Source: Candidatus Electrothrix rattekaaiensis (GTDB lineage: Bacteria; Desulfobacterota; Desulfobulbia; Desulfobulbales; Desulfobulbaceae). Taken from it: 64,000 bases of DNA. Positions 1 through 64,000 of this stretch are shown piece by piece (position 1 is the stretch's first letter; each line of letters opens with the position of its first letter). The stretch is from assembly GCA_032595675.1 (NCBI GenBank), contig JAVQMD010000002.1:1054001-1118000 (forward strand). The letters run 5' to 3'. The translations under genes and the position numbers were made by a program. The notes under the pieces are model-generated. The model was given only the letters and a program-made list of their open reading frames with translations, did not search any database and had not been told where the DNA came from.

Positions 1-1
1 T

Positions 2-946
2 CTGATTGTGGTGGTCATGGTGCTGAGTTCTGTGGAAGATGCCATGAACGCTATCTGGCATACCCGACGCGGCCGCTCCCTGTTCCGCAAAATTATGGAT
101 TATCTGGCCCTACTTGTCCTTCTCCCCATCTCGGTCAATATTGCCTTGGCCGGTGACGCTATCCTGCAATCGCCCAAGATAATGGAGTACATCATCACCT
201 TTATTCCGTCAACTTGGGTCGTGCAGATGCTCCTGAAGCTGCTGCCGTTCATCTTCATCACCCTGTCTCTGATGATGATGTATCTTTTTTTTCCCAATGT
301 GAAGGTCAAAACGACCGCAGCTTTTTGCGGGGCTCTGTTCGGTGCGGTCTTCTGGTTTATTGTCCAGCGTGCCTATGTGGTTCTTCAGATAGGCGTGGCA
401 AACTATAATGCCATTTATGGATCCTTTGCCACGGTTCCGCTTTTTCTCGTCTGGATTCAGCTGGGCTGGATGTTCGTCCTGCTCGGTGCAGTTCTGGCCT
501 ATGCTATTCAGCATCGCAACAGCTATCAGTTGTCAGGGACAGAGAGCAATACCCGCCAGGATCTTCAGCGGACCTTTGATATTTTGATTACGGTCTATAA
601 TAATTTTGCCTTAGGTCGAGCCACCGTGTTGGATCAGCTGGTAGAACAGAGTCAGGTGGTGAACGAGACCGATCTGGCCCGTCCCCTGGATCTGTTGTTT
701 CATGGCGATTTGCTGCACGAAATCGACCAGGATGGAACAGCCGCCTTTATCCCCTGTCGCCCTCTTGAACAGGTCGATGCGGTCCAGATTATTCGCCTGA
801 TACTTGGTAAAGACGGAGAAGCGGACTCTGTGGGCGGGCATCTTGCTGATCAGGTTGTCAAAGCGGCAGAGGAGTTTCTTTCGGCGGGAGATTTTCCAGA
901 TAAATACCTGACCAAAAGTCTCACACATCAAGCGAGTGCGGCATAG
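2..946 (+). CDS. YihY/BrkB-family inner-membrane protein (5' end outside window)
   Basis: The frame is open from the first bases, so the gene begins upstream of the window. The N-terminal two thirds holds several hydrophobic segments (around residues 35-50, 75-95, 105-125 and 145-165) and the glycine/aromatic-rich block with YGSFATVPLFLVWIQLGW, typical of the YihY (formerly tRNA-processing ribonuclease BN) family. The C-terminal 120 residues are soluble and look like the winged-helix-type tail seen in longer family members. The function of the family is unknown; location is the inner membrane. Family call is from motif recognition only. Confidence 0.8.
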   Translation: MIVVVMVLSSVEDAMNAIWHTRRGRSLFRKIMDYLALLVLLPISVNIALAGDAILQSPKIMEYIITFIPSTWVVQMLLKLLPFIFITLSLMMMYLFFPNVKVKTTAAFCGALFGAVFWFIVQRAYVVLQIGVANYNAIYGSFATVPLFLVWIQLGWMFVLLGAVLAYAIQHRNSYQLSGTESNTRQDLQRTFDILITVYNNFALGRATVLDQLVEQSQVVNETDLARPLDLLFHGDLLHEIDQDGTAAFIPCRPLEQVDAVQIIRLILGKDGEADSVGGHLADQVVKAAEEFLSAGDFPDKYLTKSLTHQASAA

Positions 947-1237
947 GCTCTCAGGGGAAACTGTGCTCCAACAGCCTGCGCCGGTCGCCGCTAGAACTGA
1001 GCCATATGTCCCTTTTCAAAACCCACTCTCTTGTTTCCCTTTTTCTCCTGTTTATGATAAAGTAGGCAGGATGTAAGCCCTTCAACCGTATTCGCCTGTG
1101 AGAGAGCAGGCGGACAGCAATCCTGCTCCCTTTTTTTGTGCGGCTCCGGGGCTTGTTCCCGTGCTTTACAGGCTATGAACCTTCTCCCTTTGAGGCGGGG
1201 CGGTTCAGTTGAGAATGATGACGTGCTGTGTACAATA

Positions 1238-2476
1238 ATGATCGGAGAAATTATAGCCATCGGCGACGAGCTGACTTCGGGCCGAATAACCAACACCACC
1301 AGTGCCTTTGCCGCCAGAGAGCTTTTTCGGGCCGGTCACGAGATCTATGCCATGCACACCATTGGGGATACGCCCAAGCTGATCGGCGAGGCTTTGCAGC
1401 GGGCAATCCAACGGGTGGATTTTGTCATTGTTACCGGCGGACTGGGCCCGACCACGGATGATCTGACCAATGAGGCAGTTGCCGAGGCCCTGCAACGTCC
1501 GGCCACCTTGAACGAGGCAATCCTGGAAAAGATCCGTTCTCAGTTGCAGGATCCTGATGGACAGCTTGATGCCTTGGAAAAGCTGGCTTGGCTACCGGAA
1601 GGGGCCGAGGTGTTGAGCGCGGAGGAACGGATGGCCGGTCATCTGCTCGTGCATGATGATATCCCTATCTTTTTTCTTCCCGGAGTGCCGATGCAGGCCC
1701 AAAAACTGCTGGTGGATATTGTCCTGCCGCGTTTGTCCGGCTGGAGCGGCTGTAATAAGTATCAGCGGATGCGCTTGTACAAGACCGTAGGGCTGCCTGA
1801 ATACAAAATCAATCAGCTCCTTATGCCGTTGGAGCAGGAAAAAAAGGTGTCAGTTGGCTATTATCCGGTGGATTTTGAGGTGCATGTGAGCCTCAGCGTC
1901 TCCGGCAAGAGTGCCGAGGAAGCGGATGCCTTGTTCATTGATGCCGAGGAGCGGATTCAGGAAGCCCTGGGTGATTATATTTACGGCACAGACCGGGAAA
2001 CCCTGGCCGAGGTCGTGGGAAATCTGCTCAAAGCAAAGCATCTGATGCTGTCCATAGCGGAATCCTGTACCGGTGGCCTGATCTGTTCGCAAATGACCTC
2101 TGTTCCGGGCAGTTCGGAGTGGTTTGCCGGCGGGGTGGTCTCCTATTCCAACCATCTCAAGGAAGTCCTCCTCAATGTGGATCGGGATCTGCTGCGTAAT
2201 TACGGAGCGGTCAGCGGGCAGGTGGCCAGAGCAATGGCGGCCCGGCTGGCGGCTCGGGTGGGTACTAAGATCTCCCTTTCTGTTACCGGTATTGCCGGAC
2301 CCGGCGGCGGTACAGCGGAAAAGCCGGTGGGCACGGTGTATATCGGTTTTTTTTATAAGAATAAGGTTAAGGATACCCTGCATCATTTTTCCGGCGGGCG
2401 GAAGGAGATTCAGGAGATGACGGCCCAGACTGCCTTGGATATGGTGCGGCGGATTTTGTCGGAGGATGAGGTATAA
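1238..2476 (+). CDS. cinA: CinA-like protein (nicotinamide mononucleotide deamidase / competence-damage protein)
   Basis: A 412-residue protein with both CinA domains. The N-terminal molybdopterin-binding-like domain begins MIGEIIAIGDELTSGR and contains VTGGLGPTTDD. The C-terminal PncC-type amidohydrolase domain starts near residue 270 with IAESCTGGL and includes SVTGIAGPGGG. The family deamidates nicotinamide mononucleotide in pyridine nucleotide salvage and is often linked to recA, as here. I chose the ATG at 1238 because homologues start directly at the IIAIGDEL block; the longer reading from 1136 adds an unrelated N terminus. recA follows on the same strand after a repeat-rich gap of about 370 bp. 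Confidence 0.92.
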   Translation: MIGEIIAIGDELTSGRITNTTSAFAARELFRAGHEIYAMHTIGDTPKLIGEALQRAIQRVDFVIVTGGLGPTTDDLTNEAVAEALQRPATLNEAILEKIRSQLQDPDGQLDALEKLAWLPEGAEVLSAEERMAGHLLVHDDIPIFFLPGVPMQAQKLLVDIVLPRLSGWSGCNKYQRMRLYKTVGLPEYKINQLLMPLEQEKKVSVGYYPVDFEVHVSLSVSGKSAEEADALFIDAEERIQEALGDYIYGTDRETLAEVVGNLLKAKHLMLSIAESCTGGLICSQMTSVPGSSEWFAGGVVSYSNHLKEVLLNVDRDLLRNYGAVSGQVARAMAARLAARVGTKISLSVTGIAGPGGGTAEKPVGTVYIGFFYKNKVKDTLHHFSGGRKEIQEMTAQTALDMVRRILSEDEV

Positions 2477-2569
2477 GCATCCGGCAGATTTCCTCTCCTC
2501 TCGAAGAACGTCTTTGTGGTGAGGTAAAATCGCTCCCCCGGAGAGGTTGAAGGTATCCGGCGAGAGGAA

Positions 2570-2742
2570 GAGGCATACCAAAGGATACCTTGAACCATAC
2601 CAAGGGATAGGCTGAGGCATACCTCGGGTATGGGTCAGCCTATCCCGAGAGCAGTTGAGGCATACCTCGGGTATGGGTCAGGCTATCCCGAGAGCGGCTG
2701 AGGTATACCACGGGTATGGGTCAGGCATACCCGGTGTATGGT
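2570..2742 (+). repeat. Four tandem 43-44-bp hairpin repeats upstream of recA
   Basis: Four degenerate units lie head to tail at 2570-2613, 2614-2656, 2657-2699 and 2700-2742. Units 2 and 3 are nearly identical. Each carries an imperfect palindrome of the form CATACCTCGGGTATG, and a second pairing CTCGGG/CCCGAG is possible inside each unit. The period is not a multiple of three, so this is not a protein repeat, although the recA frame is accidentally open through it. It occupies the recA leader or promoter region (recA ATG at 2853). No LexA-type operator was recognised. Confidence 0.75.
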
Positions 2743-2852
2743 TTTCTTGGCTTCAGGAGAGGAAAAAGGTCATTGGGAAGAGGCAGGGGACAGGAACAGA
2801 GAGAAGCGACGGAAAAATTTACGTTTCGACGAATACGCAAGGAGAATATTTC

Positions 2853-3974
2853 ATGGCAGCGGCACAGGATAAGCAGGAAGAGGGAAGGCGGAAGAGCGTT
2901 GACAACGCTATGAGCCAGATAGAGCGGCAATTCGGTAAAGGGGCCATTATGCGCCTCGGTGAGCATGAGCGGGAAAACATTCCGGCTATTTCCACCGGCA
3001 CCTTGGGAATTGACATCGCCCTTGGTGTGGGCGGTCTGCCCAGAGGCCGGATGACCGAGATCTACGGCCCGGAATCCTCGGGTAAGACGACTCTGGCCCT
3101 GCACGTTATCGCGGAGGCTCAGCGGGCGGGCGGCAATGCGGCCTTTATTGATGCGGAGCACGCTCTGGATGTTGATTACGCGGAACGACTGGGGGTAGAC
3201 GTGGAAAACCTGCTGGTCTCCCAGCCGGATTTCGGCGAGCAGGCCCTGGAAATCTGTGAGGTATTGATGCGGAGCGGCGGTCTGGATGTCATTGTTATCG
3301 ACTCCGTGGCCGCCCTCGTCCCGAGAGCGGAGATAGACGGCAATGTGGGGGATCAGCATGTGGGACTCCAGGCCCGGTTGATGTCCCATGCCATGCGAAA
3401 ATTCACCAGTGTGCTGCAACGGACCAATACAGTGCTGATCTTTATCAACCAGATCAGGATGAAGATCGGAGTGATGTTCGGTAACCCAGAAACCACTCCA
3501 GGCGGTAATGCTCTCAAGTTTTACAGCTCTATCCGTATTGATATCCGCCGCATGACCCAGATCAAGGACGGGCAAGAGGTCATCGGAAACCGCACCAAGG
3601 TCAAAGTTGTGAAGAATAAGGTGGCTCCTCCCTTTAGGATTGCCGAGTTTGATATTATTTATGGTGAAGGAATCTCTAAAACCGGTGATTTACTGGATCT
3701 GGGCGTGGAGCAGGAGATCATTGACAAGAGCGGGGCCTGGTATTCGTATAATGACGAGCGGATCGGGCAAGGGCGTGAGAATGCCAAGACCTTCCTTAAA
3801 GAACACCCCGATATGCTGGCGGAGATTGACAGCAAGGTTCGGCTGGGATTCGGCCTGCCGGTGTCGTCGGATGTTGCTGCCGGTGCGGCGAACGCCCCTG
3901 CCTCCTCTCCCGCCCCTAAAGAGGCTAAGGCAAAGGGCAAGAAAGATCAGGGTAAGAAAGACGAGGAAGAATAG
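2853..3974 (+). CDS. recA: RecA recombinase
   Basis: A 373-residue RecA, the strand-exchange ATPase and SOS co-protease. Walker A GPESSGKT is at residues 72-79; the Walker B region is [11 protein letters not shown]; the loop segments [20 protein letters not shown] and [11 protein letters not shown] are intact. The C-terminal tail is alternately Ala/Pro-rich, Lys-rich and acidic. The ATG at 2853 follows an AAGGAG Shine-Dalgarno at good spacing and begins at the usual MAAAQDKQ-type N terminus. The frame is open upstream to 2655, but that extension translates the 43-bp repeats and is rejected. The folA GTG start follows the stop codon with no gap. Confidence 0.98.
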
Positions 3975-4475
3975 GTGGATATTATTCTCATTGCGGCTAT
4001 GGCGGCCAATCGGGTCATTGGCCGGGGCAGTAGTATCCCCTGGGATATTCCGGGGGAGCAGACCCGGTTCAAGGAGATCACTATGGGCCATAGCCTGATC
4101 ATGGGGCGCAAGACATGGGAGTCCATCGGGCAGCCTTTACCCGGACGACGGAATATCGTTGTCACCAGAAATCCTGCCTTCCGGGCGATTGGTGCTGAGG
4201 TCGTGCATTCCCTGGACCAGGGATTTGCGCTGACAAAGGACGAAGAAAAGGTCTTTGTTATCGGCGGAGCCCAGTTGTATCAGCTTGCCCTGGAGCAGGC
4301 TGATACGTTGATTTTGACCGAGCTTGAGCAGGAGGTGGCAGGCGATGCCTTTTTTCCGGCATTCTCCTGCCCGCCCTTTGCCTTAGTGCGGACAGAAGCA
4401 GTGGAAGGGCCGATGCGCTATCATGTCCGAACCTATCAGCGAAGCAAGGGTGCAGGAAAGGGACAGGCAGGGTGA
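3975..4475 (+). CDS. folA: Dihydrofolate reductase
   Basis: A 166-residue protein that reduces dihydrofolate with NADPH. It has the N-terminal IAAMAANRVIG, the substrate-side IPWDIPGE block with the active-site acid, the NADPH-binding MGRKTWESIG, and VFVIGGAQLY near the C terminus. The start is GTG immediately after the recA stop codon, which implies translational coupling; a recA-folA arrangement is unusual but clear here. Length is normal for the family. Confidence 0.95.
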   Translation: MDIILIAAMAANRVIGRGSSIPWDIPGEQTRFKEITMGHSLIMGRKTWESIGQPLPGRRNIVVTRNPAFRAIGAEVVHSLDQGFALTKDEEKVFVIGGAQLYQLALEQADTLILTELEQEVAGDAFFPAFSCPPFALVRTEAVEGPMRYHVRTYQRSKGAGKGQAG

Positions 4476-4492
4476 GAACGTTCTGCAGGGTG

Positions 4493-4523
4493 TGTAGGGA
4501 CAACGGCATGCCGTGTCCCTGCA
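4493..4523. repeat. TGTAGGGACA-type palindrome between convergent genes
   Basis: An almost perfect inverted repeat centred on GGCATGCC, with arms TGTAGGGACA and TGTCCCTGCA. It lies between the stops of folA (plus) and the downstream minus-strand gene, so it may act as a terminator-like hairpin for both. A related GTAGGGGC palindrome occurs at 39083, which suggests a dispersed REP/MITE-like family rather than a dedicated terminator. Confidence 0.6.
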
Positions 4524-4545
4524 TGATCCCTGCATAAGATTCGAT

Positions 4546-5493
4546 TCAGCGAGTCTCCCGTACCAGCCGGAAACCTAGGGAGTCGCTACGATGGGTCGGA
4601 ACATTCAGGCCACGAAAGGCGGAACGGAGGTTCATTGCTGAACCGTACCAGCTTCCTCCACGGAAGCAACGAATTTCACCGTTTTTAGGTCCGGTCGGAT
4701 CCACCTTGGGGCTGTTTTGGTAATAGGTCGCACTGTATCGGTCGTTGACCCATTCCCAGACATTCCCCGCCATATCATATAATCCCCAGGCATTGGGCTT
4801 TTTCAGGCCCACCGGATGGGGGAAATTTTCCTTTTTGTTAAATTCGCCTTCTGGAAACCAGATAAGGAGATCTGCATGCTCCATATTGAACCAGGCATAC
4901 TCAGGAGCTTTCTCTAGGGTATCGCCCCAAAAAAAAATGGTTTTGCTGCCAGCACGGGCGGCATATTCCCATTCAGCCTCTGTGGGGAGGCGATATTTTT
5001 GTCCGCCTTCTTTTTGGTTCAGCCACCCTATAAAGGTTTGTGCATCGTCCCAAGAGACTGTTACTACTGGTGCTTCGTCTCCATGCGTATTGGCATTTTG
5101 AAATTCTTCAGTCTCTATTTTACTTCGTTCCTGATCGTTGAGGGATCCTAGAAAAAGTTTAAATTGACCTAGGGTGACTTCATGTGTTCCTATTTGGAAG
5201 CCTTTGTTGATTTGCACCTCATGTTGCGGTGCTTCTTCCTCAAGCGCATTTTTATCTTCCGGGACTTGAGCCGGGCAGGTCGGCCCCTGGGGAGGTAATC
5301 CTTGTTGCTCCAGTTTGTTGTCACGCTCTTTGTCGGCTCTGCTGTATAAACAACTTCCCATGAAAAAGGTGCCCGGTGCAATGCTTTTGAATTCCATACC
5401 GATGGAGTTTGTATAGTCTGCTGCTTGCGTCACCGAAACAAGAAGGAGAGTCGAGAGGAACAGGGCTCCTGAAAGGATACATCTGGTTTTCAT
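4546..5493 (-). CDS. Exported formylglycine-generating-enzyme (SUMF1)-domain protein
   Basis: 315 residues with a cleavable signal peptide (MKTRCILSGALFLST, cleavage near VTQAA). The rest is one FGE-sulfatase domain: GMEFKSIAPGTFFMGS near the N terminus, RLPTEAEWEYAARAG, then MAGNVWEWVNDR, CFRGGSWYGS and a GFRLVR ending. The domain is widely used in bacteria for functions other than sulfatase maturation, and the two active-site cysteines of true FGE are not evident, so formylglycine formation should not be assumed. An acidic/Cys-containing insert follows the first 40 residues. It is predicted periplasmic and monocistronic. Confidence 0.85.
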   Translation of the reverse strand: MKTRCILSGALFLSTLLLVSVTQAADYTNSIGMEFKSIAPGTFFMGSCLYSRADKERDNKLEQQGLPPQGPTCPAQVPEDKNALEEEAPQHEVQINKGFQIGTHEVTLGQFKLFLGSLNDQERSKIETEEFQNANTHGDEAPVVTVSWDDAQTFIGWLNQKEGGQKYRLPTEAEWEYAARAGSKTIFFWGDTLEKAPEYAWFNMEHADLLIWFPEGEFNKKENFPHPVGLKKPNAWGLYDMAGNVWEWVNDRYSATYYQNSPKVDPTGPKNGEIRCFRGGSWYGSAMNLRSAFRGLNVPTHRSDSLGFRLVRETR

Positions 5494-5773
5494 TATTGTC
5501 TCCTAGTTATTATGTCCTGAATGAAACGCCTCTCCTGCAATGCAGAAACAAGGCGATAGATCCAGACAAGTTTACTTATCTTTTTTTTCTTGTCAATCAA
5601 ATTTACAGTTGCTTCTGCCTAGGCTCAGGATAGAATGATTTTGCTTATATACCACATTACCTTAGATCGTCCTAAGTAAATACCTTCGTTTCTCTGACAC
5701 TGACAGTTTCCTCTCTTGTTTTTTTGTGGCTGTCAGGCAGCGGAGTAATGAATATCTTGGAATCCAACGAATC

Positions 5774-6697
5774 ATGAAAATAACAATTATCGGTGCCGGT
5801 GCTATGGGCTGCCTGTTCGGAGGACTTCTCTGTGAACAGGGGATGGATGTTCATCTGATTGACGTGCGGGAAGAGCAGGTTGCTGTCCTGAACGAGCACG
5901 GGCTGACAATCCTTCACCAAGGCGTAGAAAGAGTTGTCAGGGTGCGGGCTGTGACGGAGCTCGCTGTAATTCCCACCAGGACAGATCTCGTTGTGATTTT
6001 TGTGAAACATGCCCAGACCGAGGCTGCCGCTCGGACTGCTGCCCGTTTACTGGGGAGTAATGGATATGCCCTGACATTGCAGAACGGCATGGGCAATGCC
6101 GAGATCATAGCTGATGTCCTTGGAAAAGAGAGAGTGCTTTGCGGCACCACAGCGCAGGGAGCTATGGTGCTTGGTTTAGGAAAGATTCAGCACTCTGGAA
6201 TAGGGGAGACGGTTATAGGCATGTTGCGACCCGGAAGAGGGGATATTGCGACGGAGGTGACTGAAGCTTTCACGGCGGCAGGTATAAGCTGTCGGGCAGT
6301 CGATGATATTGAGCCGGTTTTGTGGAAAAAACTCTTTGTTAATGTGGGGATTAATGCCGTTACTGCGCTAACCGGTCTGCGCAACGGGCAACTTCTTGAG
6401 CGGGAGGCGACTAGACGGTTGATGCGGGATATTGTCTCCGAGGCAATAGCTGTCGCTGAGGCGTATTTTGTTGAAGTTCCAAGTAATACACAGGAGCATG
6501 TTGAGCAGGTGGTCAAAGCCACTGCATCAAATCGTTCATCTATGGGGCAGGATATTGACGGGCGGCGTCCTACGGAAATTGATGCTATTAACGGTTATAT
6601 TGTCCGTAAGGCACGGGAGGTTGGGCTTGCGGTTCCAGTGAACCAGACCTTGGTACGATTGGTGCAAACTGTACAGGGGAGGCACATCACTTCTTAA
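5774..6697 (+). CDS. panE: 2-dehydropantoate 2-reductase (ketopantoate reductase)
   Basis: A 307-residue NADPH-dependent enzyme of pantothenate and CoA synthesis. The Rossmann motif GAGAMG is at residues 7-12. The central LQNGMGNAE and the C-terminal block with WKKLFVNVGINAVTAL, including the catalytic Lys, are present, followed by SSMGQDIDGRRPTEIDAINGY. The ATG at 5774 places the nucleotide-binding strand directly at the N terminus, as in homologues; the longer reading from 5726 is rejected. It converges on bioA with only 12 bp between stops. Confidence 0.93.
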   Translation: MKITIIGAGAMGCLFGGLLCEQGMDVHLIDVREEQVAVLNEHGLTILHQGVERVVRVRAVTELAVIPTRTDLVVIFVKHAQTEAAARTAARLLGSNGYALTLQNGMGNAEIIADVLGKERVLCGTTAQGAMVLGLGKIQHSGIGETVIGMLRPGRGDIATEVTEAFTAAGISCRAVDDIEPVLWKKLFVNVGINAVTALTGLRNGQLLEREATRRLMRDIVSEAIAVAEAYFVEVPSNTQEHVEQVVKATASNRSSMGQDIDGRRPTEIDAINGYIVRKAREVGLAVPVNQTLVRLVQTVQGRHITS

Positions 6698-6709
6698 TTC
6701 TTTTTGATT

Positions 6710-8020
6710 TTAGGCGGAAAGGTTGGCTGCCTTGATGAGTGCATCGGTGAGCCTGCTTAAATCTCTGCTATTTATCGTATAGGGAGGCATCAGATAGATG
6801 AGCTTGTTAAAAGGACGAATCCAGACGCTCTGATCAAGAAAGAATTTTTGTAGAGATGCCATGTCAACCGGGGCCCGCATTTCCAAAACGCCGATGGCAC
6901 CAAGAACCCGGACGTCGGCAACGGATATTGCTTTTTTTGCAGGCTCAAGCTCGCGCCGCAGTTGTTGCTCAATCGCCTCTACTTTTTTCTGCCAATTGCT
7001 TTGCACAAGAAGTTTAACTGAGGCCACCGCAACTGCGCAGGCCAAGGGATTGCCCATAAAGGTGGGGCCGTGCATGAACAGACCAGGGTTTCCCAGCGAG
7101 ATATTTTGAGCAACGTGGTCCGAGCAGAGGGTGGCGGCCAAGCTCATATAACCGCCGGTGAGAGCCTTGCCTAGGCAGCAGATATCTGGGCTGACCCCGG
7201 CATGTTCCGCAGCAAAGAGCTTACCTGTTCGCCCAAATCCGGTGGCGATTTCATCAAAAATCAGAAGAACATCGTAACGGTCACAGAGTTTTCGCAATTC
7301 TCGCAAATACTGAGGATGATAAAACCACATTCCCCCGGCCCCTTGGACTATCGGTTCCAGGATGACTGCGGCGATTTCCGTATGATGCTCAGCCAAAAGT
7401 GCGCTCATGGACGCAATGTCATCCAGCTGCCAGTCCTTGCCGAGCTTGCTAAAGCGGCATTGCGGGCGGGGAGCAAAGAATTGCTCAGGCAAAGCCCCTG
7501 AGAAAACTGTATGCATCCCGGTGATCGGGTCGCAGACCGACATGGCATGAAAGGTATCACCGTGATACCCCCCGCGTACAGTCAAAAAACGATTTTTCTT
7601 GTTCAACCCTCTGGCTTGCTGGTACTGAAGGGCCATTTTTAAGGCAACTTCTACAGAGACGGAACCTGAATCACAGAGAAAAACCTTGTCCAGTCCGGTT
7701 GGTGTCAATTCGACAAGCAAACTGCATAATTCTACTGCTGGCTCATGGGTAAACCCCCCGAACATGACATGAGCAACCTTGTTTGCCTGTTCGTTGAGTG
7801 CAGCATTAAGGACCGGATGGTTATATCCGTGAATGGCTGCCCACCAGGAGGACATGCCGTCGATGAGTTCTCGTCCGTCCTGTAATGTGATACGAACACC
7901 GGCTGCCGATTTGACCGGGTAGACCGGCAGGGGGCTATGCATGGAGGTGTAGGGATGCCAGATATGTTGTCGGTCAAAAGAGAGCTGGGTACTTACATTG
8001 ATTTTCTCTTGAGGAGGCAT
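6710..8020 (-). CDS. bioA: Adenosylmethionine-8-amino-7-oxononanoate aminotransferase
   Basis: A 436-residue class-III PLP aminotransferase of biotin synthesis that makes 7,8-diaminopelargonate. Specific signatures are HIWHPYTSM at the N terminus, [16 protein letters not shown], the PLP-contacting [12 protein letters not shown] (Asp near 256) and the Schiff-base Lys near 285 in [27 protein letters not shown] follows. No other bio genes are adjacent. Confidence 0.95.
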
Positions 8021-8160
8021 TTTTTCAGGAAGTTCTTGGTGGGGATGCGGGGAAGAACATCGGTGGGGAATGCATAAAAAAGACGAATATAGGCCTTTAA
8101 CAGGTTTACCTTCGTCTTGATTGGCAGAGGATCTCTACGGGAGCACACACAAGACTACTA

Positions 8161-8649
8161 CTATTTTTTATCCGATCCGTTTTTATCGCCAGATCCCTTG
8201 ACTTCGTTATTTGTTTTTTGGGATTGTGAATTGCCTGCACCCTGTTTACGAGAGCTGGAATGGATTTCACCTTCAAGGGAGGCACCTGACTCAACGGTAA
8301 GGTTCTGTGACTTCAGGATGCCGTGTATCTCTGAAGTTGCGTGAGCTGTCACTACCTCCGCCATAACATTTCCTTCAACTTTTCCGTGGCAGACCAAGGT
8401 GGTTACGGTAATATTACCCGTCACCTGAGCAGTATCGCTGAGGATGAGGTATTCTCCGGTAATGTCTCCTTGTACCGTTCCATCAAAGCGAGCTTTTCCT
8501 TTGAAGCTGATCTCACCTGTAATAACCATTTCTTTGGCAAGAACGCTCGCTATGGGGTCTTTCTCGTTTTTCACTGATCGTCTCTCCTGAGATGCACTTA
8601 TTTCATTTCTAGTAGGCTCAATTTTTTCTTCTTTTTTAAATAAGGCCAT
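8161..8649 (-). CDS. Bactofilin (polymer-forming cytoskeletal protein)
   Basis: 162 residues. The central 110 residues form a single right-handed beta-helix type bactofilin domain (ITGEISFKGKARFDGTVQGDI, EVVTAHATSEIHGILKSQNL) flanked by a charged N-terminal tail and a low-complexity Ser/Gly/Lys/Asp C-terminal tail. Bactofilins polymerise without nucleotide and organise envelope proteins. The next gene in the same orientation (8675-9748) is an M23 peptidase, a pairing known from other bacteria in cell-shape modules. The genes are 25 bp apart and probably co-transcribed with the peptidase first. Confidence 0.9.
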   Translation of the reverse strand: MALFKKEEKIEPTRNEISASQERRSVKNEKDPIASVLAKEMVITGEISFKGKARFDGTVQGDITGEYLILSDTAQVTGNITVTTLVCHGKVEGNVMAEVVTAHATSEIHGILKSQNLTVESGASLEGEIHSSSRKQGAGNSQSQKTNNEVKGSGDKNGSDKK

Positions 8650-8674
8650 CGGTACAACGTCTCCTCATCGCCTG

Positions 8675-9748
8675 TTATTCAGGTACGGTAAATGATAGTT
8701 TGGCTACAGACAAGTATTTTTTCGGGTTGATCGGTTCATCTTTATAATGAACCTCGTAATGCAGATGAGGGCCTGTGGAACGTCCTGTATTCCCCATCAA
8801 ACCTATCAATTGCCCACGTTGGATTTTTTCGCCCTGTTTAACGAGTCTTTTGCTCATATGGCCAAATACGGTTTCATAACCGTTGCCATGACGCAGGATC
8901 ACAAAATTGCCAAAACCATTTTTGTCATAGGAAGAGGTCTTCACTATTCCATCTGCAGTTGCCTTAATTTCTTGTCCTGTTTTTCCCTTAATATCAATAC
9001 CTGCATGAAATGCTGGACGATTATTAAAGGGGTCGGAGCGACGGCCAAACCCACTGGTTAATCTCCCCTGCATGGGATATCCAAGAGGCATCCTTCTGAT
9101 AGTTTTTATATAATTATCGCTTCGTGTCAATAAACTCTCGCTATATTTTTCATCAATAGCTATGAAGGGACCACCGCTGTTCGCTGTATTTTTTTTGCCG
9201 ATTTTTACATCCACCCCAATTCGGCTCATAACCGACTCAATCATCCGGCTACGTTCATCAAGGCGTACGGCTGTTTTTTCAAGAAGGTCTTGTTTTTCTT
9301 GTCTTTCTTGTTCAAGCTCTGCCAGTAATCCTGAGATTTTTAAAACGGTCGATATGTCGGCTGAGGCAATCTCTTCTTCGTAGCGACAGATAACCTCCTC
9401 TTTTTCTTCCTTGAGGTTTCGAATCTGCGCATGATAGCCATTCTCCTTGGCCTGCCAAGCATTTTTTTGCGCTGTAAGTTGTTCTTTCAGGCTCTGTTCA
9501 AAATTTTCTGATAATTCCCTGAGTGCATCAGCCTGAAGAGTGGTTTTGAGGGCAAGAGAATTTTTTTCTTGAAAGAATCCGATACCCAGCCAAGTACCGA
9601 CAGCTAAGGCTGTCAGAGTGGAGAGGGTAACAGCGAGAATTATAGCGACATGATCCCGGCGAACAACAAAGGATAAACCAGCTCCCGTTTCACCGGTGAC
9701 GACGAGGTGAAGCTGCTTGGGAATCATTGAATATGCTATCTTTTTCAT
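8675..9748 (-). CDS. Membrane-anchored M23 (LytM-type) peptidoglycan endopeptidase
   Basis: 357 residues. A short cytoplasmic N terminus is followed by one membrane segment (about residues 31-55), a long coiled coil (about 60-160, rich in Gln/Glu/Lys) and a C-terminal LytM domain. Zinc ligands are visible in FHAGIDIKG and in GPHLHYEVH, with VFGHMSK between. The layout resembles envelope endopeptidases paired with bactofilin. It is expected to cut peptide crosslinks in the periplasm. It is upstream of the bactofilin gene in the same probable operon. Confidence 0.9.
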   Translation of the reverse strand: MKKIAYSMIPKQLHLVVTGETGAGLSFVVRRDHVAIILAVTLSTLTALAVGTWLGIGFFQEKNSLALKTTLQADALRELSENFEQSLKEQLTAQKNAWQAKENGYHAQIRNLKEEKEEVICRYEEEIASADISTVLKISGLLAELEQERQEKQDLLEKTAVRLDERSRMIESVMSRIGVDVKIGKKNTANSGGPFIAIDEKYSESLLTRSDNYIKTIRRMPLGYPMQGRLTSGFGRRSDPFNNRPAFHAGIDIKGKTGQEIKATADGIVKTSSYDKNGFGNFVILRHGNGYETVFGHMSKRLVKQGEKIQRGQLIGLMGNTGRSTGPHLHYEVHYKDEPINPKKYLSVAKLSFTVPE

Positions 9749-9923
9749 GTGATCCGTGCGGTTTTATTTTGATGACAAGGTATCTTTATAAAGATATCTT
9801 ACTACTACTTTGTAGTTTATACGAAGAGCCTGTTCGGAGGCAACTCAAAAAAAGAAAAAACTCTGGGCGACAACGAAATTATTTTGTGCTCCCCATGTTT
9901 TTAAACATGAGTTGATTGTAGAA

Positions 9924-10178
9924 TTACAGGTCAAGAACCCAGTCCGGTATTCGATGCAAAATATAGTTCGTCACCTGTTCTCTCCCTTTGTCACCCTTTG
10001 TCGGATTTACATCCTGTACAACCTCCTCGAAATCAAACCAGCACAGTTCCCTGTCATCCTTAGAATATACTGTAAAAATTCGACGATTTGCGTCTTCAAT
10101 ATCCTCTTCTTCCTGAATTGCTCCCACGATATTTACCGCTTCTTCAAAAGGAAGAAAACAAACTTCGTCACTGCTCAC
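9924..10178 (-). CDS. Small acidic hypothetical protein
   Basis: An 84-residue soluble, acidic protein with no family I recognise. I prefer the GTG at 10178 because an AGGAG Shine-Dalgarno ends seven bases upstream of it; the in-frame ATG at 10205 has no such site. Sequence features are an EEEDIEDA stretch and a C-terminal IPDWVLDL. It lies between rpmB and the M23 gene, all on the minus strand. Confidence 0.55.
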   Translation of the reverse strand: MSSDEVCFLPFEEAVNIVGAIQEEEDIEDANRRIFTVYSKDDRELCWFDFEEVVQDVNPTKGDKGREQVTNYILHRIPDWVLDL

Positions 10179-10296
10179 AATAGTTCTCCTGACGATATAA
10201 TGCAATAATGTCTGAGGTGCTGCTGAAAATAAAAGATATTCCAGTCTGTTCCGTTAGATAAAAGGAGGGAAGGAATAGTTGTGTATTGGTGCCAAG

Positions 10297-10333
10297 GAAA
10301 AAGGGCGGAAGAAAGAAGTTTTCCTCGCCCTTT
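10297..10333 (-). terminator. Rho-independent terminator of rpmB
   Basis: On the minus strand a stem AAAGGGCG.../...CGCCCTTT closes over an A/T-rich loop and runs into a T tract, about 20 bp past the rpmB stop codon. Confidence 0.6.
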
Positions 10334-10353
10334 GAAATTGACCGGGAGGCAAG

Positions 10354-10548
10354 TCAAGCAGGCTTAACAACGGCCCCGGAGCGAATGCAACGAGTGCATA
10401 CGAGCAGGCGGGTTGTCTGGCCACTGTCGTTGACGTTCCTGACTTTTTGCAGGTTTGGTAACCAGCGTCGTTTGGTTTTGTTATGGGCATGACTTACATT
10501 GTTGCCAGTTACAGGTCCTTTGCCACAGATTTCACATTTACGCGCCAT
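10354..10548 (-). CDS. rpmB: 50S ribosomal protein L28
   Basis: A 64-residue protein with the L28 signature [12 protein letters not shown]...[15 protein letters not shown] and the C-terminal VCTRCIRSG. It is the zinc-ribbon (C+) form with two CxxC pairs. It is monocistronic, with its own promoter and terminator. Confidence 0.97.
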
Positions 10549-10590
10549 GATATATATGCTCCTTGCAACGGGTTATTTGTTAAAAGTTAT

Positions 10591-10618
10591 ATTATACATA
10601 CAGCTTCAGAAAAGGCAA
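10591..10618 (-). promoter_or_regulatory. Sigma-70-type promoter for rpmB
   Basis: Reading the minus strand, TTGCCT and a perfect TATAAT are separated by 16 bp. The -10 lies about 43 bp upstream of the rpmB ATG. Confidence 0.6.
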
Positions 10619-10860
10619 CTTTTTTTCCAAGTTTCAAGCTGTTTTTTAGCTCGAACTAATATACTCTAGCTTACGATAAAAATGTTTGAAATAGGGAATG
10701 AACACCAAATGTATCGTCAGCGAGATGGTCGGAGGATATTTGTCAGGGTATTATCTTCCCAATAATAGGCTGGTAACATATAGTATGAGTGATGAAAAAG
10801 TGACATGTTCTTTTTTCTTATTTTTTTAATAAGTTAGGCGCGATTTGCAAGGAAGCTTGT
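10619..10860. other. Intergenic region upstream of the diguanylate cyclase gene
   Basis: AT-rich sequence between the divergent rpmB and GGDEF genes. It should contain the promoter of the cyclase/kinase operon. I see a TATAGTATGAG-like AT-rich block near 10779 but no convincing -35/-10 pair, no RNA gene and no repeat. Confidence 0.5.
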
Positions 10861-11871
10861 ATGGCTGTTAATGTGAATATTCTTATTGTTGATGACAAAA
10901 TTAATAATCTCATTGCGTTGGAGGAATCTTTTAGTAGTGTTAATGCAACCTTTATCAAGGCGATCAGCGGTAACGATGCCCTTCGAGAGATTTTAAAACA
11001 CGATTTCGCCTTGGCGATTCTTGATGTGCAGATGCCGGAAATGGACGGGTACGAACTGGCCCAGCTGATCAGAAACAGAAAACAGACCTCAAAGCTCCCT
11101 ATCATTTTTCTTTCCGCCATTTATTCGGACGATTTTCATGTCTTTAAAGGATACGACTCTGGAGCTGTAGATTTCATCACTAAGCCCTTTTTGCCGGAGA
11201 TTCTCGAAGGAAAAATTCGTTTTTTTATAGAGATATATCTGCAGAAAATCAGGTTGAAAGAGACTATCCATGAGCTCCGGACGACCAAGCAGCTGGTTTT
11301 GGAACAAAACAGGCAATTGAAAAGACTTTCCACTCATGATGATCTTACAGGGCTTTATAATCGGCGTCATCTTGTTGTCTCTCTGGCACAAGAGTTTAGC
11401 AGTTCTTGTCGTCATGGAACAGAATTGTCCCTTATCATGCTTGATCTTGATCATTTTAAAATGATCAATGATAATTTTGGGCATAATTTCGGTGATTATG
11501 TGCTGAAAGAATTTTCTGATCTTTTGCGGGAAACTGTTCGCAAATCCGATCTGTTGTTCCGTTTTGGGGGAGAGGAATTTATTGTTCTTTTGCCTCAAAC
11601 GGCTGCGGGCGGTGCTGCGAAGACGGCAGAAAAAATACGTAGGAACTGCGCAGAAAGGGTGATTGGTAACGGGAAGTCTGTTGTGAAAATCACCGTCAGC
11701 ATTGGGGTGACTTCCTATAATAAAGAGCTGCATCAAACAACAGATTGTATGATTTCCTGTGCTGATCAGGCATTGTATCAGGCAAAGGACTGTGGCAGGA
11801 ATCGGGTTGTTGTCCATCAAGGAAAAGGCAAACTGCGGGAGCAATATATATCTTCAGGAGAAGAGGTGTGA
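10861..11871 (+). CDS. Response-regulator diguanylate cyclase (REC-GGDEF)
   Basis: 336 residues. An N-terminal receiver domain has its phospho-acceptor Asp near residue 55 (ILDVQMPEMDGYE) and the conserved Lys in DFITKPFLPE. A short helical linker leads to a GGDEF domain with a GGEEF active site (FRFGGEEFIVLLP, about residue 237), so cyclic-di-GMP synthesis is expected. No RxxD inhibitory site is obvious. The stop codon overlaps the GTG start of the hybrid kinase gene by four bases, so the two are translationally coupled and probably form one signalling pathway. Confidence 0.93.
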   Translation: MAVNVNILIVDDKINNLIALEESFSSVNATFIKAISGNDALREILKHDFALAILDVQMPEMDGYELAQLIRNRKQTSKLPIIFLSAIYSDDFHVFKGYDSGAVDFITKPFLPEILEGKIRFFIEIYLQKIRLKETIHELRTTKQLVLEQNRQLKRLSTHDDLTGLYNRRHLVVSLAQEFSSSCRHGTELSLIMLDLDHFKMINDNFGHNFGDYVLKEFSDLLRETVRKSDLLFRFGGEEFIVLLPQTAAGGAAKTAEKIRRNCAERVIGNGKSVVKITVSIGVTSYNKELHQTTDCMISCADQALYQAKDCGRNRVVVHQGKGKLREQYISSGEEV

Positions 11872-14800
11872 AATTCAATCTGGGCGCAAAATTGATTGTT
11901 TCTCATCTCGGTATGGGAATACTTCCTTTGTTATTTATTAGCGGAATGCTTTGGATTACAGTTTCGGACAGCTTAGAGATGATCGGCGAAAAGGGTGCAG
12001 CTGCTGTGGAAGAAGCAGCACTCGATCAACTCGAAACAATATGCCGTATCAAAAAAGAACAGACCATATCTTTCTTTGAAGTATTGGAAGGACAACTGAA
12101 CATAGTGAGGAGTGCTCCTTGGGTGGAGCCGTTTTTCAATTCGTTGAATCAGACGTTCACCGAGGAGGACAACTCGGTGAATTCCAGATCCTGGCATTGG
12201 CTTGTCAAAAAACACGACGCATTGATTATGGACCTTTGTGCTAGGCTCAATTGGCGTGATATGTTTCTGATAAATTCCAGCGGCTATATTATCTATTCTA
12301 TGGATAAGGGTTCCGATCTCGGCATGTCTCTCAGCGAAGAACCGCTTAAATACAGTTCATTCGGACGGGCCTTTATCGAGTTGCAAAATAATTCGAGCGG
12401 TAAAACCGTGTTCGGAGATTTTGCTCCTTATCCTCCCTTGCATAACGCACCGGCAGCCTTTCTGTTGATCCGTCTGAGTGAGCTCGAAGATGCATATATA
12501 GCCGTGCAGATAGACACAGATGCAATAAAAAAAATAATGGCGTCAGCTTCAGACAAGGATCATACCCTAGAGGCCTATCTGGTCGGCCCTGATGGTTACA
12601 TGCGTTCCGACTCCATTCTCAAGCCAGAAAAGTACAGCGTCATGGCCTCATTTGGACAGGGCAATAAAGTGAATACCCGAGCCAGTCAGGATGCCCTGAA
12701 AGGCGACACGGGCGTCGGAATTACGAAAGATTATCTCGACAACAAAGTCCTTTCATCCTGGACGCCGGTTGATATTTTCGACACTCGATGGGCATTGACC
12801 TGTGAGGTCGACGAAGTAATAGCGATGAAGGCCAAAACAGAGATGACAGCATTCCGTTTCGATGCTGAGAGGCAAGTGAAAAAATGGACTATCATTTTGA
12901 TATTGATAACCTTATTGGTTATGGGAACGATTGCCTGGATCATTGTTCGCTCAATCAGCAAACCTATCGTCCAGGCCGCCAGAATTGCGGACAGTATTGC
13001 CGGGGGGGATTTTCAACGGCGTCTTGATATGCGGCGTTCGGATGAGATTGGTCAGATGGCAGACGCTTTGGATCGCATGGTGGAGAAGGTGGCGAAAAAT
13101 TTTCATGATAAAACGTCGATGGCGGAGCTTTCCGATCAGATGCGCGGTGAACAGGACATGAAGATTCTGGCGCAGAATATTATTACCTATCTGGCAAAGT
13201 TCCTGGAAGCACAGATGGCATCCCTCTATCTTGTCGACCGGAGTGAGCAGGCTATGACGCTCAAAGGATGCTACGCCTTTCATAAATGCAAGGGGCCGAA
13301 TAGTAAAATTAAAATTGGCGAAGGGATTGCCGGACAAGCCGCCCTTGGAAAAAAGATTATTTCGGTCAATGATCTACCGAGTGACTATGTTCGCATCAAT
13401 TCTTCCATGGGAGAGTCAGCCTCCTGTAATATTCTTGCAGCACCTTTTATCCATGAGGAGGAAGTACTCGGTGTGCTTGAATTCGCCTCGTTCAGTAATT
13501 TTTCAAGTGAGCAGATGGATTTTCTGGAGAGTGTCACGGAAAATATTGCCGTCGCTTTTCATTCAGCACTGAATCGTCAAGGAGTACAGGAACTCCTTGA
13601 AGAGACTCGTGAACAGGCTGAGGAGTTGAAGCAGAAAAGTGAAGAGTTGATGGCGACCAATGAAGAATTGGAGTCGCAGGCTACAACTCTGAAGAAATTT
13701 CAGCAAGAACTGGAAAGCCAGCAGGAAGAATTAAAAGAGATTAATGCTGCCCTTGAAGAGAAATCAGAGGCCCTTATGGTGGAAAAGAAGAATATAAGGG
13801 GCCGTAATGAAGAGCTTATTGCGGCAAAGGAGAAGGTGGAGGAGCGTTCAAAGGATCTTGCTTTAGCCTCAAAATATAAATCTGAGTTTTTGGCCAATAT
13901 GAGCCATGAACTGCGTACGCCCTTGAATAGTTTACTGTTGCTTGCCCAATCGCTCAAAGATAATAGGGATGGAAATTTGACGGCAAAGCAAGCAAAGGCG
14001 GCAGATATTATTTTTGAATCAGGAAATGGTCTTTTAGATCTTATTAATGAGATTCTTGATCTGTCCAAAATTGAGGCGGGACAGATCGTCAAAGATGTGG
14101 AAGAGGTGCTGTTGGCAGATCTTGCTGAGAATGCAGAAACTTTGTTCAGCCATATGGCGGAAAATAAGGGGTTGGCTTTTACTGTCAGTCTTGCTGATGA
14201 CGTGCCCCAGTCAATATTTACTGACCGTAAGCGCGTCGAACAGATTCTGAAGAATTTTCTCGGCAATAGCATGAAATTTACCTCAGATGGGAGGATTGAT
14301 CTGGTTTTTTCACGAATGGCGACAACAGTTCCGGTCCGCTCAGAGACCTTGCAGTCTGAGCAGACTATTGCCATCTCTGTGGCAGATACAGGTATCGGTA
14401 TCCCGGCTGAAAAACATCGGTCTATCTTTGAAGCATTCCAGCAGGCCGACGGTTCAACAGCCCGGAAGTACGGTGGCACTGGTCTTGGTCTTTCAATTTC
14501 TAAAGAGTTGGCTACACTCCTTGGCGGGGAAATAGGTTTGGTCAGTGAACCGGGTAAAGGCTCTACCTTTACCTTGTATCTGCCGGTCGGAGTAAAAACA
14601 CATACTGAAAGGCTAGAAAAACAACAGAATGAACCGGCCTTGGTGCCGAAGGATGATGCCTCGACGCAGATTCATGAGAGAGGTGCGAAACAACAGGATG
14701 TTGCTGTGGCCGATGATCGTGACAGGCTTTCCGACGGAGACAACATCCTATTGATTATTGAAAATGATCTTAAATTTGCTGAATTTTTTTTGGAACAATG

Positions 14801-15911
14801 CCATGAATCTGATTTCAAGGCGTTGGTGACAGATAACGGCGAAGAGGGCTTACGACTGGCTGATCAATATCGTCCCTCTGGAATTATCCTTGATATTCGA
14901 TTGCCTGGGATTGACGGGTGGACGGTGTTGAGCACTTTGAAATCCAATGCAGGAACTCGCCATATTCCTGTCCATATGATGTCCGCTGAGGAGGTTAGTC
15001 GTAAGGCGATGCATAAAGGTGCTATCGGTTTCCTCTTCAAACCGCTGACCCGGGAGCAACTGAATAAAGCCTTTGATCGATTTAAGTCTGTCATTAATAA
15101 GAAGGTAAAGATGCTTTTGGTTGTTGAAGATGACGATAATCTGCGTAGAGTCCTGGTGGATTTGCTCGGTAATGGCGACACGGAAACCTTTGAGGCCGGA
15201 ACAGGAAAAGAGATGGTGGGTCTGTTGGCTAAGCACCGCTTCGACTGTATGGTGTTGGATCTCGGTCTGCCTGATTGCAATGGGATTGAATTGCTCCGTC
15301 GATTGGCGGATACTGCTGATCTTGTCATTCCTCCGGTTATTATTTATACTGGCAGGGATTTGAGCAGAGAAGAGGAACGTGAGCTGAGTACGTATTCAGA
15401 ATCCATTGTTATTAAAGCTGCCCGGTCACAGGAGCGATTACTGGACGAGACCTCGCTCTTTCTTCATAGAATGGTGAAAAGTATGCCTATTCAAAAACAG
15501 CAGATCATTGCTGACCTCTATGATCGGGACAAGATGTTTCAGGGGAAAAAGGTGCTTCTTGTTGATGATGATATGCGCAATGTTTTTGCCCTTTCTGGAG
15601 TTCTTGAGCAGAAAGGTATGGAGGTTCTCATTGCTGAAGACGGAAAAAGAGCATTAGAGATGCTTGTTCAGGAAGAAGGAATTGATATTGTGCTGATGGA
15701 TATCATGATGCCAGAGATGGACGGATACGAAGCGATGAAAAGGATACGAGAGCAAGAGCGGTTCTGGAAGCTGCCTGTAATTGCCCTGACTGCCAAGGCG
15801 ATGAAGGATGATCGGGATAAATGTCTTGAAGCGGGTGCCAGTGATTACTTGGCAAAACCGATTGATGTGGAAAGATTATTATCCATGATGCGTGTTTGGC
15901 TTTACAGGTAG
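11868..15911 (+). CDS. Large hybrid sensor histidine kinase (sensor-HAMP-GAF-HisKA-HATPase-three REC)
   Basis: A 1347-residue inner-membrane kinase. Order: TM1 (about 10-33); extracytoplasmic Cache-like sensor region (35-340); TM2 (about 343-365); HAMP (365-420); GAF (430-575); coiled coil (580-665); HisKA with the phospho-His near residue 680 in NMSHELRTPLNS; HATPase with VADTGIGIPAEK and GGTGLGLSI; then three receiver domains with candidate phospho-Asp in ILDIRLPGIDG, VLDLGLPDCNG and LMDIMMPEMDGYE. It starts at a GTG overlapping the cyclase stop. The ligand is unknown. Multiple receivers suggest a phosphorelay feeding the upstream REC-GGDEF protein. Confidence 0.95.
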   Translation: MKFNLGAKLIVSHLGMGILPLLFISGMLWITVSDSLEMIGEKGAAAVEEAALDQLETICRIKKEQTISFFEVLEGQLNIVRSAPWVEPFFNSLNQTFTEEDNSVNSRSWHWLVKKHDALIMDLCARLNWRDMFLINSSGYIIYSMDKGSDLGMSLSEEPLKYSSFGRAFIELQNNSSGKTVFGDFAPYPPLHNAPAAFLLIRLSELEDAYIAVQIDTDAIKKIMASASDKDHTLEAYLVGPDGYMRSDSILKPEKYSVMASFGQGNKVNTRASQDALKGDTGVGITKDYLDNKVLSSWTPVDIFDTRWALTCEVDEVIAMKAKTEMTAFRFDAERQVKKWTIILILITLLVMGTIAWIIVRSISKPIVQAARIADSIAGGDFQRRLDMRRSDEIGQMADALDRMVEKVAKNFHDKTSMAELSDQMRGEQDMKILAQNIITYLAKFLEAQMASLYLVDRSEQAMTLKGCYAFHKCKGPNSKIKIGEGIAGQAALGKKIISVNDLPSDYVRINSSMGESASCNILAAPFIHEEEVLGVLEFASFSNFSSEQMDFLESVTENIAVAFHSALNRQGVQELLEETREQAEELKQKSEELMATNEELESQATTLKKFQQELESQQEELKEINAALEEKSEALMVEKKNIRGRNEELIAAKEKVEERSKDLALASKYKSEFLANMSHELRTPLNSLLLLAQSLKDNRDGNLTAKQAKAADIIFESGNGLLDLINEILDLSKIEAGQIVKDVEEVLLADLAENAETLFSHMAENKGLAFTVSLADDVPQSIFTDRKRVEQILKNFLGNSMKFTSDGRIDLVFSRMATTVPVRSETLQSEQTIAISVADTGIGIPAEKHRSIFEAFQQADGSTARKYGGTGLGLSISKELATLLGGEIGLVSEPGKGSTFTLYLPVGVKTHTERLEKQQNEPALVPKDDASTQIHERGAKQQDVAVADDRDRLSDGDNILLIIENDLKFAEFFLEQCHESDFKALVTDNGEEGLRLADQYRPSGIILDIRLPGIDGWTVLSTLKSNAGTRHIPVHMMSAEEVSRKAMHKGAIGFLFKPLTREQLNKAFDRFKSVINKKVKMLLVVEDDDNLRRVLVDLLGNGDTETFEAGTGKEMVGLLAKHRFDCMVLDLGLPDCNGIELLRRLADTADLVIPPVIIYTGRDLSREEERELSTYSESIVIKAARSQERLLDETSLFLHRMVKSMPIQKQQIIADLYDRDKMFQGKKVLLVDDDMRNVFALSGVLEQKGMEVLIAEDGKRALEMLVQEEGIDIVLMDIMMPEMDGYEAMKRIREQERFWKLPVIALTAKAMKDDRDKCLEAGASDYLAKPIDVERLLSMMRVWLYR

Positions 15912-16090
15912 CAGGTTGGCTGGCTGATGGAGGGGAAAATCAGCAATTGCTGAGCAAGATGCTCCCCTTTGTCAGAACATTGAGTATGATGGATAATCAG
16001 GCAAAAGCCTATTTTTGCCGGGATTATATTTGTCAATTGCCTGTGACAGATCTGGAGGGGTTGGAAGAAATATTAGCGAAGGAAGGTTGA
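15896..16090 (+). CDS. Possible small ORF after the kinase gene
   Basis: A 64-codon reading from a TTG that overlaps the kinase 3' end; the first in-frame ATG is at 15959, leaving about 43 residues. There is no good Shine-Dalgarno and no recognised family. It may be a remnant or untranslated. Confidence 0.25.
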   Translation: MALQVAGWLADGGENQQLLSKMLPFVRTLSMMDNQAKAYFCRDYICQLPVTDLEGLEEILAKEG

Positions 16091-16215
16091 TTTCGTCGGT
16101 TCTCAATCGCATGAAAATGAATAAATTTTCATTGTACAGCACGTTATTTATTGATTATGTTGAGCCTGTATAGTAACGATAAGTTGCAATATCAATTCAC
16201 AATTCAGGAGAAATT

Positions 16216-16404
16216 ATGTGTAATGGCTTAAATTTCACCAAAATCAATCAGAAAAGGAAAGAACTGATAACCTCAATTTTTGCACGATTCGGCTCTGTAG
16301 ATGTTCAAAAAGAGCGAGTTGCCGCTGTCCGAAGAAATGACCGCTTGAACATAGGTCAGAGTGAAATGAATGGTCGGGTCATGGACTGCGCACGCACCCG
16401 GTAG
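16216..16404 (+). CDS. Small hypothetical basic protein
   Basis: A 62-residue ORF starting at ATG 16216 with AGGAG five bases upstream, which is the main support. It is basic and Arg/Asn-rich with no recognised domain. A weak terminator-like hairpin follows at 16449. Confidence 0.4.
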   Translation: MCNGLNFTKINQKRKELITSIFARFGSVDVQKERVAAVRRNDRLNIGQSEMNGRVMDCARTR

Positions 16405-16448
16405 GGAGATATCAGTCGAAGATAACGAACATAAGCTAATAAGCTATG

Positions 16449-16471
16449 GGGCCGCAATGTTGCAGCCCTTT
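16449..16471 (+). terminator. Weak terminator-like hairpin
   Basis: GGGCCGCAA/TTGCAGCCC stem with one mismatch and a two-base loop, followed by TTTC. It lies between the small ORF and the convergent outer-membrane protein gene. Confidence 0.35.
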
Positions 16472-16493
16472 CATTGTATGAAGTTCGACACTC

Positions 16494-17231
16494 TTAAAAA
16501 AAGTATTTCACACCTACGTTGACCTCATAGCGATCCAGAGAAGCCTCGTCCTCTATCTCAAACGTCCCTTGGGGGGTTTGTATTGACCCCGTCATGTCGA
16601 CATCACCGATAGTATATTGTCCTGCCAGAAAGAGAGTATATTTTTCATTGATAGGGTACTCAACGCCAGCTGTCAGGAAGTAGAACATGCTGTCATCAGC
16701 CTCTGCACTCATTCCTTGGGCAGTGATGAAAGCACTTTCTGTGGAATCGTTGAAGGAGTAGCCAATCCCGGCTCCGATATACGGGTCAACGACACTCGTA
16801 TCGAAATGATAGTTCACTCCCAGAGAAATGGGAATATGGCTGTGTTCAGCGAGTACATTATCCACTTCGTCGGTCACCTCGATGTCTGGGATGTATTCTA
16901 TACCGAGGTTAAAAGAAAAATCGTTGTAGTATTTGCTGAGGATGATGCCGAATTTCAAGGCCTTTTCAGAGTTCATTTCGTGAGACACTCCCGGCTGGTA
17001 TGGATCCGGCTTCTCTTCGCCATCAAAATCCGCCATGCCGATGTATCCACTGATCGCCCAGTCGCGGTGTGATGTCTGCTGGGCTTGCTGCCGCCCTTTT
17101 TCCTGTTGATGTGACATCTGCTGACCTTCTGCCAGTTCGACTTTCTGTTCAACTTTTCGGCTTCCCGCAGAGGACAGTTGAGCACTACTGGCCAGCAGAA
17201 GTACGGCCCCTGCTGCTATAACTTTTTTCAT
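16494..17231 (-). CDS. Outer-membrane beta-barrel protein
   Basis: 245 residues with a signal peptide (MKKVIAAGAVLLLAS..., cleavage near SSAG), then a Gln/Glu-rich linker (to about residue 55) and an eight-strand-like beta-barrel with alternating hydrophobic/aromatic residues. GVNYHFD...DPYIGAGIGYSF and the C-terminal VGVKYFF ending in Phe are typical of small OmpA/OmpW-like barrels recognised by BamA. The substrate, if any, is unknown. Confidence 0.8.
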   Translation of the reverse strand: MKKVIAAGAVLLLASSAQLSSAGSRKVEQKVELAEGQQMSHQQEKGRQQAQQTSHRDWAISGYIGMADFDGEEKPDPYQPGVSHEMNSEKALKFGIILSKYYNDFSFNLGIEYIPDIEVTDEVDNVLAEHSHIPISLGVNYHFDTSVVDPYIGAGIGYSFNDSTESAFITAQGMSAEADDSMFYFLTAGVEYPINEKYTLFLAGQYTIGDVDMTGSIQTPQGTFEIEDEASLDRYEVNVGVKYFF

Positions 17232-17510
17232 TTCTTTCTCCAGTGTTGATTTCCCGCATTGATCAAATCGTAATATAATTAATTCAATATAATGAACTTA
17301 AGGTGGAGAGTAAATAGAAAAAAATGTGGGAAAACGAGTTGTGCATGCAGAGCAGTTGGATTGCGATTTTCCTCTTTGTAGGATAGCCCTCTTGAGAAAG
17401 CTCGGGAGAGCCGAAAGCCGAGTATGCTTTTCTGTTTGGTATCTATGTCAGAATGGGGTATATATTGCACAGTCTGCGTACCTGTGTGTAATGCACGAGA
17501 ATTCAACAGA

Positions 17511-18128
17511 ATGACAGATTATATGCCGACTCGGCTTCTCCTCCTCCGTCATGGCCCCACCTCTGCGCCGTCCGGCTGTTTTGCTGGTAGCAGCGACGTT
17601 CCCCTGTCCGGTCAAGGGCTTACCCGTTTAGAAAACATGAGCGCACAGCTGAAGGATGTTAATTGCTGGTATTGTAGTCCCATGCTGCGTACGAGACAGA
17701 CTCTGCAATATTTGCAGGAGAAAGTATGTTCAGCAAGAGAACCTCTCTATGATGAGCGATTGCGAGAGATTGATTTTGGACGCTGGGAGCTCCAAACCTT
17801 TGCTGATATTGCTGCGAAGGATGAAGAGCTGCTTGCAGGGTGGAATCAATACTTGGACTTTTCTTTTCCTGAAGGAGAAGTGGTCTCTGCGTTTATTCAG
17901 CGGGTTGAGACTATGCTTGCGGTCTTCAGCAGGATGGGAAACAGCAGAAACAGCACCGGCATTAACACCGTGGCCGTCGTGACCCATGGCGGAGTGATCC
18001 GGACCATGATTTGCCTTGCTCTGGGGATCTCGCCACGCAATTATCTTCTATTCGATGTCCAGCCTGCTTCGTTGACCGTCTTGGAGTTGTTTTCCGAGGG
18101 AGGGGTCTTGCGTGGGTTGAATCTTTGA
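17511..18128 (+). CDS. Histidine phosphatase family protein (CobC/phosphoglycerate mutase-like)
   Basis: A 205-residue branch-1 histidine phosphatase. The catalytic motif LLLLRHGPTS is near the N terminus; REIDFGRWELQ and VVTHGGVIRTMICLAL supply the second conserved His and Gly residues. It resembles alpha-ribazole phosphatase (CobC) but specificity cannot be read from sequence. I use the ATG at 17511 because the family begins about ten residues before RHG; the longer reading from 17424 is unlikely. Confidence 0.85.
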   Translation: MTDYMPTRLLLLRHGPTSAPSGCFAGSSDVPLSGQGLTRLENMSAQLKDVNCWYCSPMLRTRQTLQYLQEKVCSAREPLYDERLREIDFGRWELQTFADIAAKDEELLAGWNQYLDFSFPEGEVVSAFIQRVETMLAVFSRMGNSRNSTGINTVAVVTHGGVIRTMICLALGISPRNYLLFDVQPASLTVLELFSEGGVLRGLNL

Positions 18129-18180
18129 ATTCTCCGCATATCCCGATAAAACTTTTCCACCGTTCATGAGAGGTGAGGTT

Positions 18181-21100
18181 ATGAGTAATCAACAACTATC
18201 TGGTTTCACATCCAAGGCTTGGGAGGCAAATAAAGAGGAAACTGCCAGTATTGTAGAAATTCCCGAGCGTTTCAGGGTTCTTCAGGAGGTCGTGGCCCGA
18301 TATCAGGGAGTGTCAAAGAAGCTGGACCATCTGCTCTATGAGATCAGTCATCCATATCGTAACTGGCAGATGATTATCCCGGAACTGCGTCCCTTTGTCC
18401 TGAAGAATTTCAATCAGTACCGCAGGCATGAGCAGGGGCCTGTCTGTTTTTCCCTGTTTACGGAAATTTTTCTCGACGCCCTCAGTGAAGCGAAAAAAAA
18501 TAGCAAGGTGGTCTCGATAACCATGGAATCCTTGCTGGCCTATGCAGATAAGCTTATCGCCTCCTTGCAAACCGACTCCCTTCCGCAGTATAGGGAGCAG
18601 CTAGACAGTTTTTTCGACAAGTTGGCCCGTCTGGACGAGATTGATGAAACCGTGATGATGTACATGGTCCAGGGGCATCATCCGATGAAAAAGATGGCTC
18701 AGCACTTGATCAGAATTGGTCGTGGACATGAGGATACCTTTTTTTCCTGTGCTCCTCTTGCTCGGCTGATGAAAAAGGTTCTCCAACTTAATTACAGCTA
18801 TTGGCTCAGTGAAGAAAATCCTCAGCCCTGGTTTGAATCACAGTGCGGTTCGTTTTGCGGCAGCTGGCAGGCAGGCTCGTTGTTGGCGAACATCTCTCAT
18901 GATCGTTTTCAGGAGCATCTGGCGGCCCTTGACCTGATTGATATTGAGGAGGATTCCTATCAGGCACTCGGTGAACTCATGGAGCTGCCAGCCCATATCG
19001 ATATTGTTCGTCTGTATCGAAAAATTCCCAAACAGTTGACTCCTGACACCGACGATGAACAGGAGGCCTCATTTTCGGAAAACCGGAAGCTCTTTTTTCT
19101 TTTTCGGATCATGGATACCTCCGGTCTCTCCCTGATTCATGAGGAAAGCCTGCGTGAAATCAACCGGTCTTTGGTCCAGCTCATTCGTAAACAGAGTTTT
19201 GAGGATATTGAGCAGTTTTTTGTTACGACCTTCTACCTCCTCAAGGCTAATGTGCGCAAGTATCCTCATACCTCGTTGCAATGTATCCAGGTGATCGGTG
19301 GCGAGGTGTTTCGGCGCAATAACTCGCGTCTAGTGGAGGCCTTTCTCTTTGAGACGGTTCGCTTCGGGTTTCAATATGCGAATGTTATGGGCGTGGACGA
19401 GGACTGGCAGCCTATTACCAACCCGGCCCATTTGGCCAATATTCGGGTCTGGCTGAGTCTGATCATGCAAGAACCCAAATGGTGTTCCACTCTGTTTTCA
19501 GCCCTGATCATCAATATCAAGCTTTCCGGGACCTGTGTCAAGGATACCGACCTTTTTCAGCGCGATATCACTGATCTGCTCAACCATCCCATCATGCCTA
19601 TTTATAATCTGGCCAAGCAGTTCACTAAGCTGATGCCGGTCTTCTTTAACGAGATCGGAGCTGAAGGGGAACTGCGGGATGTCTCGACAGAGCTTGATGA
19701 GATGCATAAACGGCATGATGTCCTGATCCACTTCCTCCGCAAGCAGTCTCATGTGGAGTCCTCCAATCTGATTGTCGGCTTTATTAAGGCGATTTTTGTC
19801 TTCTGGATAACCCTGGACAAGGACCATCTGCGGCCCTTTCTGCCGGATGAGATTCTTTCTCAGGTGGTCACCGAAGGTCCGTTCATTGATGAACTGCATG
19901 TTCTGAGCGAACGGATTCAGCAAGAGCTGGAGATTTATTCCATGGATGAGGTGCTGGAGTGGAAAAAGGAGGAACGTTCGGCCTGGCTGTCTCGGCAGGA
20001 GGATATCTCGGCGGGGGAGCGAAAGCGGTTTGAGCTGTTGGTCAGGATGTTTAAACTCCTGCATCATAAATACAGCCTCGGCCTGCAAGAGCTGCGCCAA
20101 CAACTGCATCATGCGGCCCAGAGCGGTTTCCCGGAGATGGATAGCCTGTTGGAAGTCCTGGAACAGGGAGATACTTTTACCTGCCTTGATGCCTTGCTCA
20201 CCCAGTTGGAGCACCTCAAGGAGATTATCCTCAGCGAGGAGAAGTTCGCGCCCAAGGAGGAAATCTATTATAAAAGACATATCGCGGTGGATATTCCCTC
20301 GGTCTACGGTCGTTATTCCGAGCGCAAATTCGATACCCTTGGACTGAGTTTCCGTCTAGAGAACCTCGCCAATATATATGTTGAGCGCTTGACCCGATCT
20401 ATAAACCTGGGCTTTATCACACAGGCCACCTTTATTCGGATTTCCCGATGCCTGTTGCTTTTTTTGCGGGCACTGAAGGTGGACGGCATAACCAGTCGGC
20501 GGCTGGATACCTACACCAGCCTGCTCAGTTCCTCCATCACCATGAAGCGTTTTACCTATACCCAACATCTGGACATCGTCCGCGGCTTGTCCGAAGGGGT
20601 TAAGGATGTGATTTATGCCTATTACACCAATGTTCATCAGAATAATCTTTCCATGATTATTCCGCAGATAGGGCAGGAGAATCTGCTCATTAAGTACCGT
20701 TCGCTTTGGGAGGATTCGGACATGCCTTCCACGATCCATCGTCTGTCCGAGTCCTTTTTTCGAGATCTCATCGCCACCACCTTTGGTTTGCAGCATTTGG
20801 ATAACTTCATTACCCGGATCATCCATACCCTGGAGGCCCAAAAGGATATTCTGGATGCCGAGACCATTGATTTGCTCATGACCTATAATCCGGAGAAGAC
20901 AATCTCCTCCTTATATAATGAAAATCTGCGCACCCATAACCTGATCCATCTTGGCAACAAGGGCTTTAACCTGATGGTGCTGGCTAGAGACGGCAAGCCG
21001 GTTCCGCCAGCCTTTATCATTACCACAGAAATTTTTCGCTGCTGGCGGGCCGTGCAGGGCTTTAAACGGGCCAGAGATGAATTTATGCAGCGGGTGCGGG

Positions 21101-22434
21101 GGGCTATCACCACCCTGGAAGAGCAGACTGGTCGTTTTTTTGGTTCGCCAAAAAATCCCCTCTTGCTTTCTGTACGTTCCGGCTCGGCCATGTCTATGCC
21201 TGGCATGATGACAACTATTCATAATGTAGGCCTGAATGAGGAGCTGGTGGAGGAGCTGGTGGCTCATCATCCTGAAAAAAAGTATTTTCTTTGGGATAAT
21301 TACCGTCGCTTTCTTCAGTCCTGGGCCATGGCTGGCGGGGTGGAACGTGAAGAGTTTCAGGAGGTAATGAATGCCCATAAAAAACAGCACGGAGTGCGTC
21401 TGAAGCGGCAGTTTACCCCGGATCAGATGCGTGAGTTGGCCCTGGATTATCAGGCGGCATTGCGCAAGCGCGGACGGAGTGCCCCGGAAGATCCCTGGCT
21501 GCAATTAATCGGGGCGGTGGAAATGGTGCTTTCTTCCTGGAATACCACCAAGGCTACCCAGTACCGCAATCTTATGGATGTGTCCGACGATTGGGGAACC
21601 GCCGTGATTGTCCAGTCTATGGTGTACGGCAATATGAGCGAGCAGGCAGGCAGCGGGGTTTTGTTTACAGCCCATCCTTATCGCAAGGTGCGGCGGGTGG
21701 CCTTGTGGGGAGATTATGCTTCAGGTGATCAGGGGGAGGATATCGTTTCCGGCTTGGTGAACAGCTATCCTGTGTCTGTTGAGCAGGCCGAACTTGACGG
21801 TAGGCCTGTTGATTGCACTCTGGAACGGAAATTCCCGGCCATTTATACCAGACTGCTCGGGATCGCCCGTGATCTGGTCTATACCAAAGAGTGGAATCCC
21901 CAGGAGATTGAATTCACCTTTGAAGGTCCACGAGCTAGGGATCTCTATATCCTGCAGACCCGTGATATGATTACGGTGAAAAAGAAGGAGCGTTTTAATG
22001 TCTTTGTCGAATCAGAGACCCAGCAGGATAATATCTTGGGCAAGGGTATCGGGGTGAGCGGCTCCGCTCTGTCCGGCCTAGCTGTTTTTACCGAAGAAAA
22101 CATCCAGCAGCTGAGACTGGAGCAGCCGGGTGTTCCTCTTGTCCTGATCCGTCAGGATACCGTGCCTGAGGATATCCGGGAAATCTCTATGGCCGACGGT
22201 CTGCTCACGGCCCGGGGTGGTCAGACCTCCCATGCCTCAGTGGTGGCGACTAGGCTGGAGAAGACCTGTGTGGTGGGGTGTCGGGATCTTCAGGTTTTTG
22301 AGAACGGAGAGTATGCTCTGGGCAACGGCGTGCGGATCAGTTTCGGTGACCCTATCGCCATTGACGGTCGTAGTGGCCTGTTTCTGAAAGGCGTGCATGA
22401 GGCTCGGGAAGAGGTGCATATTCTGCCCTTATAA
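18181..22434 (+). CDS. Large PEP-synthase/PPDK-like phosphotransferase
   Basis: A 1418-residue protein. The first roughly 900 residues are a helical region of no recognised family. Residues about 910-1250 match the ATP-grasp PEP/pyruvate-binding domain (NLIHLGNKGFNLM, LLSVRSGSAMSMPGMM, GSGVLFTAHPYRK). The C-terminal swivelling domain carries the phospho-His in RGGQTSHASVVATRL. The PEP-binding TIM barrel of true PPDK or PEP synthase is absent, so the acceptor substrate is unknown; rifampicin phosphotransferase and glucan dikinases share this logic. The ATG at 18181 follows GAGGTGAGG. It may be in an operon with the phosphatase 52 bp upstream. Confidence 0.85.
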   Translation: MSNQQLSGFTSKAWEANKEETASIVEIPERFRVLQEVVARYQGVSKKLDHLLYEISHPYRNWQMIIPELRPFVLKNFNQYRRHEQGPVCFSLFTEIFLDALSEAKKNSKVVSITMESLLAYADKLIASLQTDSLPQYREQLDSFFDKLARLDEIDETVMMYMVQGHHPMKKMAQHLIRIGRGHEDTFFSCAPLARLMKKVLQLNYSYWLSEENPQPWFESQCGSFCGSWQAGSLLANISHDRFQEHLAALDLIDIEEDSYQALGELMELPAHIDIVRLYRKIPKQLTPDTDDEQEASFSENRKLFFLFRIMDTSGLSLIHEESLREINRSLVQLIRKQSFEDIEQFFVTTFYLLKANVRKYPHTSLQCIQVIGGEVFRRNNSRLVEAFLFETVRFGFQYANVMGVDEDWQPITNPAHLANIRVWLSLIMQEPKWCSTLFSALIINIKLSGTCVKDTDLFQRDITDLLNHPIMPIYNLAKQFTKLMPVFFNEIGAEGELRDVSTELDEMHKRHDVLIHFLRKQSHVESSNLIVGFIKAIFVFWITLDKDHLRPFLPDEILSQVVTEGPFIDELHVLSERIQQELEIYSMDEVLEWKKEERSAWLSRQEDISAGERKRFELLVRMFKLLHHKYSLGLQELRQQLHHAAQSGFPEMDSLLEVLEQGDTFTCLDALLTQLEHLKEIILSEEKFAPKEEIYYKRHIAVDIPSVYGRYSERKFDTLGLSFRLENLANIYVERLTRSINLGFITQATFIRISRCLLLFLRALKVDGITSRRLDTYTSLLSSSITMKRFTYTQHLDIVRGLSEGVKDVIYAYYTNVHQNNLSMIIPQIGQENLLIKYRSLWEDSDMPSTIHRLSESFFRDLIATTFGLQHLDNFITRIIHTLEAQKDILDAETIDLLMTYNPEKTISSLYNENLRTHNLIHLGNKGFNLMVLARDGKPVPPAFIITTEIFRCWRAVQGFKRARDEFMQRVRGAITTLEEQTGRFFGSPKNPLLLSVRSGSAMSMPGMMTTIHNVGLNEELVEELVAHHPEKKYFLWDNYRRFLQSWAMAGGVEREEFQEVMNAHKKQHGVRLKRQFTPDQMRELALDYQAALRKRGRSAPEDPWLQLIGAVEMVLSSWNTTKATQYRNLMDVSDDWGTAVIVQSMVYGNMSEQAGSGVLFTAHPYRKVRRVALWGDYASGDQGEDIVSGLVNSYPVSVEQAELDGRPVDCTLERKFPAIYTRLLGIARDLVYTKEWNPQEIEFTFEGPRARDLYILQTRDMITVKKKERFNVFVESETQQDNILGKGIGVSGSALSGLAVFTEENIQQLRLEQPGVPLVLIRQDTVPEDIREISMADGLLTARGGQTSHASVVATRLEKTCVVGCRDLQVFENGEYALGNGVRISFGDPIAIDGRSGLFLKGVHEAREEVHILPL

Positions 22435-22614
22435 GCGGAATCAGGGCATGCTCTTCAGGAGGACAGGCCGGGTTTTCAGATATCCTGCAATACAGAGCGG
22501 ATGTTGATATTGCCGAGCTGTTTGACATCATCGGAATGCTGATGACATATGAAGCATATGAAGAGCCTGGGACTTTTGCGGGGGGCATAAATACATCTTT
22601 TATCAAAAAAGTCC

Positions 22615-22644
22615 TTGTACCTTTTTTTTGTGTTGACCTATAAT
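22615..22644 (+). promoter_or_regulatory. Candidate promoter for the cytochrome-globin gene
   Basis: A perfect TATAAT at 22639-22644 is preceded at 18 bp by TTGTAC. It lies about 90 bp upstream of the start codon. The -35 is weak. The rest of the 302-bp gap (22435-22736) shows only a small ATGA/TCAT-rich hairpin near 22530 and no gene. Confidence 0.45.
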
Positions 22645-22736
22645 AGTTTTTAATAATAAAGGATGGTTGTGAAGAACTGTTTGTGAAGAACAGTGGGTTC
22701 GTGTTTAACGTTAATGAATAAAGAAAAGGAGGAATA

Positions 22737-24641
22737 ATGAAACGCAAATACATTGGCTTGGTAATGGGGTTGGCAGCCGGGTTGGTTGTCGCCGCATTGA
22801 GCTTTGCTCAGGCTGCCGAAAAGCCTGAATTGCTTTCTTTTAAACCGTCAAATCTGCAATGGGAAAAAACCAAGGCCAAATTCACTGCGCCAGCCATTTC
22901 AACCTGTGCCGGATGTCACCCGAAGCAGTACGAAGAGTGGCAGGGCTCAATGCATGCTATGGCTTTCCAGGATCCGATCTATCTTGGTGAGCTGAATCTG
23001 GCTATTAAAGCGGTGGGCAAGGAGATTGCCAAACAGTGTGAGGGCTGTCATACGCCAGCTGCCTTTGTAAGGGGAGAAACAGCAGAGCTGGATTTTGATA
23101 ATCTCAGCCCGCTGGCCAAGGCCGGTGTTTCCTGTGATGTCTGTCATTCTATTAAGAAATTTACCCATTGGGAGAGTCCCTCCCATGAGCCGGAAAACGG
23201 CTCTTTTATCCTTTCTCCGGGCCGAGAAAATGCCGATGGCTCTGCTACCCTGACCAAATACGGCCCTTTCCCCAACTACGAGGGCTGTGGCGGTGGTTTT
23301 CATGAATGTGTTGAATCTCCCAAGCATCTGACGGCGGAACTCTGTGCGGGCTGTCATCATGTTTACCATTACGACAAACACACTCCATATGAGTTTACTT
23401 ATGGTGAGTGGAAGAAGAGTTTATACGCCTTGAACGGTATTCAGTGTCAGGACTGCCACATGGTGGATCTTGAGACCTTTAAACGTTCCGCTGATGAGTT
23501 CATCAAGCCGAAACGCAATGACTACCATCATTACTTCAACGGAGCCAACTTCCTGATGTACTTCCTTGGTAAACTCAAGGCCGAGAAAGAGGGAGATGAA
23601 AAGCTGGCGGCTAATTTGCAGGGGAAGTACGACATGGCTGTAGGGCGCCTGCAGGCTGCTGCTGAGATTGAAATCGATCCGATGTACGACAAGAAGGGCG
23701 ATCTGTACAAGATCAGAGTTCGGGTTCATAATCGGCGAGCTGGACACAACCTGCCGACCTCGTTGACCGCTGTTCGCGAGATGTGGCTTGAAGTTAAAAT
23801 TACGGATAAGAAGACCGGGAAAGTATTGATAGAGAGCGGTTATCTGGATGAAAACGGTGAGCTGGACGGCAACACTCATGTCTTCAACTCCGAGGGGATG
23901 GACATGCATGAGACATTTCAGATTGATCCCTGGAAAGTCGTGTCCTTTGCCAAGAACGATCTTATCCCGCCCAAAGGATATCGTGATATTAACTACACGA
24001 TTCTGTATCCGCCGGGAGAAGGTCATGAGCTGCTTGTTCACGCCAAGCTGCGTTTTCGTCAGGCCAGTCAGTATATGGCTCAAAAACTGCTGACCAATTT
24101 GCCGGACGGTGTTGACCTGAACGAGTGGTATGGTCTGACCGAAATCCCGACTGTTCCTGTGGTTGACATGACAGAGCAGAATGTAACGGTCAAGAGCACA
24201 GGTGAGCCGACCAAGCTACAAACTATTGAACATAAACTGAAAAAGGCGTCCACGCATGTGGAGAATCTGAATAAAAATGCATCTCTTTATGAGAAGCTTG
24301 GCGGACAATCAGCCGTTGACGGGGCGGTTGCGCTTTTTTACAGGAAAGTTCTGGCAGATTCTCGGGTCAATGGTTTTTTCAAAGATATTGATATGAACCG
24401 CCAGATAAGGATGCAGAGGGGATTTCTCACCTATGCCTTCGGTGGCCCGAACAATTATTCGGGGAACGATTTGAGAGCTGTTCATGCCCCTCTTGTGGAA
24501 AAAGGATTGAATGACTCTCATTTTGATGTTATTATTGAGCTTCTTGGGGTTACCCTGAAAGAAATGGGCGTGGAGGATAAGCTTATTCAGCAGGCGGCTG
24601 ACGTGGCCAACAGTGTGCGGAAGGAGGTGCTGAATAAATAA
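22737..24641 (+). CDS. Five-haem c-type cytochrome fused to a C-terminal truncated haemoglobin
   Basis: 634 residues. A signal peptide (1-26) is followed by a cytochrome-c554-like region with five CxxCH haem sites at about 57, 101, 133, 203 and 237. A beta-rich domain (about 300-480) comes next, and residues 516-634 are a group-I-type truncated haemoglobin. The globin has the YEKLGG start, the B10 Tyr near 535 (FYRKV), the QRGFLTYAFGGP block and the proximal His near 583 (RAVHAPL). Export plus haem c suggests a periplasmic electron carrier that delivers electrons to a globin-bound ligand such as O2 or NO. The ATG has an AAAGGAGG Shine-Dalgarno. Domain calls are firm; function is inference. 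Confidence 0.92.
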   Translation: MKRKYIGLVMGLAAGLVVAALSFAQAAEKPELLSFKPSNLQWEKTKAKFTAPAISTCAGCHPKQYEEWQGSMHAMAFQDPIYLGELNLAIKAVGKEIAKQCEGCHTPAAFVRGETAELDFDNLSPLAKAGVSCDVCHSIKKFTHWESPSHEPENGSFILSPGRENADGSATLTKYGPFPNYEGCGGGFHECVESPKHLTAELCAGCHHVYHYDKHTPYEFTYGEWKKSLYALNGIQCQDCHMVDLETFKRSADEFIKPKRNDYHHYFNGANFLMYFLGKLKAEKEGDEKLAANLQGKYDMAVGRLQAAAEIEIDPMYDKKGDLYKIRVRVHNRRAGHNLPTSLTAVREMWLEVKITDKKTGKVLIESGYLDENGELDGNTHVFNSEGMDMHETFQIDPWKVVSFAKNDLIPPKGYRDINYTILYPPGEGHELLVHAKLRFRQASQYMAQKLLTNLPDGVDLNEWYGLTEIPTVPVVDMTEQNVTVKSTGEPTKLQTIEHKLKKASTHVENLNKNASLYEKLGGQSAVDGAVALFYRKVLADSRVNGFFKDIDMNRQIRMQRGFLTYAFGGPNNYSGNDLRAVHAPLVEKGLNDSHFDVIIELLGVTLKEMGVEDKLIQQAADVANSVRKEVLNK

Positions 24642-24682
24642 GAACGATTGAGCATTGCGTAATCGCTTGCGCTGCGATATCC

Positions 24683-24719
24683 AATCCGGCATTTCCTCTC
24701 GGGATGCCGGATTTTTTTT
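24683..24719 (+). terminator. Rho-independent terminator of the cytochrome-globin gene
   Basis: A perfect 10-bp stem AATCCGGCAT/ATGCCGGATT with an 11-base loop, followed by a run of eight T, starts 41 bp after the stop codon. Confidence 0.9.
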
Positions 24720-24838
24720 ATGTATTATGGTCTTTGCCGGAACCTGCCGGAATACTTCTATTGGCGAACAGAGCAGTGCGCACAGAACAGTATACGGTGC
24801 TGTCCGGTTTGATCAGATGGAAAATTTGGAGTGAACTT

Positions 24839-25186
24839 ATGCAGAAAATTGTTATCTTTGCCTTTCAGATCAACCCGTTGTGTTTTGTTCATGTCTTGCT
24901 CAATGCTTTGAGTATGGCTGAACAGGGGCTGGAAGGAAAAATTATTTTGGAAGGAGAAGCGGTTAAATTGGTGCCGGAAATGGCAGAATCAGATCATTTT
25001 CTCCATAAACTGTATACAAAGGCCAAGGAAGAAGGGCTTATTCTCGGTGCCTGCCGGGTCTGTTCCAATAAGATGGGCGTTGCAGAGTCGGTGAAAGCAG
25101 AGAATATTCCGCTGATCGGGGACATGTCGGGGCATCCGGCAATGGCGGAATATATAAAGGAGGGGTATAGGATAATCACTTTGTAG
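24839..25186 (+). CDS. DsrE-like small cytoplasmic protein
   Basis: 115 residues resembling the DsrE/YchN-like fold: an N-terminal hydrophobic strand (KIVIFAFQINPLCFVHVL), GKIILEGEAVKLV, and a late CRVCSNKMG motif with two cysteines. DsrE-type proteins carry sulfur on cysteine, but the exact subfamily here is uncertain. The ATG at 24839 follows a GGAG-like site; a longer reading from 24704 runs through the terminator and is rejected. Confidence 0.65.
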   Translation: MQKIVIFAFQINPLCFVHVLLNALSMAEQGLEGKIILEGEAVKLVPEMAESDHFLHKLYTKAKEEGLILGACRVCSNKMGVAESVKAENIPLIGDMSGHPAMAEYIKEGYRIITL

Positions 25187-25396
25187 GTCGAATTTGCACA
25201 TGGAGAACGCGGAGTGCCGTAATACGTTACGGAGGTCGATATAATCTGTCAAGAATAGCCCTACATAGTTTTCTTTCTCATTACGGTTGTTTTTTTGCCA
25301 ATGGTGTAGTATGAAAAATTATACGAATTTTATTTTTGTTTAATTTTTTATATCTCGTTTTTGGGGATTCCTCGTTATTTTTCAAGAGGTCTTACG

Positions 25397-25678
25397 ATGG
25401 AAGAGAACACGGTCAACTGTTGGGAATTTAAGAAATGTGGCAGAGAGGTGAATGGGGAGAATGTATTGTTATACGGCCTTTGCTCTGCCGCAATTGATTC
25501 GAGTCTTGATGGGATACACGGTGGGAAGAATGGTGGGCGTTGCTGTTGGGTGGTCAAATCTGTATATAATAAGGATAAAAAGTTTGGCTGTCGCTGCACC
25601 GTTGATTACATAGAATGTCATAAATGCAATTTTTACGAGTTGGTCAAGGAGGAAACTGAGTTGATCGTCACGGTCTAG
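25397..25678 (+). CDS. Two-CW-domain cysteine-rich small protein
   Basis: 93 residues with nine cysteines. NCWEFKKCGRE at the N terminus and GGRCCWVVKS in the middle are the paired CW signatures, followed by FGCRCTVDYIECHKCNFYE. Family function is unknown; the cysteine pattern suggests metal or Fe-S binding. The ATG at 25397 follows an AAGAGGT site. Its stop overlaps that of the convergent endonuclease III-like gene by four bases. Confidence 0.75.
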   Translation: MEENTVNCWEFKKCGREVNGENVLLYGLCSAAIDSSLDGIHGGKNGGRCCWVVKSVYNKDKKFGCRCTVDYIECHKCNFYELVKEETELIVTV

Positions 25679-26334
25679 CATTCCTCCACGCCTCCGACCC
25701 CGGCAAGCGGACACCCCCCGCACTGTGGCTTAGACTTTTTACAGAAATGCTTACCCACCTGCACCAGCAAGGCATGGTATTCGTTAAACAAGGCCGTGTT
25801 TTCCTCCAGACTGTCCATAAACATCTCCTGAATCTGGAAATAATCATAGTCCTCGGAAATAATCTCATGGCGCAGCAGGATGCGATGAGTGTAGGCATCC
25901 ACCACGAAAATCGGCTGGCCAGCAGCGTAGAGTACCATAGAGTCTGCGGTTTCCGGCCCGATTCCCTTAACAGAGAGCAGGTGCTCCCGTAGAACAGAAG
26001 TTGGCTGTTGCAGCAGATACTCCAAGTCGTTATCCCACTGTTCCGCTATCATGGTAAAGAGATTCCGCAGCCGCCCGGCCTTGATATTATAATACCCGGC
26101 AGGACGGATATACTCAGCCAGTTCTTCCACGCTGAGGGAAGCCATCGCAGGCAGGGAGAGTACACCTGCCCTTTTCAAATTGGCAATGGCCTTTTCCACG
26201 TTCTGCCAATTGGTGTTCTGAGTCAGGATTGCGCCCACCATCACCTCAAAAGGCGTCTCGCTAGGCCACCAATGCTGGGGTCCGAAATGGGCCAGCAGGC
26301 GGCGGTAGATTTCTTCCAGTTCGTCCGATACCAC
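25675..26334 (-). CDS. Endonuclease III-family DNA glycosylase (HhH-GPD)
   Basis: 219 residues. The helix-hairpin-helix is LLSVKGIGPETADSM and the catalytic Asp lies in VVDAYTHRI. A C-terminal four-cysteine cluster site (HFCKKSKPQCGGCP, then a final Cys) indicates a [4Fe-4S]. The Lys normally found in LPGVGRKTA of bifunctional Nth is Glu here (GIGPETAD), which points to a monofunctional glycosylase of the MagIII-like type rather than classical Nth. It is four bases away from pfkA on the same strand. Confidence 0.85.
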   Translation of the reverse strand: MVSDELEEIYRRLLAHFGPQHWWPSETPFEVMVGAILTQNTNWQNVEKAIANLKRAGVLSLPAMASLSVEELAEYIRPAGYYNIKAGRLRNLFTMIAEQWDNDLEYLLQQPTSVLREHLLSVKGIGPETADSMVLYAAGQPIFVVDAYTHRILLRHEIISEDYDYFQIQEMFMDSLEENTALFNEYHALLVQVGKHFCKKSKPQCGGCPLAGVGGVEEC

Positions 26335-26337
26335 AGA

Positions 26338-27438
26338 CTACTCCTTGTCACCGAGACAGATACCGATGGACCGGGCAGTCAGTACCTTATCACTTTTGAG
26401 ATCCACCTGTTTCCGGCAGCGGATGGCATCTTCCAATAAGACGGCTGACATGGTGGGCGGGGTCCAGGCCACCATCCGATCAAACAAACCTTCCGCAGCC
26501 ATACGCACAGCAGCCGCCCCGAAACGAAGGGCCAGCAGGCGATCAAAGGTGGTCGGTGAGCCTCCCCGTTGGAGATGACCGAGAACCAGTGATCGGGTAT
26601 CCTTACCGATCTTCTTTCTGATTTCCTCGGCCACCCATTCTCCGATACCGCCGAGGACAACCTCTTGCCGTCCGGCCTCTCCCTTGCCGCGATTTCTCAC
26701 CTCGCCGCCTTCTTCCTTGGCACCTTCCGCAACCACAACAATGGAATAATGTTTTCCGTGCAGCTCGTTCTCGCTGATTTTGGTGCAGACCGCATCCATA
26801 TCAAAGGGGATCTCCGGGAGCAGGACAACATCAGCACCGCCTGATATCCCAGAATAAAGGGCAATCCAACCGGAATCTCTGCCCATAACCTCGACAACCA
26901 TGACCCGATCATGGGATTTGGCTGTGGAATGAAGTTTATCCAAGGCATCGGTCGCTGTGGATACCGCTGTGTCAAAACCAAAGGTTCGGTCTGTGGCTTC
27001 GAGATCATTATCAATGGTTTTGGGTACGCCGACAACCGGCATTCCCAATTCCGCGAAACGATGCGCTATTTCCAAACTCCCGTCACCGCCGACAGCGATA
27101 TGGCAATCAAAGCCCATACGTTTAAACCCGTCCATGACCTTCCCGGAGACATCAACCAGCTTTTCCTCATCAGCAAAATTTTTCACTGGCATGGAAAAGG
27201 GGTTTCCCTTATTTGTTGTGCCGAGGATTGTCCCGCCGGTAGATGTTATTCCTTCAACATCAGAGGGCATCAGGCGGACCATCTCATCTTTGTCCAGAAA
27301 CCCCATATAGCCGTGCCGACTGCCGTAGACCTCCCAGCCGAGTTTGGTTGCGGATTTCACTACCGCAAAAATCACCGCGTTCAGGCCAGGTGCATCTCCT
27401 CCGCCTGTGGAAATCACTATTTTATTCATCGTATTCAC
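26338..27438 (-). CDS. pfkA: 6-phosphofructokinase
   Basis: 366 residues of the PfkA family. STGGGDAPGLNAV binds the nucleotide; the catalytic block VPKTIDND and the substrate motif VEVMGRDSGWIAL are intact, as is LGHLQRGGSP. The phosphoryl-donor position is GGDGS, the Gly form typical of ATP use, while the PKTIDND Lys is the residue seen in pyrophosphate-type and mixed-lineage enzymes; donor specificity is therefore not settled. It is followed closely by the endonuclease III-like gene on the same strand. Confidence 0.92.
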   Translation of the reverse strand: MNTMNKIVISTGGGDAPGLNAVIFAVVKSATKLGWEVYGSRHGYMGFLDKDEMVRLMPSDVEGITSTGGTILGTTNKGNPFSMPVKNFADEEKLVDVSGKVMDGFKRMGFDCHIAVGGDGSLEIAHRFAELGMPVVGVPKTIDNDLEATDRTFGFDTAVSTATDALDKLHSTAKSHDRVMVVEVMGRDSGWIALYSGISGGADVVLLPEIPFDMDAVCTKISENELHGKHYSIVVVAEGAKEEGGEVRNRGKGEAGRQEVVLGGIGEWVAEEIRKKIGKDTRSLVLGHLQRGGSPTTFDRLLALRFGAAAVRMAAEGLFDRMVAWTPPTMSAVLLEDAIRCRKQVDLKSDKVLTARSIGICLGDKE

Positions 27439-27634
27439 CTTATTACATGAAGCCTATTATTTTGATTGATCGATACGGCTCAAAAGCCGATAATATAATA
27501 ATCCTAAGAAAGGACGGAAGATTTTGCAACTTTTTTCCCCTCTTATGGAGGATTAATTTTACAGCCTACGCGCTCTTCTTTTGCAGAATCGGTCACCAGA
27601 TGATATTTAATCCCATTAAATGTTTTTTCAGGCG

Positions 27635-27663
27635 TTGACTTATCAAATAAACTGCCGTACGAT
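27635..27663 (+). promoter_or_regulatory. Candidate promoter for the HesB-like selenoprotein gene
   Basis: TTGACT and TACGAT are separated by 17 bp, in the 406-bp divergent gap between pfkA and the selenoprotein gene. It predicts a 5' leader of about 175 bases. The remainder of the gap is AT-rich and without genes. Confidence 0.5.
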
Positions 27664-27844
27664 AAAAAGTAATGTGAATATTTTTATTTTTTCTGTTTTT
27701 TTCGATCCTCCCTGCACCTCTATTGGGCTGTTTAGATCGAAGAAAATTGAGAAGCATAGAAAGAAAGAGAAACAAAAAAGTAAGAGTTTGATTTGATGTT
27801 CTGGATGGATGTCAAATTCAGTTTTTAACAACTTGGAGGTTATT

Positions 27845-28186
27845 ATGCTGGAAGTAACGAGTTCAGCGGTCGAGAATCTTAAAACATATCTCGCCGACAA
27901 TAATATTGAATCCGCGATCCGCATCTCGCTGATGCAGGGCGGCTGAGCAGGCCCCTCGCTGGGATTGGCTCTGGATGAGCCAAAAGAAAATGATGAGACT
28001 TTTGAAGAAGGTGGTGTTCAGTTTTTGGTTGAGCAAGGCCTGATCAAAACTTGTGGTACCATTAAGGTGGACTTCCTGGAAGCCGGATACCGCTCAGGTT
28101 TTTCTATCACTTCCGAAAACCCTGTAAGTGGCGGTGGTGGCGGCTGTAGCTCCGGTTCCTGCAGCACCGGGAGTTGTGGCGGTTGA
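27845..28186 (+). CDS. HesB/IscA-like selenoprotein with in-frame UGA (Sec34)
   Basis: A continuous 113-codon frame from ATG 27845 (GGAGG seven bases upstream) contains one TGA at 27944-27946 and ends at TGA 28184-28186. The protein reads ...RISLMQGG-U-AGPSLGLALDEP, exactly where HesB/IscA relatives have their first cluster-binding Cys (GGC-x-GPSLG). The C terminus is Gly/Ser-rich with three further Cys (GGCSSGSCSTGSCGG). A stable hairpin follows the UGA at the spacing expected for a bacterial SECIS. Family role would be Fe-S or redox handling; HesB-like selenoproteins are known from deltaproteobacteria. Standard gene calling starts at 27965 and loses the first third. Confidence 0.9.
27947..27983 (+). 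promoter_or_regulatory. Bacterial SECIS-like element
   Basis: Immediately after the in-frame UGA, a perfect 7-bp stem TTGGCTC/GAGCCAA (27965-27971 with 27977-27983) closes a five-base loop TGGAT. The loop starts 26 bases after the UGA and has G at its second position, both within the published bacterial SECIS pattern. It would bind SelB and recode UGA as selenocysteine. Confidence 0.75.
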
Positions 28187-28213
28187 TATCGCTGAAAAAA
28201 TCTTTCACTGTCC

Positions 28214-28253
28214 AGCCTCTGTCCTGACATACCGGGACAGAGGCTTTTTTTTT
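28214..28253 (+). terminator. Rho-independent terminator of the selenoprotein gene
   Basis: Stem AGCCTCTGTCC/GGGACAGAGGCT followed by nine T, 27 bp past the stop codon. The T tract touches the stop codon of the convergent carboxypeptidase gene. Confidence 0.92.
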
Positions 28254-29502
28254 ATTTTCTCTTCTTGCTGGCTTTCTTCTTTCCTTTTACGTAGTTGCCG
28301 CTCCCTGGATATTGTCCTTTTTTAAGAAGCCCTAACACTGCTCTGCGCTGATTACGTTGCTGATTGAGCAGAATAACATACGCCCTCCCGTCCTTGAGAT
28401 ACCCGGCATAGTTATAAATCCCCTTCATAGTGCCGGATTTTGTCGGTACTCCCATGTAGTTGCGGAGCAGAGAAGCATGGGGCCTGAAGGCTTTGAGCAG
28501 GTCCAGTATTGCTCTGACTGTTACTCGGTTTTCGCGAGATAACCCGGAACCCTCTTTCTGAAGAATGGCGGCAGCAGTCTTCTTGCCGAGTCGCTTAACC
28601 AGCACTTCATTGACAGCCCGTTCTGCCTTGGCCCAGGTGGCCGGATAACCATATTTTTTTGCCCCGCAGGTCAGGTAGACCAGATTGGAGATAAAATTTG
28701 ATGAGTATTTCAAAAAAGAGCTTGCCAACTCTTTCAGATTTTTACTGCCTTGGTGGATATAAATAAGGGCAGCATCTTCTGGAACAAACCTGGTTCCTGT
28801 CTCTCCCTTTCCGGTTATCCCGGCTTCTTCCTGTAAAGCTCGAAAAAGTTCCGTGGTATGGCAGGCGACCTGCTTGCTCGCTTGCTTTCCGCCCCGGCAG
28901 ATATTAATTCTGTGTCTGCCGGCAGGGTACCCTTTGGCCAGGGTCTCCATAAGAGGCAGCAGCGGGGTTTCCTCTTCTCCTGAAACAATTTTCCCCTTTT
29001 TCGTCACCCGAACATCAACGCTGTTGAAATTAACCGAAACCGCACCTATCGGCGCATCATAGGGGTTGTCACTGTCTTCTCGTCCAGGTACCCGATGCTC
29101 CAGAGCAAAGGCCGAAGGATCAATATAGATTGCATTAATTTCCTCCACGCCTTTCTTCCGTAATGTCTGGAAAATTTCACGAATTTCTTCGGAGACCAGC
29201 ATGGGATCACCTGTCCCCTTTATATAGAGGTTCTTTTCCTTGTCTGTATAAAAAGATGTGGTGAAACGGTACTCCGGTCCGAGGATATCAAAGGCGGCAA
29301 GAGCTGTGGCAAGCTTGATAACGCTGGCTGGCACATAGGCCTTATCAGGATTGCAGGAAGAAATAAGCTTTCCTTTAACATCGCTGACACCGTAGCCGCC
29401 GTTTCGGATGAGCTTGGTAAACGGTGGAGAGCAGGCTGCGCTGGCTGATTCGGCAACAAAAAATAAAATACTTGCGAGCGCCAGCAGACGAAAAATTTTC
29501 AT
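28252..29502 (-). CDS. dacB: D-alanyl-D-alanine carboxypeptidase/endopeptidase (PBP4, S13 family)
   Basis: 416 residues with a signal peptide (cleavage near ASAAC). The three penicillin-binding motifs are present: SxxK at about 60-63 (PASVIKLATAL), SxN in KYSSNFISNLVY, and KSGTMKGIYNYAGYL near the C terminus. The C-terminal tail is Lys-rich. It trims or cleaves peptidoglycan peptides in the periplasm. It stands alone, divergent from the antiporter gene. Confidence 0.9.
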   Translation of the reverse strand: MKIFRLLALASILFFVAESASAACSPPFTKLIRNGGYGVSDVKGKLISSCNPDKAYVPASVIKLATALAAFDILGPEYRFTTSFYTDKEKNLYIKGTGDPMLVSEEIREIFQTLRKKGVEEINAIYIDPSAFALEHRVPGREDSDNPYDAPIGAVSVNFNSVDVRVTKKGKIVSGEEETPLLPLMETLAKGYPAGRHRINICRGGKQASKQVACHTTELFRALQEEAGITGKGETGTRFVPEDAALIYIHQGSKNLKELASSFLKYSSNFISNLVYLTCGAKKYGYPATWAKAERAVNEVLVKRLGKKTAAAILQKEGSGLSRENRVTVRAILDLLKAFRPHASLLRNYMGVPTKSGTMKGIYNYAGYLKDGRAYVILLNQQRNQRRAVLGLLKKGQYPGSGNYVKGKKKASKKRK

Positions 29503-29907
29503 ACTTACACTCCTGATGGGTTTATTGTAATTATTGTCAGAGGCATTCCCGCCTCGACCTTTTACGTATAAGATAACGTATCGAATTTTTTAACATCCCT
29601 CAAGGGTGTTTGTAAAAAAACAACAAAATAGGAAGAGTTGTTCTGTTTTTTGGGGTTATCAATTGAAGGCTATCAATTGAATTTACCGCTACAAGAGAAG
29701 AATGGTTTCCTGTTTACTTTTTAATTCGACAGGGTTAAAAATTGCTATTGGAACATTTTCCAGTTTTCCATAGTAGGAAAAGACAGCAGTACATTTTGCA
29801 TTCAATATCATCAAAAAATATCATCAAAAATTTTCAATGAAGCGTACTGTTCAAGGGGAAGAGATCACCATGATACAAAGACGAATTTTAAAAATAAGGA
29901 GCACAAG
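29503..29907. other. Divergent intergenic region between dacB and the KefB/C-like gene
   Basis: 405 bp with no ORF. It has a direct repeat TATCAATTGAA (near 29657 and 29672; the unit itself contains the palindrome TCAATTGA) and a second AATATCATCAAAAA repeat near 29805-29830. These could be operator sites for either divergent gene; nothing further is visible. Confidence 0.45.
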
Positions 29908-31866
29908 ATGGGTTTAGCCGCAGATATCGTGATCATTGTTGTTGCCGCCTTAATTGGCGCACTTATTGCGCAAAAGGCCAAGCAACCGTTAATTTTAGGG
30001 TATATTATTGCCGGGATTGTTGTAGGCCCATACACCGGCGGAGTGACTGTTGGAGATATCCATGAGATTGAGCTGCTGGCGGAAATCGGCGTGGCCCTTC
30101 TTCTCTTTGCCCTGGGCTTGGAGTTTTCTCTCAGCGAATTAAGGCCGGTCCGTAACATAGCCCTGATAGGAACACCGATACAAATTTTTCTTACCATTGG
30201 CTTTGGTTTTATGCTTGGCAGGTATTTAGGATTCTCTATAGCCCATGCAATATGGTTCGGTGCCTTGATCTCGCTTTCCAGCACCATGGTCACCTTAAAA
30301 ACCCTTATGAGCAGGGGACTATTAGGAACACTTTCCAGCCGGGTCATGATCGGGATGCTCATTATTCAGGATTTAGCCATCATCCCGATGATGATTATTC
30401 TCCCGCAACTCAGCAATCCCGAGGCAGGTTTACCTCTTCTGGCCATCGCCATTGTTAAGTCTGTCATCTTCCTGGTCTTGATGTTTTATTTTGGCAGAAA
30501 GCTCTTGCCTTGGCTGATGGAGCATGTAGCGCAGTGGAATTCACGAGAGCTTTTCATCTTATCCATTACGGCCATAGGCCTTGGTATTGGCTATGCCACC
30601 TACCTTTTCGGGCTGTCTTTTGCTTTTGGGGCCTTTGTTGCCGGCATGGTGTTGAGTGAATCTGATTATGGACACCAGGCCCTGAGTGACATTATCCCTC
30701 TCAGGGATATCTTTGGTCTTTTGTTTTTTACATCGGTGGGTATGCTCCTTGACCCGGTATATTTATTTGAAAACTGGGTCATCATCCTTTCCCTGTGTAT
30801 AGCCATTGCGCTTTTCAAAGGAGTCATTTTTTCCGTGCTGGCGATACTGTTCCGCTATGGCAATATTGTTCCCCTTGCCATTGGATTTGGGTTGTTTCAG
30901 GTGGGTGAATTTTCCTTTGTGCTTGCACGCTTAGGGCTTGAAACAAAGTCCATTGATCAGGACATGTATTCTCTTATTCTTGCCGTGTCCGTCTTGAGCA
31001 TGGTCCTGACCCCTTTTGCTTCAGCCCTGGCAGCCCCTCTCTACAAAATCAAAAAACGCCGGTTTAAGCATGAACCGTTGCAAACAGAAAACATTCCTGA
31101 TTCTGGCGTTAAGAACCATATCGTTATTGCCGGAGGTGGACGAGTAGGCCAACACATTGCTCAGGTACTGTTGGAACTCAGTATCCCTTTTGTCATTATT
31201 GAGATGAACCACCAACGAATGATTGAATGTAAAACAGCTCAATATCCCGTCATCTATGGTGATATAAGCCACTCAACGGTTTTTGAACTTGCAAAGGTGG
31301 AGGCAGCCAAGCTCTTGCTTATTACCACCCCTGATGTTACAACCTCGCAATCCATTGTCAAGCAATCACGGCAGCATAACCCTGAACTCCATATTATTGT
31401 CCGGGCTGATGGTATCAAGCAAACCCGGGCATTATATGAGAGTGGCATATACATGGCGGTGTTGCCTGAAATGGAAGCAGGCTTGGAGATTGCGCGGCAG
31501 GCACTCTTGCATATGGATGTCCCTGTGAATGTTATTCAGCAATATACCGATGATGTACGACAAAACCTCTATTCGCCCATTCATAAGGCACAGGATGGGC
31601 ATGATCTTTTGGCAAAACTAGGCAATATAAAGAATATGCTGGAAATTTCCTGGGTGACTATTGCTCCTGAAAGTCCGCTTGCTCATAAAAACATCGGGGA
31701 AGCAGCGGTTCGCTCCAAGACAGGGGCGTCAATTGTGGGGATTATCCACGGGAAAGAATTTTATTCGAATCCTAACGTGGATTATACCTTTCAAAGCGGT
31801 GATTTGGTCGCAGTTGTTGGTAATGCAGATGAACGACATGCATTTAATACACTGGCCGGGGCTTGA
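29908..31866 (+). CDS. KefB/KefC-type monovalent cation:proton antiporter with RCK/TrkA-N domain
   Basis: 652 residues. The first roughly 385 form the 12-13-helix CPA2 antiporter domain ([41 protein letters not shown]). A Rossmann RCK/TrkA-N domain follows ([19 protein letters not shown], about 405-520), then a TrkA-C domain near the end ([15 protein letters not shown]...[10 protein letters not shown]). It is expected to move K+ or Na+ against H+ in the inner membrane under nucleotide control. It is monocistronic. Confidence 0.92.
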
Positions 31867-31973
31867 GAGTTTTATCTGACTGATGTTTTGAACTGTCGGT
31901 TATCCCGGCAGCCGCCCGGAGGGTGGGGCAGGTGGAATAAGGGAGATGAGCGATTGAGCAGCGAGGCACTGAA

Positions 31974-32096
31974 AGTATATTTTTTCTTTGTACAAGAAGA
32001 AGAAATATATCTTCAGGTCTCTTGAAAGGACAAAAAGGTCTCTTTTTTTGATCTCCAGGTATATTTTTTCTACCTTTTTATCTAAAAAATATACCT
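31974..32096. repeat. AT-rich hairpin cluster downstream of the antiporter gene
   Basis: GTATATTTTTTCT occurs at about 31975 and 32059, and the inverse AAAAAATATACCT lies at 32084-32096. AGGTATATTTTTT (32057-32069) pairs perfectly over 13 bp with 32084-32096. AGGTCTCTT is also directly repeated. It fills most of the 348-bp gap between the antiporter and the next gene. A minus-strand 97-codon reading across it looks spurious (Lys/Ile/Phe-rich from the repeats). Confidence 0.55.
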
Positions 32097-32214
32097 TTTC
32101 CTCTTTTCTTTCTGTCTGCAAACGAACCGGGATAACACGTTTTTTATTCTTGACAGATTGGCGACATCGCAATAGCTTGCAATTATTCTTCAAAACTTAC
32201 GCAAGGAGGACACC

Positions 32215-32670
32215 ATGCCTGAACAAACTCTGATCGAACAACTTGCCGCAGTACTGAACGTAGAAATCATCCCTCCCATGGACGGCAGCGAGGCCCAGGG
32301 GATGCACAAGGCCCTGCCTGGCTATCAAGCCGTAGCCGATGATGCTGCCCGCTTTGTCCAGAAACACGGGCAAACCCTGAATCTGGACGCCTCTGTCCTT
32401 GCCGACCTTGTAGAAGGACTGGCTGAGGTCAAACGCATGGAACCGGGGGAACATGCCCTGGGTAAATTACATCAGTCGGTTTATCACCAACGCCTGCGGG
32501 GCACGGACAGGTGTATGGAAGGGCTTTACAACTCCACCCGTCGTATCCGTGACTTTTCCGAGGCGTATCCTGACATTGCCGAGGAAGGGAAGTTTCTTCT
32601 CGATTTTATGAAGGCGTTTAAGCCGGGGAGGAAGAAGGAGAAGAAAGAGGTTGGGGGAGGTGAAGGGTAA
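32215..32670 (+). CDS. Hypothetical helical protein
   Basis: 151 residues, soluble, mostly helical, with a Lys/Gly-rich C-terminal tail. The ATG at 32215 has AAGGAGG seven bases upstream. No family is recognised. Base use is like the housekeeping genes rather than the AT-rich island that follows. Confidence 0.6.
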   Translation: MPEQTLIEQLAAVLNVEIIPPMDGSEAQGMHKALPGYQAVADDAARFVQKHGQTLNLDASVLADLVEGLAEVKRMEPGEHALGKLHQSVYHQRLRGTDRCMEGLYNSTRRIRDFSEAYPDIAEEGKFLLDFMKAFKPGRKKEKKEVGGGEG

Positions 32671-32686
32671 GGAAGGAAAGTAAGGT

Positions 32687-32736
32687 GAATTATCTCCGGC
32701 AATGATGTTTTGGAGAATTGTTGTCGGGGATAATTC
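32687..32736. repeat. Inverted repeat downstream of the hypothetical gene
   Basis: Arms GAATTATCTCCGGCAA and TTGTCGGGGATAATTC (14 of 16 paired) around an 18-base loop. There is no T tract, so it is not a classical terminator; it marks the left edge of the accessory island. Confidence 0.5.
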
Positions 32737-32964
32737 GGACTCTTGATCCCGAACTGTAACCCGCATGGTTGCGGGGTTTGATTTTTGGGTGGGTACATAT
32801 TATCCTGTTAGTAGCTGTTTTCCGTTTACTTTTCATTCAAGATAGTTAATGTTTACTGGTAAGTTTGCTCCTTTTAAAGCAAGCTGTTGTAATTCTTTTT
32901 ATGGAAATTTTTTCCAAGGCAATCATTTATATTGTCAAGATGATAACTGACAGGAGGTTTAGTT

Positions 32965-33390
32965 TTGAGTAAACATGATGAAGTTTCCATTGCTCATATG
33001 CATATGATACAGGATATAGTTACTCGACTAGAGACAAATTGCTTTATGTTAAAGGCAGTTTGCATGAGTTTAGTTGTAGCCTTATTAGCATTTATGAGTT
33101 CAACAGATAACCCAAGTTGCTATTACATTTTATTTGGATGCGTTCCTATTGTTATTTTCTGGATTATGGATGCTGCTTATCTCAGGCTGGGAAGAATGTT
33201 CAGGAAACTTTTCAATAAGGTACGATTACATCAAATAAACGACCCATTCAGTATGGATATTTCACCATATAAAAATGAAGTGCCGTCTCTTTTTCTTACA
33301 GCAATTTCCTGGTCAATAATTTGGTACTATTTATCTATCTTGCTTGTATTTTTATTTGTGGTCAGCAGTCAGTTATTATCGCAAATGTAA
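32965..33390 (+). CDS. Small multi-pass membrane protein of the accessory island
   Basis: 141 residues. After a soluble start (AHMHMIQDIVTRLETNCFMLK) come two adjacent hydrophobic helices (about 31-48 and 54-71), a basic amphipathic loop (GRMFRKLFNKVR) and a long hydrophobic stretch at 105-137. The pattern and the MIQxxxxRLxxNxFxxK motif match, from memory, a widespread small family found near conflict genes; I cannot name a Pfam entry. An AGGAGG site precedes it; the start is TTG at 32965. The partner gene starts 30 bp after its stop, so the two are very likely co-expressed. It may be a membrane-perturbing effector. Confidence 0.75.
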   Translation: MSKHDEVSIAHMHMIQDIVTRLETNCFMLKAVCMSLVVALLAFMSSTDNPSCYYILFGCVPIVIFWIMDAAYLRLGRMFRKLFNKVRLHQINDPFSMDISPYKNEVPSLFLTAISWSIIWYYLSILLVFLFVVSSQLLSQM

Positions 33391-33420
33391 AAGGTATCCT
33401 ATATCTCTTGGGAGAATTCT

Positions 33421-35520
33421 ATGAGTAAAAATATTTGTTTTATGACAGGGGAGGAGTGCCACAAGAAGATTAAAGAAATTCCCAAGAGGGTTTTTATGGC
33501 AATGCCGTTCAAAAAGTGCTCTTTTGACAATTATCATCTTGGAATTAAAGAATATTACCAGTCAAGAGGGTTTGAATGTGTAAATGTGAAAGAATCTTTC
33601 TTTTTGAAAGGAGAGTATGTTATCTGTAAGATTTGTGAAGAGATACAGAGAGCCTCCCTCATTGTTGTTGATTTGTCAGTCGAGAATCCTAACGTTTCCT
33701 ATGAGCTTGGTATAGCTCATGCACTTAAGAAAAAAACGATTGTTATCTTTAAATCTGATTCATCTCAAAAAAGAAAAAAGAAATTTCAAAAAAAGAAAAA
33801 AAAGGATCAAATTAATTTTTTATCAAAAAGAAGCGACAAGATTGTTTATAAAAATATTGAAGATTTAAAATGGAGACTTTCTACGGAAGCTGTACAATTC
33901 CCTCTTCCAGAGCAAGAATGCAATAGCTCCGAAAAGAAAACTGACTATTCTGTAATAGCTCTGATACCAAGAAAAAAGAAATATTCTGAGATTTATGAGC
34001 TTGGTGTCAAGAAGAGTGTCAAGGAATTAGAATTCCCCGGTGATGAACTGATTAAGCTTGATCGTGAACATGTAAATAATATTATCGACGATGCAATGGG
34101 CTCATTGGGATCACTTACTGAAGTCTTAAAGAGTATGCAGCGTGCCAGATATTGTATTGTTGATATAACAGAAAAAAAGAATACAGAAGTTTTTTATTGG
34201 CTCGGGTTTATACATGGATTGCGTGTTAATAATACAATTGACATGAGAGATGATTTTACGTGTTTGTATGTAACAAGCAAGGGGTTTAAAAATCTTCCTT
34301 TTGACGTAATAGCAGCTAAGGTTATTCAATATAATAGCATAAAAGATTTACACATTAAAGTAAAGAAGGAGCTGGAACAGCTTGAAGTTACAAGAATAAT
34401 AAACGAAAATATTCATAAATTTACTTTTTGGAAAAAATTTAGATTTAATAATACAAGGTTTATACTGGGTGCGGCGGATTCTCTTTCCCCAGGGGAGACA
34501 AGAGTAAGGGATAGAATTAGCATACAAGATTTTTTGGGCTATAATAGAATTATATACAAATTGTTATTCATTAATCCTATAAAGCCTTTTCAATATGACA
34601 TGCATGCATTAAAATTATCAGAATATATTGAAAAATACGACGAATTCGAAGGAGAAAATTTCAAAACAAAAAAGCTTGAAGAAATGGAACCTCATAAGCA
34701 GAAATTTTATAAAAATAAACTTGATGAAGCTTTCAAAAAAGGAGGAAAAAAGAGTGATAATTATATAGTAATAGGTTCTTGTAGCGTTAATCCTGCTGCT
34801 GAAAAAATAATGAGAGCATTATATACTAAGAAGAATACAGAGGTTGATGATGCAATTACTGATGATGCAATTACATTTAGAACGACACATAAGTATAAAG
34901 CAAGAAGTTCATTTTGGAAGCTTCTCTCAGAAGAAGAAAAAAAAGAAGATAGAGGTTTGTATGTTTCAGAACATCTTACAGGAAGACATTTGTGTGATGA
35001 AAATGAAAATGAAAAAGAAAATGTTATTGTAGATACTGCTCTTCTTATTGTATGCTCTGGTAGTATCATTGGCGTGCAAGGGGATATAATATTGCTGTCT
35101 GGGTTTGACAAATTTGGAACTTTTGAACTTTGCAGGATTATTTCTAGGGTTAATCTTAAATATTGTGATAAAGATGAGCCATCTGATATTGACAGGTATA
35201 TAAAATTTTATCTAAATAAAGACAAGGATAATAATGAGGTAGAGGAAGGTGATTATGTTGAAGTGGAAGATTTTTTTTGCACCCTTAATAGGGTTATTGA
35301 GGAAAAGAAAAAATTAAATGAGAGTTATTGTATTGAAGCTGTATTTGAGTTCTTTTTTGAGGAACATGAGGAACATGAGGATAGAAAAGAAAATGATATT
35401 ATTTTGAAATATTTTGCTAGTTATAATATAGAAAAAAGAAATAGAAGACCTTTGATTAAGGAATGTAAGATACATAAGAAAAATGAAGAGCAAGAAGATA
35501 ATCAAAAACAACAAAAGTAA
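33421..35520 (+). CDS. Large protein with TIR/nucleoside-deoxyribosyltransferase-like Rossmann domains
   Basis: 699 residues, Lys/Glu-rich and very AT-rich. Domain 1 (about 20-115) begins RVFMAMPF and ends with LIVVDLSVENPNVSYELGIAHAL, the TIR-like/deoxyribosyltransferase signature; the candidate catalytic Glu is at 95. Domain 2 (about 175-325) repeats the fold (VIALIPRKKKYSE...YCIVDITEKKNTEVFYWLGFIHGL) with Trp in place of that Glu, so it is probably inactive or binding-only. The C-terminal half (330-699) is of unknown family with a further strand/helix pattern near 445-570. It could sense or degrade a nucleotide. The upstream membrane protein is its probable partner. Function is inference. 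Confidence 0.75.
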   Translation: MSKNICFMTGEECHKKIKEIPKRVFMAMPFKKCSFDNYHLGIKEYYQSRGFECVNVKESFFLKGEYVICKICEEIQRASLIVVDLSVENPNVSYELGIAHALKKKTIVIFKSDSSQKRKKKFQKKKKKDQINFLSKRSDKIVYKNIEDLKWRLSTEAVQFPLPEQECNSSEKKTDYSVIALIPRKKKYSEIYELGVKKSVKELEFPGDELIKLDREHVNNIIDDAMGSLGSLTEVLKSMQRARYCIVDITEKKNTEVFYWLGFIHGLRVNNTIDMRDDFTCLYVTSKGFKNLPFDVIAAKVIQYNSIKDLHIKVKKELEQLEVTRIINENIHKFTFWKKFRFNNTRFILGAADSLSPGETRVRDRISIQDFLGYNRIIYKLLFINPIKPFQYDMHALKLSEYIEKYDEFEGENFKTKKLEEMEPHKQKFYKNKLDEAFKKGGKKSDNYIVIGSCSVNPAAEKIMRALYTKKNTEVDDAITDDAITFRTTHKYKARSSFWKLLSEEEKKEDRGLYVSEHLTGRHLCDENENEKENVIVDTALLIVCSGSIIGVQGDIILLSGFDKFGTFELCRIISRVNLKYCDKDEPSDIDRYIKFYLNKDKDNNEVEEGDYVEVEDFFCTLNRVIEEKKKLNESYCIEAVFEFFFEEHEEHEDRKENDIILKYFASYNIEKRNRRPLIKECKIHKKNEEQEDNQKQQK

Positions 35521-35587
35521 ATAGGGGACGTACCCCGTTAAAAGGAACAACTCGTATAATTTACTCAACTTTTCACCTGTTACGCAA

Positions 35588-35645
35588 ATCAATGCAACCC
35601 ACTTGATTATGAATTTCCTGTGCTCTGCACTCCGTAAGAATTGAT
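35588..35645 (+). repeat. 58-bp leader repeat, copy 1
   Basis: Starts ATCAATG and ends ATTGAT (6-bp terminal inverted repeat), with CCCACTTGATTAT, TTTCCTGTGC and GCACTCCGTA in the middle. It lies directly upstream of the UPF0175 antitoxin; the following 65 bp are also shared with copy 2. Confidence 0.85.
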
Positions 35646-35656
35646 GGAGGATGAAA

Positions 35657-35923
35657 ATGAAAACAACAGAACTGAAGTTGGATATACCGGAAGATATACT
35701 CTATACCTTAAATGAAACAAAGAATGATTTTATTAAACAAATAAAGATGTACGCTGCAATGGAGCTTTACCGTATGCAGAAATTGTCTATGGGAAAAGCC
35801 GCAGAGTTGGCAGGAATGAATAAAATCGACTTCATGTTTGAAGCCGGAAAACGTGAGATACCGGTAATCAATTATGATGAAGATGATTTTAAAGCAGAGA
35901 TCGAAGAGTTGATGAAAAAATGA
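35657..35923 (+). CDS. UPF0175-family antitoxin
   Basis: 88 residues: a short strand (ELKLDIPEDILY), then a helix and an HTH-like segment LSMGKAAELAGMNKIDFMFEAG, and an acidic tail, typical of UPF0175 proteins. The ATG at 35657 has GGAGG at good spacing and matches the truncated copy at 36478; an ATG six bases earlier is in frame. The stop overlaps the start of the toxin gene (ATGA), so the pair is coupled. Confidence 0.85.
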   Translation: MKTTELKLDIPEDILYTLNETKNDFIKQIKMYAAMELYRMQKLSMGKAAELAGMNKIDFMFEAGKREIPVINYDEDDFKAEIEELMKK

Positions 35924-36399
35924 TTATTATCTCTGATTCCTCCCCCTTAATATCTCTTGCAATCATAGGGCAGTTGGAGCTGCCGGAAAAGTTATTCGAT
36001 CAGCTTTTTGTTCCGTCAGCTGTATTTGAAGAGGTAACACGAGCAGATAAGCCATTTGCCAAAGACCTGGAAGTGTTTCTCAACGGCAGGATAAAGCATG
36101 TAAAAAATAAAATGGCGGTGGAAATGCTGTCGGAAAATATAGGAGCAGGGGAGGCGGAAGCCATAGTCTTCGCCTTGGAACAGCAACCGGCAATAATTCT
36201 GATTGATGATTTGAAGGCAAGGAAATTCGCCAAACTGAAAGGGCTGAACATAATAGGAACCATGGGCATCCTGTTGAAGGCCAAACATGAGGGATTGATT
36301 AAAGAAATTAAACCGTTTATTGCCGAACTGCTGATGAATGATATACGAATAAGCAGGAGAATAGTGGACATCACCTTACAGGCAGCCTCGGAAGTTTAA
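35920..36399 (+). CDS. DUF3368 PIN-like toxin
   Basis: 159 residues of the DUF3368 group of PIN-domain nucleases: IIISDSSPLISLA at the N terminus with the first catalytic Asp, VPSAVFEEVTRAD, IGAGEAEAIVFALEQ and ILIDDLKARKFAK supplying later acidic residues. It forms a type II toxin-antitoxin pair with the overlapping UPF0175 gene. Confidence 0.88.
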   Translation: MIIISDSSPLISLAIIGQLELPEKLFDQLFVPSAVFEEVTRADKPFAKDLEVFLNGRIKHVKNKMAVEMLSENIGAGEAEAIVFALEQQPAIILIDDLKARKFAKLKGLNIIGTMGILLKAKHEGLIKEIKPFIAELLMNDIRISRRIVDITLQAASEV

Positions 36400-36410
36400 A
36401 ACCCAGCAAA

Positions 36411-36467
36411 ATCAATGTGACCCACTTGATTATAATTTCCTGTGCCCTGCACTCCGTATAAATTGAT
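36411..36467 (+). repeat. 58-bp leader repeat, copy 2
   Basis: Same terminal ATCAAT/ATTGAT and core as copy 1 with a few substitutions. Identity with copy 1 continues downstream to about 36527, covering the start of a duplicated antitoxin gene. Confidence 0.85.
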
Positions 36468-36477
36468 GGAGAATGAA

Positions 36478-36540
36478 ATGAAAATAACAGAACTGAAGTT
36501 GGATATACCGGAAGATATGATCTATAATCATTCTAAGTAA
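36478..36540 (+). pseudogene. Truncated duplicate of the UPF0175 antitoxin
   Basis: ATG AAA ATA ACA... gives MKITELKLDIPEDM, nearly identical to the N terminus of the antitoxin at 35657, then diverges and stops after 20 codons. It marks a recombination join between leader copy 2 and the next module. Confidence 0.85.
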
Positions 36541-36635
36541 TATGACGTTATGCGTTACTGTTGCTTGTAAGTTTGGTCCCGCTTCCTCTTACGGCGTTAG
36601 CTGGGTTAATGCAATACACAAAAAAGGTAAGAAAT

Positions 36636-36875
36636 ATGGAACAGATTCAAGAAATCAGCAGCTGGATAACATACGGCAAGGTTGCAGGAAATCGTATTTC
36701 TGTCGATCTTCCCAAAGGGTTTGACGCTCAGGAAGTGCAGATCATAATTATACCGAAAAAGAAAGTTTCCCGCCCGGCACGAGACGGATGGAAAAAAGAT
36801 TTTCAGTCAATTTCGCAATGGGACATTTCAGAAGATGATATAAACGTGAGCTCATGGCCGATAACAGAGTTCTGA
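36636..36875 (+). CDS. VapB-like antitoxin of the second module
   Basis: 79 residues. ISSWITYGKVAGNRISVDLPKGFDAQEVQIIIIPKK is a short beta-rich DNA-binding-like start, and the acidic C terminus (WDISEDDINVSSWP) is a typical toxin-wrapping tail. It starts at ATG 36636 with AAGGTAAG upstream. It overlaps the PIN toxin start by 22 bp. The exact subfamily is not recognised. Confidence 0.7.
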   Translation: MEQIQEISSWITYGKVAGNRISVDLPKGFDAQEVQIIIIPKKKVSRPARDGWKKDFQSISQWDISEDDINVSSWPITEF

Positions 36876-37246
36876 CAGATACTTCAGTAATAATTGATTT
36901 TCTCAGAAAGGCGGATAAACAGAATTCGGCACTTTGGAACATAAGAGAAAAAAACGAATGTTTTATGTCGTCCGTGACTCTGTTTGAATTGCAGTGCGGA
37001 GCAAAGACAGAAAAGCATTTCGAAGACATCCTAAAACTGCGCAGATGGATTGACACTGTTTCTTTTGACGATGAGGTCGCCGAAATTTCATCAAAAATAT
37101 ATCAGAGCCTGAAAAGGGACAACATGATGATTGAATTCAGAGATATTTTTATTGCAGCCACTGCGGTCGCCATGAATCTCCATGTCGCAACATTGAACAG
37201 AAAGCACTTTGAAAGAATCAGCGATATAGTATTACTAGAAATCTGA
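36854..37246 (+). CDS. vapC: VapC-family PIN-domain ribonuclease toxin
   Basis: 130 residues with the PIN signature: VLTDTSVIIDFLRKA (first Asp), SSVTLFELQCGA (Glu), FRDIFIAATAVAMNLHVATLNRKHF (third acid and the terminal Asn/Lys segment). It is a Mg-dependent RNase of a type II toxin-antitoxin pair with the overlapping upstream gene. Confidence 0.9.
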   Translation: MADNRVLTDTSVIIDFLRKADKQNSALWNIREKNECFMSSVTLFELQCGAKTEKHFEDILKLRRWIDTVSFDDEVAEISSKIYQSLKRDNMMIEFRDIFIAATAVAMNLHVATLNRKHFERISDIVLLEI

Positions 37247-37276
37247 TGAGAATCGAAGAGGGTATAATGCCCTAAC

Positions 37277-37336
37277 ATCAATGTGACCCACTTGATTATA
37301 AATTTCCTGTGCTCTCTGCACTCCGTAAGAATTGAT
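37277..37336 (+). repeat. 58-bp leader repeat, copy 3
   Basis: Again ATCAAT...ATTGAT with the CCCACTTGATTATAAATTTCCTGTGC core, plus a two-base insertion (CTCT). It sits just upstream of the DUF4926 gene. Confidence 0.85.
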
Positions 37337-37341
37337 GGTGA

Positions 37342-37575
37342 ATGAATAACCAACTAAAACTGCTTGATATTGTCGCTCTTGTCGAAGACTTGCCAGAACA
37401 TAGTCTTTTCCGTGGACAGGTCGGCACAATTGTCGAGATACTTGCTCCAGATGTTTATGAGGTGGAATTCAGCGACGAGGAAGGGCAGATGTATGCCATG
37501 CAGGCTCTTCGTACTGACCAACTCATGGTTCTGCATTACCATCTCCTTGATAAGAACCACCTCACATGTGCATAA
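37342..37575 (+). CDS. DUF4926 protein (putative TA-module component)
   Basis: 77 residues; LLDIVALVEDLPEHSLFRGQVGTIVEI and YEVEFSDEEGQMYAMQAL are the DUF4926 pattern, an SH3-like small beta fold. Such genes commonly neighbour DUF6883-type partners; none is visible here in the 292-bp gap that follows, which has no gene I can support. Confidence 0.8.
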   Translation: MNNQLKLLDIVALVEDLPEHSLFRGQVGTIVEILAPDVYEVEFSDEEGQMYAMQALRTDQLMVLHYHLLDKNHLTCA

Positions 37576-37867
37576 ACGCAGGCCCAGTAAATTAATTTGT
37601 TGGGCTCTGGTCGTTGTTTGCTGCCTCGTTTATTCTAGTCGTGCCCCGCTGAATATTCCCATTCACCCAAGCATTATGAACTCTCTGCTATCATTTTTAG
37701 TTAACGCTCTTTTATATTAATTCTGAATATCATTCTTTTGCCTATCCGATTTGCTCTATCTTTTTTTGTATAAAATGTCCAACAGTAGTTATTGACCATG
37801 ATATGATACAACAAGGTGTTGCTAAAAAGTTTCAATTCTTAATCAATGAGATAATAAGGAGTTAATC

Positions 37868-39073
37868 ATGAAATATCCTGAACAATGCGGTCAACGCATC
37901 ATATCTTTCGTCCTTAAATTCGTAACGATATTCCTTTCTTTTCAACTTTTGACGGCCTGTGCCGTAAACAAGCAAAACGATGTGCCCCAGAACCAGTTTA
38001 CCATTGTCGCTATTCCAGATACTCAACGCTATTACAGAGCTGAAAAAGGGAAAGCGTATTTTGCCAAGCAGATGGACTGGATTATCAATAATGCTTATAG
38101 CAAAGATGATCCTCAAGACAGCGTACCCTTTAAAAATATTGTCTTTGTTACGCACTTGGGTGATGTTATTGAGGACGGTAAGGGAGATGAAAAGCACCCT
38201 GAGTGGTTAGACTCATTACAGCACATGGGCAAGCTGGATAATGTATTACCGTATTCAGTTACATTGGGAGATCATGATTATAACGGCAATGAACGCCCTG
38301 TTGATGGTCATTCTGCATTCGTCAAATATTATGGCCCGGAACGGTACAAAAAGTACAGCTGGTACGGAGGAAGCTCAAAGAAAGGAACCAGTCATTATCA
38401 GTATTTTTCAGGTGCTGGCATTACTTTTCTTCATTTAAATATTGAAGTTGATGCCCCTGATAGCAGCAAATTTGCCCATGAAGATGATCAGCTCAAATGG
38501 GCCCAGACGATATTGGATGCCAATAAAAATACCCCGACAATTTTAACCACTCATGCCTATTTAACGGATGAAATGCATAAAGATGCCCATGGAAAACAGG
38601 TGTCTTATGAGGATGGTGGTCGTTTTGTCGGACATGAAGCAAGCCCGGAAGTCCAAAACGGTCCAAGACAACATGAGATACGCCGAGGAGGGCTTGATAT
38701 TTGGCGGGACCTAGTTAAAAAAAACAAGCAGATTTTCATGGTACTGGCTGGAAACTATCATGAATACCTGAAGGATCAGGGAGGCCGTCAAACTGCCATC
38801 ACTGGAGAATACCATCAGGTGAGCATCAACGATTTTAACCAACCTGTCATTGAAGTGCTTGTTAACTATCAGGACTATAAAAATGGTGGTGATGGATTAA
38901 TCAGGTTGGTCAATTTTGATCTTGAGAAGAATACCATCCTGTTTGAAACGTATAACACCTTTGAAGATAACTTTCGCCGTATGCATCTTCAGCCACTTCA
39001 TGGCGACAAGGAGAATCCCCGTGCCAGTGAGTTTACAATTCCTCTTAATTTCCAGGAACGTTTTGCATTTTGA
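37868..39073 (+). CDS. Calcineurin-like metallophosphoesterase lipoprotein
   Basis: 401 residues. The signal peptide ends in a lipobox LTAC (Cys31), so it is an envelope lipoprotein. Metal-binding motifs in order are AIPDTQRY, THLGDVIEDG, LGDHDYNG (His-for-Asn variant context of GNH[DE]), LTTHAYLT and VLAGNYHEY. The substrate is unknown. It is monocistronic and followed by a palindromic repeat and a strong terminator. Confidence 0.85.
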   Translation: MKYPEQCGQRIISFVLKFVTIFLSFQLLTACAVNKQNDVPQNQFTIVAIPDTQRYYRAEKGKAYFAKQMDWIINNAYSKDDPQDSVPFKNIVFVTHLGDVIEDGKGDEKHPEWLDSLQHMGKLDNVLPYSVTLGDHDYNGNERPVDGHSAFVKYYGPERYKKYSWYGGSSKKGTSHYQYFSGAGITFLHLNIEVDAPDSSKFAHEDDQLKWAQTILDANKNTPTILTTHAYLTDEMHKDAHGKQVSYEDGGRFVGHEASPEVQNGPRQHEIRRGGLDIWRDLVKKNKQIFMVLAGNYHEYLKDQGGRQTAITGEYHQVSINDFNQPVIEVLVNYQDYKNGGDGLIRLVNFDLEKNTILFETYNTFEDNFRRMHLQPLHGDKENPRASEFTIPLNFQERFAF

Positions 39074-39082
39074 GCAATTACT

Positions 39083-39156
39083 GTAGGGGCTGACCTCTGT
39101 GTCTGCCCTTTAATTTCGAGTAGCCGCAAGGGTAAACACACAGGTTTTGCCCCTAC
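39083..39156. repeat. GTAGGGGC-type imperfect palindrome
   Basis: A 74-bp inverted repeat with outer arms GTAGGGGC/GCCCCTAC and inner partly paired CCTCTGTGT and ACACACAGG blocks. It resembles dispersed REP/MITE-like elements; a related shorter palindrome is at 4493. Confidence 0.65.
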
Positions 39157-39169
39157 GACAACAAATAAA

Positions 39170-39199
39170 AAAGGCCGGAGACTACTGTCTCCGGCCTTT
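39170..39199. terminator. Bidirectional rho-independent terminator
   Basis: Perfect 13-bp stem AAAGGCCGGAGAC/GTCTCCGGCCTTT with a TACT loop, flanked by A and T runs, between the convergent phosphoesterase and cytochrome operons. Confidence 0.92.
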
Positions 39200-39230
39200 A
39201 AAACGTTACTTCGAAGAGCTGCTACGGATT

Positions 39231-40166
39231 TTAATGACCGCCGTGTTCGTCAGCACCCTTGAAGTCGTCTTCGCTCATACCACGGGGCAGGGCCGGTGGT
39301 GGCTCAGGTTTAATCGGCTGAAAGCGATGTTCCTGAACAGTGTGCGGATTATGACATTCTGTACAGGTCCACCATCGTTTTTTCCCTCCGACTTTCCATT
39401 CGCCAGTTCGCTTGCCGTGGAGACCCATCCGCCAGTCGCTGTAGAGATCACCGTGACAGCTTCCGCAGACCTTATAGGACGCATCAAAGCTGACCTCTTG
39501 CCCTTGCTGGTCAACAAGGGCGTCACGATTGGCTGCATTATGGCAGTCAAAACACCATATTGCCCCTCGTCCATGCTGTAAATTTTGGGGGTCGCTGACG
39601 ATATCCTGATGCATCATGAGCTGACGGGGATCATTCGGCAGGGTAGCCGGATCTGCACTGGGATGACAGACGCTACACTGCATGTTTGTTTGTATGATTG
39701 TTTTTAAGTGCTCCGCACGGGGCCTGATAACAGCCTCGGCAAAGTCGCCATCTGTCTTGTCGCCATAGCTCGGCATTTCACCCATAGGCTCGGTACCATC
39801 GTAGGGATCACCGTACCAGAGGACGGCCCCTGTGGTGGGTGAACACTTCACATTGGGATAACCGTACTTGGGGACTACATTATTTTTCTTTGAGAGCTCG
39901 GTGGTACCTTTGATACTTTCGAAACACTCTTCTGCTGTAGCATCAGGCGTGGCTGGTGCTGTGTCGGGCGCAGCTTGTACCGCACTAGAATCATCTTGTA
40001 CTGCGTCTTGTGCCGCGTCTTGTGCCGCATCTTGTGTAACTTCTTGTGTCACATCTTGTGCCGCAGCCTCCTCGCCCGGCATATTCTGGAGGAGCAAGCC
40101 GCCGGTTACTACGGCAAAAAGGCCGTAGAAAACCGCTGCTCTCACGTATTTTCTCCCTGAAATCAT
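39231..40166 (-). CDS. Four-haem periplasmic c-type cytochrome (last gene of NrfD operon)
   Basis: 311 residues. An N-terminal membrane segment (about 10-28, uncleaved anchor or signal peptide) is followed by a low-complexity linker of repeated TQDA/AQDA-type tetrapeptides (36-58) coded by 12-bp DNA repeats. Haem sites CxxCH are at about 164, 205, 234 and 268. It overlaps the NrfD gene by four bases, so it belongs to the same complex and would carry electrons between the FeS/NrfD module and the periplasm. Confidence 0.9.
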   Translation of the reverse strand: MISGRKYVRAAVFYGLFAVVTGGLLLQNMPGEEAAAQDVTQEVTQDAAQDAAQDAVQDDSSAVQAAPDTAPATPDATAEECFESIKGTTELSKKNNVVPKYGYPNVKCSPTTGAVLWYGDPYDGTEPMGEMPSYGDKTDGDFAEAVIRPRAEHLKTIIQTNMQCSVCHPSADPATLPNDPRQLMMHQDIVSDPQNLQHGRGAIWCFDCHNAANRDALVDQQGQEVSFDASYKVCGSCHGDLYSDWRMGLHGKRTGEWKVGGKKRWWTCTECHNPHTVQEHRFQPIKPEPPPALPRGMSEDDFKGADEHGGH

Positions 40167-41431
40167 TTTGCACCTCCACTTGTTTCCACAGTGTTGGAAT
40201 CTCGTACTTCACCGGTCAAGACACCGATAGCCCCCTTCGTGAGCAAGGTCAGCGTAATAAAGCCAACTGCCCAGATAAACAGGACGTTGAATATTTCAAT
40301 AGCGGTTGGATGATACACGGCATACTCACCCAAGGGGGTCGGACTGAAAGCCGGAAAGACCAGAACTGCTGGTTTTTCGATCAAGATGATCATGAAGACC
40401 ACAAAAGAGACCGCTGGCAACAGGCTATTGTAACTTTTCCGTATTTTGCTATTGAGCAGCAGGAAAAACGGAATCACAATCAGAGCCATGGTCGCCCAAA
40501 ACCAGGGAACATAGGCATCCAGACCGTGGTGACCATGCATCATGTACTCCAGGGAAGCAGCATGATGGGTAGCTGGATACAGCTCATTAAAAAATTCAGC
40601 GGCAAAGACCAAGATGATGATCCCCAAACTCCAAGCCATGACCTGGGAAAAGAAGTCAATAACCGAGTCCGCAATATCCATTTTACTGAATTTGCGAATC
40701 AAAAGAAAGAATATGATAATCAGGGCGGATCCCGATGCACCGGCCATGGATAAAAAGGCAAAGGGAAGAACAGCAGTATGCCACATGGAGATTGCCGCAT
40801 TGCTGCTGAGAATGAAGGCAGTTACGATATGAATGAGCGGCCCCCAAGCCACGGCTACGTAGATCAATGGGGTGTATAACTTGGTATTCATCGGTTTGCC
40901 AATATAGCGCATGTACAACAAATAAGAGACCGCCAACGCATTGATCCCCAAGTATACGTTCAGGACAATTATATCATAGGTGAGCATTGAATTGGGAAAG
41001 TTGAAAATCCCCAAACCAGGAAATGTGTGCCACGACCGTTCCGGTCGCCCCATGTGGAACATGATGAAGTTCAGGCCGATAGTCACGAAGGTCAGGGCGA
41101 TAATCTCACCCAGTACCGCCAAATCCTTCATGTCTTTACGCTTATAGATATAAGCAGGTATGACGACCAGCACTGCCGCAGCAGCAATATGGGCGGTGAA
41201 TATAAAGTTGGAGATAAACAGTTCCCAAACGATTTGGTCCGTGGCCCCGGTGACGATGAGTCCCGTGGTCATCTGCACGAAGGCGGTGTACAGGCCCACA
41301 AGGACAAAAAAAGAAAGAAAGAGCAGCCAGCCATAGTAGAGGTTTCCCCCTTTAATGGCATAACTGAAAAAGTCACGGGCGAAAGCTATCGGCTTTTCGG
41401 AAGCTGAAGCTATTTGCTTTTTCATTGTCAT
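40163..41431 (-). CDS. NrfD/PsrC-family quinone-interacting membrane subunit
   Basis: 422 residues, about ten transmembrane helices, with the NrfD/HybB/DsrP pattern (YYGWLLFLSFFVLVGLYTA, GLNFIMFHMGRPERSW). These subunits exchange electrons or protons with the menaquinone pool. The gene lies between the FeS protein and cytochrome genes with 13-bp and overlapping junctions; no molybdopterin or other catalytic subunit is present. Confidence 0.9.
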   Translation of the reverse strand: MTMKKQIASASEKPIAFARDFFSYAIKGGNLYYGWLLFLSFFVLVGLYTAFVQMTTGLIVTGATDQIVWELFISNFIFTAHIAAAAVLVVIPAYIYKRKDMKDLAVLGEIIALTFVTIGLNFIMFHMGRPERSWHTFPGLGIFNFPNSMLTYDIIVLNVYLGINALAVSYLLYMRYIGKPMNTKLYTPLIYVAVAWGPLIHIVTAFILSSNAAISMWHTAVLPFAFLSMAGASGSALIIIFFLLIRKFSKMDIADSVIDFFSQVMAWSLGIIILVFAAEFFNELYPATHHAASLEYMMHGHHGLDAYVPWFWATMALIVIPFFLLLNSKIRKSYNSLLPAVSFVVFMIILIEKPAVLVFPAFSPTPLGEYAVYHPTAIEIFNVLFIWAVGFITLTLLTKGAIGVLTGEVRDSNTVETSGGAK

Positions 41432-41444
41432 TATAGATACCTCT

Positions 41445-42509
41445 CTAATCCATGTAATAGAAAAATTTTGGGTCGGTGTTAAACGCTTCTTTAAACCGGA
41501 ACACCTTCTTGGTCGCCAAAACCTTTCTCACTTCGCTTTCAGGATCAAGCAGGTTGCCAAATTTTCTTGCACCTACTGGACAGGCTTCCACACAGGCTGG
41601 ATAGCGTCCCTCTCTCACCCTCTGTAAACAAAAGGTACATTTTTCCATGACCCCACGCATGCGAGGACGGTTCCCCAAATAATGGGTTTTGGGATTCATG
41701 TCCTCATTCGGTAACTCTGGTTCGCCCCAGTTGAAGCGGCGTGCCCAATACGGACAGGCCAATTGGCACATCCTGCAGCCGATGCACCAGTTGTAATCAA
41801 TAACGACGATTCCATTGGGATCGCGAAAGGTTGCGCGGACCGGACATGCCTTGACACAGGGCGGGTCTTCGCATTGATGGCACTGCACCGGAAAATAAAT
41901 GGCATTGTCTTCTGGAACCTGCTCCGGTTCATAGTAATGCTCAGCAGCACCGGAAAGACCAACATGTTTATCGGCATGGCCACCGGATTGGATACCGTAA
42001 TCTCCCAGGGAATTGCTGTCAGGAGAACCCTTGTGCAAATTTTCCAGTTCAAACGTGTCATTGCCTCGTTCCATGCGCAACACTCGAATCCACTGGATTG
42101 CGGGATCTCGGGATTGATTATTTTCCTTGACGCAGGCCTCAACGCAGCGACGACAACCAATACATTTCGCAATATTGAGTGCATAGCCAAACAGCACCCC
42201 ATCTGGGGCAGGCGTGTTGGCTACAGTGGTCTGCTTACCAAACTGCTCTGTATAACGCTTTTCCAAGCGGGCAATGGCTTTTTCCTTCTGGGCATCACTC
42301 ATCAACTCAAAGTGAGTCTGGAATGTTTCGCCGAGACTCACTGCCTCAGCAGTCGTTGACGTGATTGCTGGGGCAGCCACTGTTGCAGCGGCAGCAACAC
42401 CCATCTTCTTGAGGAAATCACGGCGGGATTCTTTCACCTTCCCATTGCCTTGTTCTTTCCCATCGTCCTGTTCTTTAACCATCTCGCTTTTTCTTTTGTC
42501 CTCCGACAT
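41445..42509 (-). CDS. TAT-exported ferredoxin-like iron-sulfur protein (DsrO/NrfC type)
   Basis: 354 residues. A TAT signal SRRDFLKK near 28-35 and a hydrophobic Ala-rich region predict a periplasmic protein. Four cluster-binding groups are visible: CIGCRRCVEAC, CHQCEDPPCVKACP, CIGCRMCQLACP and CTFCLQRVREGRYPAC...CP. This is the DMSO-reductase-B-like arrangement of four [4Fe-4S] clusters, wiring the NrfD subunit to the cytochrome. Confidence 0.93.
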   Translation of the reverse strand: MSEDKRKSEMVKEQDDGKEQGNGKVKESRRDFLKKMGVAAAATVAAPAITSTTAEAVSLGETFQTHFELMSDAQKEKAIARLEKRYTEQFGKQTTVANTPAPDGVLFGYALNIAKCIGCRRCVEACVKENNQSRDPAIQWIRVLRMERGNDTFELENLHKGSPDSNSLGDYGIQSGGHADKHVGLSGAAEHYYEPEQVPEDNAIYFPVQCHQCEDPPCVKACPVRATFRDPNGIVVIDYNWCIGCRMCQLACPYWARRFNWGEPELPNEDMNPKTHYLGNRPRMRGVMEKCTFCLQRVREGRYPACVEACPVGARKFGNLLDPESEVRKVLATKKVFRFKEAFNTDPKFFYYMD

Positions 42510-42547
42510 CGTGTATTGCCTCCGTTAATATGGCATCTTGAATACCC

Positions 42548-42856
42548 TCAAGATACCGTCCGGTAATGGTTACGTAGGATACGGTCAAGCATCTGTTGCT
42601 TTTCTTCCTGGGACATGATGACCAACTTTTTGCCAGCCATGATCTGCTGCTGCCGTAAACTTTCTTCGGTGCAGCGGGCACGGGCGTTCGCACCGCCGAC
42701 TTTTCCGGCAGATTTTGTGATCGCTGCCCCGGTAAAACCGGCAGCCACCACGACACCCAGTGCAGCCGTTGCCCGCCGGAGAAAGACCCGCTTGTCGGCG
42801 ATCACCTCATCCTGCCCTTTGTGCGTACTCACATTTACCATGTGCTCTTCAGCCAT
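42548..42856 (-). CDS. Small membrane-anchored/TAT-like first gene of the NrfD operon
   Basis: 102 residues from the ATG at 42856, which has an AAGGAGG site; the reading from 42946 is unlikely. It has FLRRATAALG followed by a hydrophobic stretch and a charged helical C terminus. It could be an anchor or maturation protein for the complex. No family is recognised. The FeS gene starts 38 bp downstream. Confidence 0.7.
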   Translation of the reverse strand: MAEEHMVNVSTHKGQDEVIADKRVFLRRATAALGVVVAAGFTGAAITKSAGKVGGANARARCTEESLRQQQIMAGKKLVIMSQEEKQQMLDRILRNHYRTVS

Positions 42857-43601
42857 AACGGCCTCCTTGTTTTGTACTTTTAAACCGTGTTTATGCCTTA
42901 AAAAAACAATATTTTTAGTTCCATCAGCAAGATGCGCCAAATACATAGGTCAGGCAGTGTTCACAGACCCAGAGGTACCCAAATACATACGGGGGAACAT
43001 AAGTTATTCTTACCAAAACCCTTCCGCCTCAAAAAACACAGCTACTGATTAACTGCAAACCACGCTGGCAGTCAAGGAAAAAACTGCCGTTGCAGGAAAA
43101 AGAACAGCCTAGCGGCAGAGTCTGGTCTGCTTGTCCTTACCAAGCTAAACCCGACCAATAGCCCGTACCATGAACACGGTTAAGGGGTTGTAAGAACGGC
43201 ACTATCCACTAGGTATTTGAAGTCGGGTTGGGCTTGGTTGATCAGTATCGGACCGGAACAAAACAGGCCTTATATTGTTTTTTGTATGCGGTAATGTTAC
43301 CTTGTGTTCTGTTATTTACTTTTTTGTAACGAAAAAAATCATACAAGGTTATACTCATGATTCATGAATACATGAATTACTCCGTCCAAGCTCAAACATT
43401 GGGTTCGGGCGAAGTGCGGACTGAAACGAACAAGAAGTCTCGCGCAAGAAAAAACGCTCAATTGGGAGCTGTGTAGTCATTTGTAATTTGATACCAACAT
43501 ATTGTTTTGAAACCCTCTTACTCTCGCTTTATTTGCGCTTCATTTGTCATGATCAGAAGGTTTCAGAGTTTCTCCTCTTTATACTTTATAGGCAGTAAAA
43601 T
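42857..43601. other. 745-bp intergenic region between divergent NrfD operon and AAA+ gene
   Basis: No ORF of note. It should contain both divergent promoters: on the minus strand TTGGCG and TAAAAA are 17 bp apart near 42915, which is weak. The middle holds the long-range inverted repeat listed separately, and 43385-43460 has a short imperfect inverted repeat around GCGGACT/AGTCTCGC. Confidence 0.5.
43139..43238. repeat. Structured 100-bp inverted repeat (candidate RNA or element end)
   Basis: Arms ACCAAGCTAAACCCGAC (43139-43155) and GTCGGGTTGGGCTTGGT (43222-43238) pair at 15 of 17 positions around a 66-base loop that has its own small hairpin (CCGT...ACGG). No coding sequence crosses it. Confidence 0.5.
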
Positions 43602-45956
43602 ATGGTCGCCAATAGCTCAAAAATTCTCATCCTTGGTTCCAATGTAAAAATAACCAACCTTCCGGTTAAGGAGGTGAGTCTGCTGCAAGAAGGCAGTCTG
43701 CCAGCCTATGGCTATAACCCTGGTGATAATATTGATTTGCTTGCCGGGCCCGTAAGTGTTGAAAAGGGAAGATTAGAACAATGCATGACATGGCTGAATT
43801 CTTATCTTGCAGAATCAGGCCTTACTCCCCAGATTGACAGTCTCACCTATGGGCCTGAGAAGCAGGTGTATCAAATTTTCAAAAGGCAGAAAACCGGTGT
43901 TGAAGATGATCATGACGGCTGGTTTATGGTGAATCAGTTACTGCCGTCCGAGGAGCGCATGAAAAATTCGCCCGCCTTTGTGATCAGTGAGCATGAATGC
44001 TCCACTGTGGGCGATAACACAGGGATGGTTTTGATAGACGACTCTGGTGTTCCTCCACAGGTGTGCGACGATATGATGGCTCTGAATCCTGATATGTGGT
44101 GCATCGCTATGGGGATCTCTGTTGCCCATTGGCAGGAGTGGGCCCAGCGGCTTGGAAAGCGCTTTACCCTTTTTTGTCGCCTTTCCGATTTGGAAACCAC
44201 CCGTATGGAAATGGACTCCGCTGTCACTTGGGAAAGTATTGTTGCCATGTGCCTGCGGGCACTCAAGACAAGCGAAGTTGGTCTCTGGGATCCGCTGACT
44301 AACCGTTTTCTCTGTCATATCGTGGTGGAAATGTTCCCCCATGCCATTCTTTATGTCGGCCCTGGCGGCACTTTTTTTCGATATCGTAAAGGTATGTTGC
44401 CGAAAAAAAGTTCGTTTAAGAATCGTGGCTCTGTGCCCTGTTATGACACTATGGTCACCGCAATGTTGACCATAAATATCTTTCGCTTCAATTGCCTTGA
44501 TTTTTGCCGTAATTGTTTTTTTGCCTTTTCCAAGCAGGTGCTGGTTAATTGGGAAGTGCTTAATGAGCACGGGTATCATTTTGATGGTCAGCTCAAACTG
44601 CCACAACTGGATTTCGGTTCGGTTTGTCCAGCTGATTGGCCATGCTCTGTTATCGAATGTAGTGAGGCACGCGGCGGCGGTCGTCCGAAATCTGCTTGGC
44701 AGGACCAAGCTTCCAGCTGCCAGGATGATTGCCCCTGTGCCTCTCCCGAGATGATCAGAAGAGACCCAAGTTTTGTCGAATTGCCCCATTCTTCCACAGG
44801 ATTTGAGAAAAATTTGGCTCTGGTGGCCAGTCAATCTTGGGGGGAGGAAAAGAAAAAGGCTTTACGCTCCTTTTTTCACCGCAAGTATGAATCGTATTGT
44901 AATCATCAAAATGACGGGGTTCGATATGCTGGACATATAGATACCATCATTTCCGTGCTGCATAACCTTAAGGAAGAGGTCAATCGCGGTGCCGGTTTTG
45001 ATCATCTTCCTATGTGTCAGATCGGCCATCTGCGGACCACGGATCCGGCGGAAATCGATCCGGTCATCACCCTGCATCAGGTTATGGATTCCTATGTCTC
45101 CAAGGAGGCGGTCCTGCGTCCTCTCTGTATTGGGGTGTTTGGCCCCCCTGGTTCAGGGAAATCCTTTGCCGTGAAACAGGTTGCTGATGAGATTGCTCGC
45201 TATCATGACGGGAATCCCTTTGATTTTTTTGAATTTAATCTTACGCAATTTGCCAGCCCTGAAGAAATCAATGCTGCAATTGATCCGATCAGGGCTTCAG
45301 TGGCCCGGGGCCGGGTGCCTATTGCCTTCTGGGATGAATTTGACTGTCGATATAACGGCGATGAATTCGGTTATCTTCGCTTTTTTCTGCCCTCAATGCA
45401 GGACGGAGTGACCTATGTTCAGGGCATTCCCTACCACATCGGACGGGCTATCTTTGTCTTTGCAGGCGGTGTCAAGGCGAGCTGGGAAGGAATGGAGGAT
45501 TTGCTCTCTTCCGAACATGCAGAACAGCTGAAAAAATCCAAGACGCTGAAAATACCTGACTTCATGAGTCGCCTCCGGGTTGTTTTGGATATTGACGGCA
45601 TTCAGATACCGGGACATCTTCTGCAGGATTCCGCCAGCGAGGAGGAGCTGGAAGAATTACGCCGGATTCTCCACAAACGCGCCCTGATTATTGCTCATCA
45701 GATGCAGACCCATTGGAAAAAAGCAGCCCGAAAAAGTTCAGGCCTGCTGCTTCGCTTACTCATCGGCGAATATAAATTCGGGGCACGCTCCATTGAGGCA
45801 GTCATTGAGGCCAGTCGGGCCGCTGACCGTCTCGTGTACGGACTGCCCGAGCTGATCGCGCCTTCTGCGGCCCGTATCCATGCCAATTGGCGAGTGGAGT
45901 TGGAGCGCAGGATTGACCATGTTCGCAAGTCATCAGGGTTGCGAGCTATCTGGTAG
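43602..45956 (+). CDS. Orphan AAA+ ATPase with unusual N-terminal domain
   Basis: 784 residues. The N-terminal half (to about 460) weakly resembles a ribokinase/PfkB-like fold linked to AAA+ ATPases in other genomes and includes a Cys-rich segment (VCPADWPC, SCQDDCPC near 350-380). The C-terminal half is an AAA+ module: Walker A GPPGSGKS near 513 and Walker B PIAFWDEFD near 573, then an arginine-finger-like region and a helical tail with KFGARSIEAVIEASR. No partner gene is adjacent: the neighbours are a structured intergenic region and a mobile-element gene. It may be a conflict or remodelling ATPase; function is unknown. Confidence 0.75.
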   Translation: MVANSSKILILGSNVKITNLPVKEVSLLQEGSLPAYGYNPGDNIDLLAGPVSVEKGRLEQCMTWLNSYLAESGLTPQIDSLTYGPEKQVYQIFKRQKTGVEDDHDGWFMVNQLLPSEERMKNSPAFVISEHECSTVGDNTGMVLIDDSGVPPQVCDDMMALNPDMWCIAMGISVAHWQEWAQRLGKRFTLFCRLSDLETTRMEMDSAVTWESIVAMCLRALKTSEVGLWDPLTNRFLCHIVVEMFPHAILYVGPGGTFFRYRKGMLPKKSSFKNRGSVPCYDTMVTAMLTINIFRFNCLDFCRNCFFAFSKQVLVNWEVLNEHGYHFDGQLKLPQLDFGSVCPADWPCSVIECSEARGGGRPKSAWQDQASSCQDDCPCASPEMIRRDPSFVELPHSSTGFEKNLALVASQSWGEEKKKALRSFFHRKYESYCNHQNDGVRYAGHIDTIISVLHNLKEEVNRGAGFDHLPMCQIGHLRTTDPAEIDPVITLHQVMDSYVSKEAVLRPLCIGVFGPPGSGKSFAVKQVADEIARYHDGNPFDFFEFNLTQFASPEEINAAIDPIRASVARGRVPIAFWDEFDCRYNGDEFGYLRFFLPSMQDGVTYVQGIPYHIGRAIFVFAGGVKASWEGMEDLLSSEHAEQLKKSKTLKIPDFMSRLRVVLDIDGIQIPGHLLQDSASEEELEELRRILHKRALIIAHQMQTHWKKAARKSSGLLLRLLIGEYKFGARSIEAVIEASRAADRLVYGLPELIAPSAARIHANWRVELERRIDHVRKSSGLRAIW

Positions 45957-46069
45957 GTCTGCGGGGCTTAGTTCTAACTTTGGCCATTTTGCTGAAACAA
46001 CCTGTGCCTCTGTGGCTATTCTTCTCTTAGTGCCTTACTCCTCAACTTCTGTCACAAAAAACAAGAAAA

Positions 46070-47635
46070 TCAAGCGGCAATTTTTATAAGATTTTCAATG
46101 GATGCCGCCAGCAACGCATTCAGAGCGTTACTCAACCGCATCCCCTTGACGGTCACCTGGTATCGATTCTGTCGGGGAAGTTTTCGGATAATCCCGTGAC
46201 TTCTCAACAGCCGCAGGTGACGGCTTATTTTGGCTGATAACTGTTTGTCCGTGCGGCCGGAGCCGAAAGGAGTGTCCGACAACCGCTCCCGAAGCATTTT
46301 GTTCGTTAGGCCGGAAATCATGTATGCGGGATCGGAGAGCGCAAGAAGCAGTTCTTGGTCCTTACCGACCGGATCAAGGCCGCGAAATCGACGACCGTTT
46401 TTTGTTATATGAGCAGTCAACTCATCCATGAAATTACGGAGCGGTGTTTTTTCCTCCAGCGTCGCAAGGTCATCCATAAAGCGTTTATTGACATCCTGAG
46501 AAACCGATGCTCGCAACGGTATATCCATTACACCTTTGCGCATGGGCAGTCGCTGCTTCGGTTCGTTTTCATCCTGACCCTGTTTATGGCGAAATACTTT
46601 AAACTTTCTAGGATCATTGATGGTTGTTTCTACTCGAATGTTATTCTGCTCGTTGTACAATTTGACAGAATTTTTATCAACCCAATGACGAATACGCATA
46701 CCATCGTTAAAATCTGTGAGGCGTGTCATGACGGTATCATGAGAACGGCCATTTGGGCGACCGGCTTTGGTCAGAGGTCGATCAAGATAACGCAAGACAC
46801 GGGTGCTCGTCCCTGTTATATGGGCGTGTCGCAATAGAGCGGCCATAGGTGCTTTGAGTGATTCAGGACTATCGAATATCAGGTCCGTGGCCCACTCGCT
46901 CTGCCATAAGGTCCAATAATACGAGAGATGCGGCCCGAGGATATCTTCCATTCCAGGAAAAACTCGTTGCGTAAAGCCGTCAAGCATATCCGTAAAACGG
47001 GTGTTCAACTGTTCGTCAAGCAGTTGTTGCGCTTTTTGATAATCAGCAATGTGCAGAAACTTGTTACCGTGAACATGAAAGTCCACACCTTCTTTTTCAA
47101 GTTTCCGGCGCAGCCATTCACGACCGTTGAGGCACATTTGAATATGGTAGGGAAACCAAGTCTGCAGCCGTATGTTCATAAACCCGAATTCACTGTCATC
47201 AAGGTAAAAATATAGATGCTTACATTGGGTTTGATAATTTCTGATTTGCGGAAAACCCGCCTGTGTGCAATACACAGCCCGGTAAGATGAGGCACTTTCT
47301 ATACAGGACCACACGCCGATCAGTCCACTTTCAATCTGTTCCTGCAGTTGGCGTTCATGGGCAAGTTCTTCTTTTCGAATACGCCATGTCGGAATATGGA
47401 TAATGGATTGTCCGCAGTTATCACGGGCATATTGATCAGCAGTGTCAACCATATCTTTTGTTCGGGCAACCATCCAGTTTTTATAGTCTTTATTGAGTAC
47501 ACCTTTGGAACTGAGAAAGCTCATGACTTGGGAGGCAGACATCAGGGGAAGAATCCATCCTTTGAAAACGATGCGGTCAAATCCTGAAAGTACGCCCTTG
47601 ACTGAACTGGAGAACTTGTCTATTAATGCTTTCAT
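46070..47635 (-). mobile_element. Putative transposon-like gene of an uncharacterised repetitive family
   Basis: 521 residues beginning MKALIDKFSSSVKGVLSGFDRIVFKG, with conserved blocks GLIGVWSCIESASSYRAVY, KHLYFYLDDSEFGFMNIRLQTWFPY and NKFLHIADYQKAQ, and a C-terminal winged-helix-like region. I recall many near-identical paralogues of this family in environmental genomes, which suggests mobility, but it is not a standard named transposase and I see no terminal repeats. It abuts the 3' end of the activase gene. Its Shine-Dalgarno is partly in a hairpin (47636-47698). Confidence 0.6.
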
Positions 47636-47698
47636 GAGTCGTTCCTCCTTATATCCTGAAAGTTATTGGCTACTTTCATTTTACATCAGGAACGGCTC
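47636..47698 (-). promoter_or_regulatory. Leader hairpin overlapping the Shine-Dalgarno of the putative mobile gene
   Basis: On the minus strand GAGCCGTTCCT (47688-47698) pairs with AGGAACGACTC (47636-47646), the bases directly before the ATG; part of the AAGGAGG site lies in the second arm. This could restrain translation. Confidence 0.5.
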
Positions 47699-48391
47699 TA
47701 CTTCATACAGTAATTGGGTTGCGGGCAAGGCCCGCGTTAGCCCTCTTTTGCTCCTCAAATGTTCCTTCAACCCTTCCAGCAGGACAAACCTGCCCAAGGG
47801 GATGACCTTGCAGGGAAAGCAGCCGAGAAAAAGCGGATTGTCGCAGAGGCCGCCGGAGAGATAGAGCCTGTCCGGGGAACCGGCAAAGCGAAAGGCGTTG
47901 CGTGCAATGCCGCGTACAAATTTTGCCACAGCCTCAGTCTCGGTGCTGCCCGTGACCACGGCATCAAAGATATTACTCATGCCGAGAACACCACAGGTGA
48001 CTGAAAAGCCTGTTTTCGGTACAGCCACGGTGGTATAATCAACATTGTAATAGCTCTCCAGCAATTCAATGGTAAACCCCATTGAAGCACCGCATTCCGC
48101 GTTCCAGCCCATATCCACCACCTCAAATCCCTGATAACGAATAAATTTGATATCCCGGCTACCGCAGTCGAGCAGCACGGTATCCGGTTCAGCAATCAGG
48201 CGTTGTCCTCCTTTGGCCAAGGCGATCAGCTCATTGACAGATTCCCTGCCCCGCCGTTTGGCGTTATGGCCGGTGGCAAGATCGGCCATAAATGCGGGGT
48301 CAAGCTCACGGGTGGGGACAATACGCGGCTCGCTATCCTCGGCCATTGTGAAAAGCTTGGTGTACGAGGTTCCAAAATCAGCCAGCAGCAT
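47681..48391 (-). CDS. Acyl-CoA dehydratase activase (HgdC/BadF-type ASKHA ATPase)
   Basis: 236 residues. LADFGTSYTKLF is the ASKHA phosphate-1 motif, DTVLLDCGSRDIKFI phosphate-2, GWNAECGASMGFTIELLE the cluster-region Cys pattern, and LYLSGGLCDNPLF the adenosine motif. Such activases energise 2-hydroxyacyl-CoA dehydratases or benzoyl-CoA reductases through a [4Fe-4S] dimer. ATG 48391 overlaps the upstream gene by 14 bp. The last residues run into sequence next to the mobile-type gene and contain a GCGGGC/GCCCGC hairpin, so the natural 3' end may have been altered. Confidence 0.85.
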   Translation of the reverse strand: MLLADFGTSYTKLFTMAEDSEPRIVPTRELDPAFMADLATGHNAKRRGRESVNELIALAKGGQRLIAEPDTVLLDCGSRDIKFIRYQGFEVVDMGWNAECGASMGFTIELLESYYNVDYTTVAVPKTGFSVTCGVLGMSNIFDAVVTGSTETEAVAKFVRGIARNAFRFAGSPDRLYLSGGLCDNPLFLGCFPCKVIPLGRFVLLEGLKEHLRSKRGLTRALPATQLLYEVEPFLM

Positions 48392-49169
48392 GGTCGTCTC
48401 CTGGGCTGCCGTTGTCGGTGGAAGCGGCGGGAGCAGGTGAGGTGTTTTGGGAAAGCTCAAGAAAGGCCTCAATCTTTGCCCGGATACTGGAACCTGCATT
48501 GACATCGCAGTCCACATAGAGTCCCTTGGGATGGTGCTCTGCCAAATGTTTGGCCAAGGCTGTTTTAGCGCAAAAGGATTGGGCAAAGAAAACCGTGGGC
48601 ACAGCAGGATTGCAGTAGGATTCTAGGTTAATATCAGCAGGGGTTTTGTTCTCCATACAGCGGGTCCAGCCATAGACATGGGTACTGTTCGGGAACAGGG
48701 AGAGGAGGGAAAAATCACGGGGCGGGACTCCCCAGAAGCCAGCAGTGGGTACAGAGGGAGGGTAATCTGGAGAGGGTTCGCAGGATTGGACCCCTTGAGT
48801 AATCGCCTGGAGTTTTTCTGTCAGCGGGAGGTTGCTCCGGCAGATGGGAAAACCAAAGCCTTTGCTGTCTTGGTTGCGGGTGGTGATGACCGGGATCGTC
48901 AGTAAATGTTGCAAAACTGTGGCAACATGGAGGGCGCAATCGCATTTCCCCTGTCCGATATCAATATAAATTCGATCCAAAGGCATGTTCATGGCATTGA
49001 GCATCACCGTGCGCAGGATGGCGCAATAAACTTGCGGGAGATGGTCCTCCCGGTTCATGGGCAGAGGGAGTTGCGGTTCATCAAGATCAATAATCCTTCC
49101 CTGTTCTTCATTGATCTGACGGATAATTTCCAGCGGTGGAATACCGACTATGCCGATGATTTTCTCCAT
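48378..49169 (-). CDS. 2-hydroxyacyl-CoA dehydratase-subunit-like protein
   Basis: 263 residues with several Cys (IGQGKCDCALH, GFPICRSN, GWTRCMEN, AQSFCAK) and a C terminus VDCDVNAGSSIRAKIEAFLEL reminiscent of HgdB-type subunits. It is shorter than classical dehydratase subunits, so it is best read as an activase partner of unknown substrate. It overlaps both neighbouring genes by a few bases. Confidence 0.55.
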   Translation of the reverse strand: MEKIIGIVGIPPLEIIRQINEEQGRIIDLDEPQLPLPMNREDHLPQVYCAILRTVMLNAMNMPLDRIYIDIGQGKCDCALHVATVLQHLLTIPVITTRNQDSKGFGFPICRSNLPLTEKLQAITQGVQSCEPSPDYPPSVPTAGFWGVPPRDFSLLSLFPNSTHVYGWTRCMENKTPADINLESYCNPAVPTVFFAQSFCAKTALAKHLAEHHPKGLYVDCDVNAGSSIRAKIEAFLELSQNTSPAPAASTDNGSPGDDHAAG

Positions 49170-50251
49170 CAGGTATCCTCCCTAAGCAGCAAGAAAAAAC
49201 CCAGAAGCCCCACAGCGATATGGATAGAAATCGCCGCTGCAAGTGGCGGGATGTACCCGGCTTTGGCAAACGATTGCAGTGCCCCCCAGAGTCCCCAGCA
49301 GACAAAGGCCAAGCCGCAGCTGACCGGCACAGCCAGCGAGAGGTCGCGTCCCCATTTCCGGTAGACCATCAGCAGCATGGGCAGACCGAGCATGAGCAGA
49401 GGCAGGCCGAGGAAAATATAGGAAATTCGTCCGTAAAAATTGGCCCAGGCCACGGTGCGTTCTTCCGGTGCCTCCTGATGCAGGGCGTCCCGGTAGAGAT
49501 CCACAAGCGAGAGTTCGTCGCTCCGGTACTGGGGGATAAAAAAATGCGCTGGTGTTTCGGTAAAGTTAAAGCTGCGTTTTTTGAAAACTTCAGTTTTAAA
49601 GATATTTTTCCCCTTGGCATACTGCACCTGACCATTTTTTAACGTCCAGATGCCGTTCTTCCAGGAGGCATGTTCAGATGAAACCAAGGCGGTTAGCTCG
49701 TATCGGGTGTTCCAAGAGGAATAAGAGAAAAAGGGAAAGATGTTTTGGCTGGGGTCGGGTCGGGCAAAGGAGTAAAAATGATCATTGCCCTGATAGTAGT
49801 AGCGACCGTTACGGTAGATACCGAGAGATACTCTGCCTTTGACCTCTTTGTTCCAAATCCTGTTGGTCTGTGAAACCGTCTTGGGCAGGACAAATTGGGA
49901 TAAAGAGAGGAGGAGTAACGTTGCTATTATACCTCCGGCAATGATCGGAGCTGCGATCTTTTTGAGCGGAATACCGCAGGATTTGAGAGCGATCAGTTCG
50001 TTGGAATGATTCAGCACACCAAAGGTCACGACTCCGGCCAGGAGAATACAGACCGGCCCCATCTGTTCGACAATAAAAGGGATGGAGAGCAGGAAGAACT
50101 TGCCGACCAAGGCCATGGATTTACCCTTTTCCATAAAATTGTCGATCTTTTCAAAGAAATCAATCAGCAGATATATGGCAATGAAGCTCAGGATGAGCAT
50201 CATGATGTTTTTGAAAAACTGAAGCAGAATATAACGTTTTAGAAGATTCAC
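49169..50251 (-). CDS. lptG: LptF/LptG-family permease (LPS export)
   Basis: 360 residues: three N-terminal TM helices (YILLQFFKNIMMLIL...), a periplasmic beta-jellyroll region (about 130-265) and three C-terminal helices (GLPLLMLGLPMLLM). Pattern NELIALKSCGIPLKKIAAPI is the family coupling helix. It forms the permease of the LptB2FG LPS transporter. I chose GTG 50251 (VNLLKRY), where family members begin; the reading to 50353 adds an unlikely tail. It is out of context, sandwiched in the activase cluster. Confidence 0.85.
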   Translation of the reverse strand: MNLLKRYILLQFFKNIMMLILSFIAIYLLIDFFEKIDNFMEKGKSMALVGKFFLLSIPFIVEQMGPVCILLAGVVTFGVLNHSNELIALKSCGIPLKKIAAPIIAGGIIATLLLLSLSQFVLPKTVSQTNRIWNKEVKGRVSLGIYRNGRYYYQGNDHFYSFARPDPSQNIFPFFSYSSWNTRYELTALVSSEHASWKNGIWTLKNGQVQYAKGKNIFKTEVFKKRSFNFTETPAHFFIPQYRSDELSLVDLYRDALHQEAPEERTVAWANFYGRISYIFLGLPLLMLGLPMLLMVYRKWGRDLSLAVPVSCGLAFVCWGLWGALQSFAKAGYIPPLAAAISIHIAVGLLGFFLLLREDT

Positions 50252-50431
50252 AATGTTGCAGAAGCTCTTGGAAATATGGATGCACAGGTTGCCGGAGTTA
50301 CTCAAGGAAACAGGCTGGCCGGAGAGGAGTAGTTCTCTTTTGTCCGGTTGCAATATACATGATCCTGATCCTGTTTGCCTGTCCTGTCTTTTTATGGTTT
50401 ATTGCGCAACAATGGGCTAAGGACGCCTGTA

Positions 50432-50460
50432 TTTTTCAAGAGCATGCTGCTCTTGAAAAA
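50432..50460. repeat. Perfect palindrome in the lptG/RACo divergent region
   Basis: TTTTTCAAGAGCA, a three-base loop TGC, then TGCTCTTGAAAAA (13-bp stem). There is no downstream T tract in either direction beyond the stem, so it reads better as an operator-like or structural palindrome in the 407-bp divergent gap (50252-50658) than as a terminator. Nothing else is evident there. Confidence 0.5.
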
Positions 50461-50658
50461 ACTTCGGGGTATATGCTCTGCCGCTTGCAGCGGGAAGTTG
50501 TTTCCTGGTGAAACACGCCTGTACAAGTAAGTACCCGTTGCAGGATATTCAGTCAAGTATTACTGATGCAAAAGAGCCAACCTTTCCTTGCCGCTGTACT
50601 CTGAAATCATCTTTTTTATCTTGCCCCAAAGGGCGGTTCCTTTGACGGAGGCCATTCC

Positions 50659-52281
50659 TTGCTAAAAACAATTCCCTTGGTGACCCTTATCCAGGTGAAG
50701 GCGATCCTGCCGAGCCTGCACGACAACACGGCTGATCTTGACCGGCTAAAGTTCGCCCTAGCCGAATCCCTGCCAGACCAGTTCCGCAGACGCAGTTGTT
50801 CGATCTGCATTCCTTTTGCCTGTATGGCGGAAATCGCTGTCTCCTTTAGAGCTGCCGGGTTTGCGGGTTATGCTGTGGTGCATTACGATTATGATCGTCT
50901 TGTTCTCGTAGAATTTGGCGCGGAACCGCCTGACCTGTTGCCTGCCTTGGCCCTTGATCTCGGGTCAACCCATCTGGAGGCAACCCTGCTGGATTGCTTA
51001 ACCGGCAAGACTCTTGCCCACGGTACAGCTCTCAATCGTCAGGTCGATTACGGAGCGGATATCCTCAGTCGGATTCATTTTGCCGAGCGCAAAGAGAGCG
51101 GCGGGAACGAGAGGGGAGGGAAGGGGCTTGCCGTGCTCCAGCATGCTGTTATCGCATCTATTAACGAGCTGCTTGAAAAGTTGTGTCAGGAGGCCGAAAT
51201 CAAAACGCAGGATGTACAGGCTGTGGCTGTTTCCGGCAACACAACCATGGTTCATCTCTTGCTCGGGCTCAGTCCACGCCATATCTGTCGGGAACCGTAC
51301 ATCCCCTTGGTGAATGCCCCTGATCCCTTTCCAGCTGGAGAAATCGGGCTGAAGCTTCATAAGCAGGCAACGGTATGGGTACTGCCGGGCCGGGGCAGTT
51401 ATTTCGGCGGTGATTTGATTTCCGGCATCCTTGCTACTGGCCTTGATCAGGCAGAGGAGACCTGCATGCTCATTGACGTGGGCACTAATGCCGAGGTGGT
51501 CATGGGCAATAACGAATGGCTGATCGCCTGTGCCGGGGCAGCCGGTCCGGCATTGGAAGGCGGAGTGGCCCGGATGGGTATGCGGGCTGCCAGCGGGGCG
51601 GTCGAGCATGTGGCTATTGATCAGGAAAATTGGCAGCTCAATTGGCGCAGTATCGGTGAGGGGCCGCCTTTGGGGCTTTGCGGTTCCGGGCTGATTGATC
51701 TGGTGGCGGAGCTTTATCTCGCCCGCATTGTTGATCTGCGGGGCAAATTTCAGGCCGAGTTTCCGGACCAGTCAGCAGAGCATAAACGTTTTGTTGCGGA
51801 ACGGTTGTTGGAGCTGGATGGTGAGCAGGTCTTTTTGGTAGTTGCTGCCGGAGAGGCGGGGAACAAGGAGCCTGTCGTACTTAGTCAGCTTGATCTGGAC
51901 GCCATGATGCGCTCCAAGGCGGCCATGTATGCGATTCTCGTCACCCTGATCGGGCAGGTCGGGGTGGAATTCAGCGAGTTGTATAGGATTTCAGTCGCCG
52001 GAGCCTTTGGCAAACATATCAATCCCCAACAGGCTATTACCCTGGGTATGCTGCCGGACCTGCCCCTGACCACCTTTCAGCCAGTGGGCAACAGTTCCCT
52101 GCCCGGGGCCGAGATGATCCTGCTGGATCATACCGCCTTTGCGCGGTCACAGGAGATCGCCCGCAAGATTACCTATATTGAACTGAATGTGAATCAGGAA
52201 TTCATGATCCGTTTTTCAGGCTCCCGCTTTATTCCTCATACTGATCCTGGGCTTTTTCCTTCTGTGCCGAGTTTTCGGTAG
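50659..52281 (+). CDS. RACo-like corrinoid-activation ATPase (DUF4445, ASKHA)
   Basis: 540 residues. An N-terminal region of about 100 residues lacks the Cys pattern of a [2Fe-2S] ferredoxin. The DUF4445/RACo ASKHA domain follows: LALDLGSTHLEATLLD, AVSGNTTMVHLLLGL, MLIDVGTNAEVVMGN and IACAGAAGPALEGG. Relatives reactivate corrinoid proteins of methyltransferases using ATP. The start is TTG at 50659. No corrinoid protein is in the window. Confidence 0.85.
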   Translation: MLKTIPLVTLIQVKAILPSLHDNTADLDRLKFALAESLPDQFRRRSCSICIPFACMAEIAVSFRAAGFAGYAVVHYDYDRLVLVEFGAEPPDLLPALALDLGSTHLEATLLDCLTGKTLAHGTALNRQVDYGADILSRIHFAERKESGGNERGGKGLAVLQHAVIASINELLEKLCQEAEIKTQDVQAVAVSGNTTMVHLLLGLSPRHICREPYIPLVNAPDPFPAGEIGLKLHKQATVWVLPGRGSYFGGDLISGILATGLDQAEETCMLIDVGTNAEVVMGNNEWLIACAGAAGPALEGGVARMGMRAASGAVEHVAIDQENWQLNWRSIGEGPPLGLCGSGLIDLVAELYLARIVDLRGKFQAEFPDQSAEHKRFVAERLLELDGEQVFLVVAAGEAGNKEPVVLSQLDLDAMMRSKAAMYAILVTLIGQVGVEFSELYRISVAGAFGKHINPQQAITLGMLPDLPLTTFQPVGNSSLPGAEMILLDHTAFARSQEIARKITYIELNVNQEFMIRFSGSRFIPHTDPGLFPSVPSFR

Positions 52282-52315
52282 ATGGTAGATCAGGGAAAGC
52301 ACCCAGACACCACGA

Positions 52316-52630
52316 CTGACCTCGGATGAGGTGCTCGACACCGCCTATACTTGGCTCTGTACACAGCGCCAGGAGCTTTCTCACAATAATGATGTGTGGA
52401 ACCTGCGGGCGGACTGGGCATTGATCAAACCCGAGCTGCAACAGAGCCTGTTGCAGGGGGACTACCGCTTTGCAGCCCAGACTGAACTGCGCCTGCCAGA
52501 CGGGATCATCGAATACTGGTCGGCATAGGACGCTCTGGTTTTGAAGGCAATGACCATCGTCCTCAATGAGGAATTCGAGCCGATCATCTCGCCGCGCTGT
52601 TATTACAGGTATGCGTATATTTTGGGCTTG
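52316..52630 (+). pseudogene. Reverse-transcriptase N-terminal remnant with in-frame amber stop
   Basis: The frame reads LTSDEVLDTAYTWLCTQRQELSHNNDVWNLR..., matching the N terminus of RNA-dependent DNA polymerases of the group-II-intron/retron-like type. A TAG at 52526-52528 follows EYWSA, and the same frame continues in-family (DALVLKAMTIVLNEEF...ISPRCYY) before a final stop near 52630. The catalytic YxDD region is missing, so this is a decayed fragment. Confidence 0.7.
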
Positions 52631-52737
52631 TAAAAGTAGAAAAAATAAAATTGTATTGCCTTTGTTTGCTATCATATTTTATAATAAAATGTATGCAAAG
52701 AGTTATCCTGAAGAGTCGGTTTATTTTTTTCTAGGTT

Positions 52738-53289
52738 ATGACAGATAAAAGAAGTGCGTTAAAATTATTTTTAGAAAAGAGCAGTGAAAAAATTTCCGAG
52801 GATCTTGCAAGACAGATAAAATTAACCCCGCTCAACAGTACATCCTTGGACTTTTGGGAAAATAATTGGAAAAGAAAGAGTACGAGAATCCCCCCTAATG
52901 GTGGCTGGGATTGGAGATCACATTACTTGGATTTTAAAAGAAGGAAACCCAAGCAACTGTACTCTCTAGCAATTTGGCACGGTGACATCTTGTGCGGCAT
53001 GACAATAGGTTACGCCTCTAAAGGGCCAAGTCATGTTCGTTTAGATCTTATAGAGGGGACACCCAGCAACAACCATCCGTTGCGTGGTTCTGTCTTGCAG
53101 ATTATCGTTGATGTGAGCATGAACTATGCTCAAATGACGAAAAAAGAAAAGTTGATTATAGCAAATCCAGTTCCTGATTTGATAGCTATTTATCAGCAGA
53201 GGGGATTCATTTACATTTCAGAAAAAAAATCTTTTTTTGGAACGAAAGAGGCTTTTTGCTCAAAGGAGGTATCTTATGAGTTCCTGTAA
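52738..53289 (+). CDS. GNAT-like acetyltransferase-fold protein
   Basis: 183 residues, AT-rich. The C-terminal half (LYSLAIWHGDILCGMTIGYA ... IIANPVPDLIAIYQQRGFIYISE) matches a GNAT fold with the late helix-strand NPxxxxxxYxxRGF. The acetyl-CoA P-loop is not clear-cut. The stop overlaps the start of the next gene by 14 bp. Confidence 0.6.
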   Translation: MTDKRSALKLFLEKSSEKISEDLARQIKLTPLNSTSLDFWENNWKRKSTRIPPNGGWDWRSHYLDFKRRKPKQLYSLAIWHGDILCGMTIGYASKGPSHVRLDLIEGTPSNNHPLRGSVLQIIVDVSMNYAQMTKKEKLIIANPVPDLIAIYQQRGFIYISEKKSFFGTKEAFCSKEVSYEFL

Positions 53290-53602
53290 TCCATGCGCTG
53301 GAGACTTTGTTACCCTTAATAATGTGCGTTCCTTTTATGTAATTCTTAGAATAACGTATAAAGGTGACCTTCTAGTAAATGACGAGAAGTTGCTCTGGCC
53401 GTCAGCGATAGTCAGAATTTTGCTTTTTCTGCTAAAAGTCACTTTGTATGATAAGGTCAAAGAGCGTATCTTCCCTTATACTCCATCAGAAGATGATGTA
53501 GAGCAATTCTTTAAAGATGGTAAATGCTTTCTTGATAAACTGAATGATGATGAAAAAAAGGATTATTTAAAAGAAGATGCTTCGTTACCCCTAGGTCTTT
53601 AA
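53276..53602 (+). CDS. Hypothetical protein coupled to the GNAT-like gene
   Basis: 108 residues from ATG 53276, with AAAGGAGG upstream inside the GNAT gene. It has one hydrophobic segment (SAIVRILLFLLKVTLY) and an acidic/Lys-rich C terminus. Unknown family. The overlap implies translational coupling. Confidence 0.6.
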   Translation: MSSCNPCAGDFVTLNNVRSFYVILRITYKGDLLVNDEKLLWPSAIVRILLFLLKVTLYDKVKERIFPYTPSEDDVEQFFKDGKCFLDKLNDDEKKDYLKEDASLPLGL

Positions 53603-53680
53603 CTTTTTTAGATCTTGCTTCTTGACTAAAGAGGCACTCAGTAGTTTAGCTCTATGATCCTTTTCTTTTATGGGCAATTT

Positions 53681-53717
53681 ACCGGGTACGTGCTTAGCGC
53701 GTGACCCGGTTTCTTTT
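53681..53717 (+). terminator. Rho-independent terminator of the GNAT pair
   Basis: Stem ACCGGGT.../...ACCCGGT with inner CG pairs, followed by TTCTTTTT. Confidence 0.8.
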
Positions 53718-53760
53718 TACCCTGCCTCCGAGATTCTCCGCTATGGGTATCGAGAAGATC

Positions 53761-55392
53761 TCAATACAACGCAGGTCGCTCCAGCTTGAACTTCTTAATC
53801 CGATAGCCGATCTGACGCTGGGTCAGACCCAGCTCACGAGCCGCCCGTGCCTGGACCCAGCCGTGCCGTTTCAGGGCAGCTTCTACCTGCTCACGCTCCA
53901 ATTCCTGAAGAGAGCGGGGGATGTTGTTATTATCCGTCGTTCTCTGCTCGGTCATCCGGTGAGGCAGGCTTGGTTCTTCCCTGTCCGGCATAAGCCGTTC
54001 ACCCGGAGGCTGGAGAAAATATCCCGGAAGATCATGAACCGAGAGCATGTCCCCTGTGGAGAGGATAACCAAGCGTTCCATCAGGTTCTGTAATTCACGA
54101 ATATTGCCGGGCCAGTCGTAATCAGTCATCAGATCAAGGAACTCTCTGGTCATCCGTACATTTTTATCATTCCGTTTGTTGCTTGCCTTCAGGAAATAGT
54201 CTGCCAACAGGGGAATATCATCCTTTCTCTCCCGCAGCGGAGGCAGAACAATAGGCACTACATTGAGTCGATAGTAGAGGTCGTTACGGAAGGTGCCGTT
54301 GAGCACTGCCTTTTCCAAGCTGACATTAGTTGCCGCGATGATACGGACATCTACGTCGATGGTACGGTTGGAGCCGAGGCGCTCAAACTGCTGTTCCTGA
54401 AGAACCCGAAGCAACTTCGCCTGGAGAGCCAGAGGCATCTCACCGATCTCATCAAGAAAGAGGGTTCCCTTGTCTGCCAGCTCAAAGCGTCCTTCTCTGG
54501 TTCCGTCAGCACCGGTAAAGGCACCCTTGTTGTGGCCGAACAGTTCGCTTTCTAAAAGGTTCTCGGGCAAAGCAGCACAGTTGATTTTTATAAAGGGATT
54601 CTCTCTCCTGGTACTGGCCTCGTGAATCGCTTGGGCTGCCAGTTCTTTTCCGGTTCCAGACTCGCCAAGGAGCAACACGCCAGCCCGACTCGGAGCAACG
54701 CGCTCAATGCTCCAGAAGACCTCCTGCATAACCTTGCACTGGCCAATAATATAATGCTTTTTATGACGGGCATGGAGACGAGCTTTTAGGCTCTGATTTT
54801 CTGAAACCAGTTTCTGACGATCCTGGCGAATAGCCTGATTAAGATTGAGAAATTGGGCAATCAGGGCAGAGAGCACGGTCAGGAATCGGACATCTTCTTC
54901 AAGGGATACCTCCAAGCCGAAGAGGCGATCAACGCTGAGGACGCCCACAGGTTTCTCTTTCAGCAGCACTGGCACGCCAATAAAGGAGAGCTTGGTTTTG
55001 CTGAACATCTGGCGGGAACCGGTACGATTGAGAAAAAGGGGTTCGCTGTCGATATCAGGAACAATAAATGGATCTCCGCTGCGGAACACCTTGCCATAGA
55101 TGCCCTCGTCAAGATTATAGATGCCGCGCTGTTCTTCTTCGATACTCAGGCCGTATGAGGCCCGGATGGTCAGGTGCTTATGTTCATCATCCAGCAAGGC
55201 CAGCGTGGCACGCTCCATGCGTAAGGTATCATGGAGAACCTTGAGGATGGCGGAAAGGGCCGTGTCCAGATGGACTGCAGACCCGATCAGTTTGACAATA
55301 CGATATAACGCCTTCATTTCCAGAGCTTCGGTACCCTGAGCAGCAAAGCTGTGGTCGGGGAAGAGGCTGGCTTCCTCTTTCTCCTTAATCAT
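53761..55392 (-). CDS. nifA: NifA-like sigma-54-dependent transcriptional activator
   Basis: 543 residues: GAF domain (about 25-175), sigma-54-interaction AAA+ domain with GESGTGKE and the GAFTGADG loop, and a Fis-type HTH ending [18 protein letters not shown], the NifA pattern. It activates nif promoters with sigma-54. I use ATG 55392, preceded by AGAGGA; an earlier ATG at 55425 would overlap nifV by ten bases. It is downstream of nifV in one operon. Confidence 0.9.
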
Positions 55393-55415
55393 ATTTTTCC
55401 TCTTTTTTAAAAAAT

Positions 55416-56531
55416 TCAGCCGCATTCAGCGGCAAAGCGGACGAGTTGCTCTTGGTTAAGTACTTGGCCACCGGAACGTATCCGGTTGACTAAGGTTTTG
55501 ATCTGCATTTCATCAAGTCGGAGCCCTGCTTTATGGAGTTGCAGTTGAATAGCTCTGGCCCCGGTTTTTCCTCCAAAACGGAGTCGCCGTGTTCCCCCGA
55601 CCCGTTCAGGAGCATAGGGTTCGTACATATCTGGGTTAACAGTCAGTCCATGTTGGTGCAACCCGCTTTCACAGGTAAAGATGGCCGAGCCAACCAAGGG
55701 GTGGTTGTCTGCAATATCTCTGCCAGCAGTCTCGGCAACAAGTTGGCAGAGTTCCGGGAGAAATTCAGGGTTATACCTTTGTTTGTCAAGGATTAAGGCG
55801 AGGTAGCCGATAACCTCTTCAAGGCGACAGTTGCCTGCTCGTTCGCCAAGCCCAAGTACTGTAGCATCAAGACCGTCAGCCCCGGCCTCCAGAGCAGCAA
55901 TAGAGTTGGCTGTGGCCATGCCAAAGTCATTATGGCAGTGGACAGCAAGAGAGAGGGGTACGGTTTTCTTCACGGTTTGCACAAGGGTTGTTATGCGAGC
56001 TGGAGAACAGATACCCACAGTGTCTGCCAAACGAATACGAATTGCTCCGTGCTGTTGGGCAACCTTTGCCGTTGCAAGGAGAAAATCCATATCAGCACGG
56101 GAGGCATCTTCCAATCCCACTGAAACAGCTGGAATGCCAGCAGCCAAGGCCTGCTGGATCGAAGCAGCAAGGACTTTGTTTATCCAGTCTCTGTCTTTTC
56201 CCAGTCGTTTTTGAATATGAGGATCTGAAACCGGGATAGATAAAGCAAGGACATCAGGAGAGCACGAGGCTGCAAAGGCGATATCTTCTGCTTTACAACG
56301 GCACCACAGGCTAAGCTGACAAGATCCGGCGGTCCTTTTTCTGGCCTCTTTAACAAGCCGGGGAAGATAGGTATTCAGTGGTGTTGCTATTCCTAGCTCT
56401 ATTTCGTTAATGCCAACTCGATATAATTTTTCAATAATATTGTACTTGTCCTCGTCGGAAAAGAGGACACTCGGTGTCTGCTCACCTTCCCGGAGGGTGG
56501 AGTCAATAAGTTGAGGCTGGTTGATGCGCAT
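55416..56531 (-). CDS. nifV: Homocitrate synthase
   Basis: 371 residues of the DRE-TIM metallolyase family: [12 protein letters not shown] at the N terminus, [29 protein letters not shown] and [12 protein letters not shown] (NifV-type). It makes homocitrate for the FeMo cofactor of nitrogenase. Its stop lies 23 bp before the nifA start. No other nif gene is in the window. Confidence 0.92.
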
Positions 56532-57056
56532 CTGTTCGTTATGATTTGGTCGTCCTCATGGGAACGACTGAACCTTGGATAGAGATAAAAATACTTATTC
56601 AATATATGTAACCATATTGTGTGCCAATTTTCTTTTTTTTGAATGTGTTGAGAGAATGATTATAAAACCGGATTGTTGTATGGGAAGCGGAGCAGTGTTG
56701 AAGCGGGCAATAAGGGGTAAAAAGTTTACATTGTCGAGTCTTTCTTTGATATGGCATACAAAATTGTAAAACATATGACTTCGTTTGTAAAAAATGAAAG
56801 GAGGGGGAGTTTTTTGGGGGTACCCACTTAAAGCGGGATAAGTTGCCACCGATTTTTTACTCTGAGGTGAATAAGGCGGCATTGGTTCTGTTTATTGCTT
56901 ATCAGGACGAAATACTGTAAGTATTTGAATGCTGTTGCTGGTTTTGAGGATTTCAAGGAGAGACTGACGGGAGGCGGGGCACGGAACATGTTGTTTTGTT
57001 GTCGATCATCAACAACGCCATCATCAACAACAAAACAACGTTCCCGATATTATATA
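56532..57056. other. Intergenic region between nifV and DUF3494 gene 1
   Basis: 525 bp. It holds the nifV promoter region; I find no sigma-54 -24/-12 site. At 56990-57040 a GTTGTTTTGTTGT/ACAACAAAACAAC stem and a repeated CATCAACAAC motif follow the DUF3494 gene; a related segment (57900-57950) follows the second copy, so this flank was duplicated with the gene. Confidence 0.5.
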
Positions 57057-57797
57057 TCAGTTGGCCGGGGCCGTAATCGCATTCTTTTGTAAAGTAACTG
57101 CGGTCTGCGCCAGCAACCTGCCGTTAATTGATGTTCCTGTATTCACGGCGATCAAGGCTTTGCCAAGGATGACGCCTTCAAAATGAGCATCAGTTCCAAG
57201 GGTTACCGAACCGGCCACCTGCCAGATGATATTTTTGGCAAGAGCACCGCCGGCCAGGGTCACATGCGTCGAATCACTCTGGTTCAGCTTGCCCGCCACC
57301 TGGAAGATCCAGACATCGTTCGGGCCGCCCGACAGAGTGACATCCGTACTGATCTTCAGGTCAGAACTCCATTTGTAAAGACCGGGCTTGAGAGTCAGTC
57401 CACCGATCTCACCGGCACCCATTTCGCTGAAATCAGGCGCAACCCGCCCTGCAGCGTTATCATAGGCAAGTCCCATATCGCCCACAGCCGAGGTCAGAAA
57501 AGTGGCGTCAATTGTGGCGCAGGGGAGATTGCCTGCCGCGTCAACGGTATAGACCTTTCCTGAGACTTCATCACAGGTGAGAAGAAGAGATGCGCCGGTG
57601 ATGGGGCTTGTTCCGACATCCCCAGCAATTTTAGATTGATACACATTTGTGATCCCGGTTTTGCTCAGGATGACGAAAGTCTCTGCGTCACCGAGTTGTA
57701 CTGGTGACGGACCATCGGCGTTTGCTACTCCGGTCGTAAAAACGCCGAGCAGTACCGCCACAAGTAATTTATTTGAATGTCTTTTGGAAGCGTTCGT
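57057..57797 (-). CDS. Exported DUF3494 ice-binding-like protein, copy 1 (start codon ATG to ACG)
   Basis: The DUF3494 domain is intact (GDAETFVILSKTGITNVY, GDVGTSPITGA, PGLYKWSSDLKISTDVTL, GRLLAQTAVTLQKNAI). Aligning to copy 2, the ancestral start maps to ACG at 57797, giving exactly the same length (247 codons). The ordinary call starts at GTG 57761 and loses part of the signal peptide (SNKLLVAVLLGVFTTGVANA). Either ACG is used weakly, the GTG is used, or the gene is decaying. DUF3494 proteins bind ice or act as adhesins. Confidence 0.75.
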   Translation of the reverse strand, partial: TNASKRHSNKLLVAVLLGVFTTGVANADGPSPVQLGDAETFVILSKTGITNVYQSKIAGDVGTSPITGASLLLTCDEVSGKVYTVDAAGNLPCATIDATFLTSAVGDMGLAYDNAAGRVAPDFSEMGAGEIGGLTLKPGLYKWSSDLKISTDVTLSGGPNDVWIFQVAGKLNQSDSTHVTLAGGALAKNIIWQVAGSVTLGTDAHFEGVILGKALIAVNTGTSINGRLLAQTAVTLQKNAITAPAN

Positions 57798-57973
57798 AAA
57801 GTATTCTTTTCCTTGAATGTTTCAATGAGAGGATGATGAGCGGCGCAACCAAAACATCTTCGGAACCATGCGCAACACATCTTATATACGGAGGGAGGTG
57901 AACGATGTTGCTTCATTATCGATCATCAACAACGCGATCATCAACAACGAAACAACGTTCCTGATATTATTTA

Positions 57974-58714
57974 TCAGTTAGCAGGAGCGGTAATCGCATT
58001 CCTCTGCAAAGTAACTGCGGTCTGCGCCAACAGTCTGCCGTTAACCGATGCTTTCGTGTTCACGGCGATTAGGGTTTTACCCAGAATAACTCCCTCAAAA
58101 TGGGAATATGTTCCAAGGGTCACTGAGCCAGCCACCTGCCATACGATATTTTTGGCGAGGGCACCGCCAGTCAGGATCACCTTGGCGTTGCTGGCCTGAT
58201 TCAGCGTTCCGGCTACCTGCAAGATCCAGACATCGTCCGGGCCGCCCGACAGGGTAACATCCGTGCTGATTGCAAGACCAGAAGTCCATTTGTAAAGGCC
58301 CGGTTCCAAGGTCATTCCGCCAATCTCACCGGCTCCCAGATCAGTAAAATCAGGTAAAACTCGACCTGCGGCATCGTCGTAGGCAAAGCCCATGTCGCCC
58401 GTAGCCGAGGTCAGGAAAGTGGCATCAGTTGTCGAGCAGGGCTGAGGACCGGCTGCGTCAACAGTGTATACATCTCCGGTTATTTCTTTGCATTTGAGCA
58501 GAATGGCCGCGCCTGTGATCGGACTCGTTCCGACATCCCCGACTATTGCGGATCGATAAACATTGGTGATGCCGGTTTTACTCAGAACAGCAAAACCCTC
58601 TGCGTCGCCCAGATCAACCGGTGCCGGACCGCTGGCGTTTGCAACTCCGGTTGCGAAAATAGCGAGCAATGCGGCAATAAATAACTTATTGGAATGTGTT
58701 TTGAATACGTTCAT
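57974..58714 (-). CDS. Exported DUF3494 ice-binding-like protein, copy 2
   Basis: 246 residues with a signal peptide (SNKLFIAALLAIFATGVANA) and one DUF3494 beta-solenoid domain (GDAEGFAVLSKTGITNVY, PGLYKWTSGLAISTDVTL, GRLLAQTAVTLQRNAITAPAN). ATG 58714 has AAGGA five bases upstream; the longer reading from 58792 is rejected. It is a recent tandem paralogue of copy 1, with duplicated flanks. Likely secreted or surface; no anchor is visible. Confidence 0.88.
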   Translation of the reverse strand: MNVFKTHSNKLFIAALLAIFATGVANASGPAPVDLGDAEGFAVLSKTGITNVYRSAIVGDVGTSPITGAAILLKCKEITGDVYTVDAAGPQPCSTTDATFLTSATGDMGFAYDDAAGRVLPDFTDLGAGEIGGMTLEPGLYKWTSGLAISTDVTLSGGPDDVWILQVAGTLNQASNAKVILTGGALAKNIVWQVAGSVTLGTYSHFEGVILGKTLIAVNTKASVNGRLLAQTAVTLQRNAITAPAN

Positions 58715-59245
58715 AACAATCCTTTTCCTGATGGTTGTAATTCTAAATGAATAAGCGACAGGCATCATTGTCTGCCATTTTAGAATTAACATCTTGCCGA
58801 TGCAAACTACCCATATTGTTTTTTATTGTCAATCTATATTGTTGCAATAGGATTAATGTTTTCCCTTAATGAGAGTAATAACCCGAATGTGATATACCTA
58901 GTATGCATTCTGTAGCATTGCCTATATTCCATAAAAAATATGAAATTACATAGTGAATAATTTTATTAAAAATAATTATATTTTATGTATTATTGAGAAA
59001 AAATATGGAAATATTTTTGCTGTTATTGCTTTGTGGGATACGTTAAAACGAAGTTTAAAGTTGATTTATTGCAATGACAACAACTGAAGTGTAAAGAAGA
59101 TGAAGGGTTATCGTTCCTCATCTGTACGTAAAAAGATTATTGACGCAATTGATTGATTTGCCTATGATAAGCAGATTGTGCAACTGAAGATAAAATTGGA
59201 AAAGTAACAGCAACACGACAGACCTTTTGTACAGCGAAATAACTG
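58715..59245. other. AT-rich divergent intergenic region between DUF3494 copy 2 and recD2
   Basis: 531 bp, very AT-rich from 58860 to 59080 with many TTATT/AATAA runs. It should hold the promoters of the DUF3494 genes and recD2. No gene, repeat or RNA is recognised. Confidence 0.5.
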
Positions 59246-61729
59246 ATGCGCTCCTCCATGCCCTCCCATATTGCCGAGAAAATCCGAGGCATTGTCCAGC
59301 GCATTACCTACCATAACCAGGATAACGGCTGGTCGGTGTTGCGGGTCAATCCCTTTGATGTCCATGGCGAGACGGTCACCGTCACGGTCCATCAGATGCA
59401 GGTCTTTGCCGGGGCCACTATGGAATTTTCCGGTTCCTGGACCGTCCACCCCAAGTTCGGGCGGCAGTTCAAGGCGGACGAGGCCACAGAGCTGAAACCG
59501 GCTTCTGCCGGGGCGTTGGAAAAATACCTTGGTTCTGGTCTGATCAAGGGGGTCGGTCCCAAGACGGCGCAAAAGATTGTCCGTCACTTCGGTAAGGAGA
59601 CCCTGGAGGTCTTTGAGGAGCGGATCGAACGCCTCACCGAGGTGCCCGGCATTGCCAATAAAAAACTGTCGTCCATCAGCGCGGCCTGGCAGGAGCATCG
59701 GGCTATCCGAGATGTGATGCTTTTTCTCCAATCCCACGGCATATCCACCCTCTTTGCCGTACGCATCTATAAGCAGTACGGCGACAACTCCATCGCTCTG
59801 GTTTCAGAAAATCCCTACCGGCTGGCAGCTGATTTTTATGGGATCGGGTTTTTCTCCGCCGACAAGGTGGCCCTGTCCATCGGTTTCGGGCCGGATTCAC
59901 CCCTGCGCATCACCGCCGCTATCCGCCATGTCCTGTCAGCGAGCCGGGAACAGGGGCATTGCTATCTGACCCAGGAGCAGATTGGCAAGCAGATCAACAA
60001 GCTACTGGAGCTGAATCTCTCTGATCAAATCGCCCTTTTTCTTCACAAGATGGAGCAGGCCGATGCTCTGCGGGTGCGACTACTGGTTACCCATCCCAAC
60101 CCTGACGCGACGCAGGAGCCGGAACGTTGCTATTATTCCAAAAGCCTGTATTACGATGAAGACTACGTTGCCAAACGCCTGCGCAGGCTGACACACCCGC
60201 TGGAGCATGATTCGGCCCGGATTACCTCCTGGTTGGAACGCTACGCGGAACAAACCGGGGTTTTACTCTCTGCTGAACAGGCAGCTGCGGTTCGCTCTAT
60301 TGCGGGCTGCCAATGCGCCATTCTCACTGGCGGGCCGGGCTGCGGCAAGACCACCACCACCAAGGTGCTGGTGGCCCTGCTCCGGGCTATGGGCCGCTCG
60401 GTGTTGCTGGCTGCACCTACTGGCCGGGCGGCCCAACGCATGGGCGAGGTTATCGGTATGGAGGCCAAGACCATCCACCGCCTCCTGGAATTTCAGGGCA
60501 CCGGCTTTAAGCGCAATGAAGAGAATCCCCTCCAGACCGATGTGCTGATCCTGGACGAATGCTCCATGTTGGATATCAGCCTGAGCGCATCCCTCCTTAA
60601 AGCGGTCGGAGATGATACGGCGGTGCTGTTCATCGGTGATGCCGACCAGCTGCCCTCGGTGGGGGCGGGTAATGTGCTGCGGGACATGATCGCTTCCACG
60701 GTTATCCCGACCTACACCCTGAAGACCATTTTTCGTCAGGCCAGGGAATCCAGAATTATCACCTATGCCCATCAGATCAACCAAGGGACATCCCCAAGGA
60801 TTGACTCGCCTTTTAAACAACCAGGGATCTGGCAGGAAGCAGATTGCTTTTTCATTGATTCCGATGAGGCAACCAAGGCCCAGCTGAGCTTCATTGCCCG
60901 AACCAAGCAGCATGTTGAAACCATTGAAGAACGGGAGGAGGCAAGCGCAGATCCCTTTGCCTTTGATGCGGATTCTTTGGAAAGCTCGTACCAACGCTTT
61001 GAATTGCCTGAGCAGTTCAGCCATGTCAACCTCCAGGCCTTGTCCACGGCAGAAGGCCCTGCTGGCGAGCTGGCTGCGGTGGCAAAGAAAGTACACCCTT
61101 GGTCCTCGCTTTATTACGGCATGACCGCAGTGGATGTGGTGCAACGGCTCTACACGGAGTGGATTCCCAAATACTGCGGCCCGAACTGCGAGATTCAGGT
61201 CTTATCCCCGATGATCCGGGGCAGCTTGGGCACGGCCTCGCTCAATAAAACCCTTCAGCAGGCGGTTAATCCGGGACAGCAGGGGAGGGCGGAGATCATG
61301 GTCGGGGAGAAGATCTTTCGGGTCGGTGATCGGGTGATCCACCGACGGAACAACTATGACCTGGGGGTGTTCAACGGCGATATCGGCAGGATCACAGCGG
61401 TGAATAACGAGGCCATGACCCTGCACGTCTGCTTTCTCCCGGATCAGCGGGAGGTGGAGTACCAGCGCGAGCAGATCACTGAGCTGGAGCTGGCCTATGC
61501 CGTCACCATCCATAAGTCCCAGGGCTCGGAATTCGAGGTCGTCATCCTGCCGGTGCTGACCCAACATTTTCGGATGCTCTTCCGTAATTTGGTCTATACC
61601 GGGCTGACCAGGGCACGGAAGCTGGCTGTGTTTGTTGGGACGAGAAAGGCCTTGGCTATGGCGGTGCATAATCAGGATACGGGGTTGCGGCAGACGGCGT
61701 TGAGGGAGTTGATTAGAGAGCGGATTTGA
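59246..61729 (+). CDS. recD2: RecD2-type SF1B DNA helicase
   Basis: 827 residues. N-terminal OB/HhH region with KGVGPKTAQKIVRHFG and EVPGIANKKLSSIS, then Walker A GGPGCGKTTTTK, Walker B LDECSMLD, GDADQLPSVG, and C-terminal motifs including YAVTIHKSQGSEF and VYTGLTRARKL. The RecBCD partners are absent, as expected for RecD2. It unwinds DNA 5'-3' in repair. A large SF1 helicase gene follows. Confidence 0.93.
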   Translation: MRSSMPSHIAEKIRGIVQRITYHNQDNGWSVLRVNPFDVHGETVTVTVHQMQVFAGATMEFSGSWTVHPKFGRQFKADEATELKPASAGALEKYLGSGLIKGVGPKTAQKIVRHFGKETLEVFEERIERLTEVPGIANKKLSSISAAWQEHRAIRDVMLFLQSHGISTLFAVRIYKQYGDNSIALVSENPYRLAADFYGIGFFSADKVALSIGFGPDSPLRITAAIRHVLSASREQGHCYLTQEQIGKQINKLLELNLSDQIALFLHKMEQADALRVRLLVTHPNPDATQEPERCYYSKSLYYDEDYVAKRLRRLTHPLEHDSARITSWLERYAEQTGVLLSAEQAAAVRSIAGCQCAILTGGPGCGKTTTTKVLVALLRAMGRSVLLAAPTGRAAQRMGEVIGMEAKTIHRLLEFQGTGFKRNEENPLQTDVLILDECSMLDISLSASLLKAVGDDTAVLFIGDADQLPSVGAGNVLRDMIASTVIPTYTLKTIFRQARESRIITYAHQINQGTSPRIDSPFKQPGIWQEADCFFIDSDEATKAQLSFIARTKQHVETIEEREEASADPFAFDADSLESSYQRFELPEQFSHVNLQALSTAEGPAGELAAVAKKVHPWSSLYYGMTAVDVVQRLYTEWIPKYCGPNCEIQVLSPMIRGSLGTASLNKTLQQAVNPGQQGRAEIMVGEKIFRVGDRVIHRRNNYDLGVFNGDIGRITAVNNEAMTLHVCFLPDQREVEYQREQITELELAYAVTIHKSQGSEFEVVILPVLTQHFRMLFRNLVYTGLTRARKLAVFVGTRKALAMAVHNQDTGLRQTALRELIRERI

Positions 61730-61825
61730 GCAAAAAATGCATCATCTTTCCGTGCTCGACATATCCGGGCATGAGTGTTATATCTTTTCAGCAATTCTTC
61801 TTCTGATTCTCTACTGTTCTCTACC

Positions 61826-64000
61826 ATGCCTAATAAAACAACTCGCCTGCTCGAATATCTTGCCGCGCTGACCAAACTCAGCACGAAAACTGTTTTTCAT
61901 CTTGATGAGTACGAACAGGTTTTCTGGCTTCACAGTTTACCCCCTGAATCGCCGTTTTGTTTCTGCCGAGCGTGGAAAAAAGAAGAGCAAGGAGATGACA
62001 CTTGGCTGACGCTCAAAAAAGCTCCGGCGCGAACCGCCGTCCCTCCGCCTCCTGATGATTGCGCTCTCTGGCTGCGGCAGGATGCGCTGGCAGATTACAA
62101 GCAACCGCCCGAGCTGGAGCAATCCGTCACCCTTGACTGCGCGGAAAAAAATGAACCAAAGAACGATATAGAACCAGCCAAAACGCTGTACCTGAAAGAC
62201 TTCCCTGCGACAAGAGACCAATGGCAAATATACCTTGAAAAGCAGTGGCGACCTTGGGCGGAAGAGTGCCGCCTACATGCCCTTGTCCGGCGGGCGCACA
62301 AAGAACTGTTTCTGCTGCATAAGGAGCTGCAAAAAAGCGGCGAGCAGTACGAGTTGATCTTGGGATTGGGGCTGCTACGCTGGCAGAGCAGTAGCGGACG
62401 AAAAATCAAACGGCACTTGGCGGTTGCCGGGCTTTCCTTAGCCTTTGAGGCGGAAAAAGGACTGTTCACAGTTCGGCAGGACAGCGATAAGGCCGAGATT
62501 GAGCTGGATATGCTGAATGAACAGCCGCTTGATGCCGGCAGTCTGATTAATGAAGGTCGGGCTGCTGTCAGCGTAGCTGTTTATGACTGCGCCGAGCTGG
62601 ATGCTGTTCTGCACAAGATTGCCCATTCTTTAGGAACTGCCGGACAAGGGGAATATTATCCTGATCAGCTGGAGCCAGCACCGCAGGCAGACGGAGAAAA
62701 ACCGCTGTTGGAATACGCGCCAGCTTTGATTTTGCGGAAACGCGGCCAGCGGGGACTGGATCAGCTTCTGACCGAACTAAAGGCCCTGCCTGCTGATATG
62801 CTGACCGAAGGCTTCCGCCAGCTCTGCGGCATTCTCCCGGAAGCGAAAAGCCCAACCGACAAACCTGCAACGCTGCCCGGCGAGCTGTATTTCCCTCTGC
62901 CCGCCAACGAAGAGCAGCGGAAAATCGTCCACACCTTGGACATGCAGGCCGGGGTGTTGGTACAGGGTCCGCCCGGCACCGGCAAATCGCACACCATTAC
63001 CAATCTCATCTCTCACCTACTGGCCACCGGTAAACGAATTTTGGTGACCGCGAAAACCAAACAGGCTTTGCAGGTGCTGCACAACAAGATGCCGGAAGAG
63101 CTGCGGCCTCTCGCCATCAGCCTGCTGGGAGAGGATAAAAGCTCGCTGACCCGAAGTGTCGAGGGCATTCTCGCCAAATGGAATGTCTGGGACGAAGCCG
63201 AGAACCACCGCCGCACCGACGAGCTGGAAGCGCGGCTTCATGCTGCACGTAAAGCCAAGGCTGCCGCTGAACAACAAATTCTCGCCCTGCGAGAGCAGGA
63301 AACGTTCACTCATCATCTTGCTGAAGGCCGATATTTCGGCACTGCGGCCAAAATTGCCCGTCAACTTAGCAAGGATGCAAACAAATACGCTTGGTTCACT
63401 GATTCCATACCGCCGGACACGCTGCTGCCCTTGTCGCCCCAAGAAGCCAAGTTTCTTCGTCAATATTTTGAAACATCTTCCCCGGCTGACGAAAAGGAGC
63501 TGGCTTTACAATTACCCTCGCCGGAGCACCTGCCGCCAGCCAACAAAGTAGAAATAGCTTTTTTAAAAGAGAGCAAGGCCAAGGAAAAGGCTGCGCTGGG
63601 AACTAAACGGCTGCAAAGCGAGTCAGGGGCAGCTCTTCTCTGCGCCGGAAAAAATAACAAAGAGGCCATAGGCTCTCTGCATCAACAGGCGCAAGAAATG
63701 ACAGCGATTTTTCGCAGCCTACAGCAGAACCCCATGCCGTGGCAGAGTAAGATGATAGACGAGGTACTGTCCGGCCAAAGCAGGGTGTGGCAGGAGCTGC
63801 TGAAGCTCTCGCGAGAAAGCGTCAGCGGTCTGGAAAAGCTGGTAGCTGAAACCAAGGGCGTTGATATTGATATTCCGCCAGATCTCAATCGAAAAATGCT
63901 GCTGGCTGCCGCAAAAACTTTGCATGAACATTTCAAAGCAGGCGGGACAACAGGACGGTGGGTTTTCAAGCCGGAAGTGGTGCGCAAGTATGGCAACACG
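61826..64000 (+). CDS. Large SF1 (UPF1/DNA2-like) helicase, 3' end outside window
   Basis: The frame is open for 725 codons from ATG 61826 to the window end. The first 370 residues are of unknown family; Walker A is at 381-388 (VQGPPGTGKSHTITNL), followed by ILVTAKTKQALQVL, and then a long helical/coiled insertion (from about 455). This is the AAA_11-type SF1 layout; helicase motifs II-VI must lie beyond the window. Such proteins occur in DNA repair and in defence loci. It starts 97 bp after recD2. Confidence 0.8.
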   Translation, partial: MPNKTTRLLEYLAALTKLSTKTVFHLDEYEQVFWLHSLPPESPFCFCRAWKKEEQGDDTWLTLKKAPARTAVPPPPDDCALWLRQDALADYKQPPELEQSVTLDCAEKNEPKNDIEPAKTLYLKDFPATRDQWQIYLEKQWRPWAEECRLHALVRRAHKELFLLHKELQKSGEQYELILGLGLLRWQSSSGRKIKRHLAVAGLSLAFEAEKGLFTVRQDSDKAEIELDMLNEQPLDAGSLINEGRAAVSVAVYDCAELDAVLHKIAHSLGTAGQGEYYPDQLEPAPQADGEKPLLEYAPALILRKRGQRGLDQLLTELKALPADMLTEGFRQLCGILPEAKSPTDKPATLPGELYFPLPANEEQRKIVHTLDMQAGVLVQGPPGTGKSHTITNLISHLLATGKRILVTAKTKQALQVLHNKMPEELRPLAISLLGEDKSSLTRSVEGILAKWNVWDEAENHRRTDELEARLHAARKAKAAAEQQILALREQETFTHHLAEGRYFGTAAKIARQLSKDANKYAWFTDSIPPDTLLPLSPQEAKFLRQYFETSSPADEKELALQLPSPEHLPPANKVEIAFLKESKAKEKAALGTKRLQSESGAALLCAGKNNKEAIGSLHQQAQEMTAIFRSLQQNPMPWQSKMIDEVLSGQSRVWQELLKLSRESVSGLEKLVAETKGVDIDIPPDLNRKMLLAAAKTLHEHFKAGGTTGRWVFKPEVVRKYGNT

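What the first reader, a model, noticed from the sequence alone, without database searches (positions are those of the whole stretch)
27845..28186. HesB-like selenoprotein hidden by an in-frame UGA with a SECIS-like hairpin
The frame from ATG 27845 is continuous except for one TGA (codon 34) and is homologous-looking on both sides: GGU-A-GPSLG replaces the GGC-x-GPSLG of HesB/IscA relatives. A perfect 7-bp hairpin with a G-containing 5-base loop begins 18 bases after the UGA. A good promoter and an excellent terminator frame the gene. HesB-like selenoproteins are known in deltaproteobacteria, but this gene is lost by normal gene callers, which start at 27965. Replacing a cluster-ligand Cys with Sec suggests redox rather than scaffold chemistry.
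Basis: partly seen in the sequence, partly recalled or inferred. Interest (0 to 1): 0.8.

Follow-up and report, generated by a model that had tools for sequence, protein, structure and literature searches.

The report
Selenium-containing HesB/IscA-like protein gene
A close relative of a cable bacterium carries a small gene whose apparent stop codon is very probably read as the rare amino acid selenocysteine, giving a selenium version of an iron-sulfur-cluster carrier protein; it is a solid case of an already described selenoprotein family.

Summary
ATG 27845 to the stop at 28184-28186 is one gene with an in-frame TGA at codon 34 (27944-27946). It belongs to NCBIfam NF038090 'IscA_HesB_Se' (142.6 bits, cut-off 85), so the kind is already named. 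Evidence that TGA means selenocysteine: of 69 family copies, 55 carry TGA at this codon and 14 carry Cys. Both sides of the TGA are under purifying selection. The 5-bp core of the hairpin after the TGA is intact in 52 of 52 distinct TGA copies but 1 of 14 Cys copies, and in 8 of 8 further TGA copies. The genome has tRNA-Sec, SelA, SelB and SelD. A genus without SelA, or SelB above cut-off, shows only Cys copies. Against: at least 20 SelA-negative genomes, mostly fragmentary, hold a TGA copy. The predicted fold is IscA's. 'Redox rather than scaffold' is not supported, since the Cys-rich tail is kept; a Sec-liganded Fe-S carrier is at least as likely. Nearest named relative: Candidatus Electrothrix aarhusensis. 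Well supported, but a known kind.

The parts
27845..28186 (+). hesB-like selenoprotein gene, 113 residues with Sec34, plus TGA stop
   Evidence: Translation with TGA read through; NF038090 142.6 bits over cut-off 85; family match in 238 of 257 genomes of the order at E<=0.001, 228 of 257 over the cut-off
27944..27946 (+). in-frame TGA, predicted selenocysteine codon 34
   Evidence: Aligned codon is TGA in 55 of 69 copies (the window's own among them) and TGC/TGT in 14 of 69; aligns with the Cys of IscA's GCSG motif
27965..27983 (+). bacterial SECIS-like hairpin, 7 bp with loop TGGAT, 18 bases after the TGA
   Evidence: 5-bp core intact in 52 of 52 distinct TGA copies (all 7 pairs in 35 of 52) and in 1 of 14 Cys copies, Fisher p 7e-13; core intact in 8 of 8 further TGA copies
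27834..27839 (+). Shine-Dalgarno-like TGGAGG, 5 bases before the ATG
   Evidence: read directly in the sequence
27635..27663 (+). moderate sigma-70-like promoter match (TTGACT-17-TACGAT, 9 of 12)
   Evidence: not much above chance
28214..28245 (+). intrinsic terminator, 13-bp stem followed by T8
28127..28183 (+). codes for the Gly/Ser/Cys-rich C-terminal tail (residues 95-113) with Cys101, Cys106, Cys111
   Evidence: residues 97-113 modelled with pLDDT under 50
26338..27438 (-). divergent neighbour: phosphofructokinase (TIGR02483, 453.7 bits, cut-off 430.55)
   Evidence: the same divergent arrangement upstream of 38 of 52 distinct TGA copies

Best explanation
The gene encodes a HesB/IscA-like selenoprotein of the NF038090 family. 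During translation, SelB with Sec-tRNA reads UGA 27944-27946 as selenocysteine, directed by the hairpin 18 bases downstream (supported by comparative genomics, not by biochemistry). The protein folds like the A-type Fe-S carriers IscA and SufA (predicted). Sec34 takes the place of the conserved loop Cys that in IscA binds the cluster, and the flexible Cys-rich tail supplies the other ligands. Most likely it binds an Fe-S cluster or a metal through Se and S and hands it to clients (inferred). The confidence given is for the identity and the recoding; within that, I put about 0.6 on the carrier mechanism and about 0.3 on the redox rival.
For: NF038090 142.6 bits over cut-off 85. TGA at the aligned codon in 55 of 69 copies and Cys in 14 of 69 (copies were picked as best-scoring or nearest, so this is no population frequency). 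Purifying selection on both sides of the TGA against six TGA-bearing relatives (L054-L058, L060): dN/dS 0 to 0.128 in the 11 of 12 comparisons where it could be computed (L058 codons 35-94 was saturated). Codons 42, 43 and 45, which form the hairpin, are GCT, CTG and GAG in 52 of 52 distinct TGA copies, while codons 35-41 use 2 to 6 synonyms and Cys copies vary at 42, 43 and 45 too. Own genome: tRNA-Sec 74.8 bits over 47, anticodon TCA; SelB 375.9 over 242.25; SelA 626 over 267.9; SelD 343.8 over 125, with its own in-frame TGA in the context CG-stop-AAKI. All 5 genomes of genus g12 have no SelA match and no SelB above cut-off, and none of their 11 family rows (5 above cut-off, 6 below) has a TGA; codon 34 is TGC or TGT. 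The five best Foldseek hits are IscA and SufA chains, E 5e-8 to 3e-6.
Against: No selenium incorporation, cluster binding or expression was measured. Of 43 genomes of the order without a SelA match, at least 20 hold a TGA copy: 8 of the 14 that I examined (G016, G089, G117, G126, G127, G155, G170, G179; three of them single-contig) and 12 more seen in the capped list (G004, G038, G043, G046, G053, G114, G161, G180, G208, G210, G223, G237). SelB is above cut-off in 7 of the 8 examined, not in G155; the other 12 were not tested for SelB. The C-G-C tail motif of IscA is absent (C-x4-C-x4-C instead). The general model TIGR00049 is missed by 1.5 bits (57.3 against 58.8). The tail is unmodelled, so tail Cys as ligands is inference. 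The hairpin's folding energy is not unusual. One distant, below-cut-off copy (L111, from G155) has CGG (Arg) at codon 34.
Confidence: 0.93

Rival explanations
1. A selenoprotein, but Sec34 works as a redox residue (selenol paired with Cys70 or a tail Cys), not as a cluster ligand; this was the first reader's reading.
For: PMC13188914 (passages) says that most uncharacterised selenoproteins likely serve redox functions. An extra Cys70 is nearly invariant in the 51-row alignment.
Against: Sec34 sits at the ligand position of an IscA fold and at least 3 tail Cys are kept in all 66 distinct copies. The window motif is U-x-G-P, not CxxU or UxxC. Cys70 is missing in L080, L081, L082, L083 and L084, four of which carry TGA.
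Confidence: 0.3
2. A pseudogene or sequencing error: the TGA is a nonsense mutation or a miscall of TGC/TGT.
For: One base separates TGA from TGC/TGT.
Against: TGA is at the same codon in 55 of 69 copies, with purifying selection downstream and a hairpin core kept in all distinct TGA copies but almost no Cys copies.
Confidence: 0.01
3. Translation really starts at TTG 27965, giving a short C-terminal protein, and the TGA ends a separate short ORF.
For: It is what an ordinary ORF caller gives.
Against: It would cut the IscA domain (the NF038090 match covers residues 1-103). A TGGAGG site precedes ATG 27845. Codons 1-33 are as strongly conserved as the rest.
Confidence: 0.02
4. UGA is read as Trp or as another residue by a changed genetic code.
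For: None beyond an open frame.
Against: The residue is Cys in all 14 non-TGA copies, never Trp (a distant below-cut-off copy, L111, has Arg). The genome has the Sec machinery. TGA is also the normal stop of this very gene.
Confidence: 0.01

Closest known systems
NCBIfam NF038090 IscA_HesB_Se (IscA/HesB family protein)
   Same: Full-length match, 142.6 bits over cut-off 85; the model's short name points to selenoprotein members
   Different: No difference was found; this is a member
HesB-like selenoprotein, TIGR01911 HesB_rel_seleno (the model that PMC13188914 lists for the HesB-like family, motif UxGP; passages)
   Same: IscA/HesB homology; Sec in a U-x-G-P motif
   Different: Scores 41.6 bits, under this model's cut-off of 66.35: a sister subfamily
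HesB-like selenoprotein of Methanococcus maripaludis
   Same: HesB-like and Sec-containing; identified by mutagenesis and 75Se labelling according to PMC11097638, which calls its function unclear (passages)
   Different: Archaeal; not compared by sequence here
A-type carriers IscA / SufA / ErpA
   Same: Predicted fold (1r94, 1s98, 1x0g, 2d2a); Sec34 aligns with the Cys of the GCSG motif; Cys-containing C-terminus
   Different: Sec in place of Cys; tail C-x4-C-x4-C, not C-G-C; an extra Cys70

Membership tests
NF038090 IscA_HesB_Se | score over the curated cut-off | tested here: met
   142.6 against 85 bits, residues 1-103
bacterial selenoprotein (HesB-like) | in-frame TGA aligned with Cys in homologs | tested here: met
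   55 TGA, 8 TGC, 6 TGT of 69
bacterial selenoprotein (HesB-like) | SECIS hairpin shortly after the UGA, with G near the start of the apical loop (rule recalled) | tested here: met
   7 bp, loop TGGAT; core kept in 52 of 52 distinct TGA and 1 of 14 Cys copies
bacterial selenoprotein (HesB-like) | SelA, SelB, SelC, SelD in the genome | tested here: met
   own genome, each over the family's cut-off
bacterial selenoprotein (HesB-like) | selenium found in the protein | not testable with these tools
   needs 75Se labelling or mass spectrometry
TIGR01911 HesB_rel_seleno | score over the curated cut-off | tested here: not met
   41.6 against 66.35 bits
A-type Fe-S carrier (IscA/SufA/ErpA) | IscA fold | tested here: met
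   Foldseek best hits IscA and SufA; model mean pLDDT 80.7
A-type Fe-S carrier (IscA/SufA/ErpA) | TIGR00049 cut-off | tested here: not met
   57.3 against 58.8 bits, with C for U; Pfam PF01521 is met, 30.1 against 26.3
A-type Fe-S carrier (IscA/SufA/ErpA) | C-terminal C-x-C motif (recalled) | tested here: not met
   tail C-x4-C-x4-C in the window protein
A-type Fe-S carrier (IscA/SufA/ErpA) | binds and transfers an Fe-S cluster | not testable with these tools
   needs biochemistry

The most novel reading that the evidence does not exclude
A dedicated A-type carrier that holds its Fe-S cluster through a selenium ligand and serves a specific anaerobic client: the Cys paralogue in the same genome sits beside a double-cubane [8Fe-9S] protein gene, and the Sec copy has a widely kept divergent phosphofructokinase neighbour.
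Probability: 0.2. Interest if true: 0.6.

Novelty: new member of a known kind. Interest (0 to 1): 0.27.

Why it matters
It is a well-supported selenoprotein in a close relative of the cable bacterium Candidatus Electrothrix. No paper in the open-licence library searched holds both 'Electrothrix' and 'selenocysteine' or both 'cable bacteria' and 'selenoprotein'; subscription papers were not searched. The family is present in 147 of 148 of the better genomes of the order, and its role is called unclear where it was looked at in M. maripaludis (PMC11097638, passages). The natural Sec/Cys pairs found here (both copies in one locus) would make it possible to ask what selenium does in an Fe-S carrier-like protein.

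Tried and rejected
Rejected: pseudogene or miscall, alternative start at 27965, and UGA as Trp (reasons under rivals). The Rfam scan of the window gave no match at gathering level. Folding energy of the hairpin against shuffles was uninformative, so I compared TGA with Cys copies instead. Plasmid search: no match. The search for papers holding both 'double-cubane cluster' and 'HesB' returned none. In the A-type-carrier paper PMC2682760 (find passages only) 'selenocysteine' occurs once, in the reference list. The tree has few columns and 30 of 63 inner branches open; the Sec/Cys label needs 8 changes by parsimony, 2 of them forced by starred branches, and the direction of change was not tested. 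Controls of the machinery searches: the tRNA-Sec model rings in 14 of 14 control genomes but over its cut-off in 5, SelB 14 and 2, SelA 4 and 1, SelD 14 and 2; I therefore count only matches over the cut-off.

Full report
Observation. The frame 27845-28186 (+) is continuous but for TGA at 27944-27946, codon 34; it ends with TGA at 28184-28186. A caller with standard stops gives only TTG 27965-28186, 73 aa, in this frame. A TGGAGG site (27834-27839) stands 5 bases before the ATG; a strong terminator lies at 28214-28245; the promoter evidence is moderate.

Family. Read with Cys at the TGA, the protein matches NCBIfam NF038090 IscA_HesB_Se over residues 1-103 with 142.6 bits (cut-off 85), TIGR00049 with 57.3 (cut-off 58.8, just missed) and TIGR01911 HesB_rel_seleno with 41.6 (cut-off 66.35, not met). 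Pfam PF01521 is met at 30.1 against 26.3. The family has a match at E<=0.001 in 238 of 257 genomes of the order, over the cut-off in 228 of 257, and at E<=0.001 in 147 of 148 of the better genomes; among 14 control genomes 8 have a match, none over the cut-off.

Organism. The closest named locus is Candidatus Electrothrix aarhusensis (L054, 96% protein identity); two stretches of L054 align with the window at 85% and 91% DNA identity. The genome is probably that of a close relative within or near Candidatus Electrothrix, family Desulfobulbaceae; its own name was not given.

Is the TGA selenocysteine? (a) In 69 family copies that reach codon 34, from loci L024-L087 (the window's own L086 among them), the codon is TGA in 55, TGC in 8 and TGT in 6. 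These loci were the best-scoring of the order or the nearest to the query, so the ratio is not a frequency in nature. (b) Against six TGA-bearing relatives both sides evolve under purifying selection: for example Electrothrix gigas L055, 11 synonymous and 0 nonsynonymous differences in codons 1-33, 22 and 7 in codons 35-94; dN/dS was 0 to 0.128 in 11 of 12 comparisons and not computable in one. (c) The 5-bp core of the hairpin, loop TGGAT or TGGAC, is complete in 52 of 52 distinct TGA copies (all 7 pairs in 35) and in 1 of 14 Cys copies, Fisher p 7e-13; the sequences are related, so this describes rather than tests. Codons 42, 43 and 45 are GCT, CTG and GAG in 52 of 52 TGA copies, whereas codons 35-41 use 2 to 6 synonyms, and in Cys copies 42, 43 and 45 vary as well. 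Eight TGA copies fetched later also keep the core, 8 of 8. (d) Own genome: tRNA-Sec 74.8 bits, anticodon TCA by ARAGORN, SelB 375.9 bits, SelA 626 bits, SelD 343.8 bits, each over its cut-off. SelD has one in-frame TGA in the context CG-stop-AAKI, which I recall as the usual SelD selenoprotein context. (e) Natural experiment: the 5 genomes of genus g12 have no SelA match and no SelB above cut-off; none of their 11 family rows, 5 above and 6 below the cut-off, holds a stop, and codon 34 is TGC or TGT. Two of the five are only 69% and 78% complete.

Results against. Of 257 genomes, 43 have no SelA match. Of the 14 of these that I examined, 8 hold a TGA copy (G016, G089, G117, G126, G127, G155, G170, G179), and the capped list shows a TGA copy in 12 more (G004, G038, G043, G046, G053, G114, G161, G180, G208, G210, G223, G237). 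Most are fragmentary, but G117, G126 and G127 are single-contig. SelB is above cut-off in 7 of the 8 examined, not in G155; I did not test the other 12. Many SelA matches lie within a few hundred bases of a contig start (for example G025, G120, G133, G174, G086), so assembly gaps are a plausible reason in drafts, but I did not resolve whether selA is lost, unassembled or withheld as N. G113 has SelB, no SelA match and one family copy, with Cys. One distant below-cut-off copy, L111 from G155, has CGG at codon 34.

What it does. AlphaFold2 from 51 family sequences gives mean pLDDT 80.7, with residues 97-113 under 50. The best Foldseek hits are IscA 1r94 and 1s98, IscA with [2Fe-2S] 1x0g, and SufA 2d2a. 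In the phmmer alignments Sec34 falls on the Cys of the GCSG motif of 1r94 and 1nwb; that this Cys is a cluster ligand is general knowledge. Each of the 66 distinct copies has 3 to 5 Cys after residue 94 (the 5 of L079 is inflated by an uncertain start). A8, R26, residue 34, G36, L39, D44, D50, G85 and F86 are invariant in the 51-row alignment, where TGA was read as Cys. A carrier that binds an Fe-S cluster or metal through Se and tail S is my preferred mechanism (about 0.6 within the selenoprotein reading); redox use of Sec34 remains possible (about 0.3). The confidence of 0.93 refers to the identity as a HesB-like selenoprotein.

Surroundings. The divergent neighbour is phosphofructokinase. 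It stands divergently upstream of 38 of 52 distinct TGA copies; 12 others had at least 700 bases of upstream flank without it and 2 had less. Six of 14 Cys copies lie in such a locus, each together with a TGA copy. The tree mixes Sec and Cys copies: 8 changes by parsimony, at least 2 forced by well-supported branches. L025 holds a TGA and a TGC copy, the latter with a hairpin one base away from the standard, and L036 is a TGC copy with the core intact. These look like recent Sec-to-Cys changes with a fossil SECIS, like the Desulfitobacterium hafniense HesB-like case in a figure legend of PMC1794560 (passage); that direction is my inference.

Known or new. HesB-like selenoproteins are counted in PMC1794560 (11 in its Table 1; several deltaproteobacteria in its Table 3; passages), listed in PMC13188914 (passages), and in M. 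maripaludis identified by mutagenesis and 75Se labelling according to PMC11097638, which calls the function unclear (passages). This finding is a new member of a known kind. The searches for Electrothrix with selenocysteine and cable bacteria with selenoprotein found no paper in the open-licence library.

Noticed in passing
L087:1474-1830 (-) and 165-1544 (-); own genome G000:C1 about 1620317-1621973: The second, Cys-containing NF038090 copy of the genome lies directly upstream of a double-cubane-cluster protein gene (NF040772, 490.3 bits over 350). In G000, G221, G222 and G233 a stop-free family copy lies within about 2 kb of a double-cubane gene on the same strand, and L083 shows the same at about 1.3 kb. 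Against a general link: in G113, G126, G127, G170 and G179 the two families are present but not adjacent, and the four g12 genomes searched have no NF040772 match.
   Followed up: partly
window 26338-27438 and related loci: Divergent phosphofructokinase upstream of 38 of 52 distinct TGA copies; reason unknown.
   Followed up: partly
G117, G126, G127 (single-contig genomes): A TGA-bearing HesB-like copy and SelB above cut-off, but no SelA match.
   Followed up: no
L025:1501-1827 and 1942-2268; also L039, L043, L048, L066, L067: A Sec (TGA) and a Cys copy of the gene in one locus.
   Followed up: partly
L018 (own genome G000:C1:1925405-1926334): SelD is itself a predicted selenoprotein; a second SelD-like gene without an internal stop occurs at C1:1741955-1742899.
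   Followed up: no
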